Source: Prochlorococcus sp. AG-436-M02 (GTDB taxonomy: Bacteria; Cyanobacteriota; Cyanobacteriia; PCC-6307; Cyanobiaceae). From it: a DNA stretch of 64,000 nucleotides. Where the stretch lies: contig QCPL01000003.1 of the NCBI GenBank assembly GCA_003212515.1, forward strand, positions 1 to 64,000, written 5' to 3'. Positions 1 to 64,000 of the stretch are shown one piece after another. Made by a program: the position numbers and the translations under genes. The first letter of the stretch is position 1; every line of letters begins with the position of its first letter. Below the pieces are notes generated by a model. That model was not told the origin of the DNA. It worked only from the letters and a program-made list of their open reading frames with translations, and did not search any database.

Positions 1-349
1 TCACTCCTCGGAAATCCCTAATCCTTGGCAAAGCAAGGTTTATCAATCTTTCCAAAAAAGCATACATCCTTTCTCCTCGCAGAGTCACCGCACAACCAAT
101 TGGCATTCCCTGTCGAATTTTGAATCCAGCAATTGCCTTTTTAGCTCTCGTGATAAGAGCTTTCTGGCCAGTAATTGTTGAAACTTCTGAAAGAGAGGCT
201 TCTAATGCCTTGGAATTTTGAGCAGCCTCTCCTAAACCCCTATTAACATTGATCTTAAGGACCTTAGGGACTTGATGAATATTAGAAAATCCTAAATCTT
301 TCAATAATTTAGGTCTAATAGTCTCTCGATAACGATTTTTCAGTGACAT
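1..349 (-). CDS. rplE: 50S ribosomal protein L5, C-terminus outside window
   Basis: L5 binds 5S rRNA and helps form the central protuberance of the large subunit. About 116 N-terminal residues are visible. The protein starts MSLKNRYRE and contains the L5-typical stretch [17 protein letters not shown] followed by [19 protein letters not shown]. The ATG is at 347-349. The rest lies off the left edge of the window. It follows rplX by 83 bases on the same strand, which is the normal order of the S10-spc cluster. Identification is secure. Only the C-terminal third or so is missing, by comparison with a family length near 180. Confidence 0.95.
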
Positions 350-432
350 GGTTGATTTGTGGGAATTCTGGTCTTTGTCAGAATTGAGATTGAAAAAATA
401 ATAAAGAAGAGAAAAATGAATGAATAAATGAA

Positions 433-789
433 TTAATCAATTAATTCACCAGTCTTCTTAAGCCGTCGTTTTTTAGAACCATCCTTATCAATAAAAACCT
501 CAATACGGCTAGCAACTTTTTTCTGAGTTGAATAAAACATCACATTAGATGCATGCAAAGAAGCCTCTTCAGTCACAATCCGTCCTGATTCACCTTCTTG
601 AGTGGGCTTCATATGACGAGTACGAAGGTTCACTCCTTGAACTACAACGCGATTTTCTATTGGCATAGTCTTCAAAACTTCTCCTGTTTTGCCTTTCTCT
701 TTCCCATTAATTACTTGAACCGTATCACCTTTGCGGATTCTCATCTTAATAGGCAAAGAAGGTTTCTTAGTTTGCTTAGCATCTAACAT
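433..789 (-). CDS. rplX: 50S ribosomal protein L24
   Basis: L24 is an early assembly protein of the large subunit. The 118-residue product has the KOW motif at about residues 18-45 ([20 protein letters not shown]), which is diagnostic. The start at 789 is preceded by GGAGG with an 8-base spacer, a strong ribosome binding site. It abuts the rplN stop directly, so it is co-transcribed and probably translationally coupled. Length and order match cyanobacterial ribosomal operons. Confidence 0.97.
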
Positions 790-1155
790 TTAAATAACCT
801 CCGGGGCTAAAGATACAATTTTCGTGAAGTTTCGTTCACGCAACTCGCGGGCAACAGGTCCGAAAACCCTTGTTCCTCTAGGGTTTTTATCTTCATTTAT
901 AAGAACAGCTGCATTATCATCGAACCGAATTGAATTACCTGTATCCCTCCTTAACGTTGCTTTTGTCCGAACAACTACTGCCTTAACAACATCTGATTTT
1001 TTAACTCCCATATTTGGTACAGCATCCTTTACAGCCGCAACTATTACATCTCCAACATGTGCATATCTACGATTAGAACCTAGGACACGAATGCATTGCA
1101 AACGTTTAGCGCCACTATTGTCCGCAACAGTTAAGAAAGTCTCTTGCTGAATCAT
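790..1155 (-). CDS. rplN: 50S ribosomal protein L14
   Basis: L14 sits at the subunit interface and binds 23S rRNA. The 121-residue product begins [17 protein letters not shown] and carries the L14 signature [16 protein letters not shown] near the N-terminus, then the central [13 protein letters not shown] segment. Length matches the usual 121-122. A GGAGGTGAG ribosome binding site lies just upstream of the ATG. The first codons overlap the end of rpsQ by four bases, consistent with coupled translation. Confidence 0.97.
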
Positions 1156-1421
1156 TTGCTCACCTCCTTATTCTCTTGATTAGCTGTTCTCAGAACTTCT
1201 GCAACAGTCCATCTTTTTGTTGCACTCAAAGGCCTTGTTTCAGTAATACGTACTCTGTCTCCGACTTTGCAATTGTTTGCCTCATCGTGAGCTTTATATC
1301 GAGTAGTTCTACTAACTGTCTTTTGATAGATGGCATGTGGGAAACGGTTCTCAACCGCTACTACCACTGTCTTATCCATCTTGTCACTAACAACAGTTCC
1401 TAACCTTTCCTTGAGAGCCAT
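1152..1421 (-). CDS. rpsQ: 30S ribosomal protein S17
   Basis: S17 is a primary 16S rRNA-binding protein with an OB fold. I place the start at the ATG at 1419-1421 ([19 protein letters not shown]), giving 89 residues, the usual size. The frame is open for 16 more codons upstream, but that stretch overlaps the end of rpmC and does not resemble S17. The conserved [22 protein letters not shown] block is present. Its stop overlaps rplN by four bases. Confidence 0.95.
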
Positions 1422-1443
1422 GATTTTAAAAAATTTTCGATTT

Positions 1444-1650
1444 TTAAGTGTTTGAGCGACTGCGCGCAACTTGGGCAGTTAAAAGCTGTGCAAGCTGAAC
1501 ACGAGCCTTCTTAAAACGATGCGTTTCAGTTAACTGCCTAGTGGCTAGTTGAAAGCGAAGATCAAATAATTCACGGCGTGTGAGATTGATCTTTTCTTTG
1601 ATCTCGATGTCAGACAATTGGCCAACATCTAACTTTTCCAATTCAGCCAT
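1444..1650 (-). CDS. rpmC: 50S ribosomal protein L29
   Basis: L29 lies near the peptide exit tunnel. The 68-residue, largely helical product contains the family pattern [24 protein letters not shown]. It is followed by the L29-type [15 protein letters not shown] tail. It sits between rplP and rpsQ, its standard place, three bases after the rplP stop. Start ATG at 1648-1650 gives [14 protein letters not shown]. Confidence 0.95.
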
Positions 1651-1653
1651 GAT

Positions 1654-2184
1654 TTAAGACTCCGAATTAGTAACAGATGCAGTCTCAGCCTGAGGAGCGG
1701 CTTGAGCCTCATCCAAAGAATTGACTAATGATTTTGGAGGGGCCTTGCCAACTTGAGCAGGCTTTTGTCCTGCCTCCAATGCAAGAAACTTTGTTTTAAT
1801 TGGAAGTTTATACTGAGCAAGACGCATTGCTTCTTTAGCAATTGCCTCAGTAATTTCTTCGCCTCCCATTTCAAAAAGAATTCTGCCTGGCTTAACAACA
1901 GCTACCCAAAACTCAGGATTACCTTTACCTGAACCCATTCGAGTCTCAGCAGGTCTCATTGTGACCGGTTTGTCAGGAAAAATACGAATCCAGATCTGGC
2001 CACCACGTTTGACGTAACGAGTCATAGCCCTTCGGCTTGCTTCAATCTGTCTTGAAGTGATCCATCCACATTCTTGAGCCTGTAAAGCAAATTCGCCAAA
2101 AGCAATTTTATTACCTCTGGTTGCGACACCTCTCATGCGGCCGCGTTGCTGCTTACGAAATTTAGTGCGTTTGGGACTAAGCAT
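1654..2184 (-). CDS. rplP: 50S ribosomal protein L16 with C-terminal extension
   Basis: L16 organises the A-site region of the large subunit. Residues 1 to about 137 are canonical: [19 protein letters not shown] at the start, then [20 protein letters not shown]. The protein is 176 residues, roughly 35-40 longer than the bacterial norm. The extra tail (from about residue 140) is rich in Ala, Pro, Ser and Glu and looks disordered. A GGAGGT ribosome binding site precedes the ATG. The tail is in frame with no sign of frameshift, so it is probably a lineage-specific extension. Confidence 0.96.
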
Positions 2185-2197
2185 GGTTTATACCTCC

Positions 2198-2929
2198 TTA
2201 TTTACTTTCATTAGACCTGTCCTCAAATTGTTGAGGCCTGCGATTACCCTTTCGTCGGGGACTAGCCCCCACAGGTAAAGGCTGATCTTCTTTGGATAGA
2301 ACCTCACCTTTAAACACCCATACTTTAATTCCCAAAACACCATAAGTAGTATTTGCAGTCTTGTTTGCATAATCAATTTCTGCTCTCAAAGTATGGAGTG
2401 GTACTCGACCTTCTCTAGTCCATTCGGATCGAGCAATCTCTGCTCCATTTAAACGACCTCCGACTTGAATTTTCAAACCAAGCACTCCTGCTCTTTGAGC
2501 TCTCTGGACAGCCATACGAATTGTTCTACGAAAGGCGACTCTTTTCTCTAGCTGCTGAGCAATATATTCAGCTAAAAGATGGGCATCAGCATCAACTCGA
2601 TCAATTTCAACAACATTAATACGCACCTGCCGACTTCGATCACCAATGGTTTTTTGAATACCAGATCTCAATTCTTCTATACCACTACCTTGACGGCCAA
2701 CTATCACTCCTGGGCGAGCAGTTTTCAATTCAACCTCTAGTTGATCTGCTTTTCGAGCTATCAAAACATCACTTATGCCTGCAGCACCATACTTCTTTTG
2801 AATAAACACCCTGATTCTGTCATCCTCCTGAAGAAGTAAAGGATATGTTTTGCTAGATGCATACCAACGAGAACGATGTTCCTGAGTAATTCCAAGGCGT
2901 AAGCCATTAGGATGAATTTTATGTCCCAT
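2198..2929 (-). CDS. rpsC: 30S ribosomal protein S3
   Basis: S3 lines the mRNA entry channel. The 243-residue protein starts [13 protein letters not shown], has a type II KH domain with the GRQG loop near residues 78-81, and a C-terminal S3 domain with [16 protein letters not shown]. The last 30 residues are a basic, Asn/Gln-rich tail. The ATG is preceded by AAGGAGG. Its start overlaps the rplV stop by one base. Confidence 0.97.
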
Positions 2930-3303
2930 CAGTCAGAAGCCTCCTTATTCAATGATTCAGTTGAAGGAGCCACTGCAATGCTGATATGGCAAGTTTGCTT
3001 TTTAATTGCAAAAGCCCTCCCTTGTGCTCTTGGTCGATATCGTTTCATAGAAGGACCCATGTCAGCCGAAGCAGTTTTAATAAATAAAGAAGAAGGGTCT
3101 AAGCCAAGATTATTCTCAGCATTAGCCACAGCTGACCTAAGAACTTTGGTTATTGGACCTGTTGAACGATAAGGCATGAATTCAAGCATGATCAAAGCAT
3201 CCCGATAGCTTCTGCCTCTAATTTGATCTAAGACCCGACGCACCTTGGAAGCTGAACCTCGGATATAACGGCCATGAGCCTGAGCAAGTGTTGCTTCAGT
3301 CAT
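2929..3303 (-). CDS. rplV: 50S ribosomal protein L22
   Basis: L22 lines the exit tunnel with its beta hairpin. The 124-residue product has the conserved [25 protein letters not shown] block and the C-terminal [19 protein letters not shown] hairpin sequence. The start at 3303 is preceded by AAAAGGAGG. It directly follows rpsS, whose stop adjoins it. The C-terminal tail past the hairpin is slightly longer than in E. coli. Confidence 0.97.
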
Positions 3304-3579
3304 TTAACGACCTCCTTTTTTGTCTTTCATATGGCCTCTATAAGTTCTTGTAGGAGCAAATTCTCCTAACTTGTGGCCAACCATTTGCTCAGTAATAAAG
3401 ACTGGAACATGTGATTTGCCATTATGAACAGCAATAGTGTGACCAATCATCATTGGAAGAATTGTGGATGCCCTTGACCAAGTTTTAATGACTGACTTGT
3501 CATCATTACTATTTTGTTTTTCAACCTTTTGAAGAAGGCTGTCGGCAATAAAAGGGCCTTTTTTGAGTGAACGTCCCAT
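3304..3579 (-). CDS. rpsS: 30S ribosomal protein S19
   Basis: S19 binds 16S rRNA in the small-subunit head together with S13. The 91-residue product starts [16 protein letters not shown] and has the signature [22 protein letters not shown], which is diagnostic. Unlike most genes of this operon it lacks an evident Shine-Dalgarno sequence upstream of the ATG at 3579. It lies 35 bases downstream of rplB. Confidence 0.97.
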
Positions 3580-3614
3580 GGAGAATTAAGAGAAATACAT
3601 GACGATGAAGAACA

Positions 3615-4478
3615 TCAAGAATCACGCCCTCCTCGACTCCGCTTGGAGACTCGACGACGTTTCCTAAGAACAAACCTATTACTAGGTTTATTCCGCTTCC
3701 GGGTTTTCAACCCTAAAGCTGGCTTACCCCAAGGAGTAACAGGGCCAGCACGGCCAACTGGTGCCCGTCCCTCTCCTCCACCATGAGGGTGGTCACAAGG
3801 GTTCATCACACTGCCTCTAACTTGGGGTCTTCTACCAAGCCATCTTTTTCTCCCTGCCTTACCTAGACTAGTATTGCGAATCTCTGAATTACCGACTTCT
3901 CCAAGAGTTGCATAGCACTCGCACCGGATAAGTCTAACTTCAGTAGAAGGTAATTTTAAAGCTACATATTCACCTTCTTTAGCCATAACTTGAGCACTAG
4001 CACCTGCCGATCGAACCATTTGCCCACCTCTACCGGGATACAGTTCAATACAATGAACACTAGAGCCTAAGGGTATAGCCGATAAAGGCATTGCATTCCC
4101 AGTCTCAAAAGGAACTCTTGGACCTGATATAACTTCCTGACCAACACTGACACCAGCAGGAGCTAAAATATAACGCTTTTCACCATCTTTATAAAAAAGC
4201 AATGCTAAACGAGCATTACGATGAGGATCATAATGAATAGCTGCGACCTTGGCAGGAACATCATATTTATTCCTTCGAAAATCCACAAGACGATATTGTC
4301 TCTTATGACCGCCGCCTCTATGACGACAAGTAATTACCCCTCGATTATTTCTTCCCTTAAGACGGTGCTTTGAAACCACCAAAGATCTTTCAGGTTTACG
4401 CTCAGTAACTTCATTAAAATCAGTTACTACTCTAGTTCGAGTACCAGGGGTGTAAGGACGGAAAGTACGAATTGCCAT
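3615..4478 (-). CDS. rplB: 50S ribosomal protein L2
   Basis: L2 is a core protein near the peptidyl-transferase centre. The 287-residue sequence contains the hallmark [18 protein letters not shown] region near the C-terminus and the N-terminal [18 protein letters not shown]. Length is as expected for cyanobacteria. It ends in a very basic tail ([19 protein letters not shown]). It follows rplW with a two-base gap. Confidence 0.98.
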
Positions 4479-4480
4479 GT

Positions 4481-4789
4481 TTAACCTTCGGATTCAGGGA
4501 ACAATTGAATTGAATTGCCTTCAGCTAATCTGACAATCGCTTTTTTGATTTGAGCTCGTTTACCAGAGAAGCGACCTACTCGCCTACTTCGCCTAGGTGG
4601 ATTCATAGTACTAATACCAATGACTTTTACATCAAAAAGTTTTTCAACCGCTGCCTTAATATCAGGTTTTGCAGCACGGTGATCAACCTCAAAGGTGTAT
4701 TGATTAAGATCAAGCCCTCTAGTAGCTTTTTCTGTAATCAAAGGACGGCGAATAACATCTGAAAGACGATCTTTAAACATCTCAGTCAT
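4481..4789 (-). CDS. rplW: 50S ribosomal protein L23
   Basis: L23 sits at the tunnel exit and docks trigger factor and SRP. I choose the ATG at 4787-4789 ([22 protein letters not shown], 102 residues). AGGAGG lies nine bases before this codon but only three before an upstream ATG at 4795. The conserved [13 protein letters not shown] and [19 protein letters not shown] motifs are present. The start lies inside the end of rplD, giving a short overlap and likely translational coupling. Confidence 0.95.
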
Positions 4790-5417
4790 TACCATATACC
4801 TCCTGAATTTTGCCTAAAGCGTCTTCGCCAATAATTAACGAATTCGCATTCAGCAAATCAAAAACATTTAGATGATCCGCTCCGATTAATTTGACCTTCT
4901 TTAAATTCCTTACAGATCTTCTAATAGTCTCTGAAGGTTCGGAAAGAATTATCAAAACTTTGGCATTTGTAGCGATACCTAAACGGGCCAATAAATCAAG
5001 GATTTCCTTAGTTTTAGGGACTTTGATATTGCTACCAAAATCCTTTATAGCAATTACATCTTCAAACCTTGCCATTAGAGCAGTTCTTAAAGCCAAGCGT
5101 CTCTCTTTCCTATTCATGCCAAGGTTATATTGCCTTGGCTTTGGACCGAAAATAATACCTCCGCCAGGTCGTAATGGCGTCCTAATGGATCCTTGCCTAG
5201 CTCTACCAGTACCCTTTTGCTTATATGGCTTACGACCGCCACCTCGAACTTCCGATCTAGTCAAAGTACTTGCCGTACCCTGACGCGAATGAGCCTGCTG
5301 GCGCAATACAGCTCTATGCATCAAGTCAACAGCAGTGCTTTCTTTGGCAACCTTTAAATCTAAGGTTGCGTTTCCAGCTTCTTTACCCTGCCAATCAAGA
5401 ACCGAACAGTTAGCCAT
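4782..5417 (-). CDS. rplD: 50S ribosomal protein L4
   Basis: L4 reaches into the exit tunnel and in some bacteria also represses its own operon. The 211-residue product contains the extended-loop sequence [20 protein letters not shown], followed by [11 protein letters not shown], both typical of L4. The start ATG at 5417 overlaps the rplC stop by one base and has GGAGGAGG just upstream. Nothing unusual in length or order. Confidence 0.97.
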
Positions 5418-6073
5418 TACTTACCTCCTCCTATTGAGTTCAAACCAACACGATTAGCAGGTCGGATATTTAATAAAGATCCAGGTTTACCGGGCAAGGA
5501 ACCCTTAATAACTAAAAGGTTGTGATCACTATCAACTTTCATGATCTTTAATCCTCTCGTTGTAATTTTCTTCCCTCCATATCTTCCTGCCATTCTTTTA
5601 CCTGGGTAAATTCTTCCTGGAGTAGTCCCTGCACCAGTAGAACCAGGTTCACGATGATTTTTGGAACCATGACTCATTGGGCCTCGACTAAAACCATGCC
5701 TCTTTTGATAACCAGCAAAGCCTCTACCCATACTTGTTCCACTAACATCAACTTTCTGCCCAGGTTGAAAATTATCAACTGTAATTTGAGCTCCTAACTC
5801 AAACTGTTCCAAATCATCAACTCGATATTCTTTGATATGGCGAAGAAGCTGATCACCTGACTTGGCAAGGTGACCTTGAGAAGGCTTGTTAATTAACTTC
5901 TCTCGAACAGCACCAAAAGCAATCTGAATTGCTGAATAACCATCAGTAGCTGAACTTTTAATTTGTGTGATGCGACAAGGTCCTGCCTGCACCAATGTGA
6001 CAGGAACAGACCTGCCATCATCATCAAAAAACTGGGACATGCCCAATTTCTTACCTAAAATTCCAATTGACAT
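5417..6073 (-). CDS. rplC: 50S ribosomal protein L3, first gene of the operon here
   Basis: L3 is an assembly-initiator of the large subunit. I start at the ATG at 6071-6073, giving [20 protein letters not shown] and 218 residues. The frame extends ten codons upstream without family similarity. The signature [22 protein letters not shown] is present. It is the first gene of this leftward ribosomal cluster. rpsJ, which precedes rplC in E. coli, is absent here, as I recall is normal for cyanobacteria. Confidence 0.96.
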
Positions 6074-6472
6074 AAACCAAATAGGGCCAGCGATTAAAAT
6101 CAATTACCTTCATACAGGAAGAGTAATGGATGATTATTGACTGAATTAATAAAAGCCCCTGAAAAAACAAAAATCAAACCTAAAAACTAGGAAGTGAAAA
6201 TAATTCTTCGAATAGGGCTAGCAAAAAATCAGATGGTTGAGACTTTTTCGAACAATAAAGATTCGATTAGTTTCTCGACAGAATATGGCTAAAAGCCTTT
6301 CTGTATATACCAAGAGAACCAACGCAATCGCTGGAACTGCATTGTCTTCTGGAGGCCCGGCTAGCTTACGGGCACAGACAAACACTGCAATTTAATAGAA
6401 TACACTAACGACCCCCTAAAAAGTTCCTTATTTTGCTGCCAAACTCTATAAATAAAGTGATTTAATTCAGGA
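6074..6472. other. divergent intergenic region between rplC and ndhN
   Basis: About 400 bases that must hold the promoter of the leftward ribosomal operon and the promoter of rightward ndhN. A TATAAA box at 6447-6452 fits an ndhN -10 element about 20 bases before its ATG. A GC-rich block at 6350-6375 can fold as GCCCG/CGGGC with a nine-base loop. A 36-codon ORF at 6285-6395 (MAKSLSVYTK... to ...TNTAI) is open on the plus strand, but its composition does not convince me. No RNA family is recognised. Confidence 0.5.
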
Positions 6473-6931
6473 ATGCCTCTTTTATTATCTGGTAAAAAAT
6501 TTCGCAATGATCTGGAAGCTGCAAGCTGTCTTGCAATTCATAGTCCTTTAGAAGGTGGATCTGAGACCAGGCTTTTAAGGCGTCTCAGAGCAGCAGGCTA
6601 TAGAACTCAAATCTTATCTGTTAGAGGATTAGGAGACCCAGCAGTCTTTCTTCTGAATCTGCATGGAGTCAGGCCACCTCATCTAGGCCATCAAGATGTA
6701 GGAAGAAATGGAGCATTAGGCGAGGTTCAACAAGTGATCCCCCAAGCTAATGAATTACTAGCAGAAGACAAAGCCTTAGTACTTTGGTTACTTGAGGGAC
6801 AAATTTTCTCACGTTCAGAATTACTTGCTCTATGTGATGTATCCGAAAAAGAAAACAGACTCAAAATAATTGTCGAGATGGGAGGGTCACGAGCACTTAA
6901 ATGGCAATCAATGCGAAGTTACCTCCAATAA
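6473..6931 (+). CDS. ndhN: NAD(P)H-quinone oxidoreductase subunit N
   Basis: NdhN is a peripheral subunit of the cyanobacterial NDH-1 complex, which works in cyclic electron flow and respiration at the thylakoid. The 152-residue soluble product contains the family stretches [21 protein letters not shown] and [14 protein letters not shown]. Length is close to the family norm (about 150-160). It has no transmembrane segment, as expected. The downstream ldpA frame opens 18 bases later, a pairing I recall from other cyanobacteria. Confidence 0.92.
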
Positions 6932-6949
6932 AAAATTTCATCGACTCCA

Positions 6950-7978
6950 TTGCTATACAAACATTTCTCCAATAAATCTGCCTTAGAAAGTGGCACATGG
7001 GTCAAGCTTATTTGTGGCGCTAGCAATGAAGACCTCCCTGCTATTACCGATTTATGTGCCGTATATGGTGCTGCTGGTGTTCATTGTGTCGACGTAGCAG
7101 CTGATATTGCAGTAGTTACAGCTGCAAGGGACGGACTAAATTGGGTTGAAAACAACTTAGGGACAAAACCTTGGTTAATGATTTCAGTAAGCGATGGAAA
7201 AGATATTCATTTTAGAAAAGCTTCTTTTGATCCAGCAGTCTGTCCAAAAGAATGTTCGCGTCCATGTTTAAAAATTTGTCCTGCAAATGCAATCAGCAAA
7301 ACACTAGGAGTTAATGAAGACCTTTGCTATGGATGCGGGCGATGCTTGCCAGCATGTCCACTAGAGCTAATACAAGAAAAAAATAATGTTTTGGAAATAA
7401 AAGATTTTGGAGAATTGGTTTCTAAAGTCAAACCTGATGCAGTTGAAATACATACCGCTCCTGGACGCATAAGAGAATTTGAAAGTTCTGTAAAAGCAAT
7501 TTTGCAATCAAAAGTAAAATTAAAAAGAATAGCTGTTAGTTGCGGCATAGAAGGACATGGAATTAACCAATATGAGCTCTCTCAGGAACTATGGTCTCGC
7601 TATAAATGCTTGCGCCGGTACAACCAGAAACCAATCTGGCAATTAGACGGTCGCCCAATGAGTGGGGATTTAGGAATTGGCACGGCAAAAGCCGCCATAT
7701 TGCTATTAGAGAAAATACAAGCTCTAGCCCCGCCTGGCCCCCTGCAACTAGCAGGCGGAACTAATGAAAATAGCATTAATCACATCAAAAATAATCACTG
7801 CTTGGCAGGGATCGCATTCGGAGGGGTTGCTAGAAAATTAATACAACCTTTCTTAATAGAAGCAAAAAAACAAAACAAAAAACTAATTGAATGCCCAGAA
7901 GCATTTGATCAAGCAATCAAAATGGCCAAAATTCTTATCAATCCCTGGTTGAGAAAGAGATCTCGCAAAAACTATTAA
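6950..7978 (+). CDS. ldpA: LdpA-like circadian light-input iron-sulfur protein
   Basis: LdpA is a redox-sensing protein that modulates the circadian period with light intensity in Synechococcus. The 342-residue product has two 4Fe-4S ferredoxin-type clusters: Cys98, 102, 106 and 110, then CYGCGRCLPACP with Cys126, 129, 132 and 136. The long C-terminal domain (GGTNENSINHIK...) is also LdpA-like. The start appears to be TTG at 6950, because no ATG or GTG exists between it and the ndhN stop in the same frame. An ATT codon at 6935 is an alternative. Likely co-transcribed with ndhN. Confidence 0.85.
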   Translation: MLYKHFSNKSALESGTWVKLICGASNEDLPAITDLCAVYGAAGVHCVDVAADIAVVTAARDGLNWVENNLGTKPWLMISVSDGKDIHFRKASFDPAVCPKECSRPCLKICPANAISKTLGVNEDLCYGCGRCLPACPLELIQEKNNVLEIKDFGELVSKVKPDAVEIHTAPGRIREFESSVKAILQSKVKLKRIAVSCGIEGHGINQYELSQELWSRYKCLRRYNQKPIWQLDGRPMSGDLGIGTAKAAILLLEKIQALAPPGPLQLAGGTNENSINHIKNNHCLAGIAFGGVARKLIQPFLIEAKKQNKKLIECPEAFDQAIKMAKILINPWLRKRSRKNY

Positions 7979-8126
7979 CTCACAAACAATTCCAAAACCC
8001 ATATAAAAATCTAGCCTGACTCATATCAATCAAAAACCATGTCGTGATGAGATGAACTTGGTTAGTCCACAATGTGCAATTATTTTGTATAAATAAAAAG
8101 AGTCCTTTTTAAAAAACTCTTCTCAA

Positions 8127-8198
8127 TGGGGCGTCGCCAAGCGGTAAGGCACCGGGTTTTGGTCTCGGCATTCCTAGGTTCGAATCCTAGCGCCCCAG
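8127..8198 (+). tRNA. trnQ: tRNA-Gln(TTG)
   Basis: A 72-nt cloverleaf. The acceptor stem TGGGGCG pairs with CGCCCCA, with discriminator G. The anticodon stem CCGGG/CTCGG encloses loop TTTTGGT, with anticodon TTG at 8159-8161. The T arm contains GGTTCGAATCC. The CCA end is not encoded. A TATAAA box about 35 bases upstream is a plausible -10 element. An 11-base copy of its T-arm recurs at 9020-9030 (see findings). Confidence 0.96.
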
Positions 8199-8213
8199 TT
8201 CCTGAATTATCTT

Positions 8214-8984
8214 GTGAAAAAAAAGCCTATCGTAGTTTTTGACTTTGATGGAGTCATTGTTGATGGCTTGGTCGAATACTGGAATAGTGCTAGAGAAGCA
8301 TGTTTACAATTGGTTGGAAACGAAAAGTTTGAAAAGCAATTGCCTCTAATAGTTCCAATTGCTTTTCAAGAAATACGACCTTGGGTTAAAGATGGCTGGG
8401 AAATGGTTCTCCTCGCTGCAGAATTACTTAGAGCAGACAGTCCTATTAAATATCCAAAACAATTTTCTGACGAGTATCAAACTAACTGCCATGAAGCACT
8501 CAAATTTTGGAATTGGAATCCCAAACAATTACAAATTGCTCTCGATAATGTCCGTCAAAAAGCAATTCAGAAAAATAAAGCCAAATGGTTAGCCAGCCAT
8601 CGTCCATTTTCAGGAGTAGTTGACAGAATTCAAAACTTAAATGATGAACAAATTGAATGGGCTGTCGTAACTACTAAAAGTACTCAATTCACTTTCCAGC
8701 TTCTGAATCATTTCAATCTCTTGCCAACGCTTTTATATGGTTACGAAGGAGGAAGCAAACCAGAGATTCTACTAGAAATTTCCAAAGATTATTTAATCAA
8801 AGGATTCATAGAAGATCGTCGATCCACTTTAGAGACAGTATTGAATACACCTAGCATTAGTTGGATCCCCTGTTATCTAGCTACTTGGGGCTATCTCAAA
8901 GCAAATGATGCTCAAAAACTGCCTGCAGGAATTCAATTACTCAAACCAGAAGATTTTATGTACCCAGTAGCAGATTGGCCTTGA
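8214..8984 (+). CDS. HAD-superfamily hydrolase
   Basis: A predicted haloacid dehalogenase-type phosphatase of unknown substrate. The N-terminal motif VVFDFDGVIVDG places the nucleophile at Asp10 and the acid/base at Asp12. A later FIEDRRSTL segment is the likely motif IV. The 256-residue protein starts with GTG at 8214, 15 bases after tRNA-Gln, and starting there puts the DxD motif at the normal position. It is related to phosphoglycolate-phosphatase-like HADs, but I cannot assign a substrate. It lies upstream of recA without an obvious functional link. Confidence 0.8.
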   Translation: MKKKPIVVFDFDGVIVDGLVEYWNSAREACLQLVGNEKFEKQLPLIVPIAFQEIRPWVKDGWEMVLLAAELLRADSPIKYPKQFSDEYQTNCHEALKFWNWNPKQLQIALDNVRQKAIQKNKAKWLASHRPFSGVVDRIQNLNDEQIEWAVVTTKSTQFTFQLLNHFNLLPTLLYGYEGGSKPEILLEISKDYLIKGFIEDRRSTLETVLNTPSISWIPCYLATWGYLKANDAQKLPAGIQLLKPEDFMYPVADWP

Positions 8985-8992
8985 CTCGCTAG

Positions 8993-9006
8993 CGTACGTG
9001 TGTACT
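8993..9006. promoter_or_regulatory. candidate LexA (SOS) box upstream of recA
   Basis: The sequence cGTACgtgtGTACt has two GTAC half-sites separated by four bases, in the gap between the HAD gene and recA. It matches the cyanobacterial LexA consensus RGTACNNNDGTWCB, as I recall it, at every position except the first. It ends 92 bases before the recA start codon. It suggests that recA is damage-inducible here. No footprint evidence is available. Confidence 0.65.
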
Positions 9007-9098
9007 AATAGCAGAAGAAGTTCGAATCCTTAGCTCAGGTTTCTAAGCCACTAAGATTTTCGACAATTTTCTCTTTAAAACTCACACAAATAATCAAC

Positions 9099-10238
9099 AT
9101 GCCAGCGGAAATCAAACCAGGTCAATCTTTAACTTCATCTACTCGAGCAAGTGATACCCAATCAGGAGAAAGAGATAAAGCCTTAAACCTTGTCTTAGGA
9201 CAAATAGAAAGAAATTTTGGCAAAGGTTCCATCATGAGACTAGGGGACGCATCCAAAATGCGCGTGGAAACCATTTCCACAGGTGCTCTTACTCTTGATC
9301 TTGCTCTAGGTGGTGGATATCCCAAAGGAAGAGTTGTAGAAGTATATGGGCCAGAGAGCTCAGGAAAAACGACTCTTACCTTGCATGCGATAGCAGAAGT
9401 TCAAAAACGTGGCGGTGTCGCAGCCTTTGTCGATGCAGAACATGCTCTTGATCCAGTTTACGCCGCTTCACTTGGAGTTGACATTGAAAATCTTCTTGTC
9501 TCCCAACCAGATACCGGAGAGATGGCCCTGGAGATTGTTGATCAATTAATTCGATCTACTGCTGTGGATCTAGTAGTTGTTGACTCCGTTGCCGCACTTA
9601 CTCCTAGATCAGAAATTGAAGGAGAGATGGGAGACCACGCGGTGGGTAGTCAAGCAAGATTAATGAGTCAAGCAATGCGCAAAATTACCGGCAATATTGG
9701 AAAATCTGGTTGCACAGTAATATTCCTCAATCAATTACGTCTCAAGATAGGAGTGACCTATGGCAACCCTGAAACAACTACTGGTGGGAATGCACTGAAG
9801 TTTTACGCCTCAGTTCGACTCGACATAAGAAGAATTCAAACATTAAAAAGAGGCACAGAGGAATATGGAATACGCGCCAAAGTCAAAGTTGCCAAAAACA
9901 AAATCGCTCCTCCATTTCGAATTGCTGAATTTGACATACTTTTTGGAAAAGGCATCAGTACATTAGGATGTCTATTGGATATGGCTGAAGAAACAAATAT
10001 TGTCACTCGCAAAGGTGCTTGGTATAGCTACGAAGGAGACAATATAGGTCAAGGTCGCGACAATACAATTACTTGGCTTGAAGAAAATCCTGATGCAAAA
10101 GAAGCAATAGAAAAATTAGTCAGACAGAAGTTAACAGAAGGCTCTGAGGTTAGTGCTAATTCTATGCGACCTCTAGCTGCCGCAGCTCGTACAGCAAGCA
10201 CAACACCTGTCATGAGAAAGATTTCTAGCGCTGCCTAG
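9099..10238 (+). CDS. recA: RecA recombinase
   Basis: RecA forms ATP-dependent filaments on single-stranded DNA for recombination and SOS induction. Walker A GPESSGKT is at residues 84-91, followed by Walker [11 protein letters not shown]. The L2-loop region carries [28 protein letters not shown]. At 379 residues it is slightly longer than E. coli RecA because of an N-terminal leader of about 25 residues and an Ala/Ser-rich tail. A LexA-like box lies upstream. It converges on the downstream DUF2839 gene with a five-base gap. Confidence 0.98.
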
Positions 10239-10243
10239 TTTGA

Positions 10244-10495
10244 TTAATGTAAATCTGCAGGCACCCACCATCCTGCAGCAGGTCCTATAAAACGTACAAC
10301 TACCCATATCACTACCAAAACTCCTATACCTACCCAACCTGCTTTGATGCTTGTTTCAAAAAACTGATCTCTTTGTTTCTGTGTCACAGGCAACCATTCA
10401 ATAATACGAGGGGAGCTATCAACTCTCTCTTTTTTTTTAATTTTAGTTTTGCGTGGCAAAAGACCTTCTTCGGCCCTACGGCGAGCTTCACCCAT
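10244..10495 (-). CDS. DUF2839 family small membrane protein
   Basis: An 83-residue protein of unknown function that I recognise as the cyanobacterial DUF2839 family. The N-terminus MGEARRRAEEGLLPRK is basic and resembles the family's GEAKRR start. One transmembrane helix spans about residues 53-71 (WVGIGVLVVIWVVVRFI). The C-terminus is short and aromatic. The N-terminal half is predicted cytoplasmic and highly charged. It is read toward recA. Confidence 0.7.
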   Translation of the reverse strand: MGEARRRAEEGLLPRKTKIKKKERVDSSPRIIEWLPVTQKQRDQFFETSIKAGWVGIGVLVVIWVVVRFIGPAAGWWVPADLH

Positions 10496-10549
10496 GTTGT
10501 GTTTGTAGGCTGATATAAGTATTAGTCTAAGTAATCAAACGAAAAATGC

Positions 10550-11980
10550 TTAATCAGGTAAAAGGCGCTCTAGAGGGATCCATGGTTGAAGAATGTCAAA
10601 AACTTTCCCCCCCCATGCTCGTGCACGCAAGCGACCATCCAAAATAGCAACTCTTCCATGATTCTTTCTAACAGGCAAGACCACCCTTGGCAAAAGACTA
10701 AGAAGTTCTGGTAACAACAAGTCTCTAAACCAATCAAGACCTTGCTTCTTGAATGCCTCAACCCTTGAAAAGGTTAATGGTGACTCCAGACTGCTGATGG
10801 GCAACAATGCAACGATCAATTGCTCTGGAGCAGGTAACTGGTTTTGAAAATCAAGCCACCATTTAGAAGTACAACAAATAATTCCATTCGAATCAGGTGC
10901 AGTGGAACAAAAAACAACTCTTTTCCCAAATTCGGCCGCAAGCTCAGATGTTAATTTTCTAAGCAATTGATCATCATCTAACAGAATGATTGTCAAACCT
11001 TGTCGACCTAAGACAAGGCGTCGAGATTGGTCTAATAAATGCTCAGCAAAGCACTCTGCATTGGGCAAAGGCTGTCTAAAAGGTGCAAACAATCTTATAG
11101 GCTCTTGATGCATTGCACTACCTAATTTCACTCTGACATTACTGATTTCATTTAAAGAAAAGAGTTCGTTTTCAGCTGAAGTACTCAATGTAATAAATGG
11201 ATTGTCGATAAAAAATTGACAAAGGGTTCCCAATGGTTCTAATGGCTGTAGATGCCATGTCCAATCAAGCAGCTTATAGTCCAGTTGCGCCCAGCTAGCC
11301 CATCCCCCAGTAATTGCATCCAAGACAGCAGGCCATGGTTTAGGAAGTTGAGCAAGTACGCCTAGTAGATCCGTTAATGCAAATATGTTTTCCCAATCAA
11401 TTCTTACCAATCCATCAGGTCTAGTTGCTGATGAAAACATTTTCTGACTAAAATCCTCATAAAGATCCACTAATGCTGAAGATGCCAACGGATATGCTCG
11501 TCGCAAACTATCCCAGTCAGATGAGCAAATCTGAATAGACATTACTTCTCTTAAACGTCTGGTCAATAGCTCTGCTTCTGTAAAAATAAATTGCTTAGAA
11601 CCAAGAAAATTCTGATCATAAGCATTCAAAAAATCTTCATAACTAAGTACCCAAAGCTTGTCATCACTAGGTGGATTAACTCCTTCCCAAACAACAAGAT
11701 CAAGTCCCTCATCTTTTAACTTAGGAATTTCAACTTGAAACAATCTCTGTTTCAGTAATGGTGTAACAACTAAAGCAGCACCAGAACTGTTTAAACATAA
11801 AGGAATAAGTACGCCAAACCAATAGTCATTATGATTAACTCCTTGCAGATCAAAAATGGATTTATCTCTTCTGCGCAAACTTCTTGCAACTAATCGGCTT
11901 AAGGTCAAATTGTGAGGCCAAAGCAAAGAATCCTTTTTTAAAAGGTTCTTCAAATAATTATGAGCATATACCTCAATCAT
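10550..11980 (-). CDS. degenerate DinG/Rad3-like helicase-related protein
   Basis: A 476-residue protein with the overall plan of a DinG-type superfamily 2 helicase. The N-terminal third has a VTPLLKQRL-like segment where helicases place motif Ia. The C-terminal third has TIILLDDDQLLRKL, VVFCST and a closing block LPRVVLPVRKNHGRVAILDGR that resembles DinG motif VI. I see no Walker A GKT/GKS and no DEAH box, so ATPase activity is doubtful. It stands between recA/DUF2839 and divergent tyrA. Family assignment is partly recollection. Confidence 0.5.
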   Translation of the reverse strand: MIEVYAHNYLKNLLKKDSLLWPHNLTLSRLVARSLRRRDKSIFDLQGVNHNDYWFGVLIPLCLNSSGAALVVTPLLKQRLFQVEIPKLKDEGLDLVVWEGVNPPSDDKLWVLSYEDFLNAYDQNFLGSKQFIFTEAELLTRRLREVMSIQICSSDWDSLRRAYPLASSALVDLYEDFSQKMFSSATRPDGLVRIDWENIFALTDLLGVLAQLPKPWPAVLDAITGGWASWAQLDYKLLDWTWHLQPLEPLGTLCQFFIDNPFITLSTSAENELFSLNEISNVRVKLGSAMHQEPIRLFAPFRQPLPNAECFAEHLLDQSRRLVLGRQGLTIILLDDDQLLRKLTSELAAEFGKRVVFCSTAPDSNGIICCTSKWWLDFQNQLPAPEQLIVALLPISSLESPLTFSRVEAFKKQGLDWFRDLLLPELLSLLPRVVLPVRKNHGRVAILDGRLRARAWGGKVFDILQPWIPLERLLPD

Positions 11981-12062
11981 GTAATGCAGTTATTTAACTA
12001 ATAAAATTTCTACCCTATATTGAACCTAAGACAAAAGTGAAGAAGGAGGCATTCAAAGATTA

Positions 12063-12908
12063 ATGAAAATTGACCGTATTGGCATAGTAGGGCTTGGTCT
12101 CATTGGAGGTTCAATAGGTTTAGAACTGCAAAATAAAGGTTACGAGGTTTATGGTCTTGTCAATAAAATCAAAACTGCAAAAAGGGCCAAAGAAAGAGGC
12201 CTAGCTCAAATTATTAGTACAAACTCAAAGGTCATTTCCAATTGCTCAATGGTGATCTTGGCCATGCCCTTAGAGCAACTTATCAATCCACCACCAGAAC
12301 TAGTGAATGCATTGCCTCGGAATGCAGTAATTACTGATGTAGGTTCTGTGAAAAAGCCCGTATTAGAAATCTGGCAAAAATTACATCCTCGTTTCATAGG
12401 AAGTCATCCTATGGCCGGAACGATTCAGACTGGTGTAGAGGCTGGTCGAACAAATTTATTTAATGATCGTCCATGGATAGCAACTCCTGAAGAAGCAACT
12501 GATGAAGAAGCACTAGAAGCTGTACATCAACTTGCTATTACTCTTGAGAGTCAATGGATAACCACAGATTCTGAAACGCATGATCAAGCAGTAGCTTTAA
12601 TCTCTCATTTACCTGTTTTTGTAAGCACAGCATTACTTCAAACAGTGTTAAACGAGCCAAATCAATCTTTGCTGATGCTTGCAAAAACAATTGCATCTAG
12701 TGGCTTCGAAGATACAACACGAGTAGGTGGTGGCAACCCTGACCTTGGGGTAGCTATGGCATCCAACAATAGAAGCGCTTTATTAAATGCAATTACTTCT
12801 TACCGTTCATCACTAGAAAAATTAGAAGAAATGATTAAAGCAAAAGATTGGGATCAACTACAAAAGGAATTATTAGGAAGTCAGATGAACAGGCCAGGTT
12901 TTTTATAA
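12063..12908 (+). CDS. tyrA: arogenate/prephenate dehydrogenase
   Basis: TyrA makes the tyrosine precursor by oxidative decarboxylation of arogenate or prephenate. The 281-residue product has an N-terminal Rossmann motif GLGLIGGSIG (from about residue 10). It also has TDVGSVKKP and GSHPMAGT, both conserved in the family, and the C-terminal helical dimerisation domain. Cyanobacterial enzymes of this type usually prefer arogenate and NADP, but the sequence alone does not prove it. The ATG at 12063 is preceded by GAAGGAGG about ten bases upstream. Confidence 0.93.
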   Translation: MKIDRIGIVGLGLIGGSIGLELQNKGYEVYGLVNKIKTAKRAKERGLAQIISTNSKVISNCSMVILAMPLEQLINPPPELVNALPRNAVITDVGSVKKPVLEIWQKLHPRFIGSHPMAGTIQTGVEAGRTNLFNDRPWIATPEEATDEEALEAVHQLAITLESQWITTDSETHDQAVALISHLPVFVSTALLQTVLNEPNQSLLMLAKTIASSGFEDTTRVGGGNPDLGVAMASNNRSALLNAITSYRSSLEKLEEMIKAKDWDQLQKELLGSQMNRPGFL

Positions 12909-12915
12909 AGAATAC

Positions 12916-14424
12916 TTATTTCGTTAAATTGAGTTCTCTACCCTCTTCAAACATTAATTGCCTACAAGCCATAACAGCAGATTGACTAACGCCAGCAGTA
13001 CCTTCACCAGGATAAATTGAATCACCGCATAACCAAAGGCCTTTCATAGGAGTCCTACTTGACAATCCAAAAGGACCAAATGTTGTGGGTTTCTGTCCTA
13101 AGCCTCCAACAATTCCTAGTGGGCGACCTGTCCATCTTGCAAAGCTTCGTGGTGTAGCCAATTCCTTATGAAGCCACTGTTTAGAATTAACCGCAAATTG
13201 AAGATTTAATGCTGTCAGAATTTTCCCCATCATTAAGTCTTTATGGTGTCGATACTCTGAGATGCTGTAGCTAGACCAAGAATTCACATCAGTAAATATA
13301 CTGGCAGTCACTGTTGCTTGTCCAAGAGGAGCACGTCCATCTCCTTCAAAACTAATAGAAACAAAGATTGAACCAATCTCTTTTACTAGAAGTTGAGAAT
13401 GCCCTTCGCAGTATTTAGGAAGATGGCTACGAGTGATCGCACCAAAGAAAACAATGGCTCCACTAGGTTGAGGTAAATTTTCCAACCTATTTCTATAGTT
13501 CCTTGGTAACACACAAGTAGTTTTAGGAATTAAAGCTAACAGTGATTGAGGAGGCAGAGTAAAGACCACATGTTTGGCTTGCAAATTTAAAGACAATTTT
13601 TTTGAAGTGTTAATCTTTATCTGCCAAGTATCATTATTTTTGGATAAGCCTACGACTTTATGATTTAAAAATAATTTCCCACCATCTCTTAAGAAGGAAC
13701 AAAGCAATTGATCACTCAATTTCTGCATCGATCCTTTAAGGTGACACAAACCAAGTGGGGCCTGTGCCATTTGAAGTACAGTTGCACCATATAACGCTGC
13801 AGTTTGATCACTTGGCCCTTGCGAATAAAGTTTTAACTGACAATCCAAAAACTTTCTTAAACGTTGATCATGATGGCATGAACAAAGCCAAAGCAAATCA
13901 GCAATAGAGGCCATACTAAAAAAACCAGTCATTAAATTCATGTACCTAGTTGAATTTAAAAATTGTTTGAAATCCCAAAAATTTTGAATCGGTAAAATAG
14001 GATCGCTTCCAGCAAAGGACCAATTACTACGATGTAATTGATTGCATAACTTCCAAAAAAGTTCACTACCAGGAAAATGTTTTTTTCTTTCTTCCTCCCA
14101 TTTCAAAGGATCATGCCAAAGATGTATTGGCTCCTCTCCATCTCCGAGATGAACTATACAAGCAGGATCTAAAACCTCAGCAACAGGTATTGAACAATTA
14201 AGATGTCTAAAAATACGATCATGAATACCACCCCTTTCAAAACCTGCAACTTGGGTTGCTCCTACATCAAAAACATAAGGATCACGAATGAATGTTCCCG
14301 CACATCCTCCCGTTTGAGAATGAGCTTCCAGCAATATGACTTCATTCCCTTCACGAGCCAATAATGCACCAGCTGTTAATCCAGCGATCCCTCCCCCAAC
14401 AACAATTAGCAATTTCTCAGTCAT
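12916..14424 (-). CDS. crtD: CrtD-type carotenoid desaturase (FAD-dependent)
   Basis: A 502-residue FAD oxidoreductase of the phytoene-desaturase/CrtISO superfamily. The N-terminal dinucleotide-binding motif VVGGGIAGLTAGALLAREG is followed by the ribose-binding Glu. GGCAGTF and a C-terminal GLWLCGDSIYPGEGTAGVSQS block are typical of this group. Size and context fit the cyanobacterial C-3',4' desaturase family, but a carotenoid cis-trans isomerase relative is possible. Products of CrtD in Prochlorococcus are not clear to me. Convergent with tyrA, seven bases apart. Confidence 0.65.
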   Translation of the reverse strand: MTEKLLIVVGGGIAGLTAGALLAREGNEVILLEAHSQTGGCAGTFIRDPYVFDVGATQVAGFERGGIHDRIFRHLNCSIPVAEVLDPACIVHLGDGEEPIHLWHDPLKWEEERKKHFPGSELFWKLCNQLHRSNWSFAGSDPILPIQNFWDFKQFLNSTRYMNLMTGFFSMASIADLLWLCSCHHDQRLRKFLDCQLKLYSQGPSDQTAALYGATVLQMAQAPLGLCHLKGSMQKLSDQLLCSFLRDGGKLFLNHKVVGLSKNNDTWQIKINTSKKLSLNLQAKHVVFTLPPQSLLALIPKTTCVLPRNYRNRLENLPQPSGAIVFFGAITRSHLPKYCEGHSQLLVKEIGSIFVSISFEGDGRAPLGQATVTASIFTDVNSWSSYSISEYRHHKDLMMGKILTALNLQFAVNSKQWLHKELATPRSFARWTGRPLGIVGGLGQKPTTFGPFGLSSRTPMKGLWLCGDSIYPGEGTAGVSQSAVMACRQLMFEEGRELNLTK

Positions 14425-14459
14425 ATAAATCAGACTATTCGACTTTCAGGTAAAAACTC

Positions 14460-15353
14460 ATGGATTGGAGTCTTCAAGAACAAATCACAGGGGACAATGG
14501 TCCTCTTTCTGGAAAAAAAATTATAGAAGTCAATCCCATTAGTGGAGGATGTATTCACCATGCTTGGAAAATAACATTAGCAACAGGGGAAAAGTTTTTT
14601 GCAAAAACATCCTCTAGTGAGCATTATCCAATACTTGAAAGTGAAGCAATTGGTCTTGCAGCACTCAATGATCAAATTAATAGAAACTATCTAATCATTC
14701 CCAAACCTTTATCTCTTCAAAAATTAGAAGATACTTCAATATTAATTTTGCCCTGGATACAATTGCTAGATGGGAATGAAACAAAGCTTGGGCAAGGTCT
14801 GGCAATGCTTCACAAAAATTCCTCAGAGAATGGTCAAAAGAATTTTGGATGGGGGTCCAATGCACACATTGGATTAAACCCTCAGATTGGAGGATGGAGG
14901 AAAAGTTGGGGAAAATGTTTTGTAGAACTGCGGCTAAGACCTCAAATAGATATGGCAAAAAAGTGGAATCTATATTTTGATCGAGAAAAATTTGAAGCTA
15001 GGCTAATTAAATATTTTGAAGAACATAATCCAGAACCTTCTCTCGTACATGGAGACTTATGGACTGGTAATAAAGCTATTGATAAGAATGGGAAAGGAAT
15101 ACTTTTTGATCCTGCCACTTGGTGGGCAGATAGAGAAGTAGATATTGCGATGAGTAAATTGTTTGGTGGTTTTTCAAAGCAGTTCTACGAATGGTATGAA
15201 AAAACTTGGAGACTCCCTGATGGACATGAAGAACGGGTTGAAATTTATAATCTCTACCATTTGTTAAATCACGCAAACCTCTTCGGAGGTGGCTACAAGA
15301 GTAGAACCATTGAAAGTATAAATAAAATTAATAATCTTCTAAAGAGTTATTGA
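14460..15353 (+). CDS. fructosamine/ketosamine-3-kinase family protein
   Basis: Members phosphorylate protein-bound ketosamines and so repair glycation damage. The 297-residue protein has the APH-like kinase fold: the ISGGCIHHAWKITLATGEKFFAKT nucleotide-binding segment, the catalytic loop VHGDLWTGN and the metal-binding FDPATWWADREVDIAM. All are conserved in fructosamine-3-kinase relatives. The start at 14460 is ATG. It diverges from crtD, with a 35-base gap that must hold both promoters or start regions. Confidence 0.87.
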   Translation: MDWSLQEQITGDNGPLSGKKIIEVNPISGGCIHHAWKITLATGEKFFAKTSSSEHYPILESEAIGLAALNDQINRNYLIIPKPLSLQKLEDTSILILPWIQLLDGNETKLGQGLAMLHKNSSENGQKNFGWGSNAHIGLNPQIGGWRKSWGKCFVELRLRPQIDMAKKWNLYFDREKFEARLIKYFEEHNPEPSLVHGDLWTGNKAIDKNGKGILFDPATWWADREVDIAMSKLFGGFSKQFYEWYEKTWRLPDGHEERVEIYNLYHLLNHANLFGGGYKSRTIESINKINNLLKSY

Positions 15354-15358
15354 TTTGG

Positions 15359-15724
15359 TCAGTCTATATATTCCTTACGGATATTTTGAACCTTCTCAAT
15401 AACAGCATTGCGCTTCTCGCTTGTAGTGAGGTTTTGCCAGCTCCACTGACCTACAACCACTATGCCCAATAACTCTAATAAGCCTGGCAAAATCGGGAAG
15501 AAATTGACCGTATCCACAACTACTTTAATAACAATTTGGGCTATAATTACTACTGCAATAATTCCAGCAGCTTTACCATATTTTCCCATTTGAGACCAAT
15601 CGACTTTACCAAGCATTTCATTTGCTTGGCTCATAAAGTCATTAGCACGGTCTGATATAGATGGCCCAGCGGGGGCTGTCTCATTGTTAGAGTCTTGATT
15701 AGACTCGGGGCTGGCTTCACTCAT
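15359..15724 (-). CDS. CAAD-domain / CURT1-like membrane protein
   Basis: A 121-residue protein with an acidic, Ser/Asn-rich N-terminus, an amphipathic segment and two transmembrane helices (about residues 50-70 and 78-98), ending in a charged helix. This arrangement matches the CAAD domain of cyanobacteria, which is appended to some aminoacyl-tRNA synthetases and related to thylakoid curvature protein CURT1. I start at ATG 15722-15724 (MSEASPES). A TTG two codons upstream is less likely. It is a stand-alone copy. Confidence 0.78.
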   Translation of the reverse strand: MSEASPESNQDSNNETAPAGPSISDRANDFMSQANEMLGKVDWSQMGKYGKAAGIIAVVIIAQIVIKVVVDTVNFFPILPGLLELLGIVVVGQWSWQNLTTSEKRNAVIEKVQNIRKEYID

Positions 15725-16332
15725 TACCAATTGCTTACAATTGAATGTTGGTTTGAGTGTATCTAAATAATCTTTTGAACGCCAACATTAATTTAGAGAT
15801 AATGCCGAACCCTTATAGGGAGAGGACCGAACAAGCACTAGTAAATCAAGAATCTGAGCAAATTCATTTGCATCAGAATTCACCAAGTATCTTTCGTTAC
15901 AATTTTTCTTAAATGTACTGAAGAAGATAAATGGATAATAATAAGCGGAGATAAAACTTCGCAAATAAAGTTTTATTCTTTTGATTCATTCTTTCGCAAT
16001 GCTACAAAACTCAATTGCTAAAAATTATTCAAATTAAGTCCTTTTATTTAGACTTGAGAAAATTTTAGAAGATTTTTTTAGACCAAATAGGTCTTTTCTA
16101 CAAAATTAGACCAATGACATTTCTAAGGTTGGCAAAATGAAATAGTAAAAATATACGCTTTGGCCTCCCTTACAGCTAAGCGTATACAAATAGTATCGAA
16201 GAGAAATTTCGTTAGGAGTCCATGCTTTTTTATGTGAAAAAAGGCTAAATTAACTGAACTGTTTTTCCTATCCAAACACAAGACAGTTTCCTCTACTAGT
16301 TATGGCAGCAATGCACTTCAGAATCCAAGACA
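15725..16332. other. 608-base gene-free region upstream of moeB-like gene
   Basis: No coding frame of convincing length is seen on either strand. It contains a perfect 9-bp inverted repeat, TATACGCTT at 16152-16160 and AAGCGTATA at 16178-16186, with a 17-base spacer. It also has a weak 5-bp hairpin AGACC/GGTCT followed by TTTTCT near 16080-16096, and a CCCTTATAGGG patch near 15810. The region may encode an unrecognised small RNA or simply carry long leaders. Confidence 0.5.
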
Positions 16333-17469
16333 ATGAATATGGAAAATAAGAAGTTTTCTAGTTTAAGTTCCGATGAACTCAACAGATATTCAAGGCATAT
16401 GTTCTTGCCTGAGATAGGCGAAAGTGGGCAAAAGAAACTGAAATCAAGCTCTGTTCTATGCATAGGTTGTGGCGGACTCGGGTCTCCTTTACTTATGTAT
16501 CTTGCAGCCGCTGGAATAGGGAATATTGGAATAATAGACTCAGATGTAGTGGAAAGTTCTAATCTTCAAAGACAAGTAATTCATAGCACAGATTCTATTA
16601 AAAAGGCCAAAGTAGAATCTGCAAAATTAAGGATATTAGAAATTAACCCTCATACAAATGTTGATATGTTTAATATGATGCTAACAATTGATAATGCTCT
16701 AAGGGTTATCAAGCCATTTGATATTATTTGTGACTGTACAGATAATTTCGAGAGTAAGTTTATAATTAATGATGCGAGTTTAATATTAAATAAACCAAAT
16801 ATTTTTGGAGCAGTATCCAAATTTGAAGGTCATTCGACAGTTTTTAATCTTAATTCCAATAGTCCAAATCTTCGCGATCTAATACCTGAGCCTCCACCAG
16901 AACATCTATTGCCTTCATGCTCTGAAGCTGGTGTCATGGGAATTTTACCTGGACTAATTGGTATAATTCAAGCTACTGAAGCAATCAAAATTATTACTGA
17001 AATAGGTGAAGTATTAGATGGAAGAATCTTAGTATTTGATGCTCTTAAGATGAGATTTAAAGAGTTGAAACTGGAAAAAAATCCAAATCAGGCTCCAATT
17101 AAGGAATTAAGCAATTCTAACAAAGTTAAATCCTCCTCAGTAAATAATATTTCCGCTAAGGTATTAAAAGATTTGCTTAATACTGAATCATTAAATCTTG
17201 CACTAATAGATGTAAGGACAGAATCAGAAGCAAAGTTAGGATCTATTCAAAAAGCAATATTAATTCCACTCAGGAATATTGAAGAAGGAAAAGATATAGA
17301 CAAAATTAAAGCAATATCATCAAATAAAAAACTCTATATTCACTGCGGATCAGGTTCAAGATCTATAAGAGCCATAGAAATTTTAAAAAATCATGGCATT
17401 AATGCAATCAATGTTAAAGGTGGAATTGAGGCATGGAAAAAAGAAGGTTTTAAATTGCAAAACTGCTAG
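16333..17469 (+). CDS. moeB: MoeB/ThiF-family adenylyltransferase fused to rhodanese domain
   Basis: E1-like enzymes adenylate and often thiolate a small sulfur-carrier protein (MoaD or ThiS). The 378-residue product has the nucleotide-binding GCGGLGSP (from residue 45), the NLQRQV block and LPSCSEAGVMG. A C-terminal rhodanese domain spans about residues 280-375, with candidate persulfide Cys338 in HCGSGSRS. The paired CxxC zinc ligands of E. coli MoeB are not seen. The domain linker is Ser/Asn/Lys-rich. It converges on the CobO-like gene with a four-base overlap of stop codons. Whether it serves molybdopterin or thiamin synthesis is not decided by the sequence. Confidence 0.82.
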   Translation: MNMENKKFSSLSSDELNRYSRHMFLPEIGESGQKKLKSSSVLCIGCGGLGSPLLMYLAAAGIGNIGIIDSDVVESSNLQRQVIHSTDSIKKAKVESAKLRILEINPHTNVDMFNMMLTIDNALRVIKPFDIICDCTDNFESKFIINDASLILNKPNIFGAVSKFEGHSTVFNLNSNSPNLRDLIPEPPPEHLLPSCSEAGVMGILPGLIGIIQATEAIKIITEIGEVLDGRILVFDALKMRFKELKLEKNPNQAPIKELSNSNKVKSSSVNNISAKVLKDLLNTESLNLALIDVRTESEAKLGSIQKAILIPLRNIEEGKDIDKIKAISSNKKLYIHCGSGSRSIRAIEILKNHGINAINVKGGIEAWKKEGFKLQNC

Positions 17470-18674
17470 TAGTCAACACCACGCTTTAATTCAATACCTT
17501 TTTCAGCATAATGTTTATGGCAAACCATTTCTGAATGCACACTCGCAAGATCAAAATAAGCTGGATGATTTTTACATCTACCAGTAATTATTACTTCGGT
17601 TTCCGAAGGTTTTCTAAGTAAGGTTTCAACAATAGGTTCTACTGGAAGCAATTCCAAATCAACAGTTGGATTTAACTCATCAAGAATTACTGTCTTATAT
17701 AGACCACTAGCAATAGCAGCTCGAGCAATTTCCCAAGCTCGCTCAGCCTCCACATAATCAATAGGTTGTTGTTGGCCACGCCAAACAATTGCATCTCGTC
17801 CAGAACGAAGATGATCCACCAAATGCGGGTAACTTTCACGTAATGCGGCAATTGCAGCATCTTCTGTATATCCATTACCACCTTTTAGCCATTGCAAAAT
17901 TAAGACCCGATGACTTTTATCTTGACTAATCCCTTTACCTATAGCTTGCAAAGCTTTTCCTAAAGCACTTGTAGACTTACCTTTACCTTCACCCGTATAT
18001 ATTTCAATTCCCCCAGGAGAACCCATAAGAAGAGAGTCAGAGTTATTTTGATCGGCTCGGCGATGTGCTCTCATCTCTGAATGCAATTCTGCAACTTTAA
18101 TAAGCTCACGAGGAGCAGCGCGGCCAGTAACTATTACTTCCATGCCTTCAGGGCGCGAAACAATTGACTTAACGACTTCCTCAAGAGGGAGAAGGCCTAA
18201 ATCTAAAACTGGATTTAATTCATCAAGAACTACCACTGAATAGAGAGCGCTAGCTATCGCTCCTTTCGCAATATCCCATCCTCGCTTAGCTTCCCTTTCA
18301 TCAAATCTATTTGATTCCTCTGCAGTAAAAAAATCAGCTCTCCCGGTCCTAACTTGATCAATTAAATGAGGAAAGCCTTGCTGCAAAGCTTCAATCGCTG
18401 CATCTTCGTCATATGAACGACCAGGTCCTTTGAGGAACCTAAGCAATAAAACTCTCGTCCTACGTTTTTCACAGATACCCAAACCTATGGTTCTTAACAC
18501 AACACCAAGTGCAGCCTGACTTTTTCCCTTACCTTCTCCATCGTAAACATGTAATTGGCCATCAATTCGTTCCTGACTATCAGACGCAGTAACTATTCCA
18601 ATAGATTTTCTCTTTCCAGAAGCAGAAATTTTATCCTGTTTCGCTGAAGTCTTAAGATTTTGATTTAACTCCAT
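17466..18674 (-). CDS. tandem CobO/BtuR-like P-loop protein
   Basis: CobO/BtuR enzymes adenosylate corrinoids. This 402-residue protein consists of two similar halves of about 185 residues. Each half has a Walker A GEGKGKS (residues 46-52 and 228-234). Each also has a repeated LDELNPxxDLxLLP block and a TGR...LASVHSEM-type C-terminal signature. A single CobO is about 200 residues, so this is an internal duplication. Both P-loops look intact. It could be a true corrinoid adenosyltransferase or a paralog with another role. The first 35 residues look unstructured. Confidence 0.72.
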   Translation of the reverse strand: MELNQNLKTSAKQDKISASGKRKSIGIVTASDSQERIDGQLHVYDGEGKGKSQAALGVVLRTIGLGICEKRRTRVLLLRFLKGPGRSYDEDAAIEALQQGFPHLIDQVRTGRADFFTAEESNRFDEREAKRGWDIAKGAIASALYSVVVLDELNPVLDLGLLPLEEVVKSIVSRPEGMEVIVTGRAAPRELIKVAELHSEMRAHRRADQNNSDSLLMGSPGGIEIYTGEGKGKSTSALGKALQAIGKGISQDKSHRVLILQWLKGGNGYTEDAAIAALRESYPHLVDHLRSGRDAIVWRGQQQPIDYVEAERAWEIARAAIASGLYKTVILDELNPTVDLELLPVEPIVETLLRKPSETEVIITGRCKNHPAYFDLASVHSEMVCHKHYAEKGIELKRGVDY

Positions 18675-18746
18675 TAAAAAAACGTTCCTAAAAAGAACTT
18701 ACATAGTTCAATCAATAAAAAAGTCTTTAAGCAAAGGCCTAAAAAC

Positions 18747-19583
18747 ATGATGCTAAAGCTTCAAGAGCAACTTGCAACGTCACATCGTAAGCAACTTGAT
18801 CATATAAGAGATTTTATAAAAAACCTTCAAAGGGTTTGTGTTGCCTTTTCAGGAGGAGTGGATAGTTCTCTCATTGCCGCAATAGCAGAAGAACAATTAG
18901 GAAGTTGTGCAATTGCAGTAACAGGTGTCTCACCTTCACTTGCACCATATTTACTTGAGGAAGCTCGTTTGCAAGCTAATTGGATTGGCATAGAGCATCG
19001 AGAATGTCATACCAATGAGCTTAATGATCCAAATTATTCAGAAAATCCAAAAGATAGATGTTTTGCTTGCAAACAGGAGCTTCACAGTCATCTCATGTTG
19101 ATTGCTCAAAATTTCTCAGACGCACTAGTTGTTGATGGAGTAAATGCAGATGATTTAAATGACTATCGGCCAGGAATAAAAGCAGCTCAAATAGCAGGGG
19201 TTCGCTCTCCATTGGCAGAGCTAGAAATTAACAAAGACTCTATTCGTGCTATTTCAAAGGCTCTAGGCTTGCCATGGTGGGACAAGCCCTCACAACCTTG
19301 TTTAGCTTCAAGGTTCCCCTATGGTGATCCAATTAGTTCCAAACGACTCAAACAAGTAGCTAAAGCAGAAAAATGGTTAATTGACCATGGATTCTCCAAA
19401 GTAAGAGTTCGAATGCAAGGAATTGCAGGTCGAATTGAAGTGCCAGATCATCAAATTAATGATTTAATAATGAACTGTAATAGGAAAGAACTTGTAGATT
19501 TTTTCTTATCAATTGGATTTTCTTCAATTAGTGTTGATCTTGAAGGATTAGTAAGTGGAAAACTCAATAGAGACAAATTTTAA
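18747..19583 (+). CDS. larE: LarE-like ATP-dependent sacrificial sulfur transferase
   Basis: LarE supplies sulfur for the nickel-pincer cofactor of lactate racemase. The 278-residue product has the PP-loop ATP motif SGGVDS at residues 35-40 and Cys185 in PSQPCLASRFPYG, which aligns with the sacrificial sulfur-donor cysteine of characterised LarE. A further CFACK pair sits at 105-108. No larA, larB or larC gene is in the window, and LarE-family proteins exist outside that pathway, so the exact product is uncertain. ATG codons at 18747 and 18750 both fit. Confidence 0.78.
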   Translation: MMLKLQEQLATSHRKQLDHIRDFIKNLQRVCVAFSGGVDSSLIAAIAEEQLGSCAIAVTGVSPSLAPYLLEEARLQANWIGIEHRECHTNELNDPNYSENPKDRCFACKQELHSHLMLIAQNFSDALVVDGVNADDLNDYRPGIKAAQIAGVRSPLAELEINKDSIRAISKALGLPWWDKPSQPCLASRFPYGDPISSKRLKQVAKAEKWLIDHGFSKVRVRMQGIAGRIEVPDHQINDLIMNCNRKELVDFFLSIGFSSISVDLEGLVSGKLNRDKF

Positions 19584-19603
19584 CATGAGGTTAATTCAAG
19601 CAA

Positions 19604-20071
19604 TTATGGCTCTCTTTGTAAATCTTTGATTAACTCTGGTGCCTCTCTCCTCAAATTTTTTAACGAGTACGTTTTAGCACCAAACTCCCTAAACAATAAT
19701 TTACAAGCTTTTTCAGGCATGGTTTGTTCTCCACAGGTAAAAACATCTATGGCTGCATATCTACTTTCAGGCCAGGTATGTATTGAAATATGAGATTCAG
19801 CCAAAAGAGCTAATCCTGTGACTCCTTGAGGCTGAAACCTATAAGTAATCATATTGAGAAGCGTTGCACCTGCAATTTTGGATGCAGAAGTCAAACTTGT
19901 CCTAATAAATGCCTCATCATTCAATTTGTACTGATCACATTCATATAATTCCAGAATGCAATGCTTCCCAATCATTTTATCAAGACTTTTATCTTGAGAA
20001 TTAGACACATTGCCTGCATAACACTTATCCCATCCAGGGTTTGGGTGCAAACAAGAAGCCGGTTCTTTCAT
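19604..20071 (-). CDS. speD: S-adenosylmethionine decarboxylase proenzyme
   Basis: SpeD provides decarboxylated SAM for spermidine-type polyamines. The proenzyme cleaves itself to create a pyruvoyl group. The expected cleavage site is Glu92-Ser93 in [12 protein letters not shown]. The catalytic [10 protein letters not shown] block follows. The core family sequence begins near residue 33 ([14 protein letters not shown]), so the first 32 residues are either a lineage-specific extension or the real start is the internal ATG at 19975. It is read leftward, with recF next upstream. Confidence 0.9.
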
Positions 20072-20120
20072 CTCAAACTAATAAACGATAATTAGATTAA
20101 CCGACTTCAAGTATTCCATC

Positions 20121-21197
20121 TTACTGAGCTTCTAATTCAAGAATTTGCGAGTTTTTTTTCCAATCTCCTTCGAAGGCATCTAAATGCGTTGCACTAATTA
20201 AACATTGATGGTCATCACCCACTGCTTCAAGAAGTAAGAATTGCCTCGTGGGATCAAGCTCAGCAAACACATCATCTAGAAGCAACAAAGGAGGCTCTCT
20301 AAAAGTCTCTCCTACTAATTCTAACTCCGCTAATTTCAATGACAAAACAAGAGTTCTTTGTTGCCCTGCAGATCCGAACTTCCTTGCTGGAACACCATTG
20401 AGTAGAAAAGATACCTCATCTCGATGAGGTCCAACCTTGCAAGATCCTATCCGTTCTTCATCATGCCTTTGCTCAGCAAGCTGTTCCTCAATCGCTAATC
20501 TCCAAGACAGTTCCGTTTCCTCAGAATCCAAAACACACCCAGGGAGATACTTCAGCTCTAAATCTTCATTCCCTTTACTTAAACGTTTCTGCCATTTTGC
20601 AGCAAGAGGTTGCAAATGTTTCAACGCTCTATTTCGACGACGATGAATGCGTGTACTCACTAATGCCATTTGAGCATCAAAAGCATCCAAAAGAACATCC
20701 TGATTTCTCTGCATAGAGTCTTTCCAATAACGCCAAAGCTGGTTTCTCTGGCGCAACAACCTATTAAAACGAGCTATTAATTCTCCATAAACTGGCTCAA
20801 GTTGCTGAACAACTCGATCCAACCAACTCCGACGCAATAATGGTTCTCCTCTAACAAGATTTAAATCAAGTGCACTAAAACAGACGCATCTAACTGACCC
20901 TAGTAAATCCAATTGACGAGAAAGGGACTTGCCATTTCTCATAACCTTTCTACCTCCTGCCTTTCTTAATTCCAATGAAAGATATTCATCATCACTGGTG
21001 GTTGCGCGAACAATTGCACTATCATTGTTCCAATGAATCAGATCTTGATCACTGCTCGAACGATGAGAACGTAGACTTCCTAACAATTCAACAGACTCTA
21101 AAAGGTTAGATTTTCCAACGCCATTAGGGCCTATAACCAAAAGGCGCTTGTCTGTAAATTGCAGTTTAAGACGTCTGTAACTGCGGAAAAAATGCAA
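20121..21197 (-). CDS. recF: RecF recombination mediator, start codon uncertain
   Basis: RecF loads RecA at gaps and stalled forks. The product has Walker A GPNGVGKS, the ABC-type signature region [15 protein letters not shown] and Walker [13 protein letters not shown], as RecF requires. The first canonical codon is TTG at 21195-21197, with AGGA seven bases upstream. It would remove part of the first beta strand. The same frame upstream reads [14 protein letters not shown], which resembles other RecF N-termini, so translation may begin at an unusual ATC codon near 21221. Function is secure but the start is not. Confidence 0.9.
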
Positions 21198-21297
21198 TTC
21201 AAGTTCCTGGAGGCTGATCTTAGTTCTTGCACCTTTAGCTAAGCTAGCTCTATTGAGACATTAATAGGTCTCATATTGCGGCTTTAAGCCGATTTGT

Positions 21298-21371
21298 GGG
21301 CATGTAGCTCAGTTGGATAGAGCATCAGATTCCGGTTCTGAGAGTCGGGGGTTCGAGTCCCTCCATGCTCG
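21298..21371 (+). tRNA. trnR: tRNA-Arg(CCG)
   Basis: A 74-nt cloverleaf. The acceptor GGGCATG pairs with CATGCTC, including one G-T pair, with discriminator G. The anticodon stem TCAGA/TCTGA holds loop TTCCGGT, with anticodon CCG at 21332-21334. The D arm TAGCTCAGTTGGATAGAGC and the T loop GGTTCGAGTCC are standard. The 3' CCA is not encoded. It lies between recF and the GNAT gene, both on the other strand. Confidence 0.96.
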
Positions 21372-21387
21372 TTAAAGAAAGTAATAT

Positions 21388-21879
21388 TTATCGAATTCGA
21401 AAAGACATGGTTCTTATCCCACCTGGATCAATAATAAAACCCTCATTTTCTATGATGTTTAAAGCAATTGGTGGTGCCGCAACTGAAACACTACATCCAG
21501 GAAGTTTGTTTTTAATAATTGCAAGAGAATGATGGATTAATACAGCTAGAAACTGTCGTTGATACTTACCTGGAGAAGCTGAAAGATCCCATAAGTTTGC
21601 ATTTAGACCCTGATCAGTAGTAATACGAACAAAAGCTAATAACTGCTTTGTTTTCTCTTCCAAAATAGACAAATTGCAAAAACTATTTTGTAATGCCATC
21701 GCTAATTTCTTAGAAGAATAGGTATTCAATTTACATCTTGAAAGCAATCTATTTAATTCTCCCGGAGAAGGAGCTTTATTTACTTCCAAAAGAAAGCCAG
21801 GAGGAAGTTTGCAAAGTTTAGAATTCTGAAAAGGAAACAATCTCTCACCCTGTATTACGCATACCTGCTGCAATCCCAT
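21388..21879 (-). CDS. GNAT-like acetyltransferase
   Basis: A 163-residue protein that looks like a Gcn5-related N-acetyltransferase. [41 protein letters not shown] fits the beta4-alpha3 acetyl-CoA region, and [17 protein letters not shown] fits the C-terminal strand. The ATG at 21879 overlaps the end of ppc by 35 bases, and a downstream TTG (about residue 14) is an alternative start. The substrate is unknown. It is probably co-transcribed with ppc. Confidence 0.7.
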
Positions 21880-24856
21880 TAATTGTCAACAAAGCTCCTC
21901 TCAATAACTCACTTCTACTATAAGTACGTCCAATATCCCCTTCACTCCGCAAAGTCTCACTCATCGGAGGCTGACGATTTTGATCCCGCAGTCTTCGAAG
22001 TAAAGCTACTTGAAGAAAACCTAAGGGAACAATTGTGCGATTACGCAAATCAACAGATAGCTGTAAAGCAGGATCTGCACTCAAGAGCTTTGATTTGCCA
22101 GTGATTTGTAAGACTAATTTTCTAGTTAATATGTACTCGGAAGAAATAATTTCGAAGATCCTATTAAAGGCTTCTCTATTTTCAATAGATCCAAGACTAG
22201 TCATATAATGATGTGCCACCTCTAGATCTACCTTAGAAAGAGTCATTTCCACTTTAGAGATCAACATACGGAAGAAAGGCCAACGCTGATTCAGCATTCT
22301 CAACAAGTCCAATTGACTCTTATCTTTGCTCAGTTCTTGTTGTAAAGCAGTGCCAACACCAAACCAACTAGGTAAAAGAAAACGACTCTGCGTCCAACCA
22401 AAAACCCAGGGTATGGCTCTTAAACTAGACAGATCTTTAGCTCCTATCTTTCTTCGTGCAGGGCGACTAGATATTTGTAACTTGCTAATTTCTTCAATCG
22501 GAGTTACTTCTTGGAAAAATGCAACTAAGTCAGGATTATCATGAACCAAAGCCCGGTAATGTCGCCTAGAACTTGCCGCTAATCTAGTCATCAATTCATT
22601 CCAGCTTGGCGTAGCATCTAATTGATTAGTCACCAAACTATTCTGTAGAACCGCTGTAGTAACTGTCTCGAGATTATAAAGAGCAAGCTCAGGGAGACTG
22701 TATTTAGATGCAAGAACTTCGCCTTGCTCAGTGATTTTTATCCTACCTTTTAATGTTCCACTAGGCTGAGCAAGTATTGCCTGATAAGCAGGTCCTCCTC
22801 CTCTACCAACAGATCCACCACGTCCATGGAATAAACGCAAAGCAATCCCATGCCTACTTGCAAGATTCTGAAGGGCAATTTGAGCTTGATGAATCTCCCA
22901 ATTACTCGATAAAAAACCAGAGTCTTTATTGCTATCAGAATAACCAAGCATTAACTCCTGTAAGGGCTGTTGATTCTCGCCTACTCTCGGCAACAACTTC
23001 AGATACATTGTTGATTTAAACAATTCTTCCATCACTGAGGGAGCACGTTGAAGATCTTCAACTGTCTCAAAAAGAGGGATTACCAGTAAATCTGAAAACT
23101 CTGATGATATATCAACTAAGCCAGCTTCTTTAGACAAAAGAAGAACTTCTAGTAGATCCGAAACGGAATGGCTCATTGAAATTACATATGAGCGACAAAT
23201 ACGACTCCCAAACTCTTTCTGCAAACGATGAAGCATTCTAAAGACAGCAAAAGTCTCTTCTGTACTTTCTGACCAACTAACCGCAGCTGGAATTAATGGT
23301 CTTAATGTTTGCAATTCGTCTAACAACCATTCAACCCTTTCCTGCTCAGTCATTTCAATATAATTCTTTTCTAGGTTGAGATATTTCGTTAGTTCGTCTA
23401 TAGCATCACTATGTCGAGTGCTTTCTTGTCGAATATCAAGGCTCGCAAGTGAAAATCCAAAAATATGCACTTGTGTCAAGAGAGTATCAAGATGCTCACA
23501 ACTCAAGTTTGTTGCCACTAAACTAGTTCGAATAAGCTCCAAGTCACTTCTAAATTCATCTATAGAGCAGTAATGCAAATCCTCTAAAGAGTTATTAGAA
23601 ATACTTGAATTATTAGGCTGTTCAAGTGATGTTTGCCATCCAGCTTCAGATAGCTCATGATTACGTTTTTGGGTAAGCTTCAAGCTTTCCAATACATAAC
23701 TTAATTTTAAGCGATAGGGTTCCAATCTATGTCTTGCAGCTCTATCTTCATATACATCTGGAAAACGAACTCTATCCATTTCTAAAGATTCCAAAAGTTG
23801 AGCACTTACCTGACTCCACTGCATAGAAATACTCAACTGGTCCCTCAGTTCCTGAACAGAATTGATATAAAGATCAAGCATCAATTTTCGTTGGTAGCAG
23901 GCTGTGCGCCATGTAATTTCTGGAGTTACAGAAGGATTTCCATCTCTATCAGAACCAACCCACGAGCCAAACGAACAAAAAGCCTCTTGAGGGACCTCTA
24001 CATCTGGATAGCTATATGCAAGAGCCGAGCAAATCCGACGACGTAACTGAGGCATTGCATGAAATAAAACTCTTTGAAAGTAATGCAGTGCATAGTCAAC
24101 TTCATCCAAAACCGTGGGTTTAAACTGATGCAATTCGTCAGTTCTCCACCACAATCTTATTTCTTCCTCTAATTGCAATCTTAAATTATCTCTTTCGGAT
24201 AATGAAATGACTTCATCAGATTGCAACTGTTGAAGCAGACTGGCGACTCTAGTTTGCTTATGGCGAACTGTATGCCTCACTATTTCAGTAGGGTGAGCAG
24301 TAAAGACCAGTCGAACATCCATTTCTCTGAGGAGCTCTTCTAATTGTCCTGGGGGTACATTTAATCGACGTAAACGATCAAACAACTCACTAAAAGTTGC
24401 TGGTGCTGATTGGCTAGCGAGTGGTGGAGCAAAAGGGTCAAAAGAGCCTGTAGCATCTTTATTTTTTCCTTCGCCAATGCTGTCTAAATAAGTATCTTCT
24501 TCAATTCGTTGTTCAAGTATATTAACTAACTGAAAATATAAAGAAAATGCTCTTGCTGCAGAAATAGCTTCTGCTAAGTCCATTTCGCCAATCAAAATCA
24601 CAATTTCATTAATTTGATTAGTCTGTTGTTCTTGAATGGCATTCGAATTACTTAATTTCTTTAATCTAAGAAGACGCTCTGCCTGATCCGATGGACATTC
24701 ACTGCGTACAACGGTTTCCCACAAATCTTCAACCAATTCCAACCGATCTTGCAGCAATCGTGCAGAAACGTGCTCAGAAAATAGGGGCCTCAATTCATTA
24801 GTCAAAGGTGCTGAGCTAGATGATTGATTAATAGAAAGGTTGTCAGAATCAGTCAT
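21845..24856 (-). CDS. ppc: phosphoenolpyruvate carboxylase
   Basis: Ppc carboxylates PEP to oxaloacetate, the anaplerotic route of cyanobacteria. The product of just over 1000 residues has the catalytic motif VFTAHPTE in the N-terminal third and the [14 protein letters not shown] loop about two thirds along. It ends in GMRNTG, the usual C-terminus. I choose ATG 24854-24856 (MTDSDNLS). A GTG two codons upstream is possible. Its start overlaps the gshA stop region by four bases, so the two are likely one transcript. Confidence 0.97.
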
Positions 24857-25989
24857 AAACACCTCTCTTTTTGTAAAACAACATCTTCTTCTATTTCCAT
24901 TTCTTTAATTGAATTACTCAGCAATATTGGTAAAGACATTCCATTATTAAAAGAATTCAACCACTTCATTGATTGATTGCCGTTATCTAATACTTCTTGA
25001 ATAGGTGAAAGAACATCGAGAATGTCTAAATCAATTGCTAAAGGAGTTACATCCTCTAAAAGCTCAGCGATCCATTCTCTACACGAAATTACTCTCCCAT
25101 CCATCCAATGATGCAATGTTGCATCCAAACTATTCTTAGCTGCTGCTGCTTCATTCATATCACACAATTCAGCAAGCTCTATATGGCTTAATTTACTAAG
25201 TTTAACTGGATCTAATTTTCTGGTATTTTTCATAAGGCTAATGACCCTTAATTCAAGTAAAGCAGTAATAGCTAGAAGCAAATCGCAATCGGTAACCAAA
25301 TCACAGATCCTCAATTCTAGTCGATTTAATTCGTAAGGCCTTCTCTGACCATTAGGACGTACAGCAGTCCACAAATGACGTTCATTACACATTTTCCCTT
25401 CTCGTAATTGCTCCTCTATCCAATGAACATAATGGGCATGATCGTTAAATAGAGGTACTTTTTTAGGCGTTTTGGGAAACTGAAGCCATCTTTGAGAATG
25501 AACTCCAGTAGGAGAGCCATCTAAGAACGGAGAACTTGCACTTAATGCTAAGAAAAGAGAGGCCTCACATCTGACCAGGTTCAAAGAAGGGAATATCAGT
25601 GATACATCATCAATGCCTAAATTTATATGAATGCTTGATGTCACTACTGTGGTCCCATAGTTTAATTCAATAAATTCATGATATGGATTAGCTAAATCTG
25701 ATCTTTGAAATTCCTTGCTATCGCCTAGGCTCAAGGTACTCCCAGGTAAAATAGTTAAATCCCTCTGATTAAGCCAAGCTCTTAATCGCCTGCGAGGCTC
25801 CAAGAGTAATTCCTTTAATTTTGTATATTGTTTTTCAGGCTGAGTAATGTATTCAAGATTGCGCTGATCTGGTTCCTTTACGAAATCAGAAAACTCATTA
25901 GCAACAGATGCAGATACGCCTACATGCTGGCCTGTAATAAGACCTGTAAAAAGTTCTACTTCAAAACCTTTAAGTAAAAATTCTTTCAT
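24853..25989 (-). CDS. gshA: glutamate-cysteine ligase, cyanobacterial type
   Basis: GshA makes gamma-glutamylcysteine, the first step of glutathione synthesis. The 378-residue protein starts [16 protein letters not shown] and contains [38 protein letters not shown] and [15 protein letters not shown]. These are features I recognise from the cyanobacterial GCS2-related family. It lies three bases downstream of trpE and overlaps ppc, so trpE-gshA-ppc-GNAT may form a leftward operon. Confidence 0.88.
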
Positions 25990-25992
25990 AAG

Positions 25993-27510
25993 TCAGAGTG
26001 AAGAATCAAGACACCCCAAGGCGGTAAGCATACCTTTGGCTTTATTTAAAGTTTCTTCAAATTCATTTTCAGCAATTGAGTCTGCTACAACTCCAGCACC
26101 TGACTGTACTTCAACCCTACATAGTCCATCTGAGTAATCCGAAACCAGCATCGTACGAATAGTAATAGCTGTATTTAATGCTCCATTAATATCCATTGAG
26201 CCATATACGCCAGAATAGGGTCCTCTAACATGATTCTCCAACTCATGAATTAATTGCATTGCTCTAATTTTGGGAGCCCCTGAAACTGTCCCAGCAGGGA
26301 ATGCTGCCATCAATAAATCCCAAACATCCATTTCATCATCCAAGCATCCCTGCACTTCACTTACTATGTGCATTACATGAGAGTATTTTTCAATAAGCAT
26401 TAGATCTTTAACTGAAACTGTCCCAGCTCTACAAACTCTTCCTAAGTCATTTCGACCTAAATCAACCAACATTACATGTTCAGCAATTTCTTTTGGATCT
26501 GAAAGGAGATCTTGTTCTAAGGTTTCATCTTCTAGATCACTTTGACCTCTCGGTCTGGTTCCTGCGATTGGACGTAGACTAGCCAGAATACCATTTTCAT
26601 CAGGTTTGGCTTGAACCATTACTTCAGGACTAGAACCGATTAGCTGCCAATCACCAAAATCATAAAAAGCCATAAAAGGCGAAGGGTTAACGATTCTCAA
26701 ACTCCTATACAAATCCAAAGGAGAATGTTGGACTTCAGTATTAAATTTCTGACTTAAAACAAGTTGAAAAATATCACCCTTTGCAATGTAGTCTTTCGCT
26801 TTCTCAACAGCTTTTTTAAACTTAATTTTAGTCCAATTACTTTTTACCGACTTTGGTATTTTCCCTAGAGAATTCCATTCCAAAGGTTGAATTGAAGGCA
26901 ACGGTTCAGCCATCTGAGCCTCAAATTTCTTGATACCAGAAAAAGCTTGATCAAAAGCATCAGAAGGAGCTTGGTGATTAGTTAAATCTCCATATGAAAC
27001 TGCTGTAATAAGTCTTTTGACTTGATCGAAAATTAAAACCTTATCCATAAACATCCATATACCATCTGGAAAGTGATTTAAATTCCTTTTACAAACAGGA
27101 ACTTTGGGCTCAATCCAAGTGATCAATTCGTAGCCCCACATTCCATAAAGCTGTCCTAAAGATGGAATGCCTGGAATTAATTCAGATCTATAAGGAGATA
27201 AACATTCTCTAAGAAACTCAAAAGGATTCCCATCAAATTCTTCAGTATGAAGATTTCTCCAAGTACGAGTTATTTTATTACCTCTAACAGTTAACACCCA
27301 CAACGGATCACTGGCTACAACACTCCATCTCCCTAACCTGTCTCCACCTTCAACTGATTCCAATAACACTCCAGGAGAAGCTTTTTGGCCAACCTTTAAC
27401 CAAGTTGATAAAGGGGTTTCCAGGTCAGCAGGCCAACTACGTACAAGAGGTATAAAATTTAGACCTCTAGAAGCTGCTTCTAAAAATGAAGATCGATCAG
27501 ATATAGACAT
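25993..27510 (-). CDS. trpE: anthranilate synthase component I
   Basis: TrpE converts chorismate to anthranilate with the TrpG glutaminase, committing carbon to tryptophan. The 505-residue protein has an N-terminal tryptophan-binding region (WLKVGQKASPGVLLESVEGG). The C-terminal chorismate-binding domain contains YDFGDWQLIGSSPE, RPIAGTRPRG and GAGVVADS near the end. The LLES segment suggests feedback inhibition by Trp as in other TrpE proteins. It is located directly downstream of psaD, with 62 bases between. Confidence 0.95.
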   Translation of the reverse strand: MSISDRSSFLEAASRGLNFIPLVRSWPADLETPLSTWLKVGQKASPGVLLESVEGGDRLGRWSVVASDPLWVLTVRGNKITRTWRNLHTEEFDGNPFEFLRECLSPYRSELIPGIPSLGQLYGMWGYELITWIEPKVPVCKRNLNHFPDGIWMFMDKVLIFDQVKRLITAVSYGDLTNHQAPSDAFDQAFSGIKKFEAQMAEPLPSIQPLEWNSLGKIPKSVKSNWTKIKFKKAVEKAKDYIAKGDIFQLVLSQKFNTEVQHSPLDLYRSLRIVNPSPFMAFYDFGDWQLIGSSPEVMVQAKPDENGILASLRPIAGTRPRGQSDLEDETLEQDLLSDPKEIAEHVMLVDLGRNDLGRVCRAGTVSVKDLMLIEKYSHVMHIVSEVQGCLDDEMDVWDLLMAAFPAGTVSGAPKIRAMQLIHELENHVRGPYSGVYGSMDINGALNTAITIRTMLVSDYSDGLCRVEVQSGAGVVADSIAENEFEETLNKAKGMLTALGCLDSSL

Positions 27511-27572
27511 TCATCTATCATTGCAGCCTTCATAGACAAAAGATACTGAGAAGCTAATTTTATGCTCTTCAA

Positions 27573-27998
27573 TTAGGAATCAAAAGTGTTTTTACCAGTG
27601 AACTTGACACTTGAGGGACTTGGATTTTGGCCAATCCTGCGAGAATTATGATTTATAATTGATCTTCCTTCATTGACTTTTTCAGGGAAAACTCCATCTT
27701 TTGGATGAAGAAACTCTGTATCTCCTCCAGGGAAAATCCTATAAATTTTATAATCCTCCATCCTTGGCTTAAAGCCTCGTAATTGAGTTCCCAGGGCTAA
27801 GCATTGCTCTTTTCTAGCGAAGTACATAATATTCTGTCCCTCATTCATTACAGCTGCACCGCCAGTAGGGAGCTCAAAAGCCTGAGACTTTTTACTTGTC
27901 CAAGTTATGGCATATTTCTCTTCTGTTTCAGCAGAGTTCAGAAGACCTCCGGTACTGCCGATATTTTGAGGGAGGCTACCATTTAGAGCTTCAGTCAT
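27573..27998 (-). CDS. psaD: photosystem I subunit II (ferredoxin-docking)
   Basis: PsaD is a stromal/cytoplasmic PSI subunit that docks ferredoxin. The 141-residue product contains the hallmark segments [39 protein letters not shown] and [17 protein letters not shown]. Length matches other cyanobacterial PsaD proteins. The start ATG is at 27998. The gap of about 110 bases upstream separates it from the histidine-kinase-like gene and must hold its promoter. Confidence 0.98.
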
Positions 27999-28110
27999 TG
28001 CTGTTCCTAATAATCTTCATTCAACTACAAGTTGAAAGTAGCACTAACTTTTGTACCTTTTATCACTTTCTCTATAGAACCTTCACACGAGTCAACATTA
28101 ACTAAAAAAA

Positions 28111-29496
28111 TTAAATCACTTCTGCTGTTGGGAAAAAGATTGTAATCCCTCTATCACGGCTTCTAGTAAGCCTTCCACCAAGACTTTCCAGCAATCTTTG
28201 AGTCGCTGCTTTTGTCAATTGCAAACTTCCTGTATTTGGATTCCAACTCAAAACTGTTCCAAGATCCGAATTTTGATCCGAAGAATTTTCATAAAACTCT
28301 TTTGAATCAAATGCGCTACTAGTAATTTTTAACTTTAATCTTTGTCCGGCTGGTCGCAATTCCAAATTCAAAGATCCCCCAGACTTAATTCCTCTTGTAT
28401 TCCTATCTATCAGACCGCCCAACATTAACTCTAACTTCTCAGAATCACTAAGAACAGGGGGTAAATCTGGCGCTAAATCCAAATTTAGTGTGATCCCACG
28501 TCTTTCCAGCTGGGTCTCCCAAACTGGCGCTAGAATCTCAAGAATCTGACATAAATCAGTTTTGGCTAAATCTGACTTATGTGATTGATTTCTTTCAAGT
28601 TCAACAGCATTAAAAATCAAACCAAATCTATCAATTTGTTCAGTACATTCCGTATCTATCTCTTTGAGCCTAGCAATAACCATATTAGGCATATCAGTTC
28701 TTCTAAGAAGTGAGCGAATCAAGGTTCTAATTGTAGTTAATGGAGTTCTAATTTCATGAGTAAGAGCTTCTAATAATGAGATCTCACTACTAGCTTTATC
28801 GTCTATATCCTCTTCTTGATTATTATCAAAAGACTCTTTAGAGGTTTGTATATTTACACTTGGTGCCATTTCGGCCAATCTTGAAGCAATAAGAGGCCAA
28901 AAAACCTTTCCAATAACATCATTACTGCTTAGCTGGCCTAGATCAGCTAAAGAATCCCTAATTTCCTTAGCCTTATCAGGATTCTCAAGATTTAATCTCT
29001 TATCTAAAATTTTTAACACATCAGTTAATGTCTCCGGGTCACTCCTCATGAGCAAATTTCTCTCACCTGGATTACCTTGCAAAGCAAGAGCAATTTGGAC
29101 TTCTTTAGTGATAATTATTAGTAATGGGTCATAACCATCTTCTTCTCTTAAAGTTAATCTCCTAATTCTACTAATGTTTTCAATATTCTGATTATTAATT
29201 GATCTAACAGAAGTAGGCAGAAATAATGCTGTTTTTGAAGTATTAATCAGTGGTAATTCCTCTGGGACCCAAACCCATCCTTGAAGGCGTTCTAACAATC
29301 TAGATTCATAAAGTGCAGGTAAAGGTGAAGCTAACCATAAGCCTTTCTTTAAATGCATCGGCATTAAGATCTGATCTTGAAGAGTATCCAATGCAGCCCA
29401 CCACAATCTCCGTGCAACCTGTTCGTCAACTCGTCCTAAAGGAACACCATCAGCCATTCGCTTATGAATAGATCTAATTGAAACTTGGTTAATCAC
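28111..29496 (-). CDS. histidine-kinase-like protein with degenerate ATPase domain
   Basis: A 461-residue soluble protein without transmembrane segments. The N-terminal half (to about 235) is an unassigned sensor region. A HisKA dimerisation domain carries the phospho-accepting His247 in LTHEIRTPLTTI. The C-terminal part aligns with a HATPase fold, but I cannot find the usual N box Asn-x-x-x-Asn, the DxGxG loop or the GxGLG lid. Instead it reads TSSAFDS and SLQLTKAATQRLLE. The GTG start overlaps the rodA TAG stop (TAGTG), so it is translationally coupled to rodA. Its partner regulator is not in the window. Confidence 0.75.
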   Translation of the reverse strand: MINQVSIRSIHKRMADGVPLGRVDEQVARRLWWAALDTLQDQILMPMHLKKGLWLASPLPALYESRLLERLQGWVWVPEELPLINTSKTALFLPTSVRSINNQNIENISRIRRLTLREEDGYDPLLIIITKEVQIALALQGNPGERNLLMRSDPETLTDVLKILDKRLNLENPDKAKEIRDSLADLGQLSSNDVIGKVFWPLIASRLAEMAPSVNIQTSKESFDNNQEEDIDDKASSEISLLEALTHEIRTPLTTIRTLIRSLLRRTDMPNMVIARLKEIDTECTEQIDRFGLIFNAVELERNQSHKSDLAKTDLCQILEILAPVWETQLERRGITLNLDLAPDLPPVLSDSEKLELMLGGLIDRNTRGIKSGGSLNLELRPAGQRLKLKITSSAFDSKEFYENSSDQNSDLGTVLSWNPNTGSLQLTKAATQRLLESLGGRLTRSRDRGITIFFPTAEVI

Positions 29497-30776
29497 TAAC
29501 TTCTAGTAAAAGATTTTGTTCGTCGAGAAACAGATAGGCATAAACCTAAAGATATAAAAGCCATAAGCAAAGCTGTTCTTCCATAACTCATAAATGGTAA
29601 AGGAATTCCAGTTATTGGTCCAAGGCCAATCGTCATAAAAATATTTACTACAACCTGAAACATAATCATTGTTGCTATTCCTATAACAACTAAAGATTCA
29701 AATTTTGTGCGTGCATCTCTAGCAATTCTTATAAGACGAAAAATTAAAAGAAAAAAAGCAACTGAAACAAATAATGTCCCCATAAAGCCTAATTCTTCTC
29801 CTAATGCACTGAAAATAAAATCGGTATGTTGTTCGGGAATAAACCTCAATTTTGTTAATTGGCCTTGCAATAAGCCAGTACCAAATAGGCCCCCTGAACC
29901 AATACCAATTGTGCTCTGAATCAGATGATAACCGCCACCAAGAGGATCCTGACCAGGATCCAAAAACAAAATCAACCTTTCCCGTTGGTAATCCTTCAGA
30001 AAATTGTTCCAAAGCCAAGGAGAACTAAATGCAACCCCCACTAAGCTAACGATAGTTAAAAAAGAACTTAAGTATTTTCTAGGCAATGAACGATATGCCA
30101 AAAAACCCATAAAGGGAATCCAAAGAAATAAACCGGACTTCAAAACACCAACCAGAATAGAGGTAAAAATTCCAGATAAAAAAAGCAAAACCCATTCCAA
30201 AGGCATTCCTGCCCAATAGAGCATCACTAATAAAACAGCTCCAAATACCAATGAGGTCCCCAAATCAGGTTGTGTAAAAATTAAAATCCAAGGTATGACA
30301 ATTACTCCTAGGGGCTTAAATAAATAAATTGGTGAATAGAATTTTTGATGTTCAAGAACTGAAGCAAGAGCAATGATGACAACAAGTTTGGCAATTTCAG
30401 ATGGCTGAATATTAAAACTACCAATACTTAGCCAACGTTGAGCCCCTAAAGCAGAGGTTCCAAAAATCTTTACAGCAAATAAAGATAAAAGTGTTATTAA
30501 ATATAAAGGAATTAAAAATTTACGAAATCTTCCAAGATGAAATTGAGATATAAAGTATGCAATAAAAATGCCAACTCCAGCAATAATAATATGTTGAAGC
30601 CCACTCGAATCATTAAACTGGCGTTGAGTACTTGCAATTAATATACTCGAAAGGATTACAAGAGTTAAAGGAAGAATCCAAATGACCAGTTCAATATCTT
30701 TAAAAGACTTCTTTTTAGACCCTGCTTTTAAAAAAAAATTATGCTTACTATCAGATGAAATAAGTTTTGAAGGCAT
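29496..30776 (-). CDS. rodA: rod-shape SEDS peptidoglycan polymerase
   Basis: RodA is a SEDS-family glycosyltransferase that builds lateral-wall peptidoglycan in the inner membrane. The 426-residue protein has about ten hydrophobic segments. The signature QPDLGTSLVFGAVLL, with its catalytic Asp, comes mid-protein. The family motif LSIGSFNIQPSEIAKL precedes it, and GIPLPFMSYGRTALL is near the C-terminus. It lies five bases after mrp and is followed by the kinase-like gene with overlapping start and stop. Confidence 0.94.
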   Translation of the reverse strand: MPSKLISSDSKHNFFLKAGSKKKSFKDIELVIWILPLTLVILSSILIASTQRQFNDSSGLQHIIIAGVGIFIAYFISQFHLGRFRKFLIPLYLITLLSLFAVKIFGTSALGAQRWLSIGSFNIQPSEIAKLVVIIALASVLEHQKFYSPIYLFKPLGVIVIPWILIFTQPDLGTSLVFGAVLLVMLYWAGMPLEWVLLFLSGIFTSILVGVLKSGLFLWIPFMGFLAYRSLPRKYLSSFLTIVSLVGVAFSSPWLWNNFLKDYQRERLILFLDPGQDPLGGGYHLIQSTIGIGSGGLFGTGLLQGQLTKLRFIPEQHTDFIFSALGEELGFMGTLFVSVAFFLLIFRLIRIARDARTKFESLVVIGIATMIMFQVVVNIFMTIGLGPITGIPLPFMSYGRTALLMAFISLGLCLSVSRRTKSFTRS

Positions 30777-30781
30777 AATTA

Positions 30782-31861
30782 TTAATTTAATCGAATAGTC
30801 TCAACAACCTTAATAACAAGTTCCCTAAATACTTTTGCAGTTATTGAATTAGGGTATTGAATGACATTTGGTATAAATTCTTGATGATCATTTTCATCAT
30901 GAATTTCTAGAGGCAGTTTGGCTAAAAGTGGTACAGAATTTTCTTGAGATAAAGTCTGACCTCCTCCTATCCCAAACAATGAATATTCTTTATCTGGCTG
31001 ATCAGGCGGTATAAATACAGACATATTTTCTACAACTCCTAAGATTGGCACATTCATTTGCTTAAACATAGCTAAACCTCTACGCGAATCTTGTAATGAA
31101 ACTTTCTGCGGTGTTGTGACTATCAACACACCACTCATAGGTACTGCTTGAGCGAGAGAAAGCTGAGCATCTCCCGTGCCAGGTGGTAAATCAACTATAA
31201 GAAAATCTAACTTGCCCCAATTAGCTTGATAAAGAAATTGCCTAATAATTCCATTTAGCATTGGTCCACGCCAAATAACTGGTTGATTATCGTCAATCAA
31301 TAAGCCCATAGAAACCATTGCAATTCCACAAGTCTCAATTGGAATAATTCTTTGATCAGGCCCACTACCTATTACTTCTGGAGTTGTATCTGAAACTCCA
31401 AGCATAATTGGGATATTAGGGCCATATATATCGGCATCGAGCAAACCTACTCGGTAACCTTTTTGAGACAGCGCACATGCAAAATTTAAAGCAACAGTAC
31501 TTTTACCTACTCCACCTTTCCCACTGCTAACAGCCACAACATGCTTAACATCTGGTATTGCCTTTAAAGAAGGAGCAGACTGGCCATGCCCACCATGACC
31601 AATTTCCCCATGATTAGAAGGCGTATTACTTAGCTCAATTTGAACTGAAGAAATTTCTTCGAATCCCTCAAGAATATCTTTGATTTCCTGAGCTATGCGC
31701 TCCCTTTGAGTTTGCGCATAACTTGGAAGTTTTAAGCGGACAATTGCTTTAGGAGAACGAACAATTAACTGATCTATCCAACCAAGTTCCAATAGAGATT
31801 GATCACTCCCTGAATCTTTTAAACACGACAGTGCTTTCATCGCTTCCTTATCAGTCAACAT
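30782..31861 (-). CDS. mrp: Mrp/NBP35-type iron-sulfur cluster carrier ATPase
   Basis: Mrp proteins (ApbC/Nbp35 family) carry and transfer Fe-S clusters. The start is set at ATG 31859-31861 (MLTDKEAMKAL), giving 359 residues, the family size. The longer open frame would run into the divergent hemF start. It has an N-terminal DUF59-like domain, the deviant Walker A GKGGVGKST and the LLDADIYGPNIPIML motif. I do not see the CxxC of classical ApbC in the expected position. It is likely co-transcribed with rodA. Confidence 0.92.
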   Translation of the reverse strand: MLTDKEAMKALSCLKDSGSDQSLLELGWIDQLIVRSPKAIVRLKLPSYAQTQRERIAQEIKDILEGFEEISSVQIELSNTPSNHGEIGHGGHGQSAPSLKAIPDVKHVVAVSSGKGGVGKSTVALNFACALSQKGYRVGLLDADIYGPNIPIMLGVSDTTPEVIGSGPDQRIIPIETCGIAMVSMGLLIDDNQPVIWRGPMLNGIIRQFLYQANWGKLDFLIVDLPPGTGDAQLSLAQAVPMSGVLIVTTPQKVSLQDSRRGLAMFKQMNVPILGVVENMSVFIPPDQPDKEYSLFGIGGGQTLSQENSVPLLAKLPLEIHDENDHQEFIPNVIQYPNSITAKVFRELVIKVVETIRLN

Positions 31862-31938
31862 AATTTCAAAACATCTTTCACTAATCTTAATGAGGGTATT
31901 CCAATGACCTAGCCTCATAGAGAAATAAAAATAAAGCT

Positions 31939-32979
31939 GTGCCATCTTTAAACTTGCCGCTCCCTCCATCCGATTCTCGAAAAAGAGCTAAAGCTTCATT
32001 AATGGGGCTTCAAGATACGATTTGTGCAGGACTAGAAAAAATTGATAGCAAAGGCAAATTTCTAGAAGAATCCTGGGAAAGACCTGAGGGAGGCGGTGGG
32101 CGATCAAGAGTAATGAGAGAAGGAAAAGTTTTCGAGCAAGGAGGTGTTAATTTCTCAGAAGTTCATGGCGAAGAATTACCTCCTTCAATAATCAAGCAAC
32201 GTCCTGAGGCAAAAGGCCATAACTGGTTTGCGACAGGTACTTCTATGGTGCTACATCCCAGAAATCCTTATATCCCAACAGTTCATTTAAATTATCGATA
32301 TTTTGAAGCAGGTCCTGTTTGGTGGTTTGGAGGCGGTGCAGATCTTACCCCCTACTATCCATACCTAAACGACACGCGGCATTTTCATCAGGTTCATAAA
32401 CAAGCATGCGATTCTGTAAACCCTGAGCTTCACAAAGTATTCAAGCCTTGGTGTGATGAATATTTTTTCTTAAAACATCGGAATGAAAGTCGAGGCGTAG
32501 GCGGAATATTTTTCGATTATCAAGATGGGTCAGGATGCCTTTACAAGGGTCAAAACCCTAAGGGAGCGGCATCAATTGCTTCACAAAAACTAGAAGATCA
32601 AAAACTCTCTTGGGAAGAATTATTTTCACTCGCCAAAGCTTGCGGAGAAGCATTTTTACCATCATATCTTCCAATTATTGAAAAACGTCAAACCCAAGCA
32701 TTTTCGGAACGTGAAAGAAACTTTCAGCTTTATCGACGTGGAAGATACGTTGAATTTAATTTAGTTTGGGATAGAGGAACTATTTTTGGTCTCCAAACCA
32801 ATGGAAGGACAGAATCAATACTAATGTCTTTGCCTCCACTTGTGAGATGGGAGTATGGATATAAAGCTTCAGTCAATTCTAGAGAAGCTCTACTTACAGA
32901 TATCTTCACAAAGCCACAAGATTGGTTTACAGATAAAACTCTTGAAGAAAAATGTCGGCCTTTTAAAGCAATAGATTAA
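31939..32979 (+). CDS. hemF: coproporphyrinogen III oxidase, oxygen-dependent
   Basis: HemF oxidatively decarboxylates coproporphyrinogen III on the way to heme and chlorophyll. The 346-residue product has [17 protein letters not shown] and [10 protein letters not shown], as in the family. The C-terminal [29 protein letters not shown] block is diagnostic. The start is GTG at 31939, 77 bases from the divergent mrp start. The first 20 residues are a poorly conserved leader. It feeds the same tetrapyrrole pathway as ho1-pebAB elsewhere in the window. Confidence 0.96.
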
Positions 32980-33049
32980 AAATAAAAATTCTAGAAATTT
33001 AATCTCAAAAGAGTCTTCATCCTTTCATGTTTCAATAAGAAATCTTCTC

Positions 33050-33604
33050 TCATATTGGAGAAGAAGTTAAAGAAGCATCGCTCACCAATTTGAGGTTTTT
33101 AGAAAGTTCAAGATCTAAAGCAATCAATTCATCTCTATGTGCCCTAATTCTTAAAAGCGTTTTTGAATCATTAAATGAGCTAATTAATCGTATCTCAACC
33201 GACTCTTGACGAGCGGACCTGGCTCTATAAAACACACCTGCAAAAGGACCTACACCTGCAAGAATTAATGGCCACCAACTCAAACCTGGGACAAGCTGGC
33301 AAATAACTAATCCTAAGCAAGCTCCCCCTAAACCGCACAATACTGAAAGAAAAACAGCAAGAACCGGGCTGGATGAGACACTCCCATTAAATTTAAGAAT
33401 TCTTTTATCAGCATCACCACCTTCTCCTCTCCAACCACGCTCTTCTAGCCAAAGACTCAAAGCTTTAAGGACATCCAGAGGTAGCAAAGGAGAAGAGATG
33501 TTTACTACAGTTGTCCGATCTTTACTTGCAGCGCGAATAAAAAATGCTAGGCCAATGGCTAGTAATATAGTTAATATAAATGTCGAATAATATGATGATT
33601 GCAT
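33050..33604 (-). CDS. CCB-type cofactor assembly protein (cytochrome b6 heme ci maturation)
   Basis: A 184-residue membrane protein. A first transmembrane helix spans residues 8-24, followed by a soluble segment with the ERGWRGEGGD motif. Two closely spaced helices lie at about 78-118, then a charged C-terminal domain. I associate this with the cyanobacterial/chloroplast family annotated as cofactor assembly of complex C, which attaches heme ci to cytochrome b6, but I am not certain which CCB subfamily. It is read away from the RNase D-like gene. Confidence 0.55.
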   Translation of the reverse strand: MQSSYYSTFILTILLAIGLAFFIRAASKDRTTVVNISSPLLPLDVLKALSLWLEERGWRGEGGDADKRILKFNGSVSSSPVLAVFLSVLCGLGGACLGLVICQLVPGLSWWPLILAGVGPFAGVFYRARSARQESVEIRLISSFNDSKTLLRIRAHRDELIALDLELSKNLKLVSDASLTSSPI

Positions 33605-33806
33605 CTTTCAATAATCAGAAAATGTTAATACAATGTACTTTTAAAGTCTCAATTTCCTAGAAATCAAGAAGGCTATTGGGAAAAGATAAAAACTGAAAAG
33701 AAATAATTCAATGAATGTGTAAACAACTAAATTTAAAAAGCTATTGAATAAAGCATAGCAAAACTTTCTCCATAAATAGTCTAAGGTCAATTATCTCTAT
33801 CAACCT

Positions 33807-34451
33807 ATGACCAACTTTGCAAAAAATCCCGCAAGTTTTAAGGTCTTCATGCAAGACCTTGATGAGGACTGCACCAAAAATTATAGTCAAAAAGCGGCAT
33901 TAGCTATTGATTCAGAAGCAATGGGACTTGTCCATGGTCGAGACCGACTCTGCTTAGTGCAAATTTGCGATGATGAAGATAATGTTGCTTGTATAAAGAT
34001 AGAGCAAGGTCAAAAAAAAGCCCCGAAATTACAATCTCTGATGGAGAACAAATCTATTGAAAAAGTTTTTCATTTTGCGAGATTTGATGTAGCTGCACTC
34101 GCAAGCAATCTCAATATCAAAGTAAGTCCAATTTTCTGCACAAAAATTGCTAGCAAAATTGGGAGGACCTATTCACCCAGGCATGGATTAAAAGAAGTTA
34201 TTTCAGAACTTGTTGGCGTAGAACTAGATAAACAAGCTCAGAGTAGTGATTGGGGCCGAGTAGAGGAACTTTCTCAAAAACAACTGGAATATGCAGCGAA
34301 TGATGTTCGATTTCTTCTAGCTGCAAAGAGAAAGCTTCAAAATATGTTGATCAGAGAAAAAAGATGGGATATCACAAAAAGATGTTTTGACTGTCTCCCA
34401 GCGATTTGCGAACTAGACATATTAAAATTTAATAACATTTTTGAACATTAA
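33807..34451 (+). CDS. rnd: RNase D-like 3'-5' exonuclease
   Basis: A DEDDy-type 3'-5' exonuclease, probably acting on structured RNA 3' ends. The 214-residue protein has AIDSEAMGL (motif I, DxE), HFARFDVAAL (motif II) and QLEYAANDVRFLL (motif III, with its Tyr and Asp). The conserved GLKEVISELVGVELDK segment typical of RNase D is present. It is shorter than E. coli RNase D because the HRDC domains are absent, as is usual in this group. Confidence 0.9.
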   Translation: MTNFAKNPASFKVFMQDLDEDCTKNYSQKAALAIDSEAMGLVHGRDRLCLVQICDDEDNVACIKIEQGQKKAPKLQSLMENKSIEKVFHFARFDVAALASNLNIKVSPIFCTKIASKIGRTYSPRHGLKEVISELVGVELDKQAQSSDWGRVEELSQKQLEYAANDVRFLLAAKRKLQNMLIREKRWDITKRCFDCLPAICELDILKFNNIFEH

Positions 34452-34467
34452 TAAATTTCTTTAAAAA

Positions 34468-34737
34468 TTAATCCTCGACCATAAAATTTTCCTCTTCAGC
34501 AAGAGCTTCTAATAAGTTATCTAATTGGTTAGTCATTGCATTCTCATCAGAAAAAGATTTTTTACGTGCATCTGCTAATAATGTTTCTGCGATTTTCTTC
34601 CTCGATGAAATGTCTCTGGCTCCACTTTTAGCAGCTAAAATATCAATTTTCTTCTTCGCGGCAGCGATACTAATGGTTAAGAAAGATGCTAATTCAGCGC
34701 AGACTTTTAAATAATCATGTTCCTTAATACTTGACAT
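34468..34737 (-). CDS. conserved small protein of unknown function
   Basis: An 89-residue, mainly helical protein that I do not recognise. It is rich in Ala, Lys and Glu (SIAAAKKKIDILAAKSGARDISSRKK in the middle) and has no transmembrane helix, no signal peptide and a strongly acidic C-terminus (ALAEEENFMVED). It lies between the RNase D-like gene and the LpxB-related gene. Its codon use and start look ordinary, so I take it as real. Confidence 0.65.
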   Translation of the reverse strand: MSSIKEHDYLKVCAELASFLTISIAAAKKKIDILAAKSGARDISSRKKIAETLLADARKKSFSDENAMTNQLDNLLEALAEEENFMVED

Positions 34738-34794
34738 ACATCAAACAATAAACTCTACGAATCCATCTTATTAGAAATAGTATCCGATTTTTCA

Positions 34795-36063
34795 TTATTT
34801 ACTATTCATAAAATCTAAAATCCTTTTAGCCAAAGCTTCGCTACCTCCAGAATAACCCATACGCTTTTTCCCTATCAAAGATAAGCGATCCCTGAAACTA
34901 GAATCTAAGAGTAATAACTCAACTGTTTTAGCTAAGTGAACAAAATTTCTACAAGGAATTACACTGCCGCCTAATAATCGACTTTGTCTGATTGCAAATC
35001 CATATTTAAATTGGGGGCCTTTCCCAGGCAATGAAACGCAAGGTACTCCTAGACCTACCAGTTGTTCAGTAGCTGTTCCAGCATTGGCAACACCAATTTC
35101 TACAAATCTCGACCAATCCTCAAATTTCCCAACTCCAATAACAAGTCTCAAATCATTCTTTTCAAACACACTATCTGATTTGATTTCAAGTATTGAAGAT
35201 TGGATTTTTATAAAACCTTTTTCAATTAAGACATCCTCAACTAACCTTAAAGAAGGCTCAGAGCCGATCGCAACAAAAACAATTAAAGAAGTCTGACTTT
35301 CAATATATTCAACAGCATTAAGTAATCGTTTGAAATTTGTCATAGCCTCAGGCATCCGACTTCCACAAAGCAAGATCAAGCGACGATAATTTTTTAAATT
35401 CATAGGTTGAAAAACTGGCTTAAATCCATCCATCATTGGATTGCCCGGAGCGATGACTCTTACATTTTTTTTTCGTAAACCTCTAGCAGTTAATTTATCT
35501 CTGACTGCAACGATCTTGCATCTCAATGCTTTCATCAAACTCCATTCCCAAGGTTCCCATTCAGTGCCTTTTAATGAATGATAATAATCACTCAATGAGC
35601 AGGTCCTAGGGTGAAACCATGTGTAATCACTTTTTGGAGTACCAACAAATGCATAGTTTCCTCCACTACTCCATGCGAAAAAAAGTGGGAGCAAGTCACC
35701 TACAGCCACAATGAAGCTTCCATTCTTTGCAGCACTACGAACACACAACCAGTTTTTCCAATTTACCCATAAGACACCTGCCAAAATATCTTGAATAAAA
35801 CCACTTATGCTTTGATTACTAAACCCTCCGCTTGGCAATCGCAGTGAGGTTCCAGCTTTGCTCAACCATAATTTCTTAATTCCATCCGAAAAGACTCTAC
35901 CCTCTCCCACTAAAGAAATTACTTGCAAGTCCAAATCAGGTTTCAAACTATGCAAAGCTTCCAATATTCTTAAAGCAATCAAATCTTCACCATGACCATT
36001 CGAAAGCACTAAAACATTTTTATTCTTTGGACTGATACGATCCAAAGGGGAAACATTTTCCAC
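34795..36063 (-). CDS. lipid-A-disaccharide synthase-related protein
   Basis: A protein of about 422 residues related to LpxB/GT-B glycosyltransferases, of unproven substrate. It opens with KNVLVLSNGHGEDLIALRIL and ends with a nucleotide-sugar-binding type region (GVANAGTATEQLVGLGVPCVSLPGKGPQ). The frame is open further upstream, but that part is antisense to tRNA-Cys at 36070-36140 and cannot be trusted. I place the start at GTG 36061-36063, with TTG 36045 as an alternative. No strong ribosome binding site is visible before either. Confidence 0.75.
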   Translation of the reverse strand: MENVSPLDRISPKNKNVLVLSNGHGEDLIALRILEALHSLKPDLDLQVISLVGEGRVFSDGIKKLWLSKAGTSLRLPSGGFSNQSISGFIQDILAGVLWVNWKNWLCVRSAAKNGSFIVAVGDLLPLFFAWSSGGNYAFVGTPKSDYTWFHPRTCSLSDYYHSLKGTEWEPWEWSLMKALRCKIVAVRDKLTARGLRKKNVRVIAPGNPMMDGFKPVFQPMNLKNYRRLILLCGSRMPEAMTNFKRLLNAVEYIESQTSLIVFVAIGSEPSLRLVEDVLIEKGFIKIQSSILEIKSDSVFEKNDLRLVIGVGKFEDWSRFVEIGVANAGTATEQLVGLGVPCVSLPGKGPQFKYGFAIRQSRLLGGSVIPCRNFVHLAKTVELLLLDSSFRDRLSLIGKKRMGYSGGSEALAKRILDFMNSK

Positions 36064-36069
36064 TCTCTG

Positions 36070-36140
36070 GGCGGCATGGCCAAGCGGTAAGGCAGAGGAT
36101 TGCAAATCCTTTATCCCCAGTTCGAATCTGGGTGCCGCCT
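36070..36140 (+). tRNA. trnC: tRNA-Cys(GCA)
   Basis: A 71-nt cloverleaf. The acceptor GGCGGCA pairs with TGCCGCC and the discriminator is T, the tRNA-Cys identity base. The anticodon stem GAGGA/TCCTT holds loop TTGCAAA, with anticodon GCA at 36102-36104. The T arm is CCCCAGTTCGAATCTGGG. It lies antisense to a spurious upstream extension of the LpxB-related frame. It is the last plus-strand RNA before the gene-poor region. Confidence 0.97.
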
Positions 36141-36737
36141 TCTTACCTTTCCTGATAATCAGTAACAGGAACTCAATTATTTGATCTCTTTTTCTAATTC
36201 TTTTTGACATACAAGGGGATAGTCCAGCACTAGAACCATCTGCATCTTTTTAGTATGCCGTCTGTCTGCCACAAAGTCATTACCTGCGCTATGGCTTATT
36301 CAGATATAAACGAGACTTGCGTTTCTTATGCGTTCCACATCCATTATTTCTGACAAGAAAGTTTTTAGTGAGTTATCGCAAGACTTGTAAACCTTAACTT
36401 GCCATGCTCATTAAATGACAAGAAGCAGATAGATAATAGTAAGAATTAGCTCTTTACTTCGAACAACGATTAAAAGCTAAGATAAATTAATGCCGTATTT
36501 TTTAAGTATAAGCGGAACAATACTTACTTATATCTACTCAAAAAAGTTATTGCAGCGGGAAAAAAGAGCACAATTAGATCCTCTTCAATTTTGATTAAGT
36601 TGATTAGAGTTTTAAAAAATTCTTGAGTCTTTTCTCAACCACAGCTAGCTCAAACACCATCAAAAGTCAGTCATTCAGAAATTCTTAGCTTCCAGAACTA
36701 CACATCACAAAATGATTTGAAATGCCATTGACAGTTA
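36141..36737. other. gene-poor intergenic stretch after tRNA-Cys
   Basis: About 600 bases without a convincing gene. The best candidate is a 34-codon plus-strand ORF at 36490-36594 (MPYFLSISGT... to ...LDPLQF) with a hydrophobic start and a basic middle. Its ribosome binding site is weak and I would not annotate it as a gene. A second 32-codon frame at 36255-36353 looks random. No RNA family or mobile-element end is recognised. Confidence 0.4.
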
Positions 36738-36785
36738 TATAATTAGGAAAATCAACATTTACAGAGTGCGTGAGTAAATATATTA

Positions 36786-36920
36786 TTGAGATTTCTTTTT
36801 AGTACAACGATAGTGCTGCAACCTATTGCTTTGATTATGAGAGTATTTGGTTATGATCCTCTCAGAAAAAACAATGTAAAGAAATTACTTACCGAGAGAA
36901 CAGAAAGAATCAAAAGATAG
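36786..36920 (+). CDS. candidate 44-residue membrane peptide
   Basis: A short frame from TTG 36786 to TAG 36918-36920. One hydrophobic helix (RFLFSTTIVLQPIALIMRVF, residues 2-21) is followed by GYDPLRKNN and a basic, helical tail. A TATAAT box at 36738-36743 sits about 45 bases upstream, and a perfect terminator hairpin begins inside the last codons. Together these define a transcript of about 200 nt. No strong ribosome binding site is seen, and an internal ATG at 36837 would give 27 residues. Family unknown. Confidence 0.4.
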   Translation: MRFLFSTTIVLQPIALIMRVFGYDPLRKNNVKKLLTERTERIKR

Positions 36921-36952
36921 ATTTAGAGAGAATTTTCTAAATCTATCTTTTG
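36911..36952 (+). terminator. strong intrinsic terminator
   Basis: A perfect 17-bp inverted repeat: CAAAAGATAGATTTAGA at 36911-36927 and its exact complement at 36936-36952, with an eight-base loop and TTTT after. It ends the short transcript that would carry the 44-codon ORF. The stem is AT-rich but unusually long, and the flanking A and T runs allow it to act in both directions. Confidence 0.75.
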
Positions 36953-37169
36953 TTTTCATAGTAGTAAGATTGCTAGCATTAATTTTCATTAGAACCCTCA
37001 TAAAGTCTTTTCATAAATATTATTATCTATATACAATAAGTTGAAATAGTTAAATATTCTATTTATTCCTAAAAGTTTATATGAATGTAGCCCTTATTGA
37101 TGGAAAAATATCCTAAATCAAGAGAATATATAAACGCAATCTTTTTCAAGTTCGCTGATAGCTTTTTTC
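36953..37169. other. AT-rich spacer without recognised feature
   Basis: A spacer between the 17-bp terminator and the end of the Yfr1-like RNA. Stop codons interrupt all frames. The longest starts give only about a dozen codons (for example ATG 37081). No repeat or conserved RNA element was noticed. Confidence 0.4.
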
Positions 37170-37230
37170 AAAAAAAAGAGCGCCCTCAACGAGCAGCGCT
37201 CCAATGGACAAATATGTGAGGAGTGTCCAA
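37170..37230 (-). ncRNA. yfr1: Yfr1-like small RNA
   Basis: A compact minus-strand RNA of about 61 nt. A TATAAT -10 box at 37236-37241 lies six bases before the predicted 5' end. The 5' part folds as TGGACA/TGTCCA (37224-37229 with 37205-37210) around the 13-base loop CTCCTCACATATT. ACTCCTCACAT (37214-37224) matches 10 of the 11 bases of the Yfr1 core ACTCCTCACAC. The 3' end is a terminator stem, GAGCGC/GCGCTC (37178-37183 with 37196-37201), followed by eight U. Yfr1 is a cyanobacterial sRNA reported to bind porin (som) mRNAs. I infer the family from motif, size and architecture. Confidence 0.75.
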
Positions 37231-37539
37231 TTATCATTATATAGCAAGAAAACCTGATTTCTTATATCTCACAGAAAATACGATCCCAGGAATAGCTTCG
37301 AAAATAAGATTCGCTTGAAAAAGCCAGCTCTAACAAAAATTTCTAGTCAATGCAGAAAGCTAAAAAGCTTTTTATTAAGGTCATGTCTTCATAAAAATAA
37401 AGCCTGACAAAATACGAGGAGCCAGTTTGATGCTCCCAAAAACGGTTTAACTCAAGATGAACTCAGACTTCTAAATTGTTAAGATGTTTACCATTATATA
37501 AAAGACCCTATATAGTCTTAAAAAAAATTAGTCAATTTC
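37231..37539. other. upstream region between Yfr1-like promoter and small ORF
   Basis: Holds the Yfr1-like promoter on the minus strand. On the plus strand there is a small hairpin AAAGCT/AGCTTT (37356-37361 with 37366-37371) followed by TTTTATT, which could be a weak terminator. A GGAGC/GCTCC hairpin follows near 37418-37436. The TATATA-rich stretch at 37495-37516 may be the promoter of the 43-codon ORF that follows. No coding frame is convincing. Confidence 0.4.
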
Positions 37540-37671
37540 ATGGCGCCAAAAGTACAACCTCAAGATCTTACCTACTCTCTATTTGGAGTAGTGCAAATAT
37601 CTGCTGTTATCATAGCCTCACTTGGTGCTCTTATAGGCTTTGAAAAAGTATTTTTCCCTTTCTCAGGTTGA
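37540..37671 (+). CDS. small single-helix membrane protein, 43 residues
   Basis: ATG at 37540 to TGA at 37669-37671. The product begins MAPKVQPQDLTYSLFG and has one transmembrane helix at about residues 14-33 (LFGVVQISAVIIASLGALIG). It ends in an aromatic tail, FEKVFFPFSG. This layout resembles the small subunits of photosynthetic or NDH complexes, but I do not recognise the family. No Shine-Dalgarno is visible, which I recall is common in this genus. Codon use looks like a real gene. Confidence 0.55.
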   Translation: MAPKVQPQDLTYSLFGVVQISAVIIASLGALIGFEKVFFPFSG

Positions 37672-37737
37672 TTTATAGTTTAATTAGTTTGTAGAAAATA
37701 GTAAAATATTCCATTTAAGTTGCAATAATATCTTTTC

Positions 37738-37893
37738 TCAATATTCATTATCAGCCACACATTTGCCAATACAAGATAAATTATTGTATTTAGTTCTCTT
37801 ACAATGAATACATAGAACTTTGTGTAAATCTAAAAGCTTGTTATGAGTATCTATTGTGATTTTGTCTGATTCCGTTGAATCTCTCTTAGACAT
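37738..37893 (-). CDS. small Cys-rich protein, 51 residues
   Basis: ATG at 37891-37893 preceded by AGGA with a seven-base spacer (AGGAAGAGAGT), a strong ribosome binding site. The product is hydrophilic with two cysteine pairs, CIHC and CIGKC, separated by ten residues, a possible zinc-binding knuckle. It ends in VADNEY. It lies 24 bases downstream of the 206-residue unknown gene on the same strand and is probably co-transcribed with it. I have a vague memory of similar picocyanobacterial peptides but cannot name a family. Confidence 0.6.
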   Translation of the reverse strand: MSKRDSTESDKITIDTHNKLLDLHKVLCIHCKRTKYNNLSCIGKCVADNEY

Positions 37894-37917
37894 ACTCTCT
37901 TCCTATTTCTTTGAAAA

Positions 37918-38526
37918 TTAATCAGTTATTAAAACTGAGGAAGTGATATTTGATGATGGTAAGTCAACAATTTTTAAAGGTGGTGAATTATCCTTAGGGG
38001 CTTCAGGAGGGGGACTATTTTTAGCTTCTTCTTCTTTTGCACAGGCCTCTAATGCCTCTCTTAATAATGAATCAAATGTTGCACCAGGTAATCGATGACG
38101 AGCAACTTCAAGAAATGTTCTAGGTAAAGACTCTGTTGCTGCATCTTTTAAAGCAGGATTATTTCTTCTATGCTCTTGCTCACCTTCTATTGCTCGAATA
38201 AACCTCAAAGTCACCTCATGCTTGGTAGAGGCTTTGATTAAAGTGTCATTATCCTTATTAGTAGTATCACCCTCTAAATCTGTAATTCTTCTTTCGAGGC
38301 TAGTTAGCACCTCTTCTGCTTCTTTAGAAATGTGAGACAATTGTCCATCTGAAAGATTTGGCAAATCTGCAACATAGACCTTGCCATGATCTCTAAGAGT
38401 AAGAAATGTTGGTCTAGGTCCTTGCCTACTATCCAACAAAGAGCCATTTCCCAAAGGTCTTTTAGGAGGTACTGGACCGGCCGAACTACGCCTTCGAGTT
38501 ACTCTTGGTTGATTTTCAGGTGACAT
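37918..38526 (-). CDS. conserved hypothetical protein with disordered ends
   Basis: About 202 residues from ATG 38524-38526 (MSPENQPRVTRRR). Another ATG lies four codons upstream. The first 50 residues are basic and Pro/Gly-rich. The middle (DHGKVYVADLPNLSDGQLSHISKEAEEVL) is followed by a helical, probably coiled-coil part, then EVARHRLPGATFDSLLREALEACAKEEE. The tail is acidic and Pro-rich. No transmembrane helix. I do not recognise the function. It is followed by the Cys-rich 51-residue gene. Confidence 0.7.
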   Translation of the reverse strand: MSPENQPRVTRRRSSAGPVPPKRPLGNGSLLDSRQGPRPTFLTLRDHGKVYVADLPNLSDGQLSHISKEAEEVLTSLERRITDLEGDTTNKDNDTLIKASTKHEVTLRFIRAIEGEQEHRRNNPALKDAATESLPRTFLEVARHRLPGATFDSLLREALEACAKEEEAKNSPPPEAPKDNSPPLKIVDLPSSNITSSVLITD

Positions 38527-38676
38527 TGAATAATTCAAAATCTAATTTCACAGCTTCCGAAATAATATTCGGCTTGCATCATGAGAATTTTAGTATCCAC
38601 CATCATTAACTTTAGGTCAAGTAGCATTCTTTATTTGACTAAGCAAATTTAAGTTATACAGAATTGAGAATTTCAT

Positions 38677-39714
38677 CTAAACAGGAAGTCCAATTATACT
38701 GGTCTGCAAATCTGCAGTTTCATCTTCAATCTGACCAATCTTCCAAGCATCGCACGAATTAGTATGACAAATATCTAAAACATTTCTAGAATCTTCTGCC
38801 GAAACAACAATACAAAATCCAATGCCAAGATTAAAGGTATTCCATAAATCAGTTTCAGGGATATCGCCTTCCTGCCTTAACCAATTGTAAATAAGAGGCT
38901 TTTCCCAAGAGCTTATATCAATAGAAGCCCTTAAACCATTAGGCAAACACCTTGGTAAATTCTCAGGTAATCCACCACCAGTTATATGAGCCATACCTTT
39001 AAGAGCTATTTTTTCATGAAGCAAAGCTTGCACTAAATTGACATATAACTTTGTTGGCTTTAGTAAAAAATCCAACAGCGGCGTTTTCTCACTACCAAAA
39101 CAAGTATCCATATCTACGTTTTTCAATTCAATGACCTTTCGAATCAAACTAAAACCATTGCTATGAATTCCACTGCTTTCAATTCCAATAATGTGATCTC
39201 CTGGTTTAATTCTCTTTCCATCAATAATATCTTTTTCATCAACTACAGCGACACAAAATCCTGCTAAGTCATATTGACCGTCAGTATAAAAGCCTGGCAT
39301 CTCGGCAGTTTCTCCTCCTAATAAAGAACAATGAGATTGCTTGCAACCATGTGCAATACCTTCAATGACTTCAGTTAAAGCGTCTGGTCCTAATTTTCCC
39401 GTAGCAATGTAATCAAGAAAAAAAAGTGGCTCTGCACCACTTGTAATTACATCATTCACACACATAGCCACTAAATCTATCCCTACTCCATAATGAGATT
39501 TATACTTTTGAGCTAATTCAAGTTTTGTGCCTACTCCATCGGTACCTGACACCAAAACTGGATTAGTTAAACCCTTTGGTAATCTCATAAATCCACCGAA
39601 ACCCCCTAGCTCACCAATAACTTCAGGTCGCGAAGTTGATTCCACCGACGACTTTATTCGTTCAACGAAGGCCCGGCCTGCTTCAACATTTACTCCGGAC
39701 GACTTGTAATCCAT
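38677..39714 (-). CDS. purM: phosphoribosylformylglycinamidine cyclo-ligase (AIR synthetase)
   Basis: PurM closes the imidazole ring in purine synthesis using ATP. The 345-residue product has [40 protein letters not shown] and [14 protein letters not shown], the family's nucleotide- and metal-binding blocks. Start ATG at 39714 ([13 protein letters not shown]). It diverges from panC-cmk, with about 140 bases between. No sign of a purine riboswitch. Confidence 0.97.
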
Positions 39715-39853
39715 GGTTTTAATAAATTATGCTTTTGCTTACATCTCTGATATTGATTTGTAATCAAAGATTCAGCCAGTATCTAAAAAATACTATTTTT
39801 CAATCAAAACAGATTATCAGGGAAAAACTTTAAATGCCTGGTTTTTATTCATT

Positions 39854-41404
39854 GTGAAATTCACTATCTTGAGAACCAAGTCCGATTTAGAACATTGGAG
39901 TAATCAAGGCCAAGGACAAGAACTTCATTTTGTCCCAACTATGGGCTGCCTGCACCAAGGTCATAAGGAACTGATCAAAGCAGCGAAAAATTTTTCTGAA
40001 GAACAACCTTCAAAAGTATTAGTTAGTATTTTTGTAAACCCATTGCAATTTGGTGAAGGGGAAGATTTCAAAAAATATCCTAGAAATTTAGAAAAAGATT
40101 GTCAAACAGCTTTAGAAGCAGGCGCAAATGCAATTTGGGCACCTTCTTTAGAAACTATTTTCCCTAACGGACAAGAAAATTATTTCACAATTCAAGCTCC
40201 TTATGCACTAAAGCAATCTTTATGTGGAGCAAATCGAAGAAACCACTTCGATGGAGTCGCAACTATAGTCCTAAGATTATTAAACTTAGTTAATCCAAGT
40301 CATCTTTTTTTAGGAGAAAAAGACTGGCAGCAATTAGTAATTATAAAACAATTAATTCAAGAACTTGGACTAAAGGTTGAAGTAAAATCAATCGCTACTG
40401 TAAGAGACAAAGATGGTCTTGCATATAGCTCAAGGAATGAATATTTAACAATTGAAGAAAGAGCAAAAATCATAACTCTTTCAAAACTTCTCTTGCAAGA
40501 ATCTAGTCAGTTTCAATCAGATAAAACCATTGATTTAAATAAGTTGCGCTCAGCTTTAGAAAATAATGGTCTAAGAGTTGAATATTTAGAAACAGTAGAT
40601 TACAAAAGCTTAGCTCCGGTTAATTATTATGAAAGCAAGCTTTGCTTACTTGCTGCAGCTGTTCACTGCGGGAAAACACGCCTTATAGACCACATCTTTT
40701 TAATGAATCGAAAGCCAATCATAGCTATTGATGGACCCGCTGGTGCAGGTAAAAGCACTGTCACCAAAAGGTTCGCCAAACAACTAGGACTAATTTACTT
40801 AGATACAGGAGCAATGTATCGTGCTGTGACATGGTTCTTACAAGAACAGAAAATCGATGCAGATAATGAAAAAGAACTAATTAAAGCTTTAACCAATTTA
40901 AAGATTGATATAAATTTGAAAGACTCAGGAATTCAGCAAGTCCTGCTAAATGGAAAAGATATCAGTAAAGAAATTCGCTCCCCCAGAGTTACTCAGGAAG
41001 TGTCGAGAATTGCCTCAAAGGCTACAGTTAGACAAAAGCTTACGGCACAACAAAAATTAATAGGATTAAAGGGTGGAATAGTTGCAGAAGGAAGAGATAT
41101 AGGTTCAACTGTTTTTCCAGATGCAGAGATAAAAATCTTTCTTACCGCAAGCTCTAAAGAAAGAGCAAAAAGAAGAGCAAATGATTTAGCAAATCAAGGC
41201 TTCAGAGTTCCAAATCTAAAAGAACTTGAAAGTCAGATTCAAGAAAGGGATAAAATGGATAGTGCTAGAGAAATTGCTCCTTTAAAAAAAGCAAAAGATG
41301 CAAAAGAAATAGTCACTGATGGTATGACTATCGAAGAAGTAATAGAAACTTTAACGAAAATATTTAGAGAAGAAATACCAGAAGAAGTCTGGCCTTCTAA
41401 TTAA
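39854..41404 (+). CDS. panC-cmk: bifunctional pantothenate synthetase / cytidylate kinase
   Basis: A cyanobacterial fusion of two essential enzymes. Residues 1 to about 280 are PanC (pantoate plus beta-alanine to pantothenate), with the TMGCLHQGHKEL HIGH-type motif at 29-40 and FLGEKDWQQL. From about residue 290 it is cytidylate kinase, with P-loop GPAGAGKST, DTGAMYRAVTWF and GRDIGSTVFPDA. The start is GTG at 39854. The C-terminus overlaps the convergent phosphatase gene by eight bases. Confidence 0.96.
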   Translation: MKFTILRTKSDLEHWSNQGQGQELHFVPTMGCLHQGHKELIKAAKNFSEEQPSKVLVSIFVNPLQFGEGEDFKKYPRNLEKDCQTALEAGANAIWAPSLETIFPNGQENYFTIQAPYALKQSLCGANRRNHFDGVATIVLRLLNLVNPSHLFLGEKDWQQLVIIKQLIQELGLKVEVKSIATVRDKDGLAYSSRNEYLTIEERAKIITLSKLLLQESSQFQSDKTIDLNKLRSALENNGLRVEYLETVDYKSLAPVNYYESKLCLLAAAVHCGKTRLIDHIFLMNRKPIIAIDGPAGAGKSTVTKRFAKQLGLIYLDTGAMYRAVTWFLQEQKIDADNEKELIKALTNLKIDINLKDSGIQQVLLNGKDISKEIRSPRVTQEVSRIASKATVRQKLTAQQKLIGLKGGIVAEGRDIGSTVFPDAEIKIFLTASSKERAKRRANDLANQGFRVPNLKELESQIQERDKMDSAREIAPLKKAKDAKEIVTDGMTIEEVIETLTKIFREEIPEEVWPSN

Positions 41405-41873
41405 ATCTAATATGTTTGATTAATCCTTCAATGGCATCCTCAAGAAGATCCAATACTTTATCAAAACCCTTATCTCCGCCATAGTATGGATCAGGCACCT
41501 CAATTAGATCAGAATGAATTGCATATTCAAGCAAAGGCTTAATCTCTGCTTTAAAAGTCGTATCTAACTCTTTAGAGAGAGTTTTAACATTCTTCAAATT
41601 AGTGTTATCCATAGTCAAAATTAGGTCAAAATTATTGAAATCATCAAATGAAATTTTTCTTGCTTTACTTTTAATATCAATTCCTCTATTGGATGCAGCA
41701 TCTATCATCCGAGAGTCTGCCAGACTCCCCACATGCCAGCCTCCCGTTCCAGCAGAGTCAACATAAAATTCATCAATGATTTTTAATTGCTCAAGTTTAT
41801 GTAAGAAAATTGCTTCAGCCGCAGGAGATCGACAAATATTTCCTAAACAAACAAATAAGATTCTTCGTTTCAT
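41397..41873 (-). CDS. low-molecular-weight protein-tyrosine phosphatase
   Basis: A 158-residue enzyme with the complete P-loop VCLGNICRSPAAE at the N-terminus (nucleophile Cys9, Arg15) and the general-acid DPYYGG motif near residue 128. Both are diagnostic of the low-Mr PTP family. It may dephosphorylate proteins or sugar-phosphate polymers. No tyrosine kinase gene is next to it. It is read leftward, converging on panC-cmk. Confidence 0.93.
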   Translation of the reverse strand: MKRRILFVCLGNICRSPAAEAIFLHKLEQLKIIDEFYVDSAGTGGWHVGSLADSRMIDAASNRGIDIKSKARKISFDDFNNFDLILTMDNTNLKNVKTLSKELDTTFKAEIKPLLEYAIHSDLIEVPDPYYGGDKGFDKVLDLLEDAIEGLIKHIRFN

Positions 41874-41940
41874 GATTTATAAAAACTAAAGTAAGGTAAT
41901 TAAAATTATCTCATTTCAAGGAATCACAATTTAAGTAAAA

Positions 41941-42726
41941 TTAATCTATATTAAAAAGAACTTTATGAATATACTCCTCTGCCCAATCCTTTCCATAAAA
42001 ACGAGTAAGCATTCCTCTTGCTGGATCTTTTTCTGATCTATAAGTAAAATAAGATTTCTGACCAGCCAAAAGTTTTAACGAAAACTCTCTAGAAACTCTA
42101 TCTGCATTAGAAATCAATTGAAGATATAATGAAAGATATTCTTTAAATGCAGGCCTAATAGATTCATTAATAATAGAAATACTCGAATTACCTAAGGGTA
42201 ATCTTGTCCACAAAAATCCAGGAGAGAAATAAGACTTAGCTTCAGGAGGAATATCACCTCCATCAGGAAGTAAAGATTGCCATCTATGATGAATAGGAAT
42301 TAACTTTTCCCAAACATCTTCGGTATGAAATGGATCACTTTTCAAGACTGGTTGCAAGTCTAAAGCAAGCAAGTGTCCATTAGGTAATGTGACAAAATCA
42401 GCTCCAAAAAAAGGCAGATTATAGTCTGAACAAGGTTTAATTACTAAGTTAAAAACTGAGAGAGATCCTGAGCCCTGAATACAAGCTGCACGAATCTGTT
42501 GAATCTTTTTAAATTTACATGCCCAAGTTGAAGTAGTTACTTCAATGGGTTTTCTTGAAGATCCAGTAATAACACTTTTATATAAATAATCAACAGGTAT
42601 TGGGTAGTTTTCCAGATTAAATGTAGATAACAAATCAATCATATCATTGAAAATTGGCTGCCAGAACCATTCTTGTAAATTTAAAGGAGATAAGCTATTT
42701 AGACGTATTTGCTTCACTATTGACAT
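41941..42726 (-). CDS. pebB: phycoerythrobilin:ferredoxin oxidoreductase
   Basis: PebB reduces 15,16-dihydrobiliverdin to phycoerythrobilin. The 261-residue product belongs to the ferredoxin-dependent bilin reductase family: FFGADFVTLPNGHLLALDLQPV contains the conserved active-site Asp region, and ARGMLTRFYGKDWAEEYIHKVLF matches the family's C-terminus. The ATG overlaps the end of pebA by ten bases (GAGGATG), which suggests coupled synthesis. It forms the ho1-pebA-pebB pathway with the next two genes. Confidence 0.93.
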   Translation of the reverse strand: MSIVKQIRLNSLSPLNLQEWFWQPIFNDMIDLLSTFNLENYPIPVDYLYKSVITGSSRKPIEVTTSTWACKFKKIQQIRAACIQGSGSLSVFNLVIKPCSDYNLPFFGADFVTLPNGHLLALDLQPVLKSDPFHTEDVWEKLIPIHHRWQSLLPDGGDIPPEAKSYFSPGFLWTRLPLGNSSISIINESIRPAFKEYLSLYLQLISNADRVSREFSLKLLAGQKSYFTYRSEKDPARGMLTRFYGKDWAEEYIHKVLFNID

Positions 42727-43430
42727 CCTCTAAAGGACTTTGGAAATAGGAATTGATGCAAAAAATCATCAGCCCATTGTGTTCCAAAATAGCTCTTAAA
42801 TAAACCATGAGCAGGGTCAACTTCAGCATTATATAAATCATATTCAAACTGAAAATCTTTCACTTGCTTAGTAGATAAACTCTTATAATCTCGGTCAGGG
42901 AGTTTTTGAATTAACCAATATTTATCCAAAAAATTTAAAAAAACTTCCTTTAATGAATACTTTAAATTATAAGCATCACCAACATAAAAAAGAACCCATG
43001 GTGAAAAATATTTTTTTGAATCATATAAATTCATTTCTTTTTTAGTGTTAAAATCGGAATAATGTTTCTTTAAAGTCTTTAGTCCTGAAAAATATCTCTC
43101 AAAATAATAATCATTCTGTATAAGAGGCTGAAAATCAAGTACTGCTACAAGTTTTTTCTTTGTACCAAACCACAAAAAATCAATTCCAAAAATTGGTTGA
43201 TCATTAGAATAATTAGGATAAGCAACAGAATTAAGAACTTGAAGTTTTTCTCCAACATCCATTCGTGTTATTCTCCAACGTCTAAAGCCAGGTACATCCC
43301 ATACAAAACTTCTTATAACAGCATCTTTTTTTCTAGAAAAGTACTCTTTAAATTTGCTCTCCAATGGAACCTTAGATCCACCATGAGAAATTATGCTAGT
43401 AGTTAATTCTTCAAAAATTTGATTAAACAT
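42717..43430 (-). CDS. pebA: 15,16-dihydrobiliverdin:ferredoxin oxidoreductase
   Basis: PebA reduces biliverdin IXa to 15,16-dihydrobiliverdin and hands it to PebB. I start at ATG 43428-43430 (MFNQIFEEL), giving 237 residues. A TTG three codons upstream is less likely. Family blocks VPGFRRWRITRMDVGEKLQVLNSVAYP, FGIDFLWFGTKKKLVAVLDFQPL and DPAHGLFKSYFGTQWADDFLHQFLFP are clear. In Prochlorococcus the bilin serves a minor phycoerythrin or possibly signalling. Confidence 0.95.
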   Translation of the reverse strand: MFNQIFEELTTSIISHGGSKVPLESKFKEYFSRKKDAVIRSFVWDVPGFRRWRITRMDVGEKLQVLNSVAYPNYSNDQPIFGIDFLWFGTKKKLVAVLDFQPLIQNDYYFERYFSGLKTLKKHYSDFNTKKEMNLYDSKKYFSPWVLFYVGDAYNLKYSLKEVFLNFLDKYWLIQKLPDRDYKSLSTKQVKDFQFEYDLYNAEVDPAHGLFKSYFGTQWADDFLHQFLFPKSFRGCQ

Positions 43431-43537
43431 ATCTATCAATTTCTATAGAGAGTTTGAAGTTTAGTAAAACTAACAATAGTAATATACAATTTTATCAAGA
43501 GGTGCGAAAAAGCATAATAGAAAAATATTTATAATGA

Positions 43538-44251
43538 TCAAGGACTTTCTGTACTTCCAATACGAGCCTTTCTAGATAAAAAGGAAAATAATAGTTTACC
43601 AATTACTGCGATCAGATTGCCTTCAAGTTCTTTAAACATATCCATATTATATTTAAACGCTAAATTAGCTTCATCTATAATCAAGTTAGCCATTTCTTGA
43701 TCTATTGGCAATGAATTAAGTATTTTAGTATATTTTAATTTAAACTCTTTCTGATCTTTAATCTGATCAAAATCATAGAATTTTAATCCTTTATCACCGG
43801 ATATATTCATTGCTTTTTTAGCAATTCTTCTGAGAATTTGTCCACCTGAAAGATCTCCTATATATCTTGTGTAATGATGGCCTATTAATAGCTCAGGTTG
43901 TGTATTAGCAATTTCCTTAATTCTATCTTGATAAGCTTTTGCAGAAGAAGAAACAGATAGCAACTCTTTCCAATTTTCTCCAAAATAGAAAGTTAAGTCC
44001 TCTTCAAGAGATTCACATCGATTAAGTTCCTGAAAATCAATTAAAGAAACAACAGGATGTTGATCTTTAATTAGTCTTGAAATCTCATCTTCCATTGCAA
44101 CGTAAATAAAATACAAGTCTGAAATCAATTTCCTATAAGTTGATTTATCAACAACACCTTTTAAAAAGCAACTCACAAAGCCTGTGTTTTCAGCCATTGT
44201 ATGGGACTTCTTAGTCCCATCTCTAAGTTGTGTTGCAAGAGCTACTGGCAT
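43538..44251 (-). CDS. ho1: heme oxygenase (biliverdin-producing)
   Basis: Heme oxygenase opens heme to biliverdin with ferredoxin as reductant, the substrate source for PebA. The 237-residue protein has the proximal heme ligand His17 in KKSHTMAEN and the distal-helix motif YTRYIGDLSGGQILRRIAKKA. Both are typical of bacterial and plastid HO-1. It precedes pebA by about 107 bases on the same strand. A TTG at the far C-terminus encodes no extra domain. Confidence 0.95.
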   Translation of the reverse strand: MPVALATQLRDGTKKSHTMAENTGFVSCFLKGVVDKSTYRKLISDLYFIYVAMEDEISRLIKDQHPVVSLIDFQELNRCESLEEDLTFYFGENWKELLSVSSSAKAYQDRIKEIANTQPELLIGHHYTRYIGDLSGGQILRRIAKKAMNISGDKGLKFYDFDQIKDQKEFKLKYTKILNSLPIDQEMANLIIDEANLAFKYNMDMFKELEGNLIAVIGKLLFSFLSRKARIGSTESP

Positions 44252-44340
44252 TGGAAAACTTTCAAAAAGCTTTGGATTAAAAGAACATATCCACTCTAAT
44301 AAGCTTTTTGAAGAAAAAGAAGAAGTTCAAAAACTTGAAC

Positions 44341-44865
44341 TCAATCTGAAGGAAATAGAGCAAATAAGTCGTAGCAAAGAGACCGCAACTGTTTGATTAC
44401 AGAAGGTTGAGGCAAATGTGAACCTGTGAAATTCCAATCACCTACTGTTGCAAGCCTCCATCTTTCTCCATGAAAGGTTACACCTCTCATAATGACACCT
44501 AATAAACGAGGAGACGTATCTGGCCGAACTTTGATCACTCTAAGCTGTATCAAAAGACTCCTACATTGAAGCCTGGGGCTCCAGCCTGGAAAATGAATTG
44601 CCAAATCCAGACTATCTTCTTCAAACCATAATCTTGTATTTGGATCTTCTCTCCATGGACTGAAAGTAATAGATGCAGCTGGAAAATAATTCTTTACAAG
44701 ACTTCCTGAAGAAGCCAGCACCTCTGCTAAGCCAAGACTTTCAACATGATCAGCAGCATTCAAAAAAATATCCTCCTCTCCCACTGAACATGCCATGCAA
44801 ATCAACTCTTTGCATATTTCGACAGAAAGTATTAAAGATGCGTTCTGAAATGCGCATTTATTCAA
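44341..44865 (-). CDS. conserved hypothetical protein
   Basis: A protein of up to 174 residues that I do not recognise. The likely conserved part starts near residue 24 (MACSVGEEDIFLNAADHVESLGL; ATG 44796). It is a compact mixed alpha/beta sequence with several Trp and Pro (TFSPWREDPNTRLWFEEDSLDLAIHFPGWSPRLQCRSLLIQLRV) and no membrane segment. The longer start would place it almost against the divergent icd. It may belong to a cyanobacteria-wide family of unknown function. Confidence 0.6.
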   Translation of the reverse strand: MNKCAFQNASLILSVEICKELICMACSVGEEDIFLNAADHVESLGLAEVLASSGSLVKNYFPAASITFSPWREDPNTRLWFEEDSLDLAIHFPGWSPRLQCRSLLIQLRVIKVRPDTSPRLLGVIMRGVTFHGERWRLATVGDWNFTGSHLPQPSVIKQLRSLCYDLFALFPSD

Positions 44866-44923
44866 AGAATTGCCAAAAAGTCATATTCTTTTGAAAGACC
44901 AACTAGAGAAAATTCAAATTTCA

Positions 44924-46348
44924 ATGGCTAATTTTGAAAAGCTCTGCTCCCCAAAAAAAGGAGAAAAAATTGAGTTTAAAAATGGATTACCCGTAGTCCC
45001 TCCAAATCCTATAATCCCTTATATAAGAGGAGATGGGACAGGAGTAGATATTTGGCCAGCTACACAAAAAGTAATTGACAGCGCTGTCAAAAAAGCCTAT
45101 GGAAGTTCAAGAAAAATAGAATGGTTCAAAATCTTCGCAGGTGATGAAGCTTGCGATGTTTATGGAACTTATCAATATCTTCCTCAGGACACCATAGAAG
45201 CAATTAGAGAATATGGTGTTGCAATCAAAGGGCCATTAACTACACCAGTTGGAGGAGGCATCAGATCTTTAAATGTAGCATTAAGGCAAATCTTCGACTT
45301 GTATAGCTGCGTAAGACCATGTCGTTATTACAAAGGGACGCCTAGCCCGCACAAACATCCTGAAGATTTAGATGTGATTGTTTATCGCGAGAATACTGAA
45401 GATATTTATATTGGTATCGAATGGGCGTCAGATGATCCAATTGGTAAAAATCTAATTGATCATTTAAATAATAAAGTAATCCCTTGTAGTGAATTAATTA
45501 AGAATAGGAAAATACCTCAAGAGTCTGGCATTGGAATTAAGCCTGTCAGTAAGCATGGAAGTCAAAGACATATTCGAAAAGCAATTCAACATGCACTAAA
45601 GCTTGATGGAAAAAAAAGGCATGTAACTCTGGTACATAAAGGAAATATTATGAAATTTACAGAAGGTTCTTTCCGAGACTGGGGGTATGAATTAGCAACT
45701 ACTGAATTCCGTGACTTTTGTATCACCGAAAGAGAAAGCTGGATCATCTCAAATCTTGAAAAAGATCCAGAATTAAGCATAGAAGATAATGCAAAAAAAA
45801 TAGAACCTGGATTTTTATCATTAACACAAGAAAAAAAAGATGATATCTGCAATGAAGTTCAATCGGTTATCAAAGACATTAATAATTCACATGGAAATGG
45901 AAAATGGAGAGACATGGTATTAGTAGATGACCGCATAGCAGATAGTATTTTTCAACAAATTCAAACTAGACCTCATGACTATTCAATACTGGCAACACTA
46001 AATCTTAATGGAGACTATATCTCTGATGCTGCTGCTGCAATTGTTGGAGGATTAGGAATGGCACCAGGAGCAAATATTGGCGATCAAGCCGCCATATTTG
46101 AAGCAACTCATGGTACAGCCCCAAAACATGCAGGCCTAGACAAAATTAATCCAGGGTCAGTCATTCTTAGCGGAGTAATGATGCTGGAATTTTTAGGATG
46201 GGAAGAAGCTGCAAATTTAATTACAAAAGGCTTAAGCCAATCAATTTCTGATAAAAAAGTAACCTACGACCTTGCGAGACTTATGGAACCCCCAGAATCT
46301 CCATTGTTGTGTAGTGAATTTGCTGATTCTATTATTGCAAGATTTTAA
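44924..46348 (+). CDS. icd: NADP-dependent isocitrate dehydrogenase
   Basis: Icd makes 2-oxoglutarate, the carbon skeleton for ammonium assimilation in cyanobacteria. I start at ATG 44924-44926 (MANFEKLCSP), giving 474 residues. The open frame begins 18 codons earlier without similarity. IRGDGTGVDIWPATQ, the substrate-phosphate site TTPVGGGIRSLNVALRQ, LVHKGNIMKFTEG and NLNGDYISDAAAA are present. No GTAN8TAC NtcA box was seen in the 200 bases upstream. Confidence 0.96.
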   Translation: MANFEKLCSPKKGEKIEFKNGLPVVPPNPIIPYIRGDGTGVDIWPATQKVIDSAVKKAYGSSRKIEWFKIFAGDEACDVYGTYQYLPQDTIEAIREYGVAIKGPLTTPVGGGIRSLNVALRQIFDLYSCVRPCRYYKGTPSPHKHPEDLDVIVYRENTEDIYIGIEWASDDPIGKNLIDHLNNKVIPCSELIKNRKIPQESGIGIKPVSKHGSQRHIRKAIQHALKLDGKKRHVTLVHKGNIMKFTEGSFRDWGYELATTEFRDFCITERESWIISNLEKDPELSIEDNAKKIEPGFLSLTQEKKDDICNEVQSVIKDINNSHGNGKWRDMVLVDDRIADSIFQQIQTRPHDYSILATLNLNGDYISDAAAAIVGGLGMAPGANIGDQAAIFEATHGTAPKHAGLDKINPGSVILSGVMMLEFLGWEEAANLITKGLSQSISDKKVTYDLARLMEPPESPLLCSEFADSIIARF

Positions 46349-46363
46349 AAGTTTATTAGATAT

Positions 46364-47722
46364 TTAATTACAAGAAGACTGCATAATTTCGAATAATTTC
46401 AAAAGAGTTTCTTTATCACCAAGATTACCAGGAAAGGTAATTATGGGTAATTTGTCCTTATTTTTTTCTGAAGCACATACTACAGACACTCCTGGCAAGA
46501 CCTGTCCCTTAACTTCAACAGATTTCAATAGTAAACCTTCTGAGATTAAAATATGAGTAGTAATACCTCCTTTACTAATAATATAGCCTAATTTATTGGA
46601 AATACGATTTACTAAGCGGCCCATTAATTCTGCAAGAAAAACGCCAAAATGCATTCTTTTTTTTGAAGAAATGAAAGAAAGTTCGCCCCTACTAGTAAAT
46701 AGAACTGGTGTCTTATTTGAATTAATGATATCTAATAAATGTTGGGCCCATAGATTTTCTAAATCCAAGAGTAAAGAATCTTTTGGAACGCAATCAAAGA
46801 TTCTTGCAATCTTATTTACAGGTAATTCAACACCAACACATGTAATCTTTTCCAATAATAATTGTAATTGTTCATCTGCCAATTGTATATGGGATCCAAC
46901 AACTACAATGCCTGGTTTGAATAAACCATTTTGATCTCTAAGTCTTAATCTTGAAAAATCTTTAATATTATTATTCTCAGGGTAAATATTAGAGATAGAA
47001 TTAATAAGACTCGCAGCGGAGCGAAAAAGAAATCTCTTTCTATCAACTAATAATTTAATTGAAGCTATAAAAGTATTAAGATCTATAGACGACTCAGCAT
47101 CAACAACAACAGGTTGATTAGAAGACAGTTTCAACAAAAAATTTATTAATTTCTGCATGCCACTTTCATCAATACTAGCTTCTCTCAATTGATCAATATT
47201 AATCAAGGAAACATCTTCAGACTTTATTTTATAATTACTTTTCTCTTCTATCCAAGATGGCAAATGACTTGTAGAAAAACCAAAGATTTGATCCTTAGCA
47301 AAAATAGTTTTATGAACAGGAGTGCCATTTACGAGATGAACACCATTTACTGTGGTTCTACCGCCTTCAAAAAATGCTGGGACATGAAAAGTGGCATCAA
47401 AAGGACCTAGTTCTTCATTAATTACTTTTGGTTCTAGTAAAGAATGTCCTCTTAATGTTGAATCTCCTCTACTGATATAAAAGAATTTATCAAGTCCTAA
47501 TTCATTTTCCTGAATAACTTCCTTTAAAGTCCTGCAAATTTGTCTAAGTCTTTGCTCAGCAATTTCAGGAGATAACGATCTTGTGTTAGTTAACAAAAAA
47601 AGTAATGGTGAAGACTCATTAATTCCTTTAGTCAATATTTCTTTATCCCACTGAAAAAGTAATGGACATCCATAAACAGTTTGAGAACCTGTAGGGTCAT
47701 CATCAAAGACAACAATCTTCAT
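46364..47722 (-). CDS. DUF1537 four-carbon acid sugar kinase family protein
   Basis: Characterised DUF1537 proteins phosphorylate four-carbon acid sugars such as D-erythronate or D-threonate. The 452-residue product starts MKIVVFDDDPTGSQTV, the family's signature with its DDxTG loop. It has FYISRGDSTLRGHSL and a C-terminal nucleotide-binding domain with ISKGGITTHILIS and FPGNLGD. Only eight bases separate it from the upstream hydroxyacid oxidase gene, so they are surely co-transcribed. The true substrate is unknown. Confidence 0.82.
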   Translation of the reverse strand: MKIVVFDDDPTGSQTVYGCPLLFQWDKEILTKGINESSPLLFLLTNTRSLSPEIAEQRLRQICRTLKEVIQENELGLDKFFYISRGDSTLRGHSLLEPKVINEELGPFDATFHVPAFFEGGRTTVNGVHLVNGTPVHKTIFAKDQIFGFSTSHLPSWIEEKSNYKIKSEDVSLINIDQLREASIDESGMQKLINFLLKLSSNQPVVVDAESSIDLNTFIASIKLLVDRKRFLFRSAASLINSISNIYPENNNIKDFSRLRLRDQNGLFKPGIVVVGSHIQLADEQLQLLLEKITCVGVELPVNKIARIFDCVPKDSLLLDLENLWAQHLLDIINSNKTPVLFTSRGELSFISSKKRMHFGVFLAELMGRLVNRISNKLGYIISKGGITTHILISEGLLLKSVEVKGQVLPGVSVVCASEKNKDKLPIITFPGNLGDKETLLKLFEIMQSSCN

Positions 47723-47729
47723 TCAAAAG

Positions 47730-48902
47730 TTACTTCCAACTATCAGGGATAGTTACATAAGATCTATCTAAATCTTTGACTGATTTACATCCGAGTAATT
47801 TCATTGTACGCAAAACATCAGTTTTAATAATCTCAATTGCTCTAGCAACACCTGGTCCTCCAGCGGCTGCTAATCCATAAGCATATGCCCTACCTATTAA
47901 GACACCTTTAGCTCCGAGACATAAAGCTTTTACGACATCGCCTCCTCGTCTTATTCCACCATCTAATAAAACATCGATCTGATCATTCACAGCATTTACC
48001 ACTTCAGGTAAAACTCTAATAGTTGGCGCAACGCTATCTAACTGTCGCGCACCATGATTCGATACAACAATCGCATCAACTCCTAAATCAATCGCTTTTC
48101 TTGCATCATCACCGATATGGACTCCTTTAACAATAATCTTTCCACCCCATGCTTCTTTAATCCATTTGAGATCTTCCCATGTAACTACAGAGGCTTCTAA
48201 TGCAGGTCCAATTTCTGTATAACCCATTGGTCCATCTTCAAGTTCAACATTTGGGAAATTCATCAAACCTCCATCTTGTAACCACTGAGTCATCCAACAT
48301 GGCTTCACAAGAATCTGAGAAAGGTAAGGAAACATCTTGATTGGATTCCTGGAAAGTAATTCTTTTGTGCCATTTCGCAAATCTCGTTCACGCAATCCAG
48401 AAACAGGTGTATCTATCGTCACGACTATTGCAGAAAAACCTGCTTTCTTTGCCCGCTCAATTGTTTTCAAGGCAACATCTCGCCCACCTAGCAAGTAAAG
48501 CTGATACCAGGCTGGAAAATTTGTCGCTTGCTTAACTTCTTCTAATCGACATCCAGACAAAGTAGAAAGTGTATATCCAGTACCAGCAATACCTGCCTCA
48601 CGCGCTGCAACAACTTCTCCCTTAGGGAAAAATAAGCGACTGCTGCCTACTGGAGCAAGCATAAAAGGAAGCTGAAATTCTTGGTTTAAAACAGAGGTAG
48701 TTAAGTCACAAGTTGGTGTAGCAACAGCACATCTAGGACGAAACAATATTTCATTAAAAGCGGTGCAATTTTGAGATAAGGTTTGCTCTCTATCAGCACC
48801 GCTATCAATATAGTCAAAAACCATTCTAGGAACACGTTTCTCTGCTAAAAAGCGAAGATCGCTAATATTTACTACTGAAGGAGAAGAAACATTAGCTTGC
48901 AT
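47730..48902 (-). CDS. lldD: FMN-dependent L-2-hydroxyacid oxidase/dehydrogenase
   Basis: A member of the lactate/glycolate oxidase family. About 390 residues from ATG 48900-48902 (MQANVSSPS). The frame opens 18 codons earlier. The catalytic His and Arg are in VVSNHGARQLDS, and WYQLYLLGGRD gives the active-site Tyr. DGGIRRGGDVVKALCLGAKGVLIGR binds the FMN phosphate. Family knowledge suggests L-lactate or glycolate as substrate. The sequence alone does not tell which. It is flanked by dld and a DUF1537 kinase. Confidence 0.85.
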   Translation of the reverse strand: MQANVSSPSVVNISDLRFLAEKRVPRMVFDYIDSGADREQTLSQNCTAFNEILFRPRCAVATPTCDLTTSVLNQEFQLPFMLAPVGSSRLFFPKGEVVAAREAGIAGTGYTLSTLSGCRLEEVKQATNFPAWYQLYLLGGRDVALKTIERAKKAGFSAIVVTIDTPVSGLRERDLRNGTKELLSRNPIKMFPYLSQILVKPCWMTQWLQDGGLMNFPNVELEDGPMGYTEIGPALEASVVTWEDLKWIKEAWGGKIIVKGVHIGDDARKAIDLGVDAIVVSNHGARQLDSVAPTIRVLPEVVNAVNDQIDVLLDGGIRRGGDVVKALCLGAKGVLIGRAYAYGLAAAGGPGVARAIEIIKTDVLRTMKLLGCKSVKDLDRSYVTIPDSWK

Positions 48903-49024
48903 ATGACAAAGAGATAAATGTTCAAAGTGATATTCTAAGCTATTAAATGGCTCCAAATTACTTCTACCGCTAAAAATGTTATGAGGTTCCAGCTATAAAT
49001 TTCTTCAAAAATCGAATGCTATAA

Positions 49025-50725
49025 CTACTCATAATTTTTCCTTTTTGATGTTTTACCAATACCTGAGTTAAAAGTATTAGTTGGATCAAGCTTCTGATAA
49101 AAATTCTTTAGATCATCTTCTGCATTATATAAATGTCCTACATTATGTTCAGCTGGATATTTAGCATTATTTTTATCTAAAATTGATAATATATTGTTCT
49201 TAAGAGAATCTACATTTACCCCTTCCTTAGCAACAAAATCCCAATGGAAAACCATACATAAAAAATGTCCCATCTGAAAAGATTCTGCCATTTGAGAAAG
49301 AATTTCTTTAGGTAAAAGTTTATACCAAGAACTACAATTTCTTGGTAGTGCTATATCTAATGGGATAATAGAGGCAGAATTGTTTGAATTTAATTTGCTA
49401 TACCTTCCTGGAGCAGAACCTGCTACATAACGATGCAAAAGTACATCACTACCTTCATTTTTTGTACATTTTATATATTCATACTCATCTACCTTTTTTG
49501 TTTCTTCATCTAAGATATTGTTCATCAAATCAATAGCTTTGTCAGATGCTGAAAATAACATAAGGTGTTCATATTTATCACGATACTTGATAAATACTTC
49601 AGGAAGGTGAGGTGGCAATAATGAAGCTAGAAATTGCAATGATTTATCAGTAATATTTCTTGGTAAAAAAGTATACTCTTCTAAAAATTCATCAATTTTT
49701 CTTTTATAGAAAAATATCTTAGGCAAAGATTTTGTGCCAAAAAATTTAATTAGAAGAAAAAGATCCTTACAGTATTTCTCCGAACCATTAAAATAGCTTC
49801 TATGCATATATTCACCCATATCAGGCAAAACAGAAAGTTCTGTAAGAATTCTCTGCCTTAATATCGTCAAGTTATCTGGGTTATTTGTTCCTAAAAAGAA
49901 AACTTGTTCTTTTTCAGGAAGTGGAAAAGTATCTAGCCTAACTGCAAAAACAGCAATTTTACCAGCGCATCCACTCGACTCATAAAGTCTTCTTTTATCA
50001 GCATTAAATCTTGCAGGTGAAGATGCCTTAACATCCCTTACACGATGCTGATACTCAATGTCAGATGCAAGTTTAGATGAAGGAATAATATTTTCAGTAT
50101 TGAAATTAACAGCTTCTATATTTTTTAAAATGTCATCAACAGAACTACCTAATTCAATTCCTAAATGATTAACTAATTCCAATTTACCCTTTTGATTCAA
50201 TCTTGCATAAAGAGATAGTTCTGTATAAGCAGGTCCACGATTGACTAGGTTTCCACCTGAGTTATTACAAACTCCACCAATTACTGAAGCACCAATGCAT
50301 GAAGACCCAATCACAGAATGTGGTCCTCTATTTAAGGGCAGGAGATTGTCTTCCAATTGATATAAGGTAGTGCCTGGGAAGGCAATAACTTGTTGACCTT
50401 TATTAAGCAGAATTAATCTATTAATCTTTATTGTGCTTATGATAATTACATCCCTATCATAATTATCACCAGAAGGATTAGATCCACCAGTCAGACCAGT
50501 ATTAGCAGCCTGTAAAATTATAATCTTGTCAAACAATATACAAGTTTCTAGGGTCTTCCAAAGATGCAAAAGATTGGCAGGGAAAACAACCATGGCTGCT
50601 TTGCCTTGACCAACTCTAATACCAGTTCTATAAAAACGTGTTTTAATAGGGTCAGTTAATATATTCTCATCACCAATAATTGGAATCAATTCTTCTTTCA
50701 GTTCTAAAATTCGATCTCCTTTCAT
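49025..50725 (-). CDS. dld: D-lactate dehydrogenase, quinone-dependent type
   Basis: Dld is a peripheral membrane flavoprotein that oxidises D-lactate. The product of about 566 residues starts at ATG 50723-50725 (MKGDRILELKEEL). It has the FAD-binding part QAANTGLTGGSNPSGD and GSSCIGASVIGGVCNNSGGNLV, and an E. coli Dld-like C-terminus HNVGHLYNAEDDLKNFYQKLDP. Length matches E. coli Dld (571). It is the first gene of the leftward hydroxyacid cluster. Very AT-rich codon use, like its neighbours. Confidence 0.88.
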   Translation of the reverse strand: MKGDRILELKEELIPIIGDENILTDPIKTRFYRTGIRVGQGKAAMVVFPANLLHLWKTLETCILFDKIIILQAANTGLTGGSNPSGDNYDRDVIIISTIKINRLILLNKGQQVIAFPGTTLYQLEDNLLPLNRGPHSVIGSSCIGASVIGGVCNNSGGNLVNRGPAYTELSLYARLNQKGKLELVNHLGIELGSSVDDILKNIEAVNFNTENIIPSSKLASDIEYQHRVRDVKASSPARFNADKRRLYESSGCAGKIAVFAVRLDTFPLPEKEQVFFLGTNNPDNLTILRQRILTELSVLPDMGEYMHRSYFNGSEKYCKDLFLLIKFFGTKSLPKIFFYKRKIDEFLEEYTFLPRNITDKSLQFLASLLPPHLPEVFIKYRDKYEHLMLFSASDKAIDLMNNILDEETKKVDEYEYIKCTKNEGSDVLLHRYVAGSAPGRYSKLNSNNSASIIPLDIALPRNCSSWYKLLPKEILSQMAESFQMGHFLCMVFHWDFVAKEGVNVDSLKNNILSILDKNNAKYPAEHNVGHLYNAEDDLKNFYQKLDPTNTFNSGIGKTSKRKNYE

Positions 50726-50824
50726 TGTCCTCAAACTGGTACTCGTATATTAAAGGTAACTCAAAAACTTAAAAAGTTCGAAAATTGATTTAATGAAAAA
50801 AAATATAAAAACTTTAAAAAATAT

Positions 50825-51688
50825 TTATTTAAACTGATTAAATATGAACTGACAATTTAGAACCTTGATTTCACCAGGCTGAAGAATAATAGTTCTTTCA
50901 CCATTAATTAAAGCATTTCTTGGGCTAGTCCATGGTTCTAAGCAAACCATTTTCCTAGGTGGGTCTGTCCATATAACAGTTAAGTCAAGAGGTTCCTGAG
51001 ACTTCATCTCAATAGAGACTTTATCAAGTAAGTCAAATAAAATTGTTGAAGGAGTTGGCCCTGCAAGAATATCAATTCCATCAGCAAGTCTTTCTAACTC
51101 AAAATAAGTATTTGAATTTATCATATCTTTCTGATTTATACATTCCTTCGTAAGCCCTTCAATACGAACATAACTAAAATCTTTAATAGAAAAATAAGGA
51201 TGCAATCCAAAACTAAATGGCATTAAATCAGTACTATTATTTATTACTCTTGAAAGAATATCTAATTTATTAACCTTTAATCTAACTTCCATCTCAAGAG
51301 TAAACTCAAATGGATAAGAAGCTAATGTTAAATCATTATTTTTCAATGAAAGTATTACACCAGATTGATCCTCAAGAACATCCAATTTCCAAGAAAGATC
51401 TCTAGCAAAGCCATGCTGTTTTAAAAAATATTCATTATGATTTAAAAAAAATTTGTTATTTGGCAAATCTCCACAAATAGGAAAAAGAACTGGAATCCCT
51501 CCTCTAACGCTTTTAAGAGGATCCTGAAAACGCAATTCATCAAGATACAAAATTTCTCTGCCATTACAAATCCAACTGGTTATTAAACCCCCACGCTCTG
51601 GAACAATCCGCAAAGAATCTCCAGTATCTAAGTTGCTATATTCCCAATGTTTATAAGGCAGCTCTTTTTGAAACAGCTTAAGTGTCAT
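50825..51688 (-). CDS. aldose 1-epimerase-like protein
   Basis: A galactose-mutarotase fold protein of 287 residues. The catalytic His is likely in FGLHPYFS and the Glu in CLEPWTSPRNA. An N-terminal GGIPVLFPICGDLP segment is typical of the glucose-6-phosphate 1-epimerase-like branch. It probably interconverts anomers of a hexose or hexose phosphate. It lies eight bases after the alpha/beta hydrolase stop region on the same strand. Ninety bases separate it from dld downstream. Confidence 0.82.
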   Translation of the reverse strand: MTLKLFQKELPYKHWEYSNLDTGDSLRIVPERGGLITSWICNGREILYLDELRFQDPLKSVRGGIPVLFPICGDLPNNKFFLNHNEYFLKQHGFARDLSWKLDVLEDQSGVILSLKNNDLTLASYPFEFTLEMEVRLKVNKLDILSRVINNSTDLMPFSFGLHPYFSIKDFSYVRIEGLTKECINQKDMINSNTYFELERLADGIDILAGPTPSTILFDLLDKVSIEMKSQEPLDLTVIWTDPPRKMVCLEPWTSPRNALINGERTIILQPGEIKVLNCQFIFNQFK

Positions 51689-51696
51689 TTAATTCA

Positions 51697-52647
51697 TCAC
51701 TGGCTTTGCAACCAACTCAACATTTCTTTATTAACCAACTCAGGTACTTCATCATGAGGGCAATGTCCTGCATTTAAGAGAACTTCTTTAACTTGCAAAG
51801 AAGCTTTCTGGGCATATAAGCGAAATTTATCTTGTTTTAATTTCGCATTTCTCAACCAAGGGTCATTATCACCCCAAAGAAGAAGTAATGGAGCTTGTAA
51901 ATCTTGAAATAATTCATCAATAGGTTTACCCTTTAGACCTCTAGCTTGAAAAACTTTCTGAAAAACTTTGAAAGCACCTGGATCTAAGGAAGGTCTGCGA
52001 ATCGACTCAATTAAATAATCATCAACATTAGTTGGATCAATATAAACTTGTTTAAGGGTGCTCCTAATAACATCTGGTCTCCGTAAATTCTCGAAAATTA
52101 GCCTCTGAATTAATGGATAAATTAACCACTTAACTAAAAAATCTCTAGAAATACCAGATGCAATCATCTTGCGAATTCTCGTACTTAATTCTTTTGGCTC
52201 AAGGGCAATACTCTCATCACTGAAATACCCAGCAGCATTAAGTAATACAACGCCAGCAGATTCGGTTTTAAGAGCAGCTCCTGCTGCAAGAGCTGCGTAT
52301 CCACCTAAAGAATTGCCGACAATGACTGTTCGCTTCTTAATTCGCTCTTTAACATATGCAACGATCTGATCCTTCCAAAGCTCACCTCCATATTCTAATT
52401 CTGCAGGCTTTTGACTACGACCAAATCCAAGCAGATCAATTGCATGGACTTCATGTGTTTTTGAAAGTTCAGGAATGTTATAGCGCCAATGATCTGTTGA
52501 AGCTCCAAATCCATGAACAAGTAATACTACTGGATTATTTAGATAGGCATCATTCTCAGTCATTTCAAGTGACTTACTGCTTACCGAATAAACCTCATAG
52601 CCTAAATGGTTCCAAGTAGGGTTTGGCTTAGCAGTTAATACAGGCAT
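51697..52647 (-). CDS. alpha/beta hydrolase
   Basis: A serine hydrolase of about 316 residues from ATG 52645-52647 (MPVLTAKPN). The oxyanion-hole motif is VHGFGASTDHW, the nucleophile elbow GNSLGGY, the acid a later Asp in LLLWGDNDPW and the base His in NAGHCPHDEVP. A cap domain lies in between. It resembles cyanobacterial hydrolases of the chlorophyllase/haloperoxidase-like group, substrate unknown. The open frame begins 17 codons earlier without similarity. Confidence 0.87.
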   Translation of the reverse strand: MPVLTAKPNPTWNHLGYEVYSVSSKSLEMTENDAYLNNPVVLLVHGFGASTDHWRYNIPELSKTHEVHAIDLLGFGRSQKPAELEYGGELWKDQIVAYVKERIKKRTVIVGNSLGGYAALAAGAALKTESAGVVLLNAAGYFSDESIALEPKELSTRIRKMIASGISRDFLVKWLIYPLIQRLIFENLRRPDVIRSTLKQVYIDPTNVDDYLIESIRRPSLDPGAFKVFQKVFQARGLKGKPIDELFQDLQAPLLLLWGDNDPWLRNAKLKQDKFRLYAQKASLQVKEVLLNAGHCPHDEVPELVNKEMLSWLQSQ

Positions 52648-52763
52648 CAAGAAATAAAAGCAATGAAAAATACCAAGATGGTTAATTAAATCGAACAACC
52701 AAAGAATTAATTTTATATTTGTTGTTCGTCAAAATAATGCATTAGTTGATTTCAATCAATTTT

Positions 52764-54170
52764 TTAGATTAATCCCACTGGATCAGCAGCAACATCATCT
52801 GGGATCGAATTACCACCTCCAGGTTTCTTATCTTTGAGAACAATCCTCAGCAGAACAGGAGCAAGGAAAGTTGTTCCAATTACCATTAACAAAATTGCAG
52901 CTTCTAAAGAAGGAGTAAGTAAACCTGCACTAGTACCAAGTCCTAGAAAAATTAATCCCACTTCCCCTCGGGGCATCATTCCTAAACCAACTACTAATCG
53001 ATCAGTTGGTTTATCAATCATAAATGACCAACCAGCTGCAATTTTCCCAATAATTGCAACAACCAAAAGGAAACCAGCAACTATCAAAGCAGAACGACTT
53101 GCTGGATCTAAAGGGTTAATTACTGAGAGATCCATTCCAGCTCCAACTAAGACAAAGAAAATCGTTGCAAATAGCGATACTAAAGGCAGAACAGATTGTT
53201 GAATTGCATGATTATTCTTTGAACTACTCAAAATTAAACCAGCAGCAAAAGCACCCAAAGCAGCTTCTAAGCCTATAGCTGTAGCAACAAAACAACTTAG
53301 GACAAGAATTACAAATGAAGCAACTACAACTGCACCAGGTGCCTTAAGTCGCTCCAATAACCAATCAAAACCTGGAGCAGCAGTCCTGCTTAGAGCAATT
53401 GCAGCGATCACAAAAACTGTCGCAGCAACAACTAGTTTAACAATAGGAGCAATTTCCAAGGATCCACCTGTAGCTAAAGCAACTACAACCGCAAGAATTA
53501 CAATCCCAAGAATATCGTCCAGAACAGCCGCACCAATAACTATCTGGCCTTCCCTAGTTTTAAGATACCCAAGCTCTCCAAACACACTTGCAGTAATCCC
53601 AATACTAGTTGCTGTCATAGAAGCCCCTGCAAAAATTGCTGGTATTAAGCCCACATGAAAAATGAACATCAGGCCAAAGGTTCCAAATGCGAAAGGTAAA
53701 ATTACACCTGCCATTGCAACGGTGAAAGCTTGAGCACCAACTGCAACTAATTCCTCTAACTCACTCTCTAAGCCAGTTAGGAAAAGTAATGCATATAAAC
53801 CAAGCGTTGCAACTGCCTGCAAAGAAGGAAAAGTCTCAAAATACAAGTCTGGAACAGCCTCTTTAGGGATTGAAGCCAGAGAACTTATTACATTAATAAA
53901 GCCTTCATTCAAAGCAACATGCGCACTAGGCGGAATCAGCAAATGCAACCCAGAAGCACCAATTAAGACCCCTGCTAAAAGTTCTCCTACAATTGTTGGC
54001 AAACTTAAGCGAACCAATACCTCTGCTAAAGCCCTTGCAGCTACAAAAATCAATAGAAAACGTATAACACCAATTAATGTTTCTGCTACTTCAATATCAT
54101 GAGTACTTAGAACTGAGACGACTGGCGTGAACAACATGGTCAAAATTGAAGCCTTTTCTATCAGAAGCAT
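52764..54170 (-). CDS. Na+/H+ antiporter, CPA2/NapA type
   Basis: A 468-residue integral membrane transporter with about 12-13 hydrophobic helices. It contains PTIVGELLAGVLIGASGL near the start, the double-Asp-type core around IGAAVLDDILGIVIL and LGMMPRGEVGLIFLGLG, all features of the CPA2 exchanger family. It lacks TrkA-N or USP domains, so regulation at the C-terminus is minimal. It likely exports Na+ against H+, which fits a marine cell. Divergent from glgP. Confidence 0.9.
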   Translation of the reverse strand: MLLIEKASILTMLFTPVVSVLSTHDIEVAETLIGVIRFLLIFVAARALAEVLVRLSLPTIVGELLAGVLIGASGLHLLIPPSAHVALNEGFINVISSLASIPKEAVPDLYFETFPSLQAVATLGLYALLFLTGLESELEELVAVGAQAFTVAMAGVILPFAFGTFGLMFIFHVGLIPAIFAGASMTATSIGITASVFGELGYLKTREGQIVIGAAVLDDILGIVILAVVVALATGGSLEIAPIVKLVVAATVFVIAAIALSRTAAPGFDWLLERLKAPGAVVVASFVILVLSCFVATAIGLEAALGAFAAGLILSSSKNNHAIQQSVLPLVSLFATIFFVLVGAGMDLSVINPLDPASRSALIVAGFLLVVAIIGKIAAGWSFMIDKPTDRLVVGLGMMPRGEVGLIFLGLGTSAGLLTPSLEAAILLMVIGTTFLAPVLLRIVLKDKKPGGGNSIPDDVAADPVGLI

Positions 54171-54307
54171 AAATTACTAGATAACCTTTTTTGAGATAAT
54201 TTCTAATAAAAAAATTGTGCGACTGTTTCAGATCAAGTGTTGATCTGAAGTTACTAAAGCTTTGATACAAAAACCTTAGCTAGCGTCCATCAATATAAAT
54301 TTCGAAC

Positions 54308-56830
54308 ATGAGCAGCTCACAGCCTAAAGATCTGCGTCTGCCCACGCCAGGATGCTATGCAGATCCCATAAAGGCAGGTATTGATGCAGATGCAGTCTTT
54401 GATGGCATGACTGAGCATCTCTTTTTCACCCTTGGGAAACTAGCCACTACTGCAAGTCTTAGAGATCTATATATGGCATTGAGCTATGCAGTTCGAGATA
54501 GATTAATGACAAGATATCTGGCATCTCAAGAAGCAATAAGAGCAAAACCACAAAAAACAGTTGCCTATCTTTCAGCAGAATTTCTAATTGGTCCGCAACT
54601 TAACAATAATCTTCTTAATCTTGGAATTACTAAAGAAGCTGAAGAGGCAGTCCGCAGATTTGGAATTGAATCATTAAGCCATATTCTTGAAGTAGAAGAA
54701 GAGCCTGGTTTAGGAAATGGAGGGCTAGGAAGACTTGCTGCTTGTTATATGGAATCACTTGCAAGTTTGCAAGTACCTGCAATTGGTTATGGAATTCGTT
54801 ATGAATTTGGAATCTTTAATCAAATCATTCGAGATGGTTGGCAAGTTGAAGTAACTGACAAATGGCTTAAAGGTGGATGGCCCTGGGAATTACCTCAGCC
54901 AGATGAATCATGTTTTGTAGGGTTTGGTGGTCGAACAGAAAGTTATATAGATGATAAAGGCAAATATCGTTCTAGATGGATTCCTTTAGAGCACGCTATT
55001 GGTGTCCCTCATGACATACCAATTCTTGGCTATAGAGTAAATAATTGCGATCGACTGCGTCTTTGGAGAGCAGATGCAACCGAAAGTTTTGATTTCTATG
55101 CCTTCAATATCGGAGATTATTATGGAGCAGTTGAAGAAAAAGTTGCTTCAGAAACTATTTCCAAAGTTCTTTACCCAAATGATGGCACTGATGAAGGAAG
55201 GCGCTTAAGACTCAAGCAACAACACTTTTTTGTAAGTTGTTCATTGCAAGACATGTTGAGAAGCCTTGAAAAGCGAGGTATTGATGTTGCTAACTTCTCT
55301 GATCATTGGACGGTTCAACTAAACGATACTCATCCTGCTATTGCTGTAGCCGAGCTAATGAGATTACTTATTGACCATTATCACTTCGAATGGGAAAAAG
55401 CCTGGGAAATTACTACAAGTTCAGTGGCATATACAAACCACACCTTGCTTCCAGAGGCACTTGAAAAATGGGATTTAAATTTATTTCATAGCCTTTTGCC
55501 AAGGCACCTAGAAATTATTTATGAAATAAACAAAAGATTCCTTCAACAAGTTCGTTTACGATATCCAGGAAATGATGTCATCTTGAGAAAACTCTCAATC
55601 ATTGATGAGGAGGGGTGTAAAGCTGTTCGTATGGCACATTTAGCAACAATTGGTGCTCATCATATAAACGGAGTAGCAGCATTACATTCTGACCTAATTA
55701 AAAGACAACTGATGCCAGAGTTTGCTGAATTGTGGCCAGAAAAATTTACCAATATTACTAATGGAGTAACCCCTCGAAGATGGGTAGGTTTGGCTAATCC
55801 TGAGTTATCTTCACTACTTGATCAAGAAGTAGGAAAAGATTGGATTACAAATATGGAGCTACTAAAAAAACTTGAAGAAAAAGAAAATGATAGTAGCTTC
55901 CTTGACTTATTCGCCAAAACCAAACTTTCTGGTAAAAGAAAACTTGCAGGATACATTCATAGGCAAACTGGAGTCCTAGTAGACCCATCGAGTTTGTTTG
56001 ATGTCCAGGTGAAAAGAATTCATCAATATAAACGTCAACATCTAAATGCCCTGCAAGTAATAACTCAATATCTTCGAATTAAGAGTGGTTCAACTAATGA
56101 TATTGCACCTAGAACTGTAATTTTTGGTGGCAAAGCAGCACCTGGATATTTCATGGCGAAACTAATGATTAGGTTCATTAATGGTATTGCTGATGTTGTT
56201 AATGCCGATCCTGATATGGATGGCCGATTGAGAGTTGTATTTCTTCCTGACTACAATGTAAAGCTTGGAGAGCAAGTTTATTCTGCTACTGATCTATCAG
56301 AACAAATTTCCACAGCAGGCAAAGAAGCATCAGGAACAGGTAATATGAAATTTGCAATGAATGGTGCTCTGACAATTGGAACACTTGATGGAGCAAATAT
56401 AGAAATTCGCGATAGAGTTGGTCAGGATAATTTCTTTCTATTTGGAAAAACTGAAAGTGAAATAATGAGGCTGAGAGATGAAGGTTATGATCCTAAAAAA
56501 TATATTGAAAATTGTCAGGAATTATCTGAAGCATTGAGACTAGTAGAAGTAGGACACTTTAGTAACGGAGATAATGAATTATTTCTTCCATTAATTAATA
56601 GTCTTACAGGGAATGACCCATTTTTTGTTATGGCTGATTTTGAAGACTATTTAAGAGCTCAGGATGAAGTTAATAAAGCTTGGCAAAATCCTCAAGATTG
56701 GCATAAAATGGCTCTTCTCAATACTGCAAGATCAGGTTTCTTTTCATCTGACAGGTCCATCCGTGAGTACTGTCAATCAATATGGAAAGTAAATCCTTTG
56801 AATGTAGAAATATCCTGCGATATCAGTTAG
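54308..56830 (+). CDS. glgP: glycogen phosphorylase
   Basis: GlgP releases glucose-1-phosphate from glycogen, the night-time carbon store. The 840-residue protein has N-terminal EEEPGLGNGGLGRLAACYMES and the PLP-binding Lys in EASGTGNMKFAMNGALTIGTLDGANIEI. VQLNDTHPAIAVAELMR and NGVTPRRW confirm the family. Start ATG at 54308 (MSSSQPKDL). The 3' end overlaps the convergent unknown gene by eight bases. Allosteric sites were not judged. Confidence 0.97.
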   Translation: MSSSQPKDLRLPTPGCYADPIKAGIDADAVFDGMTEHLFFTLGKLATTASLRDLYMALSYAVRDRLMTRYLASQEAIRAKPQKTVAYLSAEFLIGPQLNNNLLNLGITKEAEEAVRRFGIESLSHILEVEEEPGLGNGGLGRLAACYMESLASLQVPAIGYGIRYEFGIFNQIIRDGWQVEVTDKWLKGGWPWELPQPDESCFVGFGGRTESYIDDKGKYRSRWIPLEHAIGVPHDIPILGYRVNNCDRLRLWRADATESFDFYAFNIGDYYGAVEEKVASETISKVLYPNDGTDEGRRLRLKQQHFFVSCSLQDMLRSLEKRGIDVANFSDHWTVQLNDTHPAIAVAELMRLLIDHYHFEWEKAWEITTSSVAYTNHTLLPEALEKWDLNLFHSLLPRHLEIIYEINKRFLQQVRLRYPGNDVILRKLSIIDEEGCKAVRMAHLATIGAHHINGVAALHSDLIKRQLMPEFAELWPEKFTNITNGVTPRRWVGLANPELSSLLDQEVGKDWITNMELLKKLEEKENDSSFLDLFAKTKLSGKRKLAGYIHRQTGVLVDPSSLFDVQVKRIHQYKRQHLNALQVITQYLRIKSGSTNDIAPRTVIFGGKAAPGYFMAKLMIRFINGIADVVNADPDMDGRLRVVFLPDYNVKLGEQVYSATDLSEQISTAGKEASGTGNMKFAMNGALTIGTLDGANIEIRDRVGQDNFFLFGKTESEIMRLRDEGYDPKKYIENCQELSEALRLVEVGHFSNGDNELFLPLINSLTGNDPFFVMADFEDYLRAQDEVNKAWQNPQDWHKMALLNTARSGFFSSDRSIREYCQSIWKVNPLNVEISCDIS

Positions 56831-57296
56831 TTTCATTTGAGCTTTTATCTGGAAGATCTGGTGTCTGATGTAATAAGCGATTCAATCTAAGGCGATCGGG
56901 ATTCAATGGGTCAGGTGCTAATTCTCCAGCAAACTCCTTGAATTTGTCTTCCACAATCTCTGGGACTCTGACATCAAATATTTTCTCCATTAATACTTCA
57001 ATTGAAAAAAGGTGGGCATTAATATTTTCTAAATCAGTTAAAGCTTGATTTAATTCATCATTAACTTCATCTTCACCAAGAAGATCACCTTTGATTTCAG
57101 CCGATGCTTGATTGGCTTTGTAACTATAGTGCTTTTGAAAATCCTCTAAAACTCTCCCAGCCAAAGTCCTAAAAGACTGCAAAGCTGCCCAATTAAGCTC
57201 TTGTTGTTGACGAAGAGTGGGGAATTCTCGAACCAAGCGGTCATGTTCTTTATAGAACCTTAGACAGTCAGGGCATTGGCAAGGTTCTTCAGACAA
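56823..57296 (-). CDS. conserved hypothetical with N-terminal Cys cluster
   Basis: A 157-residue, acidic, predominantly helical protein that I do not recognise. The N-terminus MSEEPCQCPDC (Cys6, 8 and 11) is a possible metal site. The rest has heptad-like helices (LREF, LRQQQELNWAALQSFRTL; DELNQALTDLENINAHLFSIEVLMEKIF). No signal or membrane segment. It is transcribed toward glgP and ends inside its last codons. Confidence 0.65.
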   Translation of the reverse strand: MSEEPCQCPDCLRFYKEHDRLVREFPTLRQQQELNWAALQSFRTLAGRVLEDFQKHYSYKANQASAEIKGDLLGEDEVNDELNQALTDLENINAHLFSIEVLMEKIFDVRVPEIVEDKFKEFAGELAPDPLNPDRLRLNRLLHQTPDLPDKSSNETN

Positions 57297-57367
57297 TAGA
57301 TTACCTATATCTAATTACCATCATGACATCACGCAGTCCACTAAAAACAAAAATCTAAAAATTATTT

Positions 57368-57664
57368 TTAAGTCTGCTCTAATTCATCAGAACTTTCAGG
57401 TATTGGAACCTCAATACTAGTAACAACTTGAATGACATCTCGCAATCTCATTGAATCAGCAAACCAACCCATTGCTTGTTCTGTATCCCCTTTTGCTTCT
57501 GCCTCGCTTGCCTGATCTTCATGAGCTTCCGCTAGAAGTGCTAACCAGCACAAGCATCTAGCCTGAACTATTGAAAGATCTAAATCAGTAGGTTGAGATT
57601 TAGCAATTTGCTCACTCTCTTGTTGAACCAAGAGACGGAGTCTTAAATCGTGAAGCTGTGTCAT
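57368..57664 (-). CDS. small helical protein of unknown function
   Basis: A 98-residue protein, all helical by inspection (VQARCLCWLALLAEAHEDQASEAEAKGDTEQAMGWFADSMRLRDVIQVV). It is acidic and weakly reminiscent of a single TPR-like helix pair. No motifs allow a function. ATG at 57664. It lies between the 157-residue unknown gene and tRNA-Arg, all on the minus strand. I take it as a real gene because of its regular codon use and ordinary length for this genome. Confidence 0.6.
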   Translation of the reverse strand: MTQLHDLRLRLLVQQESEQIAKSQPTDLDLSIVQARCLCWLALLAEAHEDQASEAEAKGDTEQAMGWFADSMRLRDVIQVVTSIEVPIPESSDELEQT

Positions 57665-57754
57665 CTAATCTCTTTCCCTAAATACACGCTAGCGAGAGAG
57701 TTGGGTGTTTGGCCACCCACTACATATAGGTTATGCAACTATTTTTATCATTTA

Positions 57755-57828
<74 letters not shown>

Positions 57829-57866
57829 ACTGGAAGATTTTCCCCCTTCAAGGCATTATGGAATCT

Positions 57867-58275
57867 GAAAGCAGGAGAGGTGATCGCAATCGAGATTTGT
57901 TGGATTTCCACAATAAATCCTCGATTGAGGAAAGTCCGGGCTCCCAAATGGTCGAACTTGCTGGGTAACGCCCAGTGCGGGTGACCGTGAGGATAGTGCC
58001 ACAGAAACACACCGCCGATGTCTTTTTATCGAGCCATGCTCATAAAAGAACAGGCAAGGGTGCAAAGGTGCGGTAAGAGCGCACCAGCAGTATCGAGAGG
58101 TACTGGCTAGGTAAACCCCGGTTGGGTGCAAGGCAAAGGTTTTAGGAAGACCATTTTACCTATCACCTATATCAAGGCCGCTTGAGGCTTCTGGCAACAG
58201 CAGTCCCAGATAGATGATCGCCCACTATCTAAACTTATTAGATGGTGAACAGAACCCGGCTTATGCCCTGCTTTC
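57867..58275 (+). ncRNA. rnpB: RNase P RNA
   Basis: The catalytic RNA of RNase P, which trims tRNA 5' ends. The boundary helix P1 is GAAAGCAGG (57867-57875) with CCTGCTTTC (58267-58275). The conserved core GAGGAAAGTCCGGGCTCCC is at 57927-57945, and the 3' core AGAACCCGGCTTAT at 58251-58264. A central GGTAAACCCCGGTTGGGTGC block is also typical. The length near 409 nt fits bacterial type A RNAs. Exact ends need mapping. Confidence 0.95.
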
Positions 58276-58320
58276 ACTCAACAAATTGTCAATAAAAATA
58301 GATGCATCTAATAATCAAAA

Positions 58321-59067
58321 ATGACTACTAAACAAAAAGAAACTATTCCTATCAAAAGAATAAAAACAATCTATATGCTGCTGGAAAATAGTAATTTAAA
58401 AGTTAAAGATTTAAAGAAAATAAAAGAGAATGAATCTGCATGTATAGAGATTCTCAATGAAGCATTAACTCATACTTCAACAAATTTATCTATCAACCAT
58501 GAAAGACTAGAATTTCACGGAGATGCAGTTCTAAGACTAGCAGCCTCAGAATACATTCAAATCCATTTCCCTAAACTAAAAGTTGGTGATCGATCAGCAC
58601 TAAGGGCTCAATTAGTAAGTGACGAATGGTTAGCAAAAGTAGGCAATAAAATAAAAATAAAAGAAGCAATGTTAATCGCCCCTAAAGCGTTAAAAGATGA
58701 CGCCGCGAGAGAAACAATTTGTGCTGAAGGGACTGAAGCCTTAATAGGAGCTCTATATGAATGTTTAAACAGTGTTGAATCAATACAAGATTGGTTGGAA
58801 CCTTTCTGGAAAATAGAAAGTAGCAAAATTTTGTCTGATCCTTATAAGCAAAATGCTAAATCAGCTCTCCAAGAATGGAGCCAAGGCAAAGGATTTAATC
58901 AACCCATATATGATATTAATGAGGTATCTAAACAACATGGTGATGCAAGAAGGTTCTATTGCACCGTAAGAATAAAAGAAGATGTTATGGGAAAAGGCTG
59001 GGGTAGTTCAAGAAAAAAAGCTGCAAAAGAAGCTGCAAAAGAAGCACTTAAAAACTTAAATATTTAA
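58321..59067 (+). CDS. rnc: ribonuclease III
   Basis: RNase III cleaves double-stranded RNA in rRNA processing and sRNA regulation. The 248-residue protein has the signature HERLEFHGDAVLRLA (from about residue 60, with the metal-binding Glu and Asp). It also has CAEGTEALIGALYE and a C-terminal dsRNA-binding domain with GKGWGSSRKKAAKEAAKEAL. A His replaces the more usual Leu in ERLEFLGD. The first 30 residues are an extra basic leader. It starts 45 bases after rnpB. Confidence 0.94.
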   Translation: MTTKQKETIPIKRIKTIYMLLENSNLKVKDLKKIKENESACIEILNEALTHTSTNLSINHERLEFHGDAVLRLAASEYIQIHFPKLKVGDRSALRAQLVSDEWLAKVGNKIKIKEAMLIAPKALKDDAARETICAEGTEALIGALYECLNSVESIQDWLEPFWKIESSKILSDPYKQNAKSALQEWSQGKGFNQPIYDINEVSKQHGDARRFYCTVRIKEDVMGKGWGSSRKKAAKEAAKEALKNLNI

Positions 59068-59270
59068 AGAAGCTCAAGTTGATTTAATGGAATAGTCAAC
59101 AACTTATCCCAATTTCCTCCTTCAAAAAGAACGGCTGCCTTTTTCTCAGTAATGCGCTGTACAAAACCTTTGTATCCATTATAAATAGAGGACGGGTTAT
59201 TCACAATAACAGATGATCCTGGCAGGATTATTTCTTCTGAATTACTCACTTTTTTAATTAAATCAATCAC
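59064..59270 (-). CDS. ndhS: NAD(P)H dehydrogenase subunit S
   Basis: NdhS is an SH3-like subunit that forms the ferredoxin-binding site of NDH-1. The 68-residue product contains PGSSVIVNNPSSIYNGYKGFVQRI and KAAVLFEGGNWDKLLTIPL, close to the NdhS signature. The N-terminal 12 residues are a short leader. It converges on rnc with a four-base overlap of stop codons. With ndhN at 6473, two NDH-1 peripheral subunits are encoded in this window. Confidence 0.86.
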   Translation of the reverse strand: MIDLIKKVSNSEEIILPGSSVIVNNPSSIYNGYKGFVQRITEKKAAVLFEGGNWDKLLTIPLNQLELL

Positions 59271-59295
59271 TATTTTAAATCTCTTTTAACTAAAG

Positions 59296-59826
59296 ATGTA
59301 TAAAGAAATCATTTGGTTAACGATTGGAGAGATTGTTGCACCACAAGGTCTTCGTGGTGAAGTTAGAATTAATCCCAGTAGCGACTTTCCAGAACGATTT
59401 ATAAATTCAGGTCCAAGATGGTTGCAAAGCAAAAGTGAAGAGCCTCAAAAGATTCAATTGCTCTCGGGAAGACAAATACCAGGTAAATCTATCTATGTTG
59501 TCTCTTTCCTAGGTATAAATAACCGTTCTCAAGCAGAATTATTAGTAGGCAAAAAAGTATTAGTTAATTCGAACCAAAGACCAAAACTTCAAGAAGGAGA
59601 ATTCCACCTTTTAGACCTTGTAGGCTTAAAAGTAAAGCTTCAGCCAGACGGGGAGCATATTGGGAAGATAGTCAATCTTACAAGCTCTGGCAATGACCTT
59701 CTAGAAGTAGAATTGAATTCAGGGAAAAAAGTTCTAGTGCCTTTTGTTAAAGAAATTGTTCCAATCATCAACCTTGAAGAAAGTTGGGTATTAATTATTC
59801 CTCCTTCAGGTCTATTTGATTTATGA
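59296..59826 (+). CDS. rimM: 16S rRNA processing protein RimM
   Basis: RimM assists maturation of the 30S head with S19. The 176-residue protein has the N-terminal RimM domain (TIGEIVAPQGLRGEVRINP) and the C-terminal PRC-barrel (FHLLDLVGLKVKL...NDLLEVELNSGKKVLVPFV). ATG at 59296 (MYKEIIWLTIGE). It lies 25 bases from the divergent ndhS start and 28 bases before manC. Confidence 0.93.
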   Translation: MYKEIIWLTIGEIVAPQGLRGEVRINPSSDFPERFINSGPRWLQSKSEEPQKIQLLSGRQIPGKSIYVVSFLGINNRSQAELLVGKKVLVNSNQRPKLQEGEFHLLDLVGLKVKLQPDGEHIGKIVNLTSSGNDLLEVELNSGKKVLVPFVKEIVPIINLEESWVLIIPPSGLFDL

Positions 59827-59854
59827 AAAGAAGCGGAAAATAGTAGATTAATAA

Positions 59855-61309
59855 ATGAGGCTGGCAAACGCAGTGACTAAAGACTCCATAACTCCTGTCA
59901 TTCTCTGTGGAGGCTCTGGTACAAGATTATGGCCATTATCAAGAGCAAGCTACCCAAAACAGTTCTGGGCCTTAATTAATGAAACTAAGAAGACCTTACT
60001 ACAACAAACTTATGAACGTATTCAAGGCATAAAAGGTCTAAATGGTCCTTTTTTAATATGCAATGAAGAGCATCGATTCATAGTTGCAGAACAGATGCGC
60101 CAAATTAATGTCCAATCAAGCGCTATTTTTCTAGAGCCAATTGGTCGAAATACAGCTCCAGCAATAACAATCGCGGCATTAAAAGCTACTGAATCAGAAG
60201 AAGATCCTCTACTGCTCGTTCTTTCTGCTGACCATATAATCTCGGATAACAAAAGCTTTATAAAATCAATAGAAGCTGGTCAGGCAGCAGCATCAGCAGG
60301 ACGACTAGTGACTTTTGGGATTTGTCCAAATTCTCCTGAAACTGGCTATGGGTATATAGAAGCATTCGAAAACTCAAATAATCAATTACAACCATCTGAA
60401 ATTAAAAGGTTTGTAGAAAAACCTGATAAAGAAACTGCTGAGAAATTTATAAATAACCCTCGCTTTTCCTGGAATAGCGGAATCTTTCTTTTCAAAGCAA
60501 GTGTAATTCTTAAAGAATTAGAAAAACAAGCACCAGAAATACTCATCGCATGTAAAAAAGCCCTTGCAATGAATGTCAAGGATCTAGATTTTCAAAGGCT
60601 GGATCAAAAAGCTTTTGCCAAATGCCCTAGTCTCTCAATTGATATTGCGGTAATGGAAAAAACCAAGCTGGGAACTGTTCTTCCCCTCAATGCTGGATGG
60701 AGTGACATTGGTAGCTGGGAATCACTCTGGAAAGAATCTAAAAAAGACAACCATGGAAATGTTTTAAAAGGAAAAGTAATTTCAAATAATAATTCGAACT
60801 GCTACATCAGAAGTGAGCAACGTTTAGTAGTTGGGCTTGGGATAAAAGACTTGATTGTTGTTGAAACAGACGATGTTGTTCTTGTTGCAAACCGACAGCA
60901 ATCTCAAGATATAAAATCAATAGTCAATAAATTAAAAGAAGAAAATAATAGAGAAGCAAAAACTCATACAAAAATCTATCGACCTTGGGGTTATTACACT
61001 TCAATAATTAATGGAAAAAGATGGCAAGTGAAGAAAATTCAAGTTAACCCCGGAGCAAGTCTATCTCTACAAATGCACCGTCATCGTACAGAACATTGGG
61101 TAGTTGTTAAAGGGACTGCATTAGTTGAGCGTGATTCAAAAACAGAAGTATTAGAAGAGAATCAAAGCACTTATATACCTTTAGGTTGCAAGCACAGACT
61201 AACCAATGAAGGCAAGGTACCATTAGATCTAATAGAAATACAGAGTGGAAGTTATATTGGAGAAGATGATATTGTTAGATTTGATGATAACTATGGACGT
61301 ATAGATTAA
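59855..61309 (+). CDS. manC: mannose-1-phosphate guanylyltransferase / phosphomannose isomerase
   Basis: Makes GDP-mannose for surface polysaccharide. The 484-residue bifunctional protein opens with the nucleotidyltransferase motif VILCGGSGTRLWPLSRASYPKQF and has FVEKPD at about residue 188. It ends in a cupin-type isomerase domain, LQMHRHRTEHWVVVKGTA. The ATG at 59855 gives an N-terminal leader of about 11 residues. It follows rimM and converges with glmS, 13 bases apart. Confidence 0.95.
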   Translation: MRLANAVTKDSITPVILCGGSGTRLWPLSRASYPKQFWALINETKKTLLQQTYERIQGIKGLNGPFLICNEEHRFIVAEQMRQINVQSSAIFLEPIGRNTAPAITIAALKATESEEDPLLLVLSADHIISDNKSFIKSIEAGQAAASAGRLVTFGICPNSPETGYGYIEAFENSNNQLQPSEIKRFVEKPDKETAEKFINNPRFSWNSGIFLFKASVILKELEKQAPEILIACKKALAMNVKDLDFQRLDQKAFAKCPSLSIDIAVMEKTKLGTVLPLNAGWSDIGSWESLWKESKKDNHGNVLKGKVISNNNSNCYIRSEQRLVVGLGIKDLIVVETDDVVLVANRQQSQDIKSIVNKLKEENNREAKTHTKIYRPWGYYTSIINGKRWQVKKIQVNPGASLSLQMHRHRTEHWVVVKGTALVERDSKTEVLEENQSTYIPLGCKHRLTNEGKVPLDLIEIQSGSYIGEDDIVRFDDNYGRID

Positions 61310-61322
61310 TTCCTATTTATAT

Positions 61323-63227
61323 TTATTCCACAGTTACACTTTTTGCTAAATTTCTTGGTTGATCAACATCTAGTCCTCGATGAGCTGCAATATGATAACT
61401 CAATAATTGCAACGGAATTACAGTCAATAATGGGCTAATCCATTCACTTACTTTAGGAATAGGTAACAAATGATCAAATATTTGTGTTTCTGGTGATTCA
61501 GGCGCAATGCCAATTAAACAAGCATCTCTAGCTTTAGCCTCTTGGGCATTGCTTAGAACTTTCTCAAAAACAATTCCTTGCGTAGCAATTGAAATAACAG
61601 GAACTTTATAATCTAATAATGCAATAGGTCCATGCTTCATTTCTCCTGCAGGAAAACCTTCAGCATGAATATAACTTATCTCCTTGAGTTTTAAAGCAGC
61701 CTCCAAAGCTATTGGATAATTAATACCTCTACCCAAAAATATTACATCTTTAGTATTAACAAACTGATGAGCTAATTTTTCAGTCAATCTATTGTGTATT
61801 TTGATCAAATCTCTTAACTGATTTGGAACTAAGCGGAGTTGACTACATAGTTCATTAATTTCTTTTAGAGAACGCTTATTTTTCTTTGCTGCAAACATTA
61901 TTGCTAAACCATAAAAAGTTAATAATTGTCCAAAGAAAGTCTTTGTCGCAGCAACTCCAACTTCTAATCCAGCGCCTATATCAATGATATTAGAAACCTG
62001 CCTAGCTATAGAACTCTCTATTCTATTAGTTATACCCAATTGCCTAGAAGAAAAAAGATTATCTTTCAAATTGGAACGCCTCTCAGATTCCATTATCAAA
62101 GCTGCAAGAGTATCTGCTGTTTCTCCTGATTGAGTAACACCAATAGTCAAAACATTTGGCGCTAAAGGGGGTGGTGCATAACGAAATTCACTTGCAAAAA
62201 AAACAGTCGCAGGGATTCCAGCAAATTGCTCCAAAAGATAAGCACCAACCATTGCTGCATGGCGACTAGTACCACAAGCTAAGATTTGAATAGATTCGAT
62301 AGATTCGTAAAAGGAATCCTCAAATGACAAGGCTATTGGTGAGGAAGCAGATAACCCATCAGGTAAATATCTTGAAATCCATTGATCAGCAGTTTCAGGT
62401 TGCTCATAAATCTCTTTAAGCATGAAATGTCGAAACTGACCTTTCTCAATATCTTTCTCAGAATTAATAATTAAGGACGGAGTTCTATGTTGTCGTTCCC
62501 CTAAAGAATCATAAATCTCTACTCCTAAAGGAGTCAGCAAAGCTAATTCTTTATCTTCCAAAGGCAAAACTGTTCTTGTAAATCCTGCGAAAGCTGAGGA
62601 GTCACTTGCACAAAGAAACTCACCTTGCGCAAACCCTATTAATAATGGCGCCTTATTCTTAGCAACAATCAACACATCTGGAGTCTCAGCCCATATAACA
62701 GCAAGCGCATATGATCCCTGCAATAAATTAAGAACCTCCTTAACAGCTAAAAAAAGCATTTCTCCATTAGGAATTGCCCCGTCCTGTGTTAATCGGCTCA
62801 ATTCTTCTGATATCAAATGAGGAATTACTTCAGTATCAGTCTCAGAGCAGAATTTAATTCCTTTGTTCTGAAGACTCTCTCTTAAAAGAGTATGGTTCTC
62901 AATAATTCCATTTTGAACAACTGCTACTTTGCCTAAAGAATCAACATGAGGATGAGCATTTCTAAGCTCTGGCTTACCATGCGTAGCCCATCTTGTATGA
63001 CCTATTCCTATATGGCCTGGTGCTCCTTCAACTGAAATTAGGTCTACAAGGTTAAATAATTTTCCTTCAGCCTTTTTACAGGTAATAAAGCCTTTTTGAG
63101 TATCAGTATCCGTAGTAACTGTAGCTAATCCAGCAGAGTCATAACCTCTATATTCAAGCCTTTTCAGCCCTTCTAAAAGAACTGGAGATGCTTCGCGAGA
63201 ACCAACTAATGCGACTATTCCACACAT
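61323..63227 (-). CDS. glmS: glucosamine-fructose-6-phosphate aminotransferase
   Basis: GlmS makes glucosamine-6-phosphate for peptidoglycan and LPS. The 634-residue protein starts MCGIVALVGS, with the glutaminase nucleophile Cys2. The glutaminase domain runs to about residue 240 and is followed by two SIS domains with CGTSRHAA, SQSGETADTLAAL and GRGINYPIALEAALKLKEISY. The C-terminus is LDVDQPRNLAKSVTVE. No glmS ribozyme is seen upstream, as expected for cyanobacteria. Confidence 0.97.
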   Translation of the reverse strand: MCGIVALVGSREASPVLLEGLKRLEYRGYDSAGLATVTTDTDTQKGFITCKKAEGKLFNLVDLISVEGAPGHIGIGHTRWATHGKPELRNAHPHVDSLGKVAVVQNGIIENHTLLRESLQNKGIKFCSETDTEVIPHLISEELSRLTQDGAIPNGEMLFLAVKEVLNLLQGSYALAVIWAETPDVLIVAKNKAPLLIGFAQGEFLCASDSSAFAGFTRTVLPLEDKELALLTPLGVEIYDSLGERQHRTPSLIINSEKDIEKGQFRHFMLKEIYEQPETADQWISRYLPDGLSASSPIALSFEDSFYESIESIQILACGTSRHAAMVGAYLLEQFAGIPATVFFASEFRYAPPPLAPNVLTIGVTQSGETADTLAALIMESERRSNLKDNLFSSRQLGITNRIESSIARQVSNIIDIGAGLEVGVAATKTFFGQLLTFYGLAIMFAAKKNKRSLKEINELCSQLRLVPNQLRDLIKIHNRLTEKLAHQFVNTKDVIFLGRGINYPIALEAALKLKEISYIHAEGFPAGEMKHGPIALLDYKVPVISIATQGIVFEKVLSNAQEAKARDACLIGIAPESPETQIFDHLLPIPKVSEWISPLLTVIPLQLLSYHIAAHRGLDVDQPRNLAKSVTVE

Positions 63228-63305
63228 ATATAAAAGTATGAACTTAAATCCATAAGCTTACGGACTGTAAAGAACATACCCCAAAGCCTAATTTTGTAAA
63301 AGTAA

Positions 63306-63557
<252 letters not shown>

Positions 63558-63685
63558 CTATAGATAACGTTGCATGTAAAAAACTTTACTCAATTTGGTT
63601 CAACATAAAGAGATTCATGCATCTGGCTTCACTCTTGTTAACTCGCGACCATGAACTCGTAGGATAAGAACAAATATCCAGAATT

Positions 63686-63928
63686 ATGTCTCAAGAAGCA
63701 ATTCTCGAAAAAGTTCGTTCCATCGTTGCAGAGCAACTGAGCGTTGAAGCAGGCGAAATCAAGCCAGATTCAAACTTCCAGAACGATCTAGGAGCAGACT
63801 CTCTTGACACCGTTGAATTGGTGATGGCTCTCGAAGAAGCCTTTGATATCGAGATCCCAGATGAAGCTGCTGAAGGCATTGCCACAGTTGGAGATGCCGT
63901 TAAATACATAGAAGACAAGCAATCCTGA
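63686..63928 (+). CDS. acpP: acyl carrier protein
   Basis: ACP carries growing acyl chains in fatty acid synthesis. The 80-residue acidic product has the phosphopantetheine attachment Ser39 in [16 protein letters not shown], the standard signature. Start ATG at 63686 ([14 protein letters not shown]). The fabF start lies a few bases after its stop, the usual acpP-fabF order. Confidence 0.98.
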
Positions 63929-63935
63929 GGATCTA

Positions 63936-64000
63936 ATGATGGAGAACCTCCATCGAGTTGTAATAACTGGTCTTGGCGCTATTACACCAATTGGCAATAC
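63936..64000 (+). CDS. fabF: 3-oxoacyl-ACP synthase II, 5' end only
   Basis: Only the first 21 or so codons are in the window. They read MMENLHRVVITGLGAITPIGN, which matches the FabF N-terminus (VVITGxGxxTPxG). Two adjacent ATG codons at 63936 and 63939 could start. GAGGA at 63927-63931 favours the second by spacing (seven bases). It overlaps or follows acpP directly and is co-transcribed with it. Confidence 0.9.
   Translation, partial: MMENLHRVVITGLGAITPIGN

Follow-up and report, generated by a model that had tools for sequence, protein, structure and literature searches.

The minus strand of the window (the whole 64,000-nucleotide stretch of DNA that was analysed) carries at positions 37247-37170 a short element containing the core motif of the small RNA Yfr1, and the question raised by this locus is whether it encodes a small RNA and, if so, of which family. 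In Yfr1 the motif is single-stranded between two stems, and the gene lies mostly at guaB-trxA (PMC2190773). A sequence-only reading had taken the element for a divergent or relocated Yfr1, on the premise that Yfr1 normally lies between guaB and trxA and is missing from some low-light Prochlorococcus; both statements agree with PMC2190773, which gives SS120 and MIT9211 as strains without it. The Yfr1 motif is also carried by the RNAs Yfr10, Yfr12 and Yfr18 (PMC6778093, PMC2518516), and in Yfr10 it is placed in a loop atop a stem (PMC6778093).

By direct reading of the minus strand from 5′ to 3′, TTGCTATATAAT is followed, after a gap of 6 bases, by TTGGACACTCCTCACATATTTGTCCATTGGAGCGCTGCTCGTTGAGGGCGCTCTTTTTTTT, and the TATAAT box, the 6-bp hairpin with the motif and the eight-U terminator described in the sequence-only reading were all borne out. 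The TATAAT hexamer (37241-37236) is part of a longer promoter-like box, TTGCTATATAAT (37236..37247, minus strand), of the extended -10 type with no clear -35 element, and the box was absent from the list of a generic sigma-70 scan because no -35 hexamer was found. The box is kept in the 12 orthologues described below, with the consensus TTGSTATANANT in most of them, and the sequence upstream of it is not conserved. With its start placed from the -10 box and its end from the U run, the predicted Yfr10-type sRNA has a length of about 61 nt (37170..37230, minus strand).

Fold prediction and the pairs of homologues place a hairpin, UGGACA-CUCCUCACAUAUU-UGUCCA, at 37205..37229 (minus strand), in which the arms UGGACA (37229-37224) and UGUCCA (37210-37205) form the 6-bp stem and 37223-37211 the 13-nt loop. 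The core motif ACTCCTCACAT (37214..37224, minus strand), identified from the sequence, has T in place of C at position 11; 10 of its 11 bases are in the loop and its first A closes the stem. Predicted unpaired probabilities were 0.98-1.00 for motif bases 2-11 and 0.19 for the first A, so that the earlier placement of the motif in the loop holds for bases 2-11 and fails for the first A. An intrinsic terminator (37170..37202, minus strand), supported by sequence, fold and covariation, consists of the GGAGCGCUGCUCGUUGAGGGCGCUC hairpin, whose stem begins at 37202, and then eight U (T at 37177-37170). The fold energy of 37230-37171 was -20.5 kcal/mol (z = -3.1 against dinucleotide shuffles), and no open frame of more than 47 codons runs across the motif. 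Judged by its sequence, the minus-strand element is a real gene for an sRNA that bears the core motif of Yfr1, and it is predicted to be transcribed.

Support for the two hairpins was obtained from 46 homologues, in which the motif-stem pair beside the outermost one was G-C in 29, C-G in 16, G-U in one and broken in none, and two pairs of the terminator stem (columns 35-58 and 36-57 of alignment A2) covary with no broken cell; the covarying pairs were left free by the search pattern, which fixed the inner pairs GACA/TGTC. The covariation score was 0.192, against 0.088 ± 0.008 in shuffles, and none of 500 shuffles reached 0.192. A strict motif-stem-terminator pattern matched 42 loci in 84,980 species genomes, all 42 in Prochlorococcus, and the same pattern gave no copies in the viral collection. 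A covariance model built from 46 sequences (R1) gave matches, often in several copies per genome, in 49 of the 121 genomes and 32 of the 59 genera of the family; the lowest-scoring of them, at around 23-28 bits, may represent other RNAs of the loop type or chance hits. As the comparison of sequences indicates, the window element is better than a chance match, with its orthologues, its conservation peak and the restriction of the pattern loci to Prochlorococcus. A fortuitous resemblance from which no RNA is made would fit an Rfam score below the cut-off, but conservation, synteny and covariation stand against it, and it is scarcely conceivable.

With a 181-base query, similar elements were found in 13 of the 14 genomes of the genus, which is the low-light genus containing SS120, and in 12 of the 14 the orthologue lies in the same neighbourhood; as to the two others, the 206-aa gene is not assembled in G008, and G003 gave a partial match only. 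The sequence-only reading had pointed to synteny around the lpxB-related gene and purM, and this neighbourhood did prove common to the 12, in the order tRNA-Cys with the lpxB-like gene, sRNA, 206-aa gene, purM, and panC/cmk. In the window, tRNA-Cys (36070..36140, plus strand; anticodon GCA, read from the sequence) faces the sRNA with its 3′ end, the 206-aa gene (37918..38538, minus strand; no predicted function and no Pfam match) is the upstream neighbour of the sRNA, as in all orthologous loci, and purM (38677..39714, minus strand) is the next gene. The purM-side location recurs in three or more other genera (G028, G074 and G016 among them), and this locus is ancestral. Its position is shared by the 12 genomes and by some other genera, so there has been no relocation in this strain.

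Some features of the tRNA-Cys side were noted separately. The lpxB-like gene, in its longest frame (34795-36210), starts upstream of tRNA-Cys and antisense to it, so that the true start is probably further in. The spacer that separates the sRNA from the 3′ end of tRNA-Cys (36141-37169 in the window) ranges from 99 to 5155 bases among the 12 loci, and in two genomes it contains inserted long ORFs. It has the look of an insertion site linked to the tRNA; a search of this spacer gave no duplicate of the tRNA 3′ end. A 19-bp inverted repeat, CAAAAGATAGATTTAGA..., at 36911-36952 of the window is terminator-like on both strands.

Among the 12 orthologues, mean column identity is about 0.7-0.97 over 37252-37183 and mostly 0.1-0.5 in the flanks, the conservation peak being centred on the promoter and the sRNA; an isolated conserved block with identity up to 0.76 lies near 37490-37520. 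These data bear on the reading of the element as no separate RNA but the terminator-bearing 3′ untranslated part of a purM/206-aa transcript, from which a short RNA is perhaps processed. Both upstream genes, the 206-aa gene and purM, are on the same strand as the sRNA, and the MED4 Yfr10 has also been found in a longer precursor common to Yfr2 (PMC2518516). However, the conserved promoter-like box is at the right distance from the predicted RNA start, the sequence between the box and the 206-aa gene is mostly poorly conserved, and the gap from that gene to the sRNA is about 690 bases; we give a processed 3′ end only a slim chance and prefer an sRNA gene with its own promoter.

Most orthologues have the full 11/11 motif, against 10/11 in the window copy. 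Position 11 is C in 10 of the 12 orthologues, T in one (the window copy) and G in one, and T is common at this position among paralogues. The changed last core base stressed by the sequence-only reading is thus present, but it is a minor variant rather than a sign of divergence.

The core ACUCCUCACA motif and the form of a short RNA ending in a terminator are common to the window RNA and Yfr1, and the length predicted for the window RNA, about 61 nt, would be similar to that of Yfr1 (54-69 nt). In Yfr1, ACUCCUCACAC is unpaired between two stem-loops and the gene lies at guaB-trxA in most, but not all, cyanobacteria, whereas the window motif, with T as its last base, is held within the loop of hairpin 1, and the window RNA lies between tRNA-Cys/lpxB-like and 206-aa/purM. 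The Yfr1 motif was found in the guaB3-trxA spacer of none of the 10 genomes of the genus with this spacer assembled, one mismatch in the nine core bases being allowed; the window's own genome (82.8% complete), in which guaB3 is not assembled, is outside these 10. The guaB-trxA yfr1 thus seems to have been lost in the genus containing SS120.

The shared core motif, the similar predicted length and the guaB-trxA spacer lacking the motif would fit a true Yfr1 that moved to the purM locus and changed its structure. Against such a move, the motif is in a loop and not between two stems, a single genome can have close paralogues together, there is a copy at this locus in other genera of the family too, and similar loop-type copies occur at several non-orthologous places. 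A relocated Yfr1 was rejected on structure and genus-wide synteny and is highly improbable, and the label of a divergent Yfr1 fails as well, the motif being in the loop as published for Yfr10. The element is better described as a Yfr10-type RNA.

The incomplete genome of the window (G000) has five ACTCCTCACAY sites, namely the window copy, two on C7, one on C6 and one on C24, and there is no canonical yfr1 among them. The other four were considered as candidates and set aside, those on C7 being hairpin-loop copies around Yfr2 and those on C6 and C24 long hairpins. One C7 paralogue is 90% identical to the window RNA over 59 bases and lies directly upstream of a Yfr2 gene. That stretch of C7 (L104:5980-6380), near guaA, holds the Yfr10-type copy, Yfr2 (Cyano-1) and a second loop-type motif RNA within about 400 bases, the terminator of the second RNA being unlike that of the Yfr10-type copy. 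The long hairpins on C6 (L105:5890-6090) and C24 (L106:2260-2340) have a TATCAGAGCC/GGTTCTGATA type stem with the motif in the loop and no U-rich terminator; on C6 a Yfr2-like gene of the other strand points towards the hairpin, and the two would converge. Near another Yfr10-type/Yfr2 pair, in G013, a glutamine-II riboswitch match of 34.3 bits, just above the cut-off, was recorded (L102:8107-8170). The purM-locus RNA and its paralogues are the only motif carriers found in the genus.

Among all Rfam families, Yfr10 (RF02362) gave the best match to the window RNA, aligned over its full length with 25.9 bits against a cut-off of 43. The sequence-only reading had proposed a covariance check for Yfr1; the score is indeed below the cut-off, but the relevant model is that of Yfr10. 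RF02362 passes its cut-off in only 1 of 40 genomes of relatives, so the failure of the window RNA may reflect the model more than the RNA. Given the Yfr10 arrangement together with a best match that is yet below the cut-off, the window RNA is classed as Yfr10-type following the usage of the published work and is not a member of RF02362 by score.

The window RNA resembles the MED4 Yfr10 (with Yfr12 and Yfr18; RF02362) in several respects: its first hairpin carries the core motif in its loop and is followed by an intrinsic terminator, it is complementary to Yfr2 5′ ends, and a close paralogue lies directly upstream of Yfr2 in its own genome. The Rfam Yfr10 model differs in its stem of 8 pairs, against 5-6 bp with a 13-nt loop in the window type, and in its length of 78 nt, against about 61 nt predicted here. 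In high-light strains Yfr10, Yfr12 and Yfr18 adjoin genes of the Yfr2 family and are otherwise poorly conserved in sequence and place (PMC6778093, PMC2518516). High-light Yfr10 is upstream of Yfr2, a position that is stated for high-light strains only and so is not defining for low-light ones, whereas the window copy is at a fixed purM/tRNA-Cys place away from Yfr2. No match to Cyano-1 (the Yfr2 family) was found within the 64-kb window.

Within the genus, the G002 assembly consists of one contig of 1,751,080 bases. We take it to be the SS120 genome. In it, ACTCCTCACAC occurs twice, once inside a 1073-codon frame and once at the purM/lpxB-like locus, and the orthologue at this locus (bases 1,596,005-1,596,064, minus strand) gave no match to RF02362 even at E 1. 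Two occurrences of the Yfr1 motif have been stated for SS120 (PMC2190773), and Yfr10 RNA was detected experimentally in this strain according to the text of PMC6778093, which refers to its Fig. S6 (Lambrecht 2019). Because the purM/lpxB-like locus holds the only non-coding motif copy there and Yfr10 was, by that text, detected in SS120, the Yfr10 described from that strain very probably comes from this orthologue of the window RNA. The window copy is 88% identical to the orthologue over 83 bases and differs from it at motif position 11, where it has T and the orthologue C.

A likely partner is the Yfr2 family (Cyano-1, RF01701), which has another structure and is complementary to the window RNA through UGUGAGGAGU. 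Three Yfr2-like genes in the window's genome carry UUGUGAGGAGUUG near the 5′ end, each giving 10 contiguous pairs with the loop (UGUGAGGAGU). The predicted binding to the three RNAs was -10 to -11 kcal/mol and fell to about -1 kcal/mol with a UCCU-to-UGGU change; in MED4, the UGGU change abolished binding to ppa mRNA (PMC6778093). Motif position 11 faces U in Yfr2 and is unpaired either way, C or T shifting the predicted binding by less than 1 kcal/mol. The perfect complement TGTGAGGAG occurs at 12 sites of the genome, namely the five motif copies, the three Yfr2-like genes and four others; these four had no convincing ribosome-binding context, and this perfect-match search of the genome gave no convincing mRNA target.

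Most likely, the RNA acts through its loop, by antisense pairing with Yfr2 and mRNAs. A transcript of about 60 nt would be made from its own promoter and end at the intrinsic terminator, and its first hairpin would offer CUCCUCACA as an open loop. The loop would pair with GUGAGGAG-type sites, which the cell's own Yfr2 sRNAs have at their 5′ ends, and, by analogy with Yfr1 and Yfr10 of MED4, with sites in mRNAs that lie close to the ribosome-binding region or inside the coding sequence; the window RNA may thus modulate metabolic mRNAs, with Yfr2 titrating it. Its transcription, its binding to Yfr2 in the cell and its control of mRNAs would follow the MED4 example. A different view of its function, though not of its identity, is that it solely titrates Yfr2 and has no mRNA targets of its own. 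The ten contiguous pairs to Yfr2, the few other perfect sites in the genome and the finding that Yfr2 outcompetes ppa mRNA in MED4 (PMC6778093) are in line with pure titration; the enrichment of peaks of 253 mRNAs with a MED4 Yfr10 bait (PMC6778093) speaks against it, and we regard it as rather improbable. We are highly confident that the window encodes a Yfr10-type sRNA gene of the low-light genus containing SS120, orthologous to the SS120 locus, which has its own promoter and would act by loop pairing with Yfr2 and mRNAs.

Yfr10 as a kind of RNA is known; what is added is a further strongly conserved Yfr10-type gene and its assignment to Yfr10 rather than Yfr1. Yfr10 synteny is otherwise described as not conserved (PMC6778093), whereas here a Yfr10-type RNA has a stable conserved locus in a low-light genus that seems to be without Yfr1. 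The Rfam Yfr10 model misses most Yfr10-type RNAs of the purM-locus kind, and an alignment and a covariance model are now available for finding them. RNAs of the window type may have replaced Yfr1. On a bolder reading, which we hold less likely than not, the loss of Yfr1 in this genus was compensated by the fixed purM-locus loop-type sRNA, similar copies of which number as many as about five in a genome; a constitutive regulator whose motif is single-stranded would then have given way to a differently structured one titrated by Yfr2. The genus of SS120 thus provides a simple setting in which to ask whether Yfr10 replaces Yfr1.
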